Of a stretch of DNA of 32,324 nucleotides, positions 1 through 32,324 are shown piece by piece (positions within the stretch are counted from its first letter, which is position 1; each line of letters begins with the position of its first letter). The translations under genes and the position numbers were made by a program. The stretch spans positions 1 to 32,324 of the forward strand of contig JAGAQJ010000009.1 of the NCBI GenBank assembly GCA_017622845.1, written 5' to 3'. Source of the stretch: Lachnospiraceae bacterium. Lineage in GTDB: Bacteria; Bacillota; Clostridia; Lachnospirales; Lachnospiraceae. A model generated the notes under the pieces. That model saw only the letters and a list, made by a program, of their open reading frames with translations. It was not told where the DNA came from and did no database searches.

Positions 1-2
1 AA

Positions 3-95
3 AACAAAGTATTGGGACATAACCTATGCATGGCATTCAACAGTATATTTCAGGAATCGTGTGACATTGGGAAAATCAAACAGCTGGTATTCTGA
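3..95 (+). CDS. 3' end of an unidentified gene, cut by the window edge
   Basis: An open frame enters from the left edge and closes with TGA at 93-95, giving the last 30 residues of a protein with a basic tail ending in ...KIKQLVF. The residues before it (VLGHNLCMAFN) have the flavour of a transposase C-terminus, but this is a guess from style and not an identified motif. Another frame also stays open from base 1 to about 168, so frame choice is uncertain. The 118 bases between this stop and the antiporter gene contain no gene I can support. Confidence 0.3.
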   Translation, partial: NKVLGHNLCMAFNSIFQESCDIGKIKQLVF

Positions 96-213
96 AAAAA
101 TAAACGTTCAGAATTCAGTAGGGACTTTTTGGGCTTTTCGGGCCTTTCTGTTGATTATACCGGTTTAATTATATTAATTAGCACAACGAGTTAATTTAAT
201 ATATCTGTTTCCA

Positions 214-1389
214 TTATTTCTCCAATAGTCTCTTATATAAATTATCTACACATACAGCACCAAACGGAGCTGTAATCAAAATAGATAACACTGCAACGGT
301 TAAAACCATATTTCCACAGTCTAATCCCATTGACAATGGTATTGCACCAATAGCTGCTTGCACTGTCGCTTTGGGAGTGTACGCTACCATACAAAATAAT
401 TTTTCTTTTTTTGATAAATCTGTTCTTACTAATGATAATGCCACACCAATCATTCTAAATAGTAATGCCCCAATAATAAGCAATACAGCAAATATTCCTG
501 CTGATTCGACATATTTTAAATCAACAGTTGCACCAACTAACACAAATAGAAATACTTCTGCACCAAGCCATAATTTATTATATTTTGCAGATAATCGTAC
601 AGCTAACACGCCATATTTTTGTTTCAGCATGATACCCATACTCATAATAGCAAGTAGACCAGAAATAGGAATATATCCTTCCAATCTATTTTGTACTTCC
701 AAAAGCAAGAAAGAAATACTAAGTATTATCAGTATTTTCACTGAATCTCTCATATGATTTTTTTTGAAGAATAAAACTAATAACATTCCTACACCACTTC
801 CGAGAATAACTCCTAAGACAATAGATATTGGAATCTGGATAAAACTTATTATAGACATTTCACCTGTAGCTGCTAATGCAGTAAAAGCTGTAAATACCAC
901 GATAACAAAAACATCATCTACCGAAGCACCTGCTAAAATCAGTTGTGGAATACTTTTGTTTTTCCCATAACCTTCATCAATCAATCGAATCATTCTTGGT
1001 ACAACAACAGCAGGAGATACCGCGGCAATTACACTCCCCATAATAGCCGCATCTAACACAGATACTGTAAGCAAAATTGGTGCCAAAATAACAGTCCCTA
1101 ATATTTCTACACAAGCAGGAACAAAACACATAAGAACTGCTGGTCTGCCGACTTTCTTTAAATCTGAAATATCAAGAGACAGCCCTGCTCTTGTAAGAAT
1201 TATTACTAAGGCTATCTGCCTCAAATCTCCCGAAATCATAAGTATTGATTCATCAATTAAATTCAGTGCATAGGGACTAAGTATAATCCCCACAATAATC
1301 ATTCCAAGTAAACTTGGTAATCTGAGTTTTGAAAAAATCCAGCCGATTAACAACCCTAATAACAAAATAATTGCAATACTTGTTAACAT
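214..1389 (-). CDS. Cation:proton antiporter, CPA/Kef-NhaP type, under a fluoride riboswitch
   Basis: A 391-residue polytopic membrane protein with about 12 hydrophobic segments and no soluble nucleotide-binding tail. The segment AVSPAVVVP (about 123-131) and the paired aspartates in ASVDDV (D158-D159) are the ion-binding signature of monovalent cation/proton antiporters; a DD pair is usually linked to electrogenic exchange. It is expected to swap Na+ or another monovalent ion for protons across the cytoplasmic membrane. The ATG follows AGAGGG at 4 nt spacing. The leader carries a fluoride aptamer fused to an intrinsic terminator, so expression should rise when fluoride is present. Antiporters of this class are a known, though less common, partner of fluoride riboswitches beside CrcB/Fluc and CLC-F. 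Whether it moves fluoride or only repairs the pH/ion damage is not decided by sequence. Confidence 0.9.
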   Translation of the reverse strand: MLTSIAIILLLGLLIGWIFSKLRLPSLLGMIIVGIILSPYALNLIDESILMISGDLRQIALVIILTRAGLSLDISDLKKVGRPAVLMCFVPACVEILGTVILAPILLTVSVLDAAIMGSVIAAVSPAVVVPRMIRLIDEGYGKNKSIPQLILAGASVDDVFVIVVFTAFTALAATGEMSIISFIQIPISIVLGVILGSGVGMLLVLFFKKNHMRDSVKILIILSISFLLLEVQNRLEGYIPISGLLAIMSMGIMLKQKYGVLAVRLSAKYNKLWLGAEVFLFVLVGATVDLKYVESAGIFAVLLIIGALLFRMIGVALSLVRTDLSKKEKLFCMVAYTPKATVQAAIGAIPLSMGLDCGNMVLTVAVLSILITAPFGAVCVDNLYKRLLEK

Positions 1390-1413
1390 ACAACCCTCTT
1401 AAATCGCAGAAAT

Positions 1414-1460
1414 AAAAAAGCTGATAATTTCTGCGTAATAATTTCGCAGAAGTCATCAGC
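1414..1460 (-). terminator. Intrinsic terminator acting as the riboswitch expression platform
   Basis: Read on the minus strand, GCTGAT...TTCTGCG pairs with CGCAGAA...ATCAGC around an AT-rich loop and is followed directly by six T. The 5' arm is also the 3' strand of the fluoride aptamer (GCTGATGACTTCTGCG), so ligand-bound aptamer and terminator stem cannot form together. That is the usual design for transcriptional ON control. Confidence 0.88.
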
Positions 1461-1507
1461 ATTAAATGCGGTTTAGGGATTAATACCCATGGGAGAACCT
1501 CATTCCC
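1445..1507 (-). promoter_or_regulatory. Fluoride riboswitch (crcB motif)
   Basis: The minus-strand leader reads GGGAATGAGG, TTCTCCC, a short hairpin, AAACCGC, then GCTGATGACTTCTGCG. This follows the crcB-motif layout in order and spacing: a GGnnATGnGG start, a closing CCC, an AAACnGC strand and a GCTGATGnC(C/T)nCT strand that forms the pseudoknot with the 5' segment. The predicted transcription start lies about 4 nt upstream of the first G, and the 3' end is shared with an intrinsic terminator. Recognised by eye from the published consensus; a covariance-model hit would settle it. Confidence 0.87.
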
Positions 1508-1517
1508 AATGAAATAT

Positions 1518-1546
1518 ACTATACCATAAGTCAAAATGAAATACAA
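1518..1546 (-). promoter_or_regulatory. Sigma-A promoter of the riboswitch-antiporter unit
   Basis: On the minus strand TTGTAT (1546-1541) and TATAGT (1523-1518) are separated by exactly 17 bp. Transcription would begin near 1511, just ahead of the aptamer's first paired base. Confidence 0.7.
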
Positions 1547-1598
1547 CAACAAATCCCGATTGTGATTTGATTTAAAATGCTTTATTTATAAATAACGG

Positions 1599-1627
1599 TT
1601 GACAAATTTCCTTATCATTTCTATAAT
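1599..1627 (+). promoter_or_regulatory. Sigma-A promoter of the tetR-flavodoxin operon
   Basis: Consensus TTGACA (1599-1604) and consensus TATAAT (1622-1627) are separated by 17 bp, as strong a match as this promoter class allows. It runs divergently from the antiporter promoter. The operator at 1624-1646 overlaps the -10 box and the start site. Confidence 0.9.
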
Positions 1628-1646
1628 TAAACTCAAAGTTTAATTA
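1624..1646. promoter_or_regulatory. Inverted-repeat operator, probable TetR autoregulation site
   Basis: TAATTAAACT (1624-1633), a 3-bp spacer, and AGTTTAATTA (1637-1646) form a perfect 10-3-10 palindrome. It covers the end of the -10 box and the initiation region of the downstream tetR gene, the classic place for steric repression. That the product of the next gene binds it is inference from position and symmetry. Confidence 0.82.
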
Positions 1647-1659
1647 AATGGAGGTAATA

Positions 1660-2298
1660 ATGGGACGGAGAAAAAAAGAACCCAAGAGTGTACACAGAGA
1701 AAACATTGCTTCTGCTGCGTCCGTGTTGTTTATGGAAAAAGGTATCACAGCGACTTCTATGGACGATATAGCGAAAGCAGCCGGATATAGCAAAGCAACC
1801 TTATATGTGTACTTCGAGAACAAAGAAGAAATCATTGGTCTTTTAGTTCTTGATAGTATGAAAAAACTTTATGATTATATCGCTTCTGCATTAGAGAAAC
1901 AGGAAACAACAAAAGCAAGATATGATTTCATTTGTTTTGGATTAGTCCGGTATCAAGAAGAATTTCCTTTTTATTTTAAAATGGTGTTGGATAAAATCAA
2001 CATTGACTTTGAAAACCATAATTATTTGCCCGAAGAAAAAGAAACTTATCAGATAGGAGAAGAAATAAACAGAAAACTAAAAGATTTTTTAATATCCGGC
2101 ATGGAAAAAGGCGATTTGCGTGATGACCTAAAAATTATGCCTACTATTTTTAACTTCTGGGGTATGTTGTCAGGACTTATCCAACTTGCCACAAATAAAG
2201 AGGACTATATACAAATTGCAATGGATTTATCCAAAAAACAGTTCTTAAAGTATGGTTTTCATATGCTATACGATTCGATTGCAAATAAGGAGGAATGA
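1660..2298 (+). CDS. TetR/AcrR family transcriptional regulator
   Basis: A 212-residue protein with the TetR DNA-binding region at the N-terminus: RENIASAASVLFMEKG leading into SMDDIAKAAGYSKATLYVYF, whose last part is the recognition helix. The rest is a helical ligand-binding and dimerisation domain without a recognisable ligand signature. An ATG at 1648 lies inside the ribosome site itself; GGAGG (1650-1654) is correctly placed for the ATG at 1660, so I use that start. Its promoter carries a 10-3-10 palindrome, which suggests autorepression. The oxidoreductase gene starts 2 bp after its stop and is very likely co-transcribed and its regulatory target. Confidence 0.92.
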   Translation: MGRRKKEPKSVHRENIASAASVLFMEKGITATSMDDIAKAAGYSKATLYVYFENKEEIIGLLVLDSMKKLYDYIASALEKQETTKARYDFICFGLVRYQEEFPFYFKMVLDKINIDFENHNYLPEEKETYQIGEEINRKLKDFLISGMEKGDLRDDLKIMPTIFNFWGMLSGLIQLATNKEDYIQIAMDLSKKQFLKYGFHMLYDSIANKEE

Positions 2299-2300
2299 TT

Positions 2301-2870
2301 ATGAGTGAAAAATCTGTACTTGCAATTTTAGGCAGTCCGCATATAAGTGGAACGACAGCCACCATGCTAGATTGTGCTATCCAAAGCGCCGAAAAAAAGG
2401 GATATACGGTAATAACAGTCAACCTATATGAGAAAAATCTTTCATTTTGTACAGGCTGTCGAGCTTGCATGAATACGAAAGTGTGTATACAAAAAGATGA
2501 TATACAGGAAATCACAGATTATTTACATAAATGTCAAACAATCATTCTTGCTGCTCCAGTTTATTGGGCGAATGTACCTGCTCCTGTTAAAAACTTATTT
2601 GACCGGCTATTAGGAACAGCTATGGAAGAAACAAGCACTTTTCCAAAGCCACGTCTAAAAGGTAAAAAATATATGCTTTTGACTTCTTGCAACACCCCCG
2701 CCCCCTTTTCATGGATATTCGGACAAAGCAGTGGGGCAATCCGCAATATGGATGAATTTTTCAAAACGGCAGGCATGAAGCCAATCGGAAAAATTGTTTG
2801 TGCAAATGCGGCAAATAAAAAAGGACTTCCAAAGTCGCTGATTAAAAAAATTGAGAGGTGTCTGAAATGA
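2301..2870 (+). CDS. Flavodoxin-fold NAD(P)H-dependent oxidoreductase (FMN reductase-like)
   Basis: About 189 residues of flavodoxin-like fold. The N-terminal GSPHISGTTATML is the FMN phosphate-binding loop, CTGCRACMNTKVC is the cysteine cluster common in iron-sulfur-flavoprotein-like and FMN-reductase relatives, and APVYWANVPAPVKNLFDR is the conserved segment after beta-strand 3. It likely reduces quinones, nitro compounds or similar electrophiles with NAD(P)H in the cytosol. The start at 2301 has AAGGAGG at about 7 nt; the ATG at 2295 is too close to it. Its coupling to a TetR repressor fits an inducible detoxification reductase; the inducer is unknown. Confidence 0.87.
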   Translation: MSEKSVLAILGSPHISGTTATMLDCAIQSAEKKGYTVITVNLYEKNLSFCTGCRACMNTKVCIQKDDIQEITDYLHKCQTIILAAPVYWANVPAPVKNLFDRLLGTAMEETSTFPKPRLKGKKYMLLTSCNTPAPFSWIFGQSSGAIRNMDEFFKTAGMKPIGKIVCANAANKKGLPKSLIKKIERCLK

Positions 2871-2935
2871 AAATGATCAAACTGTCCTCTTCATAACTTA
2901 TAGGATATTATACCATAGATTGTTTACTTCGGAAA

Positions 2936-3172
2936 TTACTTTCCTCTAAAAATGGGCAGAAGAAAACCTCCAAATCTTTGGGAGACTTGGAGGCTTGATT
3001 CCGACCATTTATCTTTTAAATAAACTTTGTTATACAGAACTCTAATTATGAACACTGCATGATTCTGCATATCATAATAATAGAAAATGTTGTAGTTATC
3101 AAAGCGTGTCATTCGCAGACCAACACTTCGTAAAAGGTCATCATCTACTAGTGGAATACAGCTTAACTGCAT
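2936..3172 (-). pseudogene. RelE/ParE toxin C-terminal fragment
   Basis: The frame encodes IPLVDDDLLRSVGLRMTRF, then DNYNIFYYYDMQNHAVFIIR and VLYNK, which matches the C-terminal half of RelE/ParE-superfamily toxins (conserved DNY-IFY and RVLY strands). The first half of a toxin (about 45-50 residues) is missing and no antitoxin gene is adjacent. The last 20 or so residues are read through a terminator hairpin and are not toxin-like. The upstream sequence is instead the end of an acetyltransferase in another frame, so this is debris rather than a working gene. Confidence 0.6.
2960..2993 (-). terminator. Intrinsic terminator for the minus-strand cluster
   Basis: CCTCCAA (minus-strand arm 2993-2987) pairs with TTGGAGG (2973-2967) and is followed on the minus strand by TTTTCTT. 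It lies downstream of the NUDIX gene and would end transcription of the 3.2-6.2 kb cluster. Part of the loop can form an alternative CTCCC/GGGAG-like pairing. Confidence 0.6.
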
Positions 3173-3242
3173 TGCTGTTCCAATCAGTCACATGTAAAAC
3201 AATGCCATCATAACCTTGCTCTTTTATATGATGCATTCCCAT
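3141..3242 (-). pseudogene. GNAT acetyltransferase C-terminal fragment
   Basis: Thirty-three codons starting right after the NUDIX stop read MGMHHIKEQGYDGIVLHVT, then NSNAVKLYS, followed by a stop. The pattern LHV...N..A..LY is the conserved C-terminal acetyl-CoA-binding strand and helix of GNAT N-acetyltransferases. The usual -GF end is replaced by the junction with the RelE/ParE fragment. At 33 residues it cannot be a functional enzyme. Confidence 0.5.
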
Positions 3243-3245
3243 GGC

Positions 3246-3740
3246 TTACTCTGGCATTTCCACAAACTCCACTTTTTCACCATCTGCTATTCCACCATAC
3301 ATTTTATGATTATACTGCCCTACATCCAGATAATGATTTATAACATATTGTGCAGTAAAGGGCATTTCAAAATTTTTTAATTCTGTCAATGAAATCCATT
3401 TTAGCTGCCCTTCATTTGATGTTAAATGCATATTATTTCCATTGGGAAATCTTGCAAAGAAATAATAATTTTGTCTTATCTCCTCATTTCTTCTACGCAA
3501 TGTAACATAACGCAATTCCATATCGCATATCATATCCTGTGTAATAGATAATTCTTCTTCTAATTCTCGCAGCACACAAGCGCCTGCGTCATTTAATTCA
3601 TTTTCTTCAAAATGCCCTCCTGCAGAACCAATCCACACATTATTGACTACTCTTGAACCCTGTCTATACAGCAAAAGCATCTTATCTTCACAAAGCAGAT
3701 AAATAGATGTCATATTTCTTAATCTTCCAATGTTCCCCAT
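3246..3740 (-). CDS. NUDIX hydrolase
   Basis: A 164-residue single-domain NUDIX protein. The NUDIX box is visible as GGHFEENELND followed by ACVLRELEEEL: it supplies the Gly, the Glu and the REL-EE helix that bind the catalytic Mg2+, with a two-residue-longer loop than the textbook spacing. The likely role is hydrolysis of a nucleoside diphosphate derivative such as an oxidised nucleotide or nucleotide sugar; the substrate is not readable. A TTG at 3753-3755 could extend it, but GGGAGAAG sits inside that extension, ideally placed for the ATG at 3740. The downstream 100 bases hold gene debris. Confidence 0.88.
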   Translation of the reverse strand: MGNIGRLRNMTSIYLLCEDKMLLLYRQGSRVVNNVWIGSAGGHFEENELNDAGACVLRELEEELSITQDMICDMELRYVTLRRRNEEIRQNYYFFARFPNGNNMHLTSNEGQLKWISLTELKNFEMPFTAQYVINHYLDVGQYNHKMYGGIADGEKVEFVEMPE

Positions 3741-3951
3741 AAATACTTCTCCCAAAAAAATCGTAACTACAAATCAACTCAATTTTTTATATGTTCCCCA
3801 TCCACATATACTTCTTTTCAAAAATCCCATCATGATACGCCGATTGCAAAACAGTCATTTTATTCCATGTATTTTTTGCATAATTTCCAAAATACGCCCA
3901 ATTTTATTAATGTTCCTTGTCACTACCCAAACAAACCGGAAATTGGATCAT

Positions 3952-4440
3952 TCATTTCCATACCCTATACATACATGCACCATCATCACAATGGTTTATA
4001 AGCCAACTATAGTCTTTCGGGAAAAGATAAAAATCGTCCATTGATATGGGATATTCAAATAAGACTTTTTTTATCTCATCTAATCTACCTTCATATATCC
4101 AGCCACCATCGACAATAAGATAATAGTAAGCCATTAAATTTCTTTCCGGAACAAGGTCATCAATGCTGCTTATATAGTTCTTCCAGTCCCTCCAATTTGT
4201 TTTTATACTATCCGTTCTATTCAATTCCTTCCGAAATCGTGTCCACATATAGGCAAGCTGAATCGTAGGGTATTTCTGATAGTCGCAAAATGAATAGTAT
4301 AATTTATGAATCACTTCTTGATAACGATTCTTTGCCACTTCATAGAACTTTGTCCGATCAATGCCATATTCTTTTATTATATTTTCAATTTCGTTACGCA
4401 TTTCATAGCGTACTTTCTTACTTTCCGTTTGATTAATCAT
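3952..4440 (-). CDS. Hypothetical protein, about 162 residues
   Basis: I do not recognise a family. It is a soluble, charged, tyrosine- and tryptophan-rich protein without a signal peptide. The C-terminal part (YPISMDDFYLFPKDYSWLIN, then a segment ending CMYRVWK) resembles small cytosolic proteins of SMI1/immunity-like style, but this is impression only. I start at the ATG at 4440, preceded by GGGGTGA; a GTG at 4500 would add 20 residues but lacks a spaced ribosome site. It sits in a co-directional AT-rich cluster. The 211 bases between it and the NUDIX start hold no gene I can support. Confidence 0.65.
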   Translation of the reverse strand: MINQTESKKVRYEMRNEIENIIKEYGIDRTKFYEVAKNRYQEVIHKLYYSFCDYQKYPTIQLAYMWTRFRKELNRTDSIKTNWRDWKNYISSIDDLVPERNLMAYYYLIVDGGWIYEGRLDEIKKVLFEYPISMDDFYLFPKDYSWLINHCDDGACMYRVWK

Positions 4441-4534
4441 ATATGTCACCCCGGAAACTCCAATTATCAATTGTGCAAAAGTCCTGCGTTTATTAGCCAC
4501 CCTTTATCTTTCATTAAACGAATTTGTCTAATTA

Positions 4535-5530
4535 TTATTTATAAAGTTTTTCCCTGACTTTTCTCATCTCCTTCCAAACATTATCTCCATAGTTGCTTAC
4601 TATAACAGAGATCATTCCATTGTTTGGATTATATTCAGAAATAAAACTTACTCCCGGGTCACAACCTTGAAAATATGCATAATCCCTGCCATTTGGATTA
4701 TCAATAAGCCATACACCATAGCCATAGTACCCTTCTTCTGCATCAACACCGTCTCCACTTTGTTTACTAAGCATTTTAGCAACTAATTCCTTTGAAATTA
4801 ATTTATTTTCCAACAATCCTCTCCAGAAATTGATGATGTCCTTTACAGTAATAAAAGCGCCGCCTGCACCAGTCCCTTTTACATCTACAGAAAATATATT
4901 TGTACGAAAATCATCTGTATCAGCACAATAAATATAATTATTGGCACATTTTGGCGGCAGTCTGTCTAATTCATAATAACCTGTTGCGTTCATATCACAT
5001 ACATCAAATACATTTGTTTTAAGGTATTGGTCAAAATACATTCCTGTTACTTTTTCAATTATCATAGCAAGTAATACATAACCCGAATTATTATATTGAA
5101 ACTTTTCGCCTTTTGGATACATCATAGGCTTGTTTATAAATAACGGAAGCAAATCGCTATTATGTCTGATTTTATAATTCGGATAATCTACCCATAATTC
5201 CTCATACTCATCCATAACACTCTCATCAAAATAATCAGGCACTCCTGAAGTATGATTCAATAATTGTTCTACTGTTACATCAACATCAATGCTATGTAGA
5301 TCAATATCAAGAAGGCTTCCCAAAGTATCATCAAATTTGATTTTTCCTTGTTCAACTAATTGTAATATACCTACTGCAACAAAAACTTTTCCTGCTGATG
5401 CACTGGCAAATTTTGTTTCTAATGAATTTGGAACCTGATTTGCTAAGTCAGCAAAACCAGTCACATTTTCACACAAAACTATATTATCTTGAACAATATA
5501 TACATTTCCTCTAAAATTACTGTCAAGCAT
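4535..5530 (-). CDS. Serine hydrolase of the class C beta-lactamase/esterase superfamily
   Basis: A 331-residue protein with the SxxK catalytic motif S45-A-G-K48, HTSG at 93-96 and the second motif Y146-N-N148; the C-terminal HTG/KTG-like element is probably in the GTGAGG or later glycine-rich segments. No signal peptide or lipobox is visible, so it appears cytosolic, unlike true secreted beta-lactamases. It more likely acts on a peptide or ester. An upstream ATG (5545) is part of the GGAGG ribosome site, which positions the ATG at 5530 as the start. It follows the HAD gene by about 33 bp in the same direction. Confidence 0.85.
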   Translation of the reverse strand: MLDSNFRGNVYIVQDNIVLCENVTGFADLANQVPNSLETKFASASAGKVFVAVGILQLVEQGKIKFDDTLGSLLDIDLHSIDVDVTVEQLLNHTSGVPDYFDESVMDEYEELWVDYPNYKIRHNSDLLPLFINKPMMYPKGEKFQYNNSGYVLLAMIIEKVTGMYFDQYLKTNVFDVCDMNATGYYELDRLPPKCANNYIYCADTDDFRTNIFSVDVKGTGAGGAFITVKDIINFWRGLLENKLISKELVAKMLSKQSGDGVDAEEGYYGYGVWLIDNPNGRDYAYFQGCDPGVSFISEYNPNNGMISVIVSNYGDNVWKEMRKVREKLYK

Positions 5531-5563
5531 CTCTTTTACCTCCATAATCTAACTTTTCCCGTT

Positions 5564-6181
5564 TTACAAAATATTACAAATTTCAGTCAGGTTATTCACT
5601 ATATAATCCGCTCTTTCAATTTCCTTCGTAATGTTCCAATATTGACCATATCCCTGCTTCATCCATATAGTATGAATACCTAATAAATTGGCAGGAACAA
5701 TATCATTATCAATCCTATCTCCAATCATAATTGCATTATTAGCTTTACAATTACTTCTTTTTAAAGCAATTTCAAATATTCTTCTGTCCGGTTTTGAAAC
5801 ACCCTCCTCCGCAGAAGCGACAACCAACTCAATATAATGTAATATCCCATGCTGCTCTAATCGTTTCCTTGTCCCAAGTGATTGGTTCGCAATAATACCT
5901 ATCTTATATTTCTTACTTAAATATTCAAGACATTTAGATGTATCACTATATAAAATTTCATCTTCCTTATGCCACTCTGTCAGTTCTACCCCAAGTGCCT
6001 TAGCTATTTCTAAATCTCCTTTTTTATTCTGCTTATATAATTCCATTGCACCATTATATACTTTTTCATATGTTGTGCCAGCCAAATCAGCTATTTCCTT
6101 TAACCGATGCTCGTATGCTATGTGTTCATCTACTAATGTTGAACCAACATCAAAAAATAACCATTTTACTTCTTCAAACAT
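5564..6181 (-). CDS. HAD-superfamily hydrolase
   Basis: A 205-residue protein with the four HAD motifs: FFDVGSTL (nucleophile D11, with G replacing the second Asp, a known variation), IIANQS (motif II), SKPDRRIF (motif III lysine) and IGDRIDND (motif IV acidic pair). A helical cap lies between motifs I and II (about 20-90), as in the phosphoglycolate phosphatase/haloacid dehalogenase-like C1 group. It should dephosphorylate a small cytosolic metabolite. AAGGAG precedes the ATG at 5 nt. The start region overlaps the end of an orphan reading frame. Confidence 0.88.
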   Translation of the reverse strand: MFEEVKWLFFDVGSTLVDEHIAYEHRLKEIADLAGTTYEKVYNGAMELYKQNKKGDLEIAKALGVELTEWHKEDEILYSDTSKCLEYLSKKYKIGIIANQSLGTRKRLEQHGILHYIELVVASAEEGVSKPDRRIFEIALKRSNCKANNAIMIGDRIDNDIVPANLLGIHTIWMKQGYGQYWNITKEIERADYIVNNLTEICNIL

Positions 6182-6324
6182 TTAAGCTCCTTAATATATT
6201 GCTGATAATTTTCATCACCACTCTTTAGAAAATAAGAACCGGAAAGACTACGGCTTATAAATTTGTCTTTCTCATCAAAACATCCAACTAAAATGTCCGC
6301 ATAAAACCATCTGACTACGGCTTC
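6166..6324 (-). pseudogene. Orphan C-terminal fragment of an unknown gene
   Basis: Fifty-two sense codons with no start codon run from a stop inside the carbamoyltransferase end to a TAA 16 bases into the HAD gene. The peptide looks protein-like (ADILVGCFDEKDKFISRSLS, then GSYFLKSGDENYQQYIKEL). A short overlap with the next gene's start and the HAD ribosome site lying inside its last codons are typical of an operon junction. I read it as the surviving 3' end of a gene once upstream of HAD, truncated where the carbamoyltransferase region was joined. Confidence 0.45.
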
Positions 6325-7154
6325 TCATGAATCAGGCAGGAAATCATCACCGCCTGCTGCACCTCAAGCAGATGTTTCTTAAATTCATATCCCACAAAAT
6401 AATCAGAATCAATTACATCTGCCGAAACTTCTTCACCGCGGTAAAACGGCGGACATGGATTTAAAACAGCCCCCTTATTAGCCTGAGCCATCACGGCTTT
6501 TGTGACCTGACACTCTCTAAAATCCGGCAAGGCAGCCTTCGGCAGAGAGTCCGTGCAGACAATATCCTTTCCCTGAATTGCAGTATCAATGTCATAATAG
6601 ACTTTCATATCATCCATCTCATACCCTTTTCCACAGCACTGCGACAGTTCCAGTCCCATGACCTTTGCCGCTTCCTGCCATGCAAGACCGATATTGCCTT
6701 TTGCACCGCAGAATAAATATTGATCCTGCAGGAAATTTTCTCTGATTTTGGAAAGCGCATACAAGTCGGTGAGCATTTCGCAAGGGTGATTGCTATCGGT
6801 CATCGCATTGATCACAGGCACCTTTGCATATTCTGCAAGCTTGTCCAGTACAGCGATGTCCTTATGCCGTACAATCAGCATATCTGCCCAATTATTCAGA
6901 TATCCGCATACATCTCTCAGGTCTTCCTTCTTGTCAAGCGTTTCGGTCGGAAAAAGAATCGGCTGTCCGCCAAGCAAATGAATCCCCTTCTCAAAGGTCA
7001 CTCTGGTTCGAATACTTGCACTTGGGAAAAATAAAACCACACTTTTCCCTTTTAAAATATCCGTGTACTTTCCCTGCCGAACCTCGTCCGCAATATCAAA
7101 AATGTCAAAAACATCTTTTGCTGTATAATCAGTCAACCGAATCAGATTTCTCAT
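6315..7154 (-). CDS. Aspartate/ornithine carbamoyltransferase-family protein of unclear substrate
   Basis: A 279-residue protein with the family's two-domain layout. The carbamoyl-phosphate loop is SASIRTR (45-51; usual form S-T-R-T-R) and the second binding motif is HPCE (123-126; HPCQ in ornithine enzymes). The C-terminal HCLP motif that marks ornithine carbamoyltransferase is replaced by NPCPPFYRG (232-240), nearer in style to the HPGP-NRG of aspartate enzymes but identical to neither. Product names such as ornithine carbamoyltransferase would therefore be over-specific. A 308-residue version starting at 7241 is excluded because the promoter (7192-7220) lies inside it; MRNLIRLTDYT aligns with the normal family N-terminus. 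There is no arginine-pathway neighbour. Confidence 0.85.
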   Translation of the reverse strand: MRNLIRLTDYTAKDVFDIFDIADEVRQGKYTDILKGKSVVLFFPSASIRTRVTFEKGIHLLGGQPILFPTETLDKKEDLRDVCGYLNNWADMLIVRHKDIAVLDKLAEYAKVPVINAMTDSNHPCEMLTDLYALSKIRENFLQDQYLFCGAKGNIGLAWQEAAKVMGLELSQCCGKGYEMDDMKVYYDIDTAIQGKDIVCTDSLPKAALPDFRECQVTKAVMAQANKGAVLNPCPPFYRGEEVSADVIDSDYFVGYEFKKHLLEVQQAVMISCLIHEKP

Positions 7155-7191
7155 GTTGATAACCATGCCCTTTCTATGAATCACTACTATC

Positions 7192-7220
7192 AGTATAGCT
7201 GCTGCCACAGCCTTCGTCAA
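7192..7220 (-). promoter_or_regulatory. Sigma-A promoter of the carbamoyltransferase gene
   Basis: On the minus strand TTGACG (7220-7215) and TATACT (7197-7192) are 17 bp apart. Transcription would start near 7185, about 30 nt before the chosen ATG. Confidence 0.8.
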
Positions 7221-7221
7221 A

Positions 7222-7310
7222 CGTTCCTGCTCACATCCCAATTGTATTTTGAATCGTTCCGCATATTTTCAGTGTGGACAGCAGCACTTATGCACACAAA
7301 ATGTAAAAGG
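7222..7310 (+). repeat. Decayed copy of the GTTACTG/CACAC interspersed repeat
   Basis: The stretch from GTTCCTGCTCACATCCC through TTGTATTTTGA to TATGCACACAAAATGTAAAA is alignable with the repeats at 22133-22273 and 30892-30970 (shared TTGTATTT, GTG-GAA-A-CA and TTATGCACA blocks, in the same order and strand). The terminal repeats are eroded. It abuts the -35 box of the carbamoyltransferase promoter. Confidence 0.5.
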
Positions 7311-7316
7311 GCAAGC

Positions 7317-7365
7317 AAAATCTGCTGACACATAAGCATTGCTTCTATGTGCCAGCAGATTTTTT
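7317..7365. terminator. Intrinsic terminator after the multicopper oxidase gene
   Basis: AAAATCTGCTG pairs with CAGCAGATTTT, with an inner ACATA/TATGT stem. The plus strand ends in T6 and the minus strand in a weaker TTTTG. It lies 11 bp beyond the oxidase stop and before the next promoter, so it separates the two transcription units. Confidence 0.75.
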
Positions 7366-7375
7366 ATATCATTTC

Positions 7376-10300
7376 CTAGCTCTTTTTACAGATGCGTTTC
7401 CACATTCTATGGCAGGAATTTTTACATTTGCAGCCGATGCCCTGTTTCATTACCCGGAAAATTCCCCACATACCTGATTCTACATCCCATTTCAGGCTGC
7501 CGGAACGATAGAGGTAATCGCCAGGGCAGGAAGCTCCTCCTTTTATCTCCATATTGAAGATGTTTCCGATACTGATTCCGCCCTGAAGGGGAATGATTCT
7601 GGAAAACGGATTATCCGGCTGTTCTCTCCATTCATGCCCATGAAGCATAAGTCCTACATTCCGTGGTTTATCCGCCGGCATCATCGTGCGGAAAATAACA
7701 CGTTCTCCCGTGTAAGCTTTAAACAGCGGTGTCGCAGGATCGCCGTGGATGCGGCTGTTAAAAATTCTGGAAATCTGTCTGTCACGCATCAGTCTGTTGG
7801 CAAAGCGCTCCGAGCGATAGTTATAACCCTTTTCTCCTGTATCCTCTGCATCAATGGCTTCTCCGTCATCTTCCCGTATCGTTTTTACCAGTTCTCCTTT
7901 GCAGTCGAGCATACGGATTCCATTCTGAATCATCAGCACACATTCCCGGAAACTTTCTACGCCGGGAGCAGTGATAACGGCTTCTTCCTCATGGAGCGCT
8001 TTGCATAAAGAAAAATTGCGGTACCATGTGGCTCCGGCCGGCTCAATGATGATGGCGCCGAACAGTCCGTGGTATCTGTGATTGCGCATATCTCCAAAGG
8101 AGTGAATAATGCAGGGACCATATTCCTGATCTGCGTACCACAGGTATTTCTTGCTTTCTCCCACGCCGACAGTCTGCTCCCTGTTGTTGTAACCCACATT
8201 GATTCCTGAATCATTGATAGGGTCGTAGTTCAGAAATTGTGGATTGAGAGATACCCGCATGGACGGCTGATGCCTGAAATCAAGGGGAACTCTTGGATAG
8301 TCAAAGTATTCCACGGGCTGCGCCGGATTGAAAAGATTATGGAGCGTCACTTCAATCCACTCCCCGACATTTGCCCTGAGAATCAGAGGCTTCGGCTTAT
8401 AATCTCCGCATAGCGCTTTGTCAGCATCCTCGAGCGGAACAAACAGCAGTCCGTCCGGGTCATGGTCACCATAACGATTATAAGGGATATTCTGCTGTAT
8501 TGCAGCTACTTGATATTTACGGACAACTGCATCTTTTCCGGGACAAGGCGGAAGCGGCAGAATTTGATCCTTGCCCTTACACAAAGGTTTCAGATGCTTT
8601 ACAGGGTGACCATGCGCCCGCAGGATTCCCCAAAGTCCCAGCCACGTATCATCGATTCCGCCGAAGTAGTAAAGGTAATCTCCCGGCGCGTACTTCTTTG
8701 TAATCCGAAGATTAAAGGCTTCGGAGATACCGATTGTCTGTGAAGCAGCTTTGGGCGAATGGGGATCGGCAATCTCCCGCTGCCATGACATTCCGGTCAG
8801 GTTAAATGAATGTTGTTCTTCGTGGGCGCCGTCCAGCAACCGTATCACAATCTCATCTCCCGGATAAGTTTCCAAGATCGGAGTAGCCGGATCCTTGTGC
8901 ACCAGAGAGCTGAAAATATAAGCCGGGTCTTCATGGTTTTTCAAACGCTCCCGCATCGGCTCGCAGCGGTAGTTAATTCCCATCACTCCGGGGTCATCAT
9001 GAGAACCGGGAACTGTCGGCGGATTCAGCGCATTACCGTCTTTATCAAAAAGAAATGCAAAATCATGGACAAACAGAGCAAATTCCCTGAAAGAGGTGCC
9101 ATCTTTTCGCCGAATCACTGCCTGCGTGCCCCGCCGAAGCTCTCTGCCGCTGCGCGGACTGTGAAAAGTAGCTCCGGCTTCTTCTATAATCATTGCGCCG
9201 AATACACCGTGCATCTGATGGGAATTGGCAAACAGATGGTCATGGAAAAAGACTGTGCGAAGCTCTGTATTGGCAAAAAACCGCTCAATCAATGTTTCAT
9301 ATTTTCTTGCTCCTGCAATGTTGTTCCAGCCGTTTGCAGCACCGTCAGAAACAATCGTATCGAATTTGACCAGATGCACGTGGAAGCCCACAATATCTGT
9401 CAGGGTTTCCATCTGGAAGGGGCTTTCCTCAAGGTACTCCGGGAGCAGATTTGTAAAGCGGATTTCAATGCAGTCTCCGGCATTGGCACGGATGACAAGA
9501 GGCTCTACACGAATTTTCTGTTCCTCAACTTTGCGGATATAGGAATCAAGACCTCCATGATACTCCAAATCCTCCTTCAGGACAAAAAAGCGTCCCTGGG
9601 GATCATTCCAGCCATAACTGTTGTAGGTGATTTTAGCCTGAACAACGGCAATCTCAAATACTTTTACCTCCGTCTCCTCCTGACAACAGTAAGAATGTGG
9701 GCAGGGGTTTTTGTCTGTAAGGCAAGGGCAGGTTTCGGAATAGAGCGCACCCGGAACAAAATTTTTTACAAAGTTTTTCCGTTCCAAGTCGGTCGGTCTG
9801 ATTTTATTGCTGCCGTCAGGACGCAGAATGCCAAGGGGAGGCTGCAGGGGACGCTCTCCAAAGTTCCCGTTGATAAAACCGGGATAGCCGGGATGAGCGT
9901 CATCTTTTGCCGGAGGAGCAATTCTGTCTTTTAGGGGAATAAGCGGCGGAATGACTGTACCATCCGGAAGTTTTCCGTTTCCGTCCTCCAGCCGGTCATG
10001 GATTCTCCACAAGGTCCACATTCCCTCATGAAAATGAGGATAGAGATGACAGTGAAAAATCACATCACCTATTGTTTCTGTCAGACTTCCGGCGCCGTGG
10101 AGAATATCCAGTGTATAACACTCCTGAGGTCCTAATGTGATGGAGTCCAAAATGGTAGAAACCGGATTTTCTCCTTCCAGACGCCACTGGTGGTTGTGAA
10201 GGTGGAAAACGTGCGTTTCCTTAATACCGCCGTGAATCAGACGGATTTTGGACGGGTCGCCGACATAGGCACGCAGGATGGGAGGAGCCGGATCGCCGTA

Positions 10301-11074
10301 GACCCATGAACTCATGGAAATGTCTTCTCCGCTGTCTGCATGGTCAGCGGTCAGAGGAAGCCGGTTGCGCATAGGCTCCGAACGATAACTGATTCCTGTA
10401 GTGGAAGATGGCAGACCTGTGTGAGGATCGACAGGCGGTTCGCCGTCTTTGTTCCTGATTTCCAATTCATCATGGAAGAATACTGCATATTCGCGGAAAG
10501 CAGGTCTGCCGGGAGTATAAATGTCAGCAAAAAGTCCGCTTTCCAATTCATCGCCTGTCTGAGGATCAAGCCATCTCGACTGCGGTGCTTCTACAATAAT
10601 GGCACCGAAAAGCCCATGAATATTCGTGCCTTCTTCACTGCTTCTGGTATCGCCCATATCGTGAAACAGGTAAACTCCTTCCCTGACTGCATACCATGTG
10701 TAGGTAATCTTGTTTTTTGTCGTAGTGTCACGGTTAAATCCTACATTTGCTCCGTCGGAAGTCTGTACATCATAGCCCATTCCCAAAACATGAATGGAAA
10801 GAGAACGCTTCAGTGAGTGGGAAAAAGATATGACAATTCTTTCTCCTACATTTGCCCGGATGACCAAAGGCTTTACCTCCTCATAAGGCTGAGGGACTTC
10901 CAGTGAAAAATTGCGCAGAGCGCCTTCCCGGATACGTGCTGCATCTTTTTTCAGCACATACAAAAGTCCGTTGGGATCATGATCTCCGTATTTGTTATAA
11001 ACAATCGGGATTTCAATCGCCTCAATTTCATAACACCGGGTCTGATTGGGGCATGGATAATTACAAAGCTCCAT
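7376..11074 (-). CDS. MnxG-like giant multicopper oxidase, six cupredoxin domains
   Basis: A 1232-residue protein without signal peptide or membrane segment, built from three copies of a two-cupredoxin unit. Each copy opens with the same signature: YNKYGDHDP (26-34), YNSYGWNDP (484-492), YNRYGDHDP (865-873). A complete copper set is present: HVFHLHNH (H288, H291, H293), HCHLYPHFHEGM (H341, C342, H343, H347, M352), HVH (H565, H567) and HDH (H611, H613). That provides the type 1 ligands His-Cys-His-Met and all eight His of the trinuclear centre, so it should be an active oxidase reducing O2 to water. The other domain pairs are degenerate and probably structural. Cys-rich linkers (CPCLTDKNPC; C-terminal CKCKNSC) are notable. 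Size and six-domain plan match MnxG, the Bacillus spore manganese oxidase; metal specificity here is not proven. GGAGGT fixes the ATG at 11074, overlapping the upstream gene's stop. GC content is visibly higher than in flanking genes. Confidence 0.9.
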   Translation of the reverse strand: MELCNYPCPNQTRCYEIEAIEIPIVYNKYGDHDPNGLLYVLKKDAARIREGALRNFSLEVPQPYEEVKPLVIRANVGERIVISFSHSLKRSLSIHVLGMGYDVQTSDGANVGFNRDTTTKNKITYTWYAVREGVYLFHDMGDTRSSEEGTNIHGLFGAIIVEAPQSRWLDPQTGDELESGLFADIYTPGRPAFREYAVFFHDELEIRNKDGEPPVDPHTGLPSSTTGISYRSEPMRNRLPLTADHADSGEDISMSSWVYGDPAPPILRAYVGDPSKIRLIHGGIKETHVFHLHNHQWRLEGENPVSTILDSITLGPQECYTLDILHGAGSLTETIGDVIFHCHLYPHFHEGMWTLWRIHDRLEDGNGKLPDGTVIPPLIPLKDRIAPPAKDDAHPGYPGFINGNFGERPLQPPLGILRPDGSNKIRPTDLERKNFVKNFVPGALYSETCPCLTDKNPCPHSYCCQEETEVKVFEIAVVQAKITYNSYGWNDPQGRFFVLKEDLEYHGGLDSYIRKVEEQKIRVEPLVIRANAGDCIEIRFTNLLPEYLEESPFQMETLTDIVGFHVHLVKFDTIVSDGAANGWNNIAGARKYETLIERFFANTELRTVFFHDHLFANSHQMHGVFGAMIIEEAGATFHSPRSGRELRRGTQAVIRRKDGTSFREFALFVHDFAFLFDKDGNALNPPTVPGSHDDPGVMGINYRCEPMRERLKNHEDPAYIFSSLVHKDPATPILETYPGDEIVIRLLDGAHEEQHSFNLTGMSWQREIADPHSPKAASQTIGISEAFNLRITKKYAPGDYLYYFGGIDDTWLGLWGILRAHGHPVKHLKPLCKGKDQILPLPPCPGKDAVVRKYQVAAIQQNIPYNRYGDHDPDGLLFVPLEDADKALCGDYKPKPLILRANVGEWIEVTLHNLFNPAQPVEYFDYPRVPLDFRHQPSMRVSLNPQFLNYDPINDSGINVGYNNREQTVGVGESKKYLWYADQEYGPCIIHSFGDMRNHRYHGLFGAIIIEPAGATWYRNFSLCKALHEEEAVITAPGVESFRECVLMIQNGIRMLDCKGELVKTIREDDGEAIDAEDTGEKGYNYRSERFANRLMRDRQISRIFNSRIHGDPATPLFKAYTGERVIFRTMMPADKPRNVGLMLHGHEWREQPDNPFSRIIPLQGGISIGNIFNMEIKGGASCPGDYLYRSGSLKWDVESGMWGIFRVMKQGIGCKCKNSCHRMWKRICKKS

Positions 11075-11085
11075 CTGCACACCTC

Positions 11086-11985
11086 CTAGCGGGTCTGACC
11101 GGTTTCGAGCACACGGATATAATGATTGGCCTCCCGAAGGACGTGGTCTGCCAGCAGCGGCAGAATGATGGACGCAATCTGGCAGTCAAGAATCCCTTTT
11201 GTTCCTGCCGTTTTAAAGTCACGGTATTTCAATGTTTCTTCCAATGATTTTTCTGTCAGGGCGTTTGCACGGTAATCCTGTCGGCGGGCTGTTTCCAGCA
11301 GGCGGGCGTAATCTTTGGAAAAATTATCTGCCGTTTCAATCAACTGCGCCTCTGACGGATCAAGAAGACCGCGGATGAACCATGCATGTTCCATCATAAT
11401 CTGATTCCAAAAAGATTCCGTTTCATAAAAGCTCTGATAAGATATGTGCCGCTTTGACATGATTTGTTCTATAATGTCACGGTACATCTTTGCTTCACGC
11501 ATAATATGCTCAACGAGAAGCGGATAATTTGCGGTATACAGCTCTCCGTCTTTCATTTTACATAGAATGCGTTCTTTAAAGCGAATCAGTCCGTCCAACA
11601 ATTTGTGTGCCCGTTCATTGATTTGCTGAACCTGTCGATTCAGGGAGCAGCTTTCTTCATTGCTGCCGCAGCTTAAAGAGCACGTCATTTTGGAAATTTT
11701 GCTGTCAATGGGAATGCCGCTTAAGGATTCCGTTCTTTGCTCAGCAGGAATTGTAAATTCTGTCACCAGCTCGTTTGATTTGAGAACAGATTCGTGGATA
11801 TTGCCCTCTGCAATTTTAAGGGTGTCCCGCAAAAGGTCCTCAAAGTTCTTTCGGAAATATTGTGCTTCCTCAATCCAGTCCTTTTCACAACATGGAAAGC
11901 CTGCCTCCAGAAAAAGAGCATGTTCTTTCATAATTCTTGCAAAAAACAGATGCGTTTCTATTGAAAGAGTGGCATAATCTTTCAT
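11086..11985 (-). CDS. Tandem DUF2935 protein, putative metal-binding partner of the oxidase
   Basis: A 299-residue helical protein made of two DUF2935 domains (about 8-180 and 188-295). Each has a first helix ending IM-EH (E21-H22; E199-H200) and a later helix PLL--H--REA--Y (H160/E164; H281/E285). These paired Glu-His and His-x3-Glu sites suggest a metal site in each half; structural databases list DUF2935 among helical-bundle Bacillus metalloproteins. A Cys-rich stretch (CSLSCGSNEESC, about 102-113) links the halves. Its stop codon is embedded in the ribosome site of the multicopper oxidase, so the two are translated from one mRNA and probably act together on the same metal. AAAGG precedes the ATG. 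Confidence 0.85.
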   Translation of the reverse strand: MKDYATLSIETHLFFARIMKEHALFLEAGFPCCEKDWIEEAQYFRKNFEDLLRDTLKIAEGNIHESVLKSNELVTEFTIPAEQRTESLSGIPIDSKISKMTCSLSCGSNEESCSLNRQVQQINERAHKLLDGLIRFKERILCKMKDGELYTANYPLLVEHIMREAKMYRDIIEQIMSKRHISYQSFYETESFWNQIMMEHAWFIRGLLDPSEAQLIETADNFSKDYARLLETARRQDYRANALTEKSLEETLKYRDFKTAGTKGILDCQIASIILPLLADHVLREANHYIRVLETGQTR

Positions 11986-12055
11986 AATTCATCATACCTT
12001 TTAGTTTAGTCTCTTTATAATATATGTAAAAGTGGGACTGGGGGTGCACAGCATA

Positions 12056-12136
12056 TCAATTGCCTGTTTCTTTATCTTCCTTTTCTGCCAGCTTTGATAT
12101 AAATTCTGCCAATCTGCAGGCGTCCTCCTTATCCAT
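12056..12136 (-). CDS. Possible 26-residue small protein
   Basis: A short acidic/basic amphipathic frame (MDKEDACRLAEFISKLAEKE and six more residues) follows the MATE gene on the same strand after 21 bp. The helix-like pattern and lack of rare features make it plausible, but AAGAG is a weak ribosome site and no family is recognised. It could be the end of a lost gene. Confidence 0.25.
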   Translation of the reverse strand: MDKEDACRLAEFISKLAEKEDKETGN

Positions 12137-12157
12137 CTCTTATTAGTTTGTTTTTAG

Positions 12158-13483
12158 TTAATTATACAAAGCGTGACTCCTATCCTGATGCAGAAAGAAA
12201 ATACTAAGCAATATCGTAATCCCTTCCGTCACAGGCGCCACCAGCCATACCCCCGTCATTCCCCACAAAGCAGGCAAAGTAAAGATGCAAAAAAGCAATA
12301 TTACCAATCCTCTTGAAAAGGAAATAGCTGCTGAGGCAAACGCATTTCCAATTGACGTAAAATAAAATGAGGTAATCGCATTAATTCCTGAGAAAAAGAA
12401 AGAAGTCATAAAAAGTATCATTCCCGATTGTACCATGGACTTGACTGCTTCATTTTTGACAAAAGCACTGCTGTATCCATCACAACCTGCACTCATTATC
12501 AGAAATACTGCCGCTCCCACTCCAAGCACAAACTGATTGGTTCTTTGCCGAAGCTCTGCTGCCAGCTTTTTTTCCTGTGCCCCATAGACAAAGCTAATCA
12601 ACGGACTTGCTCCCTGTCCAAAACCAACCACTACCATGCTAAAAACATACTGCACATAACCGACAATCGTAAATGCCGTGACACCTTCCACTCCTATCCT
12701 TCTCATAATCACAAAATTATAGGCAAACATCGCGATTCCGGTAGACATCTCTCCGATAAACTCCGAGCTGCCGTTTAACATCGTATTTTTCCATAGCTCC
12801 ATTGAGAAATGAAAACTGCCAAAATGATACACCTTCGCCTTTTTGCAAAAAAAGAAAACAATGCAAACAAAAGAGACAAGTGCAGAAATAAGGGAAGCTG
12901 CCGCAATGCCCACAACCCCAAAGTTCAAAAAGCCCGCCAAAAACCAGTCCAGCATAATATTTAAAAGTACCCCTATAATGCTGACCTTCATATAATACTG
13001 TGGATTTCCCTCCCCTCTGATAAACATGCCAAGAGAAGAATTGACTACCATGATTGGAAGCTGAAACAGCATCATTCTATAATAAGCCTGAAAATAGTAC
13101 TTTACCTGCTCATCCGCATGCAAAACCGTAAGCATCGGTCGGAAACAGAATATCATAAGCAAACTTATCAATATGGAAAATGCTATCGTTGTTGCAATTG
13201 TCTGACGAAAAACTGCATTACATTTTTCCACATTTCCAGAACCGAGTGCCATTCCCGCAATTGCGACTCCTCCGACTGAAACCATAAGCCCAATTGCCAG
13301 ATACAGATAAATAATCGGAAGCCCCAGATTGACTGCTGCAATGCCCTCTTTTCCGACATAATTGCCAATGAAAAATCCATCTGCGACCGTAATCAATGAA
13401 TTGAGCACCATCGCGACAATTGCCGGTATCGAAAACTGCAGAATCATTTTTGTCTTGTTTTGTTTGATTTTCTGTAAATCCAT
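12158..13483 (-). CDS. MATE family multidrug/toxin efflux transporter
   Basis: About 441 residues with 12 predicted membrane helices in two homologous halves. The N-terminus (MILQFSIPAIVAMVLNSLIT, then VADGFFIGNYVG) and the repeat-like second-half segment around FGQGASPLISFVYGAQ are typical of MATE exporters, which expel cationic compounds using Na+ or H+. AGGAGGAG precedes the ATG at 13483 by 7 nt; a longer version from 13531 is unlikely because TATAAT (13535-13530) lies at its 5' end. It follows an AraC-type regulator with a GyrI-like domain by about 94 bp, and such regulators often sense cationic drugs, so regulation by that neighbour is likely. Confidence 0.9.
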   Translation of the reverse strand: MDLQKIKQNKTKMILQFSIPAIVAMVLNSLITVADGFFIGNYVGKEGIAAVNLGLPIIYLYLAIGLMVSVGGVAIAGMALGSGNVEKCNAVFRQTIATTIAFSILISLLMIFCFRPMLTVLHADEQVKYYFQAYYRMMLFQLPIMVVNSSLGMFIRGEGNPQYYMKVSIIGVLLNIMLDWFLAGFLNFGVVGIAAASLISALVSFVCIVFFFCKKAKVYHFGSFHFSMELWKNTMLNGSSEFIGEMSTGIAMFAYNFVIMRRIGVEGVTAFTIVGYVQYVFSMVVVGFGQGASPLISFVYGAQEKKLAAELRQRTNQFVLGVGAAVFLIMSAGCDGYSSAFVKNEAVKSMVQSGMILFMTSFFFSGINAITSFYFTSIGNAFASAAISFSRGLVILLFCIFTLPALWGMTGVWLVAPVTEGITILLSIFFLHQDRSHALYN

Positions 13484-13576
13484 AAAAAAACTCCTCCTAT
13501 CATAAACACAGTAGTCAGTTACCGTATTCATTATAGTAAGGAGCTAAATTATAAACTTCTGAATTTTTGCTGTTTT

Positions 13577-14416
13577 TTATTTTAATATCGGCAGACAAAT
13601 ATCCAGTTCCATATACATTGTATTACAGTCTGCCACATGATAGATGTCAAATGCACTTGCGCACTCATCCAGTTGATATGAGGTCTGTGGAAGCCACACA
13701 CAAAACAAGGTCTGATAAGCAGCATAAATATGCTTCGCCAACCCATTAAAATGATATACAATACACCTTCCTCCCTGTATTGTACATGTATTTTCCAAAG
13801 AACAACTCCTGTCAACGCTCATACAGATATCATAAAGGCAGCCGTCAGCAGAGGTAACAGACGGATCGTCAAAGGTTCTCTCAATCATTTTTGTAGATTC
13901 TGTGACATAATCCTTGTATGCTTCGAGAAATTCCGACCAATTCCTGCTTAAATCATGATAATTTCCAAAACGCCTTTCATAAATGCAAAAATAATCAGGA
14001 ACCTCCTCTATCGTAATCCTCCGGTTACACTCCCCAAAGGTTCCTAATTCCCAATTCTCATGATGAAAAAACGGATGCTCCATCGCATTCCGAAGACTTT
14101 TTCTTCTAAAATCAATTGGCGACAGATGATAATGCAGCCGAAACGCGGAGCTGTAATTGGACGAACTGTAACCATAAAGCTCTCCGATATCTGTTATTGA
14201 CCGATTCTGCTCTGCCTTAAGCCGGAAAGCACTCCGTTCCAGTTTTAAGCGCTTCACAAAAGCATAAATACTCTCTCCTGTCTGCTCCTTAAAAAGCCTG
14301 CTGAAGTAAAACTTAGAATAGTTGCAGTATGCTGCAACCTCCTCTATCGTAAGCTCCTCGCCTGCATGCTCCAAAATATAGTCAATTGCATGATTTACTG
14401 CCTCATTCGTAATCAT
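13577..14416 (-). CDS. AraC-family regulator with C-terminal GyrI-like effector domain
   Basis: A 279-residue protein with two helix-turn-helix motifs at the N-terminus (about 8-105: TIEEVAAYCNYSKFYFSRLF and SITDIGELYGYSSSNYSSAF), then a GyrI-like ligand domain (about 130-279) with IEEVPDYFCIYERRFGNY as its first strands and a conserved GGRC-VYHF segment. This is the Rob/SoxS-plus-GyrI layout found beside multidrug transporters. It reads in the same direction as the MATE gene just downstream and probably activates it on binding a lipophilic or cationic compound. A GAGGT site lies about 13 nt before the ATG, which is longer than usual. Confidence 0.88.
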   Translation of the reverse strand: MITNEAVNHAIDYILEHAGEELTIEEVAAYCNYSKFYFSRLFKEQTGESIYAFVKRLKLERSAFRLKAEQNRSITDIGELYGYSSSNYSSAFRLHYHLSPIDFRRKSLRNAMEHPFFHHENWELGTFGECNRRITIEEVPDYFCIYERRFGNYHDLSRNWSEFLEAYKDYVTESTKMIERTFDDPSVTSADGCLYDICMSVDRSCSLENTCTIQGGRCIVYHFNGLAKHIYAAYQTLFCVWLPQTSYQLDECASAFDIYHVADCNTMYMELDICLPILK

Positions 14417-14534
14417 ATGCGCTCTTTTACCTCATTGAACCCTTTCAGCCATATCAGGGATATTGGCATAAATCTTTCACAAGCTATCATCTCCTACAAA
14501 CATTTCGGCATGACAGGCGGCAACATCAATTCTA

Positions 14535-15014
14535 CTACTCAGGATATACCAGCCTCGCCTCATCAATGTCATACAGAACATTTTCCAAATATCTCTTTGC
14601 CAGATAATTAGCCATGCCTAAATTCATATCCAGATAATTTCCGCAGTCTTTTGGGCTTGCCCCCGGCACCTCGTCCTTGAAATCACGGATAAACTCGTAC
14701 ATCTCTACCATCAAAGGCACAATATCCTTTGATTCATAGTCCCCTGCTAGCAGCAGATAAAATCCGGTACGGCATCCCATCGGTCCAAAATAAATCGTCT
14801 TATCCTTATAATCCTTATGATTTCTTAAAAATGTCGCTGCCAAATGCTCAATTGTATGCATTTCTGCAGTATTCATAACCGGCTCCTCGTTCGGTGAGGT
14901 CATTCGAAGGTCAAAGGTTGTAATTGTATTCTCACCCACCTTATCCTTTCTCGAAACATACACTCCCGGCTGCAATTTGATGTGGTCGATTGTAAAGCTT
15001 GCTATTTTTTCCAT
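14535..15014 (-). CDS. luxS: S-ribosylhomocysteine lyase (LuxS)
   Basis: A 159-residue protein, the usual LuxS length. Zinc ligands are in HTIEH (H53, H57; E56 is the catalytic base) and in CGNY (C124), and the catalytic cysteine is in GPMGCRTGFY (C81). It splits S-ribosylhomocysteine into homocysteine and DPD, the autoinducer-2 precursor, in the activated methyl cycle. AGGAGA precedes the ATG. No pfs/mtn gene is in the window. The next gene upstream, a D-2-hydroxyacid dehydrogenase, is 176 bp away and not obviously coupled. Confidence 0.97.
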   Translation of the reverse strand: MEKIASFTIDHIKLQPGVYVSRKDKVGENTITTFDLRMTSPNEEPVMNTAEMHTIEHLAATFLRNHKDYKDKTIYFGPMGCRTGFYLLLAGDYESKDIVPLMVEMYEFIRDFKDEVPGASPKDCGNYLDMNLGMANYLAKRYLENVLYDIDEARLVYPE

Positions 15015-15033
15015 GTCTATTCTCTCCTATATT

Positions 15034-15114
15034 CTAAATAATTTTGCGGTCATACCACCTTGAACATGCTTCAAACACTCTCTTAAAATCCAATTTGTCC
15101 TCCGTTCCATACAT
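15034..15114 (-). CDS. Possible 26-residue small protein or gene remnant
   Basis: A short frame in the 176-bp gap upstream of luxS reads MYGTEDKLDFKRVFEACSRW and six more residues. In the same frame and just upstream, MYKNLECVG ends at a stop two codons earlier, so this may be a decayed longer gene. A GGATGAG lies 5 nt before the ATG. No family recognised. Confidence 0.25.
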   Translation of the reverse strand: MYGTEDKLDFKRVFEACSRWYDRKII

Positions 15115-15189
15115 CTTGGCTCATCCAACGCATTCCAAATTTTTATACATCATCCTCGGAAGACCTTTCTTTTTACTTAATTCTTAGTT

Positions 15190-16149
15190 CTAATTTGTCA
15201 CAATATTTCTTTCTTCCCCTGCAAGAAAGCTCTCAATATTTTTATAGACCTCCCTTGCGCAGCGTTCCCTCGCCTCGTGACTTGCCCATGCCATATGTGG
15301 CGTAATCAGAAGCTTTGTGCTGTCTTTTATCTTTCCAAGCGGATTGTCTGCCGCAATCGGCTCCTTTCCAAGCACGTCCAAACCTGCTGCCGCAATCTCA
15401 CCTGTCATCAAGGCATCGTACAATGCCTGCTCGTCAACAACAGGACCTCTTGCGACATTGATCAGTATCGCAGTCCTTTTCATTTTTGCAAGTGCCTCTG
15501 CATTGATGATATTCTGTGTTCTGTCTGTGAGCGGACAATGCAGTGACAAAATATCGGACTTTGCAAGCAGTGTATCAAAATCTACGCGCTCATAGTCTGT
15601 AGTCGTATTGTTCCCCGACGCCGAGTAAAAAATGACACGACAGCCAAACACCTTCGCAATCTCAGCCACTTTTCTGCCGATGTTGCCAAGCCCGATAATG
15701 CCCCATGTCTTGCCCTCAAGCTCTGTAAAAAACGGCTCAAAGCAGGTAAAAATCGGACACTTTTCATACTCGCCGTTTTTGACATATGTGTCATAAACAG
15801 GAAGCTTTTCCATCAGGTACAATGCCATCGCAAAGGTATGCTGTGCCACTATCGGTGTCGAATACCCTACTGCATTTGTCACTCGAATATCATGTGCCTT
15901 GCAGTACTCCAAGTCAATATTGTTATAGCCCGTTGCCGACTCACAAATCAACTTCAAATTGGGGGCACAACCAATTGTCGATTCATTTAAGGGTGCTTTA
16001 TTGGCAATTACAATATCCGCATCTGCCACACGCTCTGCAATCTCCTCTACAGGGGTGCTGTCATAGTAAGCCACCTCGCCAAAATCATCAAAAAAGGTGA
16101 TATCTAAATCACTGCCAAGACTCGCCTTCTCCAAAACTACTAATTTCAT
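15190..16149 (-). CDS. D-isomer-specific 2-hydroxyacid dehydrogenase
   Basis: A 319-residue NAD-dependent dehydrogenase. The Rossmann motif is GLGNIG (153-158), and the catalytic triad is R234 (NVARGPVVDE), E263 (KEPI) and H285 (TPHMAW). Length and motif spacing match the glycerate/hydroxypyruvate/phosphoglycerate dehydrogenase family; there is no C-terminal ACT domain, so it is not a regulated SerA. It likely interconverts a 2-oxoacid and D-2-hydroxyacid with NADH in the cytosol. GGAGAGG precedes the ATG by 6 nt. Confidence 0.93.
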   Translation of the reverse strand: MKLVVLEKASLGSDLDITFFDDFGEVAYYDSTPVEEIAERVADADIVIANKAPLNESTIGCAPNLKLICESATGYNNIDLEYCKAHDIRVTNAVGYSTPIVAQHTFAMALYLMEKLPVYDTYVKNGEYEKCPIFTCFEPFFTELEGKTWGIIGLGNIGRKVAEIAKVFGCRVIFYSASGNNTTTDYERVDFDTLLAKSDILSLHCPLTDRTQNIINAEALAKMKRTAILINVARGPVVDEQALYDALMTGEIAAAGLDVLGKEPIAADNPLGKIKDSTKLLITPHMAWASHEARERCAREVYKNIESFLAGEERNIVTN

Positions 16150-16173
16150 ATACGACCTCTCCTTTTCCTTATT

Positions 16174-16617
16174 TTATCTATTTCCTGTGCCATCTATGTA
16201 CACACCGGCATTTCTGCTTCTTTCTTCCTTTTCCTTTCTTTCGGTATTCTGATCCCGAATGCGGTTATGACGCAGCATACCATCATTTTTATGCTGATAA
16301 TTCTGACGCAGCCTTTCTTTCTGATAAGGGTTCTTATTGTCCTCTAAGAAAAACGCTTCGGAAGGCGTTCTGGGTCTTGCAGCGCAATAAGGGCATTTGG
16401 GGTCGCCGCACGCTTCATCCAGCCACATATCACACGACAGACAGCATTTTGCATCATACCTGTCATAATGAAACAAACTTGCTTCACCGCACCATGGGCA
16501 CTCACCGGATAATTCCATTCCGTATTTTAGTTTTTTTCTTACATTTGCCTGATAACGTAAAAATCTTTTTCTATTTTTCATATTTTTGCTGCCGCACTTA
16601 AATACGGACTTATCCAT
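16174..16617 (-). CDS. Zinc-ribbon protein of unknown function
   Basis: A 147-residue basic protein. The central part holds two CxxC pairs, CPWCGE and CLSC, and then a further CPYC after a WLDEACGD stretch, consistent with one or two zinc ribbons (about 40-85). Flanks are rich in Lys, Arg, Asn and Gln and look disordered, as in nucleic-acid-associated proteins. No catalytic domain is visible. The ATG at 16617 lacks a clear ribosome site; an internal ATG at residue 13 is an alternative. A small gene with a good promoter lies directly upstream and may lead its transcript. Confidence 0.65.
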   Translation of the reverse strand: MDKSVFKCGSKNMKNRKRFLRYQANVRKKLKYGMELSGECPWCGEASLFHYDRYDAKCCLSCDMWLDEACGDPKCPYCAARPRTPSEAFFLEDNKNPYQKERLRQNYQHKNDGMLRHNRIRDQNTERKEKEERSRNAGVYIDGTGNR

Positions 16618-16663
16618 TTAGATTATTAGCTCAAAATTTACTATCTGTCTTGCCGGATGAAAC

Positions 16664-16828
16664 TTAATAAGACCAATTCTCTCTAGTGTACTGACCATCT
16701 GGTAATCTGTTTTCACGTAAACAATCTACCGCTTTGGTTAACTTGTCGCCCTCAATTTCCCTTGTCAACTGGCAATCCGGTTTCCGTATTCCTTTGTCAA
16801 AAAAGTCTATCGGAAATAACTTTGCCAT
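16664..16828 (-). CDS. Possible 54-residue small protein with its own promoter
   Basis: The frame begins MAKLFPIDFFDKGIRKPDCQ and ends LPDGQYTRENWSY, a balanced, protein-like composition. A TTTACA-17-TATAAT promoter lies just upstream, giving a leader of about 14 nt and no clear Shine-Dalgarno before the ATG. The zinc-ribbon gene follows 46 bp downstream on the same strand. I recognise no family; it may be a small protein or a remnant. It lies in the otherwise empty 16.6-17.1 kb stretch. Confidence 0.42.
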   Translation of the reverse strand: MAKLFPIDFFDKGIRKPDCQLTREIEGDKLTKAVDCLRENRLPDGQYTRENWSY

Positions 16829-16848
16829 ATAAAATACATTGCATCTCT

Positions 16849-16877
16849 ATTATACATTTTATAAAAACAGATGTAAA
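16849..16877 (-). promoter_or_regulatory. Sigma-A promoter upstream of the 54-codon frame
   Basis: On the minus strand TTTACA (16877-16872) and perfect TATAAT (16854-16849) are 17 bp apart. It is the only good promoter in the gap and would drive the small frame and the zinc-ribbon gene. I see nothing else in 16878-17100. Confidence 0.7.
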
Positions 16878-17100
16878 TCTTCTTATTTTCCAGGACTTTT
16901 AAAATCGGAAATATAAAGTTCATTCAACATTCAGACGAATGATTATGTCAAACAGCAATCCGTGCAACAGGCGTCAGCAGCAGAAGACTTATGTACCTTA
17001 TTTCACATAAATAGAACGCTTTTATATGTTGTCTCCTCCCTGAACACTGCTCATGTTACAAGCATACAATATAACAAATCAAATGAAAAGGAACCTGCTT

Positions 17101-17991
17101 ATGTATCTCTTTTTTGGTATCTTTTTTGTAGTTCTTCTTCTGTTTTTTTGCTTAAACCACTGGCGCAGGAAAAAGATCATGAAAAAAGTCTGTTCACTTT
17201 GTATGAATGAGAAATGTGAAATACTGAATACCCTGATTGAGCCTTTTGGATATTGCTATATGCCCTCTCAGGACGTTTTCAGCACCCGTATCAACGCATG
17301 GCAAAGAGAATTTGGGTACTGTGCTTTTTACGACAAAGCCGCCTCCCATTTCAATATGATTTTTGACTGCCTCCCCGTCTATTTCAATTACCATGGAAGG
17401 ACATGGCTGATTGAATTCTGGAAAGGACAGTACGGGATTAATACGGGCTGTGAAATCGGCGTATACTATGCAGACCGCATCATATCCAAAGAAGAACGCG
17501 CCACTACATTGTTCCACTGTGTAGATGACGAAGATATGCTGACTCTTTCTTTACAGCTATTTAAAGACAATCATTCCCTGACACATCTTTGTGCAAGACA
17601 CTGGTGGCTTACCTCTTTTACAATGGGCTGCTTCTCACCGCCTTCCAGCCTGTCCCTGCGTGCCTGCGTTACCCTAAGCTCTGCTGAGATGGCATCTGCT
17701 TTCGTACAGGGACTTCAAGAGTCCGGATATACTCCTGAAAAAATCTGTGTCTGCTGCAACACAGTTTGCTTTACCTTCACCAATGCAGCTCCCGTCTTCT
17801 GCATTTTCCGCAGGATAAGAATCCGCATCTGCCAGTGGTTCAATCATTTCTGGTGCCGGATTTATCTGTGGGTTACCAGACCCTTCTGCCTGTCTATTGA
17901 CAAAATATTATATCTTTATTATTACCTGCCATTTGCTTTCCGCAAAATGGTTAAAATCCGCAGGTACAAAAAATATAAATCCAGAAGGTAA
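17101..17991 (+). CDS. DUF4474 domain protein with N-terminal membrane anchor
   Basis: About 296 residues. A single hydrophobic helix (residues 2-20, MYLFFGIFFVVLLLFFCLNH) is followed by positive residues, giving a cytosolic-side domain. The DUF4474 core is recognisable as KAASHFNMIFDCLPVYF and then WLIEFWKGQYGINTGCEIG. The C-terminal third is basic and aromatic, ending in Lys/Arg runs. The function of this family is unknown. I start at the ATG at 17101, which has AAAGGA at 8-9 nt; ATGs at 17053 and 17083 have no ribosome site and would bury the helix. The phosphoesterase gene follows after 2 bp, so the two form an operon. Confidence 0.82.
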   Translation: MYLFFGIFFVVLLLFFCLNHWRRKKIMKKVCSLCMNEKCEILNTLIEPFGYCYMPSQDVFSTRINAWQREFGYCAFYDKAASHFNMIFDCLPVYFNYHGRTWLIEFWKGQYGINTGCEIGVYYADRIISKEERATTLFHCVDDEDMLTLSLQLFKDNHSLTHLCARHWWLTSFTMGCFSPPSSLSLRACVTLSSAEMASAFVQGLQESGYTPEKICVCCNTVCFTFTNAAPVFCIFRRIRIRICQWFNHFWCRIYLWVTRPFCLSIDKILYLYYYLPFAFRKMVKIRRYKKYKSRR

Positions 17992-17993
17992 TT

Positions 17994-18902
17994 ATGAGTT
18001 ATTATTCCCGACTTAAAAAATCCTTTGAGGGAGCCTTAAGGCTCCCTCTGAATAACCGTACAAAATATGTACTCTTTAGCGACTGTCACCGGGGCTGCGG
18101 AACCTCGAATGACAATTTCCTAAAAAACCAAAATCTTTATTATGCAGCCCTTTCCTATTATTACAGGGCAGGGTATACCTATATTGAATTAGGGGACGGC
18201 GATGAGCTGTGGGAGAACCGCAGCATGGAACAGATTATTGAAATTCACAGCGATGTCTTCTCCCTTCTGTCGTGCTTTCACAGCAGAAACCGCTTATACA
18301 TGATTTATGGCAATCATGACATGGTAAAAAAGTACCGCAATACCGCTGTCAAAAGCTGTTCCGCCTATCCCTGCTGCTGCGGAAACAACCCGCACCTGGA
18401 GAATCAGCCTCTATTTCCTGATATCCGATTCCACTCGGGCATCATACTGGAACCAAATCCTCAATCTGACCAGGCATCCGTATATTTAACCCACGGGCAT
18501 CAGGCGGATTTGCTAAATTCTACCTTTTGGCGTGTGTCCCGTTTTCTTGTCCGATATCTATGGAAACCTTTAGAATACTACGGTGTACTTGATCCCACCA
18601 GCGCTGCCAAAAACTATACCCACAAGGAAAAAACAGAACAGCGCCTCCAGCATTTTGCCAAACAGGAAAATCTTATCCTGATTGCAGGACACACCCACCG
18701 CCCTGTCCTGTCAGAAAGCGACCCTTATTATTATAACTGCGGAAGCTGTGTCCACCCCTATGGCATTACCTGCCTCGAAATTGACCGCATGCATATCAGC
18801 CTGATAAAATGGGTACTCGCTGCAAGACCCGACAGAAGTCTTTATGTGACACGGCAAGTGCTTGCCGGACCAGTGACACTTACACTTCCGCCGCATATTT
18901 AA
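17994..18902 (+). CDS. Calcineurin-like metallophosphoesterase
   Basis: A 302-residue protein with the full dimetal phosphoesterase signature: SDCHRG (D30, H32), GDGDE (67-71), GNHD (106-109), THGHQ (166-170) and GHTH near residue 230. The presence of all five blocks indicates an active hydrolase with two metal ions. The substrate is not evident; UDP-diacylglucosamine hydrolase-like and nucleic-acid phosphatases share this plan. AAGG precedes the ATG. It is transcribed with the DUF4474 gene and ends at a terminator shared with pgi. Confidence 0.9.
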   Translation: MSYYSRLKKSFEGALRLPLNNRTKYVLFSDCHRGCGTSNDNFLKNQNLYYAALSYYYRAGYTYIELGDGDELWENRSMEQIIEIHSDVFSLLSCFHSRNRLYMIYGNHDMVKKYRNTAVKSCSAYPCCCGNNPHLENQPLFPDIRFHSGIILEPNPQSDQASVYLTHGHQADLLNSTFWRVSRFLVRYLWKPLEYYGVLDPTSAAKNYTHKEKTEQRLQHFAKQENLILIAGHTHRPVLSESDPYYYNCGSCVHPYGITCLEIDRMHISLIKWVLAARPDRSLYVTRQVLAGPVTLTLPPHI

Positions 18903-18943
18903 AAGATACGCGGCATGTGTTCCTCTGCACGTGTCTGCGCATA

Positions 18944-18975
18944 AAAGGGTGTCCCAAACAATTGAGACACCCTTT
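18944..18975. terminator. Bidirectional intrinsic terminator
   Basis: AAAGGGTGTC (18944-18953) and GACACCCTTT (18966-18975) are perfect complements around a 12-nt loop. It lies between convergent genes (metallophosphoesterase on plus, pgi on minus) and can stop both. Confidence 0.85.
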
Positions 18976-19005
18976 ACCATCAGAATCTTTTATTATCTTT
19001 ATTCT

Positions 19006-20352
19006 TTACAGCCTCTTGAGCAATTCTTCTCTCTGTGCCTCATAACCGGGCTTACCAAGAAGTGCAAACATGTTCTTCTTGTAGCTCTCTACACCAGGCT
19101 GGTTAAACGGATTTACACCAAGTAAATATCCGCTCAGACCGCATGCAAACTCAAAGAAATAGAACAGCTCGCCTAAGTAGAACTCATTGACCTCAGGCAT
19201 CGTTACCATGAGATTCGGAACCTGTCCATCTGTATGTGCAAGTATCGTACCGTTCATAGCGCTCTTATTTACAAAATCAACAGACTTGCCTGCAAGATAG
19301 TTGAGTCCGTCAAGGTCAACCGTCTCTGTGCCAATCGTAATCTCCTCTCTCGCTGTCTCAATGTTGAGAACCGTCTCAAACATGATTCTGGCACCATCCT
19401 GAATAAACTGACCCATAGAATGAAGGTCTGTTGTAAGGTCAACGCTTGCAGGGAATAATCCTTTCTGATCCTTACCCTCTGACTCGCCAAAAAGCTGTTT
19501 CCACCACTCTGATACATAATGTGCGCTTGGCTCATAATTGCAGAGAATCTCAACCGCTTTGCCCTTTCTTAACAAAATATTTCTGACTGCTGCATACTTC
19601 ATGGCATCATTTTCTTCAAATGGAAGCTCTAATGCACGCTTTCTTCCGCTTGCTGCGCCTTCCATAAGCTTATCAATATCCGCACCGCTTACTGCGATAG
19701 GAAGCAGGCCCACTGCTGTGAGAACAGAGAAACGTCCTCCTACATCATCCGGAACAACAAATGTCTCATAGCCTTCCTCTGTAGCGAGATTCTTTAAAGA
19801 ACCCTTTGCCTTGTCTGTTGTCGCATAGATTCTCTTTGCGGCAGCCTCTTTGCCGTATTTTTTCTCCATGATTTCCTTAAATACACGGAATGCGATAGCC
19901 GGCTCTGTCGTTGTGCCGGATTTACTAATCATATTAATCGAGAAGTCTCTGTCTCCGATAACGTCAATTAAATGCTTAATATAAGTAGAACTGATGGAAT
20001 TTCCGACAAAGTAAATCTCAGGAGTCTTCCGGATACTCTTGTCCACCATATTGTAGAAGCTGTGGCGTAAGAATTCGATTGCTGCTCTGGCTCCCAGATA
20101 CGAACCGCCGATACCGATAACCAGCAATACTTCACTGTCGTTCTGAATCTTCTTAGCTGCTTCCTTGATTCTTGCAAACTCTTCCTTATCATAATCTACC
20201 GGTAAATCAATCCATCCTAAGAAGTCATTGCCTGCGCCGGTCTTATTTACAAGCATTTCCTTCGCATCAAGTGTCAGCTTTTTCATGTACTCAACTTCAT
20301 GCTCGCTGATAAACTGTGCTGCCTTTGAATAATCAAACGTTACCTTGCTCAT
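19006..20352 (-). CDS. pgi: Glucose-6-phosphate isomerase
   Basis: A 448-residue enzyme of the short Firmicutes type that interconverts glucose 6-phosphate and fructose 6-phosphate. Clear blocks are [29 protein letters not shown] (sugar-phosphate binding) and [27 protein letters not shown] precedes the ATG at 20352; the upstream ATG at 20391 would add 13 residues with no family match. It is a single-gene unit, ending at the bidirectional terminator near 18.96 kb. Confidence 0.97.
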
Positions 20353-20487
20353 TTGTCTTCTCCTTTTCAGTTGCATATTTTTAATAACCACCGACAGCCG
20401 ACTCTAACGGCTGTTAACATATCGCTTTTATTTTATCAGACATTTTCAAATAAATCAATGAAATGTACATATTTTTAAACACTATTA

Positions 20488-20678
20488 GTAACAGTTCAGC
20501 CTTTTTTGCATTTCTATCCGGACGAAAACGGCAGATAATATCCCTCCGGCTGCTATTGGTTTCGAATGGGAATTTCCTAATACAATGAATCAAGGCTTTC
20601 AAATGAGGACGGAGCTGGCTCGAGTCGGTATCCATGCCTCCGTCTCGCTTAAAATAATCCATAAGGCTGAACTGTTAC
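20488..20678. mobile_element. Non-autonomous element (MITE-like), 191 bp, GTAACAGTTCAGCC ends
   Basis: The left end GTAACAGTTCAGCCTT and the right end AAGGCTGAACTGTTAC are perfect 16-bp terminal inverted repeats. Internally it shares both sub-terminal regions with the copy at 31974-32106, in opposite orientation. No frame inside could encode a transposase. Ends starting GTAA recall the IS66 family, which is inference. Flanking bases give no clear target duplication. It occupies most of the 337-bp gap between pgi and the next gene and ends 11 bp before that gene's stop codon. Confidence 0.8.
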
Positions 20679-20689
20679 TTTTGAATATG

Positions 20690-21430
20690 CTATATCTTAT
20701 TCGCAATAATTCCCCTGAGCAGCTCCTCAAGCTCATGTGCCTCCTCCGGAGAAAAGATTGGAGTCTTCTTCTCTGATTCGTCATTCTCTCCAGCCTCTTC
20801 GTCCTCCGGCGCAAGCTCTGCTGCCTTAATCTCTGCCGCCTTAATCTCCGCCTTATTTCTCTTTTCCGTCTTCGTGCTCTTCTCCTGAGCAAGCTCCCAC
20901 AACAGCTTTTCCTTTTCCAGAATGCCATGTTCAAGCCTCTGCGCAACTGTATTTTCCAGATAATCCGTCAGATTTGTCTTTAACATTTTTCTGCGCCCCG
21001 GCATGTCCACAATCGACATCACACTCAGGTACAGATAAATTCCAAAAAGGCTTATGATATAAAACGGCAGCAAATCCACAAACTTACTTCCCTCAACAAT
21101 ACCGCTGCACACGCCAAAGCCTGCCACAAAAACGCCAGCCAGCATTAACTGCCCGGACAAATGCTTCATAAAGGTGATACTCATCCCCATCACACGGATG
21201 CGGTTGATGTACTTATCCACAAATACAGGAATATTTGCCACACCGCCATTGAGCTTGTAGCAGTTTATAAAACGCTCTTTACATTGATTCAGCAGCTTAT
21301 TATCCGTACCGGAAAGCGTGTCCGCCTGCTGTATCATTCTTTGGTATATTACTCCTATCGCCGCCTGATATAAGATGCCGATAGCCATAAAGACAATTGT
21401 CAGAATCATTATTGTTGTTTCCTTTGTCAT
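20690..21430 (-). CDS. Membrane protein of unknown function
   Basis: A 246-residue protein with about three membrane helices (roughly 5-27, 92-112, 119-140) and a long acidic, Lys/Glu-rich cytosolic tail (about 175-235) that repeats the motif KAAEIKAAE and ends with an amphipathic helix (SPEEAHELEELLRGIIANKI). I recognise no named domain. The tail could serve as a flexible protein-interaction segment. It is transcribed alone: a terminator-like hairpin lies between it and acpP. Confidence 0.7.
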   Translation of the reverse strand: MTKETTIMILTIVFMAIGILYQAAIGVIYQRMIQQADTLSGTDNKLLNQCKERFINCYKLNGGVANIPVFVDKYINRIRVMGMSITFMKHLSGQLMLAGVFVAGFGVCSGIVEGSKFVDLLPFYIISLFGIYLYLSVMSIVDMPGRRKMLKTNLTDYLENTVAQRLEHGILEKEKLLWELAQEKSTKTEKRNKAEIKAAEIKAAELAPEDEEAGENDESEKKTPIFSPEEAHELEELLRGIIANKI

Positions 21431-21705
21431 GATGATATCTCCCTCCGATTGACTCTCCTCGTAACTATGGAGGCACTGAGTCGTGATGATATAAGTATAA
21501 TCATTTGCAACTTACACCACAAGACGTTTCAAGGCAGAATCGTTCGACAAATTCGTGCAGGATTTATCCTTTACTTTATTTATTCTATCTATTCCTATGA
21601 AATCTGACTTTTCATTACATATTCAAAATGATTTCCACTCACAAATCTACCTTCTGCATCCCTGAGTTTAAAGCGCGCCTTTCTCTATAAATAAGCTGCA
21701 ATAAA

Positions 21706-21731
21706 CGCCCATGCAATAAATCGCATGGGCG
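21706..21731. terminator. Intrinsic terminator between acpP and the membrane protein gene
   Basis: CGCCCATGC (21706-21714) and GCATGGGCG (21723-21731) pair perfectly over an 8-nt loop. The minus strand continues TTTATTG and the plus strand TCCGTTTTT. It lies downstream of acpP. The rest of the 378-bp gap 21431-21808 shows no gene or repeat that I can support. Confidence 0.72.
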
Positions 21732-21808
21732 TCCGTTTTTCTAATTATGCCTTTATTATCATATACTCATATGAAGCAAAAATGAAGATGCATTACCGCA
21801 GCGGCTCC

Positions 21809-22042
21809 CTATACATCCGCACCCTGCTCCTTTAAGAACTCAACAATATCTCCAACTGTCTTGACCTTCTTCTCAAGCTCCTCGTACTGAACCTCGACAC
21901 CATACTCATCTTCCAATGCCATAACAAGCTCTACCAAATCAATAGAATCCGCACCAAGGTCATCCTTCAAGGATAAATCCTCTGTAAGCTCCACACCTGT
22001 CAAATGTAACTGTTCCTCGATGATTTCAAATACTCTTTCCAT
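21809..22042 (-). CDS. acpP: Acyl carrier protein
   Basis: A 77-residue acidic protein with DSIDLVELVMALEDEYG: S33 is the site for the 4'-phosphopantetheine arm that carries acyl chains. Length and charge are typical of the ACP of type II fatty acid synthesis. It is alone here rather than beside fab genes, so it could serve another acyl pathway, but its sequence is ACP-like throughout. AAAGGAG precedes the ATG. A mobile repeat lies about 90 bp upstream. Confidence 0.93.
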   Translation of the reverse strand: MERVFEIIEEQLHLTGVELTEDLSLKDDLGADSIDLVELVMALEDEYGVEVQYEELEKKVKTVGDIVEFLKEQGADV

Positions 22043-22095
22043 TTAAAATTCTCCTTTATATTACACAATCTTTCTATATCATGAAGCTTATTCAT
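22000..22095 (-). CDS. Possible 31-residue frame overlapping the acpP start
   Basis: An ATG at 22095 is preceded by GGAGGA at ideal spacing and opens a frame (MNKLHDIERLCNIKENFKWK and 11 more) that runs 43 bp into acpP in another frame before stopping. It could be a translated leader coupled to acpP or a chance frame. Nothing in the peptide is recognisable. Confidence 0.2.
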   Translation of the reverse strand: MNKLHDIERLCNIKENFKWKEYLKSSRNSYI

Positions 22096-22124
22096 GATTA
22101 TCCTCCACCGCTCATGGTGAATTG

Positions 22125-22281
22125 ATTTTGTCGTTACTGTTTACACCCCTATTGTATTTCGTGTATCTATACATGTTTTTTGTGTGAACATCAACATTTA
22201 TTCACACAAAATGCAAAAAGGCAGACATTTCGGCACACGATTCCCTCTGCTCTGATGGAAAGTGAACAGTAACATTTTGTC
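22125..22281. mobile_element. MITE-like element with 8-bp target site duplication
   Basis: The element (22133-22273, 141 bp) starts GTTACTGTTTAC and ends GTGAACAGTAAC, nearly perfect terminal inverted repeats. It is bracketed by identical octamers, ATTTTGTC at 22125-22132 and at 22274-22281. That is direct evidence of transposition, with an 8-bp staggered cut. The interior is too short for a transposase and has TTGTATTTCG and TTATTCACACAAAATG blocks shared with copies near 7.2 and 30.9 kb. It fills the 331-bp gap between acpP and rsmI. Confidence 0.88.
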
Positions 22282-22373
22282 TGCATAACAATTCCGCCTT
22301 ACGGCTTCCTGTCACAGTTGCTGTATTGTCAATCAGAAGTATATTATTACACAATATATTTGTCAACTTATTT

Positions 22374-23234
22374 TTATGATTTTATACTGTTTTCTAATGC
22401 AATCAAATACTGATATACATCGCGCTTAGATATTCCCCTATCCTTAGCCACTCTTTTCATGGCCTCCTTGCGGTCAATTCCCTGTGCCTCATACATCTGC
22501 ATATGTTCCTCTATGGGTGTATTCTGCCAGTCCTGCTCCTGCTCCTTTTTAAATTCCGCAAGACTCTTTCCCTCTATTACAAGCACATACTCGCCTCTTG
22601 GTTCCTCGCTGCCAAACCTTTCCCGCGCATCATTGATACTCGTCGGCGTTATCTCCTCAAACTTCTTCGTTAACTCCCTGCATAGTGTCAGTCTCCTATC
22701 GCCAAGCGTCTCATACAGCTCCTCTAACGTTCTAATCAAATGATGCGGCGCTTCATACAAAATAATCGTCCGGGATTCCTTTTTTAAGTCCTCAAGAATT
22801 GCCTTTTTTTCCTTCTTATCAGCGGGTAAAAAGCCCTCAAAGCAAAAACGTCTGGTACTAAGCCCCGAAAGTGTCAATGCTGTGATGCATGCTGCTGCTC
22901 CCGGAAGTGATGTTACCACAATGCCTGCCTCATAGCACATTTTTACGAGAACCTCACCCGGATCAGATATCGCAGGTGTTCCAGCATCTGTTATCAGTGC
23001 TATATTTTTTCCAGCATTCATCTGCTCGATTAAAGCAGCCGCCTTCTCAACCTTATTATATTCATGATAGCTTGTCATAGGTGTATGAATATCAAAATGA
23101 TTTAACAATTTGATACTGTTTCTGGTATCCTCAGCCGCTATCAAATCAACCATCTGCAGCGTCTCCACCACTCTCGGCGTCATATCACCTAAATTCCCTA
23201 TCGGAGTCGCACACAAATACAATTTACCCGTCAT
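22374..23234 (-). CDS. rsmI: 16S rRNA (cytidine-1402-2'-O)-methyltransferase
   Basis: A 286-residue tetrapyrrole-methylase-fold enzyme. LYLCATPIGNLGDMTPR at the N-terminus, AAEDTRNSIKLL, ITDAGTPAISDPGE and SLPGAAACITALTLSGL are the conserved RsmI segments that bind SAM and rRNA. It adds the 2'-O-methyl of the m4Cm1402 residue in the ribosomal P site. It comes last in the yaaR-holB-ricT-trmN6-rsmI order known from Bacillus, but a 407-bp repeat-filled gap now separates it from trmN6. Confidence 0.96.
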   Translation of the reverse strand: MTGKLYLCATPIGNLGDMTPRVVETLQMVDLIAAEDTRNSIKLLNHFDIHTPMTSYHEYNKVEKAAALIEQMNAGKNIALITDAGTPAISDPGEVLVKMCYEAGIVVTSLPGAAACITALTLSGLSTRRFCFEGFLPADKKEKKAILEDLKKESRTIILYEAPHHLIRTLEELYETLGDRRLTLCRELTKKFEEITPTSINDARERFGSEEPRGEYVLVIEGKSLAEFKKEQEQDWQNTPIEEHMQMYEAQGIDRKEAMKRVAKDRGISKRDVYQYLIALENSIKS

Positions 23235-23284
23235 CTGTAAACCTCCAAATATAAATGCTTCATCCTATCCTGCCCTCCGTTTAC

Positions 23285-23335
23285 AAGAACGCACACGCCT
23301 TAAAGCGGCATCATTCCGCTATTTTCTGCGTTATC
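23285..23335. repeat. Interspersed repeat related to 32131-32182
   Basis: CACACGCCT ... ATTTTCTGCGTTATC is matched by AACACGCCT ... ATTTTCTGCGTTATC at 32139-32182, with the last 15 bases identical and partial identity between. At 23380-23392 GGCTGAACTGTTA is a lone copy of the GTAACAGTTCAGCC-type end. Together they suggest a worn element at the left of the rsmI-trmN6 gap. Confidence 0.45.
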
Positions 23336-23452
23336 CTCAATCGGTTTTCTTACGAGATTTGCAACAAGTGCAAACCTACGGCTGAACTGTTATGTACGTC
23401 CGGTACGCTTTAAACTGTACCAGACTGCAAAATAGTTCATATCTCAAAATTT

Positions 23453-23481
23453 CGTAACGATTCAGTACCCTCATAGTTACG
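23453..23481. repeat. 29-bp repeat identical to the left end of 30558-30691
   Basis: CGTAACGATTCAGTACCC followed by TCATAGTTACG occurs exactly here and at 30558-30586. It carries its own inverted ends (CGTAAC/GTTACG). Here the rest of the larger element is missing. Confidence 0.7.
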
Positions 23482-23513
23482 AGTACAACGAATAATAAGT
23501 TTCTGATACATTG

Positions 23514-23611
23514 ACGCAGAATGATTGTTTCCTATGCAAGGCGGAGGAATGAGGCGCAGCGGTGGCTGCGTCGATTGACGACAACGCCGCAGATGAACAA
23601 ATATTCTGCGT
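23514..23611. repeat. Palindrome-ended repeat with a GC-rich core shared with 28.3 kb
   Basis: ACGCAGAAT (23514-23522) and ATTCTGCGT (23603-23611) are perfect inverted ends of a 98-bp unit. Its 60-bp core (23536-23595, starting GCAAGGCGGAGGAATGAGGC) is 58/60 identical to the reverse complement of 28293-28352. The core contains CTGCGT...ACGC(C/A)GC pairing and can fold into a hairpin. The unit lies inside the operon between rsmI and trmN6. Confidence 0.8.
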
Positions 23612-23641
23612 AGTTTTGCCAAATATCAACGAGACAAGACA

Positions 23642-24379
23642 CTAGTATCCGTATACATCATATATCTCATCCGTATAAACATTCGGTTCTTTGTATATAA
23701 TCAATGGCTTCTCTACTGTCATGCGCGGTCTGCCGCCCCTGCATCCTTCTATCAGCACCATGTTCGGCTCCTTATCCACAAAAGGATATACCAACTGCAT
23801 CCGTTTTGGCTCCAGCTTATACTTTGTCATTAATGTAATAATTTCTGCAAGCCGAAATGGTCTGTGCACCATGCAGAAGCTCCCGCCGGGCTTCAGCAGT
23901 TTTGCCGCATTTCTCACTACATCCTCCAGCGTACACAGAATCTCATGTCTGGCTATCGCCTTTGGCGTATCAGGATTGGTGATGCCATGCTGCCCAATCA
24001 TATATGGAGGATTGCAGGTTACTACATCAAAAGAAGCAGCCTTAAAAATCTGATCTGCTTCTTTAATATCTCCCGTCACAATATCAATCTTATTTTCCAA
24101 ATGATTCAGCAGTACACTCCGCCTTGCCATGTCAGCGCTCTCCTCCTGTATCTCAAGAGCGCTCAAATGTGCCGCCTCTGTCTTAGCCTCAAGCAATATC
24201 GGAATAATACCGGTTCCGGTACCCATATCCAGTACTGCTGCCCCGGGCTTTACTTTTGTAAATCCACTCAACAGCACTGCATCCATGCCAAAGCAGAACT
24301 TTTCCGGATTCTGAATAATCCGATATCCATTTCTCTGTAAATCATCAATACGTTCTTTTCCCTTTAACTCCACTTCCAT
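23642..24379 (-). CDS. trmN6: tRNA1(Val) adenine-37 N6-methyltransferase
   Basis: About 245 residues. The SAM-binding loop is VLDMGTGTGIIP and the catalytic N6-adenine motif is CNPPYM (about 122-127); FCFGMDAVLLSGF near the N-terminus is characteristic of the YfiC/TrmN6 group. It should methylate N6 of A37 in a valine tRNA, as inferred from family membership. GGAGACGG is correctly spaced for the ATG at 24379; the ATG at 24391 is part of that site. In Bacillus the equivalent is yabB, in the same gene order. Confidence 0.88.
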   Translation of the reverse strand: MEVELKGKERIDDLQRNGYRIIQNPEKFCFGMDAVLLSGFTKVKPGAAVLDMGTGTGIIPILLEAKTEAAHLSALEIQEESADMARRSVLLNHLENKIDIVTGDIKEADQIFKAASFDVVTCNPPYMIGQHGITNPDTPKAIARHEILCTLEDVVRNAAKLLKPGGSFCMVHRPFRLAEIITLMTKYKLEPKRMQLVYPFVDKEPNMVLIEGCRGGRPRMTVEKPLIIYKEPNVYTDEIYDVYGY

Positions 24380-24569
24380 GTCCGTCTCCATCCGCTATGC
24401 TTTTGGCTTACTCTTAGACAATCTCTATCCATCTTCTTCCAATATTTTTCTTTTATGTTATCTCTTTGAGGCATATTTATAAACAGACTACAGCAGTCCT
24501 GTTTTGCTGTTTATCCGCTCCAATATCCATAATTCGCTATCCCTGTTTTTTGAAGCCAGCTGAATTTTA

Positions 24570-25499
24570 TTAATTATCATCCAGCTTTGATTTTGTCTCA
24601 TGCTTCTCCTGCTTTTCAAGCTTCTCAAGCTCTTTTAATTCCTTAAGCTCCTCATCACTCATGCCTTCATTCTTGTCCTTCTTATGGCGCTTTTTGAACT
24701 TAAGTTGTTCTACCTTATACTCATGGATTTCCTTTTCGTCTTCAACCTCCACAATGACCTTAACCAACTGACGAAGCACATTGACACTCTGCACTTCACC
24801 CTTTAAACCGTCCTCCGTTGTAACAAAATCTCCTACATTCGGAAGCTTCCGGTTGAGATACTCATATGTCTCCTCCTCATGCTTCAGGCAGCACATCAAA
24901 CGACCGCATACACCCGAAATCTTAGTAGGATTCAAGGATAAGTTCTGCTCCTTTGCCATTTTTATCGATACAGGAACAAACTCTGACAAATGTGAGTGGC
25001 AGCATAGCGTTCTCCCGCAGATTCCAATACCGCCAAGTATCTTTGTCTCATCACGCACACCAATCTGGCGAAGCTCTATCCTCGTCTTAAACACAGATGC
25101 CAAGTCTTTAACAAGCTCTCTAAAATCGATTCGTCCGTCAGCAGTAAAATAGAACAATACCTTATTGTTGTCAAATGTATACTCCGCATCAATCAGCTTC
25201 ATCTCAAGATTATGCTTCTTAATCTTTTCAAGACAAATCTTAAATGCTTCCTTCTCCTTCTCCTTATTGGCAGCCTCCTGCTCCATATCGCGCTTTGTCG
25301 CCACCCGCAGCACAGGCTTTAAAGGCTGTACTACCTTATCCTCCTCAATCTCCTTGGGGTCACCGACAACCGTACCATATTCTATTCCGCGCGCAGTCTC
25401 CACGATCACGTGGTCCCCACGCTTTATATCAAACTTAACCGGGTCAAAGAAATAAATCTTACCCGCAGTTCTAAATCTTACACCAATTACCTTTACCAT
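24570..25499 (-). CDS. ricT: PSP1-domain regulatory protein RicT (YaaT)
   Basis: A 309-residue protein. The PSP1 core holds six cysteines in two clusters, CGRTLCC (161, 166, 167) and CGRLMCC (198, 203, 204), which bind [4Fe-4S] clusters in the Ric complex. In Bacillus RicT, with RicA and RicF, supports RNase Y-dependent mRNA processing and sporulation/competence phosphorelay. The C-terminus (about 270-309) is a charged Glu/Lys coiled coil. It follows holB directly as in Bacillus; the yabA gene normally next is absent, and the 190-bp gap to trmN6 holds only a weak hairpin. Confidence 0.94.
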   Translation of the reverse strand: MVKVIGVRFRTAGKIYFFDPVKFDIKRGDHVIVETARGIEYGTVVGDPKEIEEDKVVQPLKPVLRVATKRDMEQEAANKEKEKEAFKICLEKIKKHNLEMKLIDAEYTFDNNKVLFYFTADGRIDFRELVKDLASVFKTRIELRQIGVRDETKILGGIGICGRTLCCHSHLSEFVPVSIKMAKEQNLSLNPTKISGVCGRLMCCLKHEEETYEYLNRKLPNVGDFVTTEDGLKGEVQSVNVLRQLVKVIVEVEDEKEIHEYKVEQLKFKKRHKKDKNEGMSDEELKELKELEKLEKQEKHETKSKLDDN

Positions 25500-25593
25500 A
25501 TCTATCTACCTCACTTTATATAATATATTTTTCTGAAAAATGATTCAGAAAAAGCATTATCTATTTGTTATTAGCTCGTTTGCAAAGCATTAT

Positions 25594-26601
25594 CTAAAGT
25601 TCTGCCATGTCCAGCAGCATCAGCTCCATCGTCAGGTCAAAATTCACATTTGCCGCAAGCCTGCTCCTCGCCCTGTCTATCGAATGAACAATCTGTTCAA
25701 TCGCTCCATAGCTGTACCGCTTTGCTGCACTCGCAATATCCGACATTTCTTCTTTAAAAATAATATAACTTCTGTCGCCGTACGCCCCGCATGCTTTATA
25801 TAATAACACATCACGAAACCATATAAAACACAAATCCAGGTAATCATTTGTGTCAAATTTTTCCTCAGTAATCTTCTTGACCTCCGCCGCTATCTGATTT
25901 ATCTCCATATCATATATATGCTTCATCATACCGATTACCGAAGATTTCATGCGGTCAAATTCCTCATTAGAAGCAAGCTCTATGGCACGTCCCACATTTC
26001 CCCTGGCAAAGGAAGCGCATACGGATGCCCGATAATCCGGTATCTGAACCTTACTCATCAAATGCTTCTTTATCATATCATCCGGAACAGGCTTTATATT
26101 AAGCACCACGCATCTGCTAAGAATTGTCTGAAGCATCGCCTCCGCCCTTGCCGCAAGCAGCAGGAGCACTGCATATTCCGGCGGCTCCTCCAATGTTTTC
26201 AAAAGTGCATTTTGCGCCTGTACATTCATCTTTTCAGCCTCGTCCATTATGTATATCTTATAGGGACCGCTGTAAGGCTTTATCGCAATATCGCCATTAA
26301 TCTGCTGTCTGATATTGTCTACCGATATGACGTTCGGCTTCTCATGCTCCACATATATAATATCCGGATGATTGCCGTTTATTGCCTGCCTGCACGACCT
26401 GCACTGATTACAAGGTTTTATTCCCTCCTCAGCTTCACACTGCAGCGCCCTTGCAAACAAATCTGCTGTCATCATTTTTCCCGACAGCTTCTCACCCTGT
26501 ATCAGATATGCATGCGATATTTTCTTGTATTTCAGGGCATTTTTCAGATTATCTGTCAATTGTCTCTGCCCTACCACATCATTCCAGCTTGTTTCTGCCA
26601 T
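25594..26601 (-). CDS. holB: DNA polymerase III delta' subunit
   Basis: About 335 residues of clamp-loader AAA+ fold. SHAYLIQGEKLSGKMM is the P-loop position, with the usual GKT/S changed to GKM, as expected for the non-hydrolysing delta' subunit. C-NQC-SC after LQCE forms the zinc module, MDEAEKMNVQAQNALLKTLE is the Walker B region and SRC is the arginine-finger motif. It loads the beta clamp at the replication fork. GGGAG precedes the ATG at 26601; the 26625 alternative lacks such a site. Confidence 0.94.
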   Translation of the reverse strand: MAETSWNDVVGQRQLTDNLKNALKYKKISHAYLIQGEKLSGKMMTADLFARALQCEAEEGIKPCNQCRSCRQAINGNHPDIIYVEHEKPNVISVDNIRQQINGDIAIKPYSGPYKIYIMDEAEKMNVQAQNALLKTLEEPPEYAVLLLLAARAEAMLQTILSRCVVLNIKPVPDDMIKKHLMSKVQIPDYRASVCASFARGNVGRAIELASNEEFDRMKSSVIGMMKHIYDMEINQIAAEVKKITEEKFDTNDYLDLCFIWFRDVLLYKACGAYGDRSYIIFKEEMSDIASAAKRYSYGAIEQIVHSIDRARSRLAANVNFDLTMELMLLDMAEL

Positions 26602-26687
26602 GTCCACTCCCTGTTTTATCAACAATGCCCTTCCTGTTTCCTAAGAATTTATTCTGATTTCTTCAGTCAGACCTGCAACCGTCTTAA

Positions 26688-27128
26688 TTATGCAAAAATA
26701 TCAAGCAGCAGCCCCCGTATCTCATCTACTTTGGCAAGTATCGCAATCTTATCACATTCCTCCTTCACAAGCTCCTGAGCAAGCTCGTCAAGTTTCTCGT
26801 CTACAAGTCTGATAATACCGTAAACCCTGTGGCGTCCACGCCTGTCCAAGAAATTCTCACGTGAAAATTTATGAGAACGATTTACAATTTCATTCATAAA
26901 TTCCTTAATCAGTGTGCGGTAACGCTTCATATCGCGCACGTCCATGCGCTTTACAATCTTATCTCCCTGCATCACGATTTCCTCCATCATAAGATTCAAC
27001 CGCTCCGCAAGTCCTGCCTCCTCAATATTGCTTGCCAGCATAAACTTAAAGGAATCATCTGTCTGCTGCACCGTCTGCGTCTGCTGCACCGGCGCCGTCG
27101 ACTGAACTTCATTTACCTTAAAATCCAT
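26688..27128 (-). CDS. yaaR: YaaR family protein (DUF327)
   Basis: A 146-residue helical protein. It has a Gln/Thr-rich, probably unstructured N-terminus (about 8-25) followed by the DUF327 core with [20 protein letters not shown] and [20 protein letters not shown]. Its molecular function is not known. It precedes holB as in Bacillus, which supports the identification. Confidence 0.88.
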
Positions 27129-27225
27129 CTATATACCCCCAATAAATCAAATAAGACCTCTCTGCTTCAACTCCCTTATCCGGAATTCACAATTCAGCTT
27201 TTGACTTTCCTGTTCCAAAACCGCT

Positions 27226-27996
27226 TCACACCGCTTTGATATACCAGCTATATGCCTTAAAAATTAATGTCTTTCGCTCCTTATCAAAAATTGGAGTAAG
27301 CGACTCCTCGAACCATCTGCGTACCTTATCTACATTTCTTCCTTCCCCTTCAATCTTGGCGTTTACATTTGACTGAATCAGCATAAATTCAATAAAAGAA
27401 CCCATATCAAATTCATGCTCCATCTCATACTGCACCTGAGCCAGCATCTTAAAGCCATATTTCTCTACATCACGATCTGTCCACACATACTCATTGCGAT
27501 ATGGCTTCGGGAACTCCTTCAAATACAAATCATGCCACCATTGTGAATATTCCTCATTATCTTTCATTTTATCAGATATACAGAAATCATAAATCAAAAA
27601 ATATCCATTTTTATTCATGACATTTTTAAGATTTTGCAAAAAAGGCTCTCGTTCCACCCACTGAATGACACCGGCCGCTGTGACAATATCATATTTGCAG
27701 TATCCGGCAGGAATTTCCTCCGCCTTGCTTACGATAAAATCATATCCTTCCACGCAGTCGCATACCTCTCTGGAAATTTTAACCATTTCCTCCGAAATGT
27801 CCGCTCCTGTTACATGACCGCAGATTCGTTTTAAAGCCTTTGTTGATAATCCGGCACCGCATCCGATATCCAAACCATTCGCAAAATACTGCTTTGTAAT
27901 ATCCTTCTGAAACCGCTCTATAACCTTTTTATGCAGAAAAGGGCGTTCTTTATACCCTTGTGCAATTCTTCTATAATCAAAAGCCTTGTTATCCAT
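27226..27996 (-). CDS. Class I SAM-dependent methyltransferase
   Basis: A 256-residue protein. GLDIGCGAGLSTKAL is the SAM-binding motif I and TGADISEEMV is motif II; IVTAAGVIQWVE covers motif IV. The fold is of the UbiE/BioC-like group that methylates small molecules, but the acceptor is not readable. Its start lies in the last unit of a tandem repeat array, so its leader derives from that array. It is on the same strand as yaaR, about 100 bp upstream. Confidence 0.87.
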   Translation of the reverse strand: MDNKAFDYRRIAQGYKERPFLHKKVIERFQKDITKQYFANGLDIGCGAGLSTKALKRICGHVTGADISEEMVKISREVCDCVEGYDFIVSKAEEIPAGYCKYDIVTAAGVIQWVEREPFLQNLKNVMNKNGYFLIYDFCISDKMKDNEEYSQWWHDLYLKEFPKPYRNEYVWTDRDVEKYGFKMLAQVQYEMEHEFDMGSFIEFMLIQSNVNAKIEGEGRNVDKVRRWFEESLTPIFDKERKTLIFKAYSWYIKAV

Positions 27997-28000
27997 ATAT

Positions 28001-28541
28001 TATTCCTTGTGCATTTTTATATAATCTTAAATTTTCAGTTATACTCCTTTAGATTATAACTTTTTCGTTCATCACATATTATTCCTGACTCATTTTTACG
28101 TACTTTTCAAACTTTTCCGTTATTGCTCTTTATCTTGTAACTATTTCGCTTTTCATTTTCTGATTCAATTTTATGTAAGCTTCGAATTTCCTTGTTATAA
28201 CCTTTAGATTCTAATCATCTTGTTCATCACATATTATTCCTGACTAGTATAACCCATTTTAATTAACCTTACGTTTGACTTGCCTAAATTTCCATCTGCT
28301 GCGTTGTCGTCAATCGACGCAGCCACCGCTACGCCTCATTCCTCCGCCTTGCAGACTGAAAATTTATTCTGCGCCAAACATATAGGTAATTAAAACGGAT
28401 TATACTAGTTTTTATGTACTTTTCAAGTTTTTCTGTTATTGCCCTTTAGCTTCTAACTATTTCATTACTCATTTCCTGTTCCTGATTCGATTTTATGTAA
28501 TTTTCAATTTCTTTGGTACAATCCTTTAAATTACAATTGTC
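28001..28541. repeat. Decayed tandem array of 74-81 bp units from the 3' end of the kinase-like gene
   Basis: Aligning on the plus-strand block CCTTTAG, units recur at about 28048, 28129, 28203, 28445 and 28525: periods 81, 74, 242 and 80. Subtracting the 167-bp inserted element from 242 gives 75, restoring the period. Read on the minus strand, units keep a protein-like pattern: DCTKEIENYIKSNQE, AITEKLEKYIK, VITRKFEAYIKLNQ, AITEKFEKYVKMSQE. The first is the C-terminus of the guanylate-kinase-like protein; the others are past its stop. The array fills the 27997-28445 gap. Confidence 0.75.
28243..28409. mobile_element. 167-bp inverted-repeat element inserted in the tandem array
   Basis: ACTAGTATAACCCATTTTAA at the left and the complement of TTAAAACGGATTATACTAGT at the right are inverted ends with only two mismatches over 20. 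The interior holds the 60-bp core (28293-28352) shared with 23536-23595. Removing exactly this block rejoins a tandem unit in register. The palindromic ACTAGT at both ends could be part of the end repeats or a duplicated target. There is no coding capacity. Confidence 0.82.
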
Positions 28542-29066
28542 AAATTTTTTTGTTATCCCTGCCTTTTCAAGATTTTCCTTCGAAAAATCCTTTGCATCAG
28601 CAATAAAGCGCCTGCACATTTCTTCATACTTAGGGCTGCTTTGCTTTTTTTCGCGTTTCAGCGCACGGCTTAAACGTTCGCCATCTTCCAAATCAATATA
28701 AACTGGCACCACCTTATCCTCGCCGAAATAATCCCTTGTCTTGATATAGGACTCCAGTGTTCCTATTACCAGATAGTCATATTTTTCCAGCTCTATCTGA
28801 CTATCCTTTGCCGTAAAATAATACCACCTGCCGTAAACAGTATCATAAGAACGGCATTCAATGATTTTATTTTCGGACTGCAATTGTTCCATTACTTCTA
28901 TTGTCGTGAAATGATACTCCACGCCCTCCTGCTCTCCTGCACGTATAGGGCGTGTCGTATATGGAACAATCTTTTTCAGCCGAAGTGATTTATTTTTCAG
29001 CAGCTTCTTATATATTGTATCTTTTCCTGATGAACTTTTTCCGACGATACAAAAAATTCTTCCCAT
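28446..29066 (-). CDS. Guanylate kinase-like P-loop kinase
   Basis: A 206-residue protein of guanylate kinase fold: P-loop VGKSSSGKDT (about 8-17), TTRPIRAGEQEGVEYHF as the GMP-binding segment, and a lid region with Arg residues (RALKREKK). The P-loop (GKSSSGKD) and the YDTVYGRWYYF segment differ from housekeeping Gmk, so it may be a paralogue with another nucleotide substrate. The C-terminus (about 180-206) is the first unit of the tandem array downstream. It begins 6 bp after the pyk stop and is probably co-transcribed. Confidence 0.82.
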   Translation of the reverse strand: MGRIFCIVGKSSSGKDTIYKKLLKNKSLRLKKIVPYTTRPIRAGEQEGVEYHFTTIEVMEQLQSENKIIECRSYDTVYGRWYYFTAKDSQIELEKYDYLVIGTLESYIKTRDYFGEDKVVPVYIDLEDGERLSRALKREKKQSSPKYEEMCRRFIADAKDFSKENLEKAGITKKFDNCNLKDCTKEIENYIKSNQEQEMSNEIVRS

Positions 29067-29072
29067 TTATTC

Positions 29073-30494
29073 TTATGAAACCTCTATTACACGTATCATA
29101 TTGGTTTTACCAGCGATACCCAACGGTACTCCGGCAGTGATTACAACCTTATCACCATGACTGATAAGCCCTGCCTTCACACTCGCATTTATGGCTGCAT
29201 AAAACAGCTTCTCGGTATCATCCTCTTTCTCAATCAATAGCGGACTGACGCCAAACATAAGAGACATCTGACGATACACCATCTCATCTACCGCACAGCC
29301 TATCACCATGCAGCCCGGCTGATACTTTGAAATCATTCCGGCTGTAAATCCGGACATTGTGACTGTTATAATCGCTTTTGCATTCAAATCCATCGCAGTC
29401 GTACAGCATGCATGACATATTGCAGTCGTTATTTCCTCATTATTTTCCCAATTATGGCTTCTCTTTCTTAATCTCGCATCATAACAGATATCCTCCTCGG
29501 TGCGCTCTGCTATCCTGCTCATCGTTTTCACAGCCTCTATCGGATATGCGCCTGCAGCGCTCTCGCCGCTCAGCATAATCGCTGATGTTCCATCATAAAT
29601 GGCATTTGCCACGTCCGTTGTTTCTGCTCTTGTAGGTCTTGGATTATTAATCATAGAGTCAAGCATCTGTGTTGCAGTTATGACAATCTTGCCAAGACGC
29701 AGTGCCTTATGAATCATTTTCTTTTGCAGGATAGGAACCTCCTCCATAGGTATCTCAACACCCATATCTCCTCTGGCAACCATGATTCCATCAGAAACCA
29801 CCAAAATCTCATCAAGATTGTCAATTCCCTGCATATTCTCAATCTTTGAAATAATCTTCATTCTGCCGCCGTTGTCTTGTATAATCTTTTTGACAGCTAA
29901 TACATCTTCCGCACACCTTACAAAAGAAGCCGCGATATAATCATATCCCATCTTTACGCCAAAAATAATATCATCTCTGTCAACATCACTGATATAAGGC
30001 ATAGAAAGGATAGCTCCCGGTACATTAATTCCTTTGTGATTTGACACATAGCCTCCATTGACCACCTCACAAACTATGTCTGTTTCCTCTATCGCCTTAA
30101 TCGTAAGTTCAATCAAACCATCATCAATTAAAATGCTTTTCCCAACCTCAACATCATTTTTAAGATTTTTGTAAGTAATCGATGCTCTTTCCGCAGTGCC
30201 CAAAATCTCATCTGTTGTAAGCCTGAAAATAGCTCCCGGCTCAAGATAAGCCTTTCCTCCCTCAAAATCTCTCAATCGAATCTCAGGTCCTTTTGTATCC
30301 TGCATCGTAGCAAGCGGCAAACCCAGCTCCGCTGCCGCTTTTCTTGCCCGTTCAAGCTTCATTTGATGCTCTGCATGATCTCCATGTGAAAAATTGAATC
30401 TTGCCACATTCATTCCGGCAAGAAGCAGCTCCTTTAACTTTTCTTCACTCTGTGATACTGGTCCTATCGTACAAATAATTTTAGTTTTTCTCAT
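29073..30494 (-). CDS. pyk: Pyruvate kinase
   Basis: A 473-residue enzyme converting phosphoenolpyruvate and ADP to pyruvate and ATP. Family blocks are MNVARFNFSHGDHAEH, MQDTKGPEIR, the active-site KIENMQGIDNLDEI, MVARGDMGVEIP and ATQMLDSM. The C-terminal domain is of ordinary length, without the extra PEP-utilising-like domain of Bacillus enzymes. AAAGGA lies 8 nt before the ATG. It leads a short operon with the guanylate-kinase-like gene. Confidence 0.97.
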   Translation of the reverse strand: MRKTKIICTIGPVSQSEEKLKELLLAGMNVARFNFSHGDHAEHQMKLERARKAAAELGLPLATMQDTKGPEIRLRDFEGGKAYLEPGAIFRLTTDEILGTAERASITYKNLKNDVEVGKSILIDDGLIELTIKAIEETDIVCEVVNGGYVSNHKGINVPGAILSMPYISDVDRDDIIFGVKMGYDYIAASFVRCAEDVLAVKKIIQDNGGRMKIISKIENMQGIDNLDEILVVSDGIMVARGDMGVEIPMEEVPILQKKMIHKALRLGKIVITATQMLDSMINNPRPTRAETTDVANAIYDGTSAIMLSGESAAGAYPIEAVKTMSRIAERTEEDICYDARLRKRSHNWENNEEITTAICHACCTTAMDLNAKAIITVTMSGFTAGMISKYQPGCMVIGCAVDEMVYRQMSLMFGVSPLLIEKEDDTEKLFYAAINASVKAGLISHGDKVVITAGVPLGIAGKTNMIRVIEVS

Positions 30495-30558
30495 GCCAGT
30501 AATCCTTTCTATAATTCCTTAATTTACCTTTTTATTGCCCTACAAATATTCTGTTATC

Positions 30559-30691
30559 GTAACGATTCAGTACCCTCATAGTTACGTCATCAAGTCCTGC
30601 AAAGCCACTTCGTGGTAACTTGATGCCTAACGCAATTTACGCATTCCCATACACTCCGCAGCAAGTGCGTAGCGCTGTACTGAACAATTAC
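30559..30691. repeat. 133-bp repeat with GTAACGATTCAGTACC ends
   Basis: The left end GTAACGATTCAGTAC and the right end GTACTGAACAATTAC are imperfect inverted repeats. The interior contains a CATCAAGT...ACTTGATG hairpin with an inner CCACTTCGTGG. The first 29 bp recur at 23453-23481. The ends resemble GTAACAGTTCAG of the MITE family nearby. It lies in the 716-bp pyk-to-HD gap, which otherwise holds one more element and no gene I can support. Confidence 0.62.
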
Positions 30692-30884
30692 CTTTTTTCT
30701 TTGTTATCATTCTACTAATTCCTGTTTTCCAATTTGTCAATTTACAAAATTCCTCACTTTATGGTTTCCTAATTGGGGAAATTCCTCATTTCTTAATTTG
30801 TTGTTCTGCAAACTCTTCAATTTACAAACAGCTTCCTCTACAAATTTTTCATTCTAAAATGCAAATACCTATCCTGCAGCAGTT

Positions 30885-30977
30885 TAACCATGTTACTGTT
30901 CACACCTCTATTGTATTTTGAGTATTTATACATGTTTTCGGTGCGAAGAGCAACATTTATGCACAGTAACTAACCAT
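30885..30977. mobile_element. Short copy of the GTTACTG element with flanking direct repeats
   Basis: GTTACTGTTCACACC (from 30892) and ACAGTAAC (to 30970) bound a 79-bp unit whose interior aligns with the first part of the 22133-22273 copy (TTGTATTTTGAGTATTTATA, then CAACATTTATGCACA). TAACCAT occurs directly outside both ends (30885-30891 and 30971-30977), a probable 7-8 bp target duplication. The shorter length suggests an internal deletion. Confidence 0.75.
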
Positions 30978-31210
30978 ACCCATCCGTAAATTCTAAAATT
31001 ATTATATTATTGACAAAACCGTTGTTATTTTCGCAGCATATTTCATGTAAGGCGCCCACCCTATAAAAACAATTGCACAAACTGCCCTTAAGTAGCAAGC
31101 TCCACAGTCATTTTGCAAAATCATTTCTGCATGGCTGAACTGCTGACATATCCTTATTCACTCACTTCAAATATCTTTGCTATCATCATTCGCAGCATTA
31201 TAAAATGATA

Positions 31211-31708
31211 TTAGTTAGCACTAACCTTTTTTCTCCTTAGTCGATTTTTCTGTATATCTCCTCTTTGAATATAAAGGGTTTCCATCAAAGAGCAGTATTT
31301 ATCTGCTGTGGTTACAATCCATGCTTCTCTGCACATAGGAGGTATCATTGTAAGCGGCCACATATGTTTGGTAATGATGTCAATCTGTATTGCTGTCAAG
31401 GAATATTCTTTTCTTGCGTTCTGCAAAGCCCTCGCAGGATGGAAAAATCCATGCAGCCTGTGCGGATTTACTTTATCGTTCTTATGCCAGTCATACAAAA
31501 AATAGTCATGAAGCAGAGCGCCTCTTACCAAATCATTTGTGCTGCACCTTATCTTAAATTTGTCCCTAATATATAAGCTTGTTTTGGCAACATTGATGCA
31601 ATGCTCCTGAACTGACATATTTCCATGCTGGATATATGCCTTTGTACTTTGGAAATTCTCCGATTCAAGAATATCATTTGCATACTTTTCTAATTCATAC
31701 TCATACAT
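31211..31708 (-). CDS. HD-domain phosphohydrolase
   Basis: About 165 residues. The HD signature is GALLHDYFLYDWH, with an earlier H in VQEHCINVA (metal ligand) and a later RLHGFFHPARA helix and TTADKY (Asp ligand). The family hydrolyses phosphate esters of nucleotides with a divalent metal; the substrate is unknown. The frame can open at a TTG (31714), but AGGAGA is spaced for the ATG at 31708. The C-terminus is basic. It stands alone, flanked by repeat-rich gaps. Confidence 0.85.
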   Translation of the reverse strand: MYEYELEKYANDILESENFQSTKAYIQHGNMSVQEHCINVAKTSLYIRDKFKIRCSTNDLVRGALLHDYFLYDWHKNDKVNPHRLHGFFHPARALQNARKEYSLTAIQIDIITKHMWPLTMIPPMCREAWIVTTADKYCSLMETLYIQRGDIQKNRLRRKKVSAN

Positions 31709-31874
31709 TTTCAATCTCCTAAAATTTTGAATTACTCTTATTCAATCGTTTCAAATATGTTTTCCTCTAATGTTTTTCCCTATACTCTCATTTTTGCCAT
31801 TTTAATTAAATTTATCAACACAATTCAATCCTTTTATAACTCTTAATATAATAATACTTCATTTTTGATTTAAT

Positions 31875-31902
31875 GGCGCAGAATAAATTTTTAGTCATGC
31901 AA
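31875..31902. repeat. Fragment of the 167-bp element
   Basis: GGCGCAGAATAAATTTTTAG followed by TCATGCAA matches the reverse complement of 28351-28376 with about three differences. A lone CCATTTTAATTAA at 31798 resembles that element's terminal repeat, so a rearranged remnant may span 31798-31902. No gene is visible in 31709-32284. Confidence 0.5.
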
Positions 31903-31973
31903 ACCCTTAAACTAAACTGTATCTATTCTACCATATATATAAGCAATTAAAAAGCACAAACATGATTTTTTAT

Positions 31974-32106
31974 GTAACAGTTCAGCCTTATGGATTATTT
32001 TAGCCGGGACGAAGGGCGGCATAGGACTACCGCCCTTCTGTGTACTGACAACTGTTCGATATACGTTTTTGTCCTGATAGAAATGCATAAAATGGTGAAC
32101 TGTTAC
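31974..32106. mobile_element. Second copy of the GTAACAGTTCAGCC element, 133 bp
   Basis: It starts GTAACAGTTCAGCCTTATGG and ends GGTGAACTGTTAC. Its left 30 bp match the right end of the 20488-20678 copy (shared AGCCTTATGGATTATTTTA), and its right end matches that copy's left end (GCATTTCTATC-GGAC-AAAACG), so it is the same element inverted and internally divergent. There is no coding capacity. Confidence 0.78.
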
Positions 32107-32192
32107 TTTACAATTTGCAGTGTCAGTGTACATAGGTCAACACGCCTCAGACCATGTAATTTCGCCAATTTTCTGCGTTATCTTAAGCAAAC

Positions 32193-32216
32193 AAAAAACA
32201 CGGATGAAACCGTGTT
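32193..32216 (-). terminator. Intrinsic terminator downstream of tRNA-Phe
   Basis: On the minus strand AACACGG pairs with CCGTGTT across a 6-nt loop and is followed by TTTTTTG. It lies about 70 bp past the tRNA 3' end and would end its transcript. Confidence 0.8.
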
Positions 32217-32284
32217 AGAAAATAAAATCCGTTACTGCAAAAGCCTCATACAACTAAAAGCTTTATACATTTAAATAATAAAAA

Positions 32285-32324
32285 TGCCCAGAACCGGAAT
32301 CGAACCAGTGACACGAGGATTTTC
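32285..32324 (-). tRNA. tRNA-Phe(GAA), 3' part, cut by the window edge
   Basis: The minus strand reads GAAAATCCTC (anticodon GAA at the window edge plus anticodon stem), a short variable loop, the T arm with GGTTCGATTCC, and the acceptor strand TCTGGGC with discriminator A at 32285. The anticodon and arm sequence fit phenylalanine tRNA. The next bases are TTTT, so CCA is not encoded. The 5' half lies outside the window. Confidence 0.88.

Follow-up and report, generated by a model that had tools for sequence, protein, structure and literature searches.

A six-domain, MnxG-like multicopper oxidase and a tandem DUF2935 protein are encoded as a translationally coupled pair in the window, as we call the whole 32,324-nucleotide Lachnospiraceae stretch analysed here. 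We consider it likely, from sequence comparison, that the two genes are one operon, expressed in the mother cell late in sporulation, for a spore-surface copper oxidase that would act in air, with the DUF2935 protein as a metal-binding partner replacing MnxE and MnxF. Both proteins would probably be synthesised at a late stage of sporulation and deposited on the spore.

Organization of the locus

The open reading frames read at 7376-11080 and 11086-11985, both on the reverse strand, confirm the oxidase and DUF2935 pair seen in a first-pass annotation of this DNA (Table 1). As listed, the oxidase frame opens at a GTG at 11080 and has 1234 residues, and this frame is used for residue numbers throughout. 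The start is likely the ATG at 11074, because AGGAGG (11087-11082) overlaps the DUF2935 stop codon TAG (11088-11086); the same overlap bears out the translational coupling proposed earlier. The strong terminator-like hairpin past the oxidase stop was detected by folding and is not listed by a simple terminator scan. Both genes are under purifying selection, with NG86 dN/dS values against locus L001 of about 0.056 (oxidase) and 0.065 (DUF2935), dS towards more distant copies being near or at saturation.

Table 1. Positions of the oxidase and DUF2935 genes and of their signals and ligand motifs in the window
Feature	Position	Strand	Details
Sigma-K-type -35 element CACC	12043..12046	-	16 bp from the -10 element
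Sigma-K-type -10 element CATATATTA	12018..12026	-	C at -41 from the DUF2935 ATG
Tandem DUF2935 helical metalloprotein	11086..11985	-	299 aa; domain matches 11107-11427 and 11470-11964
AGGAGG ribosome site of the oxidase	11082..11087	-	Overlaps the DUF2935 stop codon
Six-domain multicopper oxidase, MnxG-like	7376..11074	-	1232 aa from ATG 11074
Domain 2 motif THVFHLHNHQW	10184..10216	-	T1 His290, trinuclear His293 and His295; 68, 68 and 68 of 68
Domain 2 motif IFHCHLYPHFHEGMW	10016..10060	-	Trinuclear His343 and His345; T1 Cys344, His349 and Met354
Cys-rich interdomain linker	9683..9736	-	Differs between relatives
Domain 3 motif GFHVHLVK	9365..9388	-	Trinuclear His567 and His569; 68 of 68 each
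Domain 3 motif VFFHDHLFANSHQMHG	9206..9253	-	Trinuclear His613 and His615; 68 of 68 each
Terminator-like strong hairpin past the oxidase stop	7317..7363	-	-27.7 kcal/mol, z -5.4

The oxidase and its copper ligands

Pfam recognizes Cu-oxidase_3 (58.4 bits) and Cu-oxidase_2 (22.8 bits) in the oxidase. MnxG from the spore Mn(II) oxidase MnxEFG of Bacillus (PDB 9bxa, Bacillus sp. PL-12) matches residues 15-1213 with 1016 bits; it is a full-length homologue, sharing the six cupredoxin-like domains and the T1 and trinuclear motifs. Although the structure model of the oxidase is weak (mean pLDDT 64.9), a Foldseek search ranks 9bxa_A first (TMq 0.88, 42% identity), ahead of ceruloplasmin at 0.52-0.53, in agreement with the first-pass annotation, which had named MnxG as the closest relative. 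The score of the oxidase against the NCBIfam equivalog NF041487 is 302.7 bits, short of the cut-off of 3100; with its 1894 positions, this model represents an MnxG type longer than that of Bacillus (1200 residues).

One complete copper set, comprising T1 (His, Cys, His and Met) and eight trinuclear histidines, is located in domains 2 and 3, the roles being assigned from the multicopper oxidase motif. Each of the twelve positions is kept in 67 or all of the 68 sequences compared, namely the single open frames of at least 1150 residues from 66 of 84 loci (the window's own included) together with the Priestia copy and L105. For His343, Cys344, His345, His349 and Met354 of IFHCHLYPHFHEGMW the counts are 67, 68, 68, 68 and 68 of 68. 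The corresponding motifs of domains 4 and 6 lack the T1 Cys, so the complete ligand set described earlier belongs to a single one of the repeats. A T1 His seemed to be absent from the solved MnxG, which has Ala in the His349 column of 9bxa, and this is explained by the title of the entry, 'Mnx H340A complex'. Cys-rich stretches at residues 449-466 and at the C-terminus differ in length and sequence among relatives.

Where Bacillus has MnxE and MnxF, the window has a DUF2935 gene beside the oxidase, and the hosts of this arrangement are Clostridia. The absence of the two partners had been noted earlier and holds in a tblastn search at E 1e-3, through which very divergent small proteins could escape, of the window and the loci other than L088 and L089: the Priestia MnxE-like query matches L105 only and the MnxF-like query matches none. 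L105 belongs to the same host family and enzyme superfamily (44% identity) and has a classic mnx-like operon, with an MnxE-like gene (45% over 75 aa to that of Priestia) and an MnxF-sized gene directly upstream, while the DUF2935 gene of its genome (G323) is more than 1 Mb from the oxidase. In the oxidase tree a starred branch parts the window oxidase from the two MnxEF-type rows.

By analogy with MnxG, Mn(II) would be the likeliest substrate for oxidation with O2 by the window oxidase. The CotA laccase of B. subtilis is a spore-coat multicopper oxidase under mother-cell control, with three domains and not six. An oxidase of the CotA kind, working on an organic substrate in pigment formation or protein cross-linking while DUF2935 aids copper loading, is a rather unlikely alternative. 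Among solved structures the nearest relative is the Mn oxidase MnxG and not CotA, whose first entry (5zlj) comes 49th in the structure search, and the conserved metal-type site of the DUF2935 partner also argues against it. Nevertheless, the promoter and ligand evidence is equally compatible with such an enzyme, the sequence does not fix the substrate, the variable Cys-rich linkers could cross-link, and no MnxE or MnxF was found beside the oxidase although activity of the Bacillus enzyme requires mnxEFG (PMC5622069, available text).

The DUF2935 protein and its linkage to the oxidase

The partner matches Pfam DUF2935 (PF11155) with 222.6 bits against a gathering threshold of 24.4 in two stretches, as tandem domains. 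The two domains with Glu-His and His-x3-Glu pairs described in the first-pass annotation are well conserved: the pairs E21 H22, H160 E164, E199 H200 and H281 E285 are each present in 57 of 57 sequences. The protein has the fold of the Bacillus cereus DUF2935 metalloproteins 3d19 (28-33% identity) and 3dby (17-22%), whose PDB entry titles state no function.

The expectation that the two genes are neighbours in related genomes was borne out. Of 84 loci, 52 have DUF2935 in tandem with the oxidase, nine have it nearby in another arrangement, and 23 lack it, seven of these having less than 700 nt of upstream DNA. Nineteen whole genomes from these 23 (L032, L050, L065 and L083 being left out) were searched, and 17 have DUF2935 elsewhere; in L047, one of the two exceptions, a DUF2935 remnant adjoins the oxidase (E 9e-5). 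Among 397 genomes of the family, a DUF2935 match, remnants included, occurs in 23 of 24 with the oxidase and in 42 of 373 without it, the Fisher tests on co-occurrence ignoring kinship. The distances of the two proteins are correlated over 48 loci (r 0.79, with none of 999 permutations as high); common descent alone would give such a correlation too.

The DUF2935 protein might instead only share the sporulation control of the oxidase and take no direct part in its reaction. All 42 of the oxidase-free genomes with DUF2935 have SpoIVA, 20 of 36 DUF2935 copies that are not beside an oxidase have a sigma-K-like promoter of their own, and several loci have an oxidase without an adjacent DUF2935, the neighbouring copy having been lost at some of them. 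That the oxidase is rarely found in a genome without DUF2935, and that the two genes stay close in several different orientations, make us regard this explanation as rather improbable.

A sigma-K-type promoter and the link to spore formers

Upstream of the pair the window has CACC-N16-CATATATTA, combining AC at -35 and CATANNNTA at -10 with the right spacing for sigma-K, and the same arrangement is found in relatives across genera. The -35 rule was taken from the C. difficile sigma-K consensus (PMC3789822, available text). An exact CATANNNTA lies at -60 to -25 in 44 of 50 tandem loci, the corresponding figures being 1.0 for mononucleotide shuffles and 6 of 345 for the other mechanical ORFs; in the remaining six loci a one-base variant is seen by eye. 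The -35 AC accompanies it in 25 of the 44 (0.13 in slid controls) and the full mACm in 10 (0.05). A sigma-E promoter was rejected, as ATA at -35 occurs in 4 of 44 and is not enriched over slid controls (0.17), and so was a sigma-A promoter, TTGACA-like -35 boxes being present in 4 of the 44, roughly double the control mean but equal to the control maximum. In the Priestia operon, too, CATANNNTA precedes the gene for the MnxE-like protein, at -46. For sigma-K itself, the top match of the host scores 277 bits, under the model cut-off of 298.65; that of Bacillus subtilis also falls below it.

Outside the tandem arrangement, 11 of 21 oxidase upstream regions and the 20 of 36 for DUF2935 exceed the 99th percentile of 418 control ORFs, while 10 and 16, respectively, fall short of it. 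Among the nine loci with DUF2935 nearby, only two DUF2935 upstream regions exceed this percentile. The 21 oxidase regions come from 32 non-tandem loci, L012, L014, L029, L032, L049, L050, L060, L064, L069, L079 and L083 having been excluded as cut off, with the start not reached, or with a leader belonging to a DUF2935 gene that was lost or lies nearby.

Within the family (397 genomes) both genes occur in spoIVA carriers alone: all 24 with the oxidase and all 65 with DUF2935 have spoIVA, compared with 258 of 397 overall (E 0.001). In a second, partly overlapping set, SpoIVA was found in 47 of 50 oxidase genomes and not in L036, L063 and L065 (the last labelled as an archaeon); three further genomes of the 50 have only a partial SpoIVA below the cut-off. 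Promoter and co-occurrence together back the spore role that the first-pass annotation had offered as one option.

These findings, with a Pfam scan of the 26 neighbouring ORFs that shows no copper-resistance family and the lack of a signal peptide-like start or membrane segment, make a vegetative, CueO-like oxidase for copper or oxygen detoxification very unlikely, even though the enzyme class fits and one weak sigma-70-like match (9 of 12) overlaps the promoter region.

Base composition and descent

Cys-rich linkers and higher GC had been read as a hint of transfer, and both are present, but recent transfer is disfavoured. The GC content of the oxidase tracks that of its flanks (r 0.94), lying above them in 58 of 60 loci by 4.8 points on average (sd 2.5). 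In the window it is 0.486, compared with 0.395 for both flanks and 0.411 for the right flank, and this 9-point offset is larger than the mean. The GC3 of 0.49 is within the range of the nine right-hand genes tested (0.39-0.50); two left-hand genes tested have 0.22-0.23.

The oxidase tree is mostly, though not wholly, in line with host families. Lachnospiraceae rows hold together, whereas those of Clostridiaceae and Peptostreptococcaceae are intermixed, and since L067 (Clostridiaceae) adjoins L069 (Peptostreptococcaceae) transfer between these two families is likely. L088 and L105 join through long branches, so that their grouping may be false.

The oxidase is patchy, occurring in 3 of 60 genomes from the genus and order (its own genome counted) and 24 of 397 in the family, and its frame is broken or partial in 9 of these 24 (one at a contig end), so that some lineages can dispense with it. 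A recently acquired, idle cargo gene would suit this patchiness, the GC offset and the mixing of the two families, but the low dN/dS, the tracking of host GC and the coherence of the Lachnospiraceae rows render it highly improbable.

A model for the spore-surface oxidase

In the model of a spore-surface oxidase with a DUF2935 partner, sigma-K RNA polymerase would co-transcribe the two genes in the mother cell, as the conserved promoter suggests. Neither window protein has a hydrophobic or signal peptide-like N-terminus; their folding would take place in the cytoplasm of the mother cell, before they are deposited on the forming spore. From the ligands and the likeness to MnxG, the T1 copper would accept single electrons from a metal ion, Mn(II) being the likeliest, for transfer to the trinuclear site located in domains 2 and 3; there O2 would be reduced to water. 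We infer an anaerobic life for the hosts from their family, and because the cells are presumed anaerobes the oxidase chemistry would begin only once the spore is shed into air. The genetic linkage suggests that DUF2935 may bind the substrate metal or copper, standing in for the MnxE/MnxF ring of Bacillus.

More tentatively, the pair could be a second kind of MnxG system in gut spore-forming anaerobes, a possibility that we would not call likely. DUF2935 would replace MnxE and MnxF, and the spore, never the vegetative cell, would consume O2 on its first contact with air and lay down a shell of manganese (or iron) oxide, an oxygen-triggered mineral armour repeatedly lost where survival outside the host may be unneeded. 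To our knowledge, the purpose of Mn(II) oxidation by Bacillus spores is a long-standing open question. An oxidase under purifying selection, confined to spoIVA genomes of the sampled family in hosts that presumably do not use O2 in growth, would argue for a function in dormancy or dispersal and not in metabolism, which is open to testing in cultured species such as Velocimicrobium porci (L008), a gut bacterium that has the pair, and would suggest a role for the DUF2935 family. If so, anaerobes would carry an O2-using enzyme in dormancy alone, and gut spores might produce Mn or Fe oxide once they have left the host.

The peroxide enzymes of C. difficile spores remove peroxide rather than use O2. 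In that anaerobe the Mn catalases CotCB and CotD and CotE are spore redox enzymes under sigma-K (PMC3789822, available text), of protein families unrelated to the oxidase pair.

In open-licence PMC no paper was found on MnxG together with DUF2935, and DUF2935 alone gave a single unrelated full text, on Fusarium. Broader searches there of titles and abstract starts found no report of a DUF2935 partner or promoter of the oxidase, and the available parts of PMC12111023, PMC12574912 and PMC7476324 hold nothing on the oxidase-DUF2935 system. The sigma-K-type promoter and the DUF2935 partner of an MnxG-like oxidase therefore appear to be new, no report having been found. Clostridial MnxG-like proteins, those of Clostridium perfringens (D) and C. 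methylpentosum DSM 5476, were already listed in a phylogeny of 2013 (PMC3600357), whose available text names neither the DUF2935 partner nor the promoter. The C. methylpentosum strain is among our loci (L066) and has a 1231-residue oxidase with a divergent DUF2935 adjoining it.

A coupled pair and its linkage across genomes

On the minus strand the DUF2935 gene comes first and the oxidase gene second. The AGGAGG of the oxidase contains the DUF2935 stop codon, consistent with the translational coupling proposed in the first-pass annotation. No evident link to the pair was found among the neighbours scanned (26 ORFs: carbamoyltransferase, MATE transporter, AraC regulator, luxS and others). A fluoride riboswitch lies immediately upstream of an exchanger-type gene.

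Coordinates of features in the window and in related loci
Feature	Sequence	Position	Strand	Remark
Tandem DUF2935 protein, 299 residues	window	11086-11985	-	ORF listing
Multicopper oxidase, 1232 residues	window	7376-11074	-	listed ORF opens at GTG 11080
Promoter CACC-N16-CATATATTA	window	12046-12018	-	upstream of DUF2935
Recurrent leader AAAGGTATG	window	about 11990-12005	-	ahead of DUF2935 start
Strong hairpin	window	7317-7363		3' of oxidase, z -5.4
Fluoride riboswitch RF01734	window	1440-1516	-	48.3 bits
Na+/H+ exchanger-type gene	window	214-1389	-
Classic mnxEFG-like operon	L105	1477-5655	-	one-contig genome of host family
DUF2935 internal deletion	L027	1082-1192		in frame
SpoIVA	G289, contig C20	37177-38646
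DUF2935 match	G289, contig C20	from 38732

A genome contig search gave 132 relatives, of which 80 were kept; four from another search, the window's own among them, brought the set to 84 loci. DUF2935 lies in tandem directly upstream of the oxidase in 52/84, near it in other arrangements in nine, and is absent from 23 (seven with less than 700 nt of upstream DNA); the pairing is conserved. When 19 of these 23 genomes were searched whole, 17 carried DUF2935 outside the sampled locus, and one of the other two (L047) has a remnant adjoining the oxidase (E 9e-5). Across 48 loci the pairwise oxidase distances correlate with those of DUF2935 (r 0.79, 0/999 permutations as high), as common descent alone would also give.

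Locus L027 was counted as tandem since its first 24 DUF2935 residues match; its deletion fuses helix 1 to the last helix, the junction falling at a similar EH/DH stretch. In L065, which is filed as Methanosarcina sp. Ant1 and is likely a contaminated assembly, the oxidase is 66% identical and the locus lacks DUF2935.

An MnxG homologue in a different operon

Oxidase residues 15-1213 (numbered in the 1234-aa frame) align to MnxG of PDB 9bxa with 1016 bits. A weak model built from 25 sequences (mean pLDDT 64.9) also finds 9bxa first (TMq 0.88), with clotting factors and ceruloplasmin ranking lower, in agreement with MnxG as the closest relative named. We aligned 68 oxidases. Besides the window's own, these were a Priestia plasmid copy, L105 and 65 relatives from the other 83 loci, each read as one open frame of 1150 aa or more. 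Ligands of the T1 copper (His290, Cys344, His349, Met354) and eight trinuclear histidines (293, 295, 343, 345, 567, 569, 613, 615), roles we assume from the multicopper oxidase motif, are each present in at least 67/68; the ligand set read from the window is complete. The His349 column is Ala in 9bxa, the solved H340A form. The T1 Cys is missing from the corresponding motifs of domains 4 and 6. Purifying selection is evident (dN/dS about 0.06 versus locus L001), and the oxidase probably works like MnxG, with a metal as its possible substrate.

A Priestia megaterium plasmid operon (L088) includes genes that match chains MnxE and MnxF in 9bxa. With L088 and L089 left out, the MnxE-like query matched only L105 among the window and the loci gathered at that stage, and the MnxF-like query matched none, upholding the reported absence of both from the window locus. 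The L105 operon also holds an MnxF-sized gene; hence the family has both classic and DUF2935 types. Whereas MnxEFG operons carry MnxE/MnxF genes, the window system has DUF2935 instead, and we therefore do not class it as MnxEFG. DUF2935 may be their functional replacement.

A 37-row tree groups the window with 32 relatives from this search, set off by a starred branch (100/99). Rows of the Lachnospiraceae and Oscillospiraceae mostly stay together; those of the Clostridiaceae and Peptostreptococcaceae are mixed. One of these relatives, from C. methylpentosum (L066), is already given as MnxG-like in PMC3600357.

A sigma-K-type promoter

Aligned upstream regions share CATATAnTAtA about 40-45 nt ahead of the start codon of DUF2935; an ACC box lies farther upstream across a 16 bp spacer. 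Exact CATANNNTA occurs at -60..-25 in 44 of the 50 tandem loci whose upstream DNA reaches 120 nt or more (1.0 expected by mononucleotide shuffles; 6/345 among the remaining mechanical ORFs in these loci), and the other six show one-base variants by eye. In C. difficile, according to PMC3789822, sigma-E and sigma-K share the -10, the -35 being ATA versus AC. Against slid controls, the sigma-K-type AC was found in 25/44 loci (control 0.13) and ATA in 4/44 (control 0.17); a sigma-A-like box occurred in 4/44 (control 0.04, maximum 0.09). The search for a sporulation-sigma promoter, proposed in the first-pass annotation, yields a sigma-K-type site, and sigma-K probably transcribes the pair.

Outside the tandem arrangement the genes often keep such a promoter each: 11/21 oxidase and 20/36 DUF2935 upstream regions scored higher than 99% of 418 control ORFs, with only 2/9 for nearby, non-tandem DUF2935 copies. 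In many loci the recurrent leader AAAGGTATG comes with a TATGC that is complementary, by eye, to GCATA in the -10 box.

Co-occurrence with spoIVA within the host family

Across 397 family genomes, an even sample of a larger group, the oxidase and DUF2935 are confined to those with spoIVA. The oxidase occurs in 24 (own genome counted; one, G323 with L105, of MnxEF type), all with SpoIVA (Fisher p 2e-5, kinship ignored); DUF2935 matches 65 at E 0.001 (64 above cut-off), again all with SpoIVA (p 3e-14, kinship ignored). SpoIVA itself matches 258 at E 0.001 (252 above cut-off). Among 50 of the 80 relatives' genomes, a set sharing some assemblies with the first, SpoIVA was found in 47 (44 over cut-off), with no match in L036, L063 and L065. 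The window host, a member of the Lachnospiraceae, has spoIVA; its sigma-K-like gene scores 277 bits, under the model cut-off of 298.65. Both proteins are probably placed on the spore. Neither has a hydrophobic N-terminus in the window. The host is presumably anaerobic, judging by its family, and the oxidase might use O2 following spore release.

Both genes occur in 23/24 oxidase genomes, some as remnants or widely separated. The oxidase frame is broken or partial in 9/24, as if the system had been lost repeatedly; some cases may be assembly errors. Broken or fragmentary frames, about a third of carriers, were noted in G078, G087, G152, G251, G295, G405, G408 and G448, in some of which a DUF2935 match adjoins the remnant. 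In G289 (L094/L129) the pair lies directly downstream of spoIVA.
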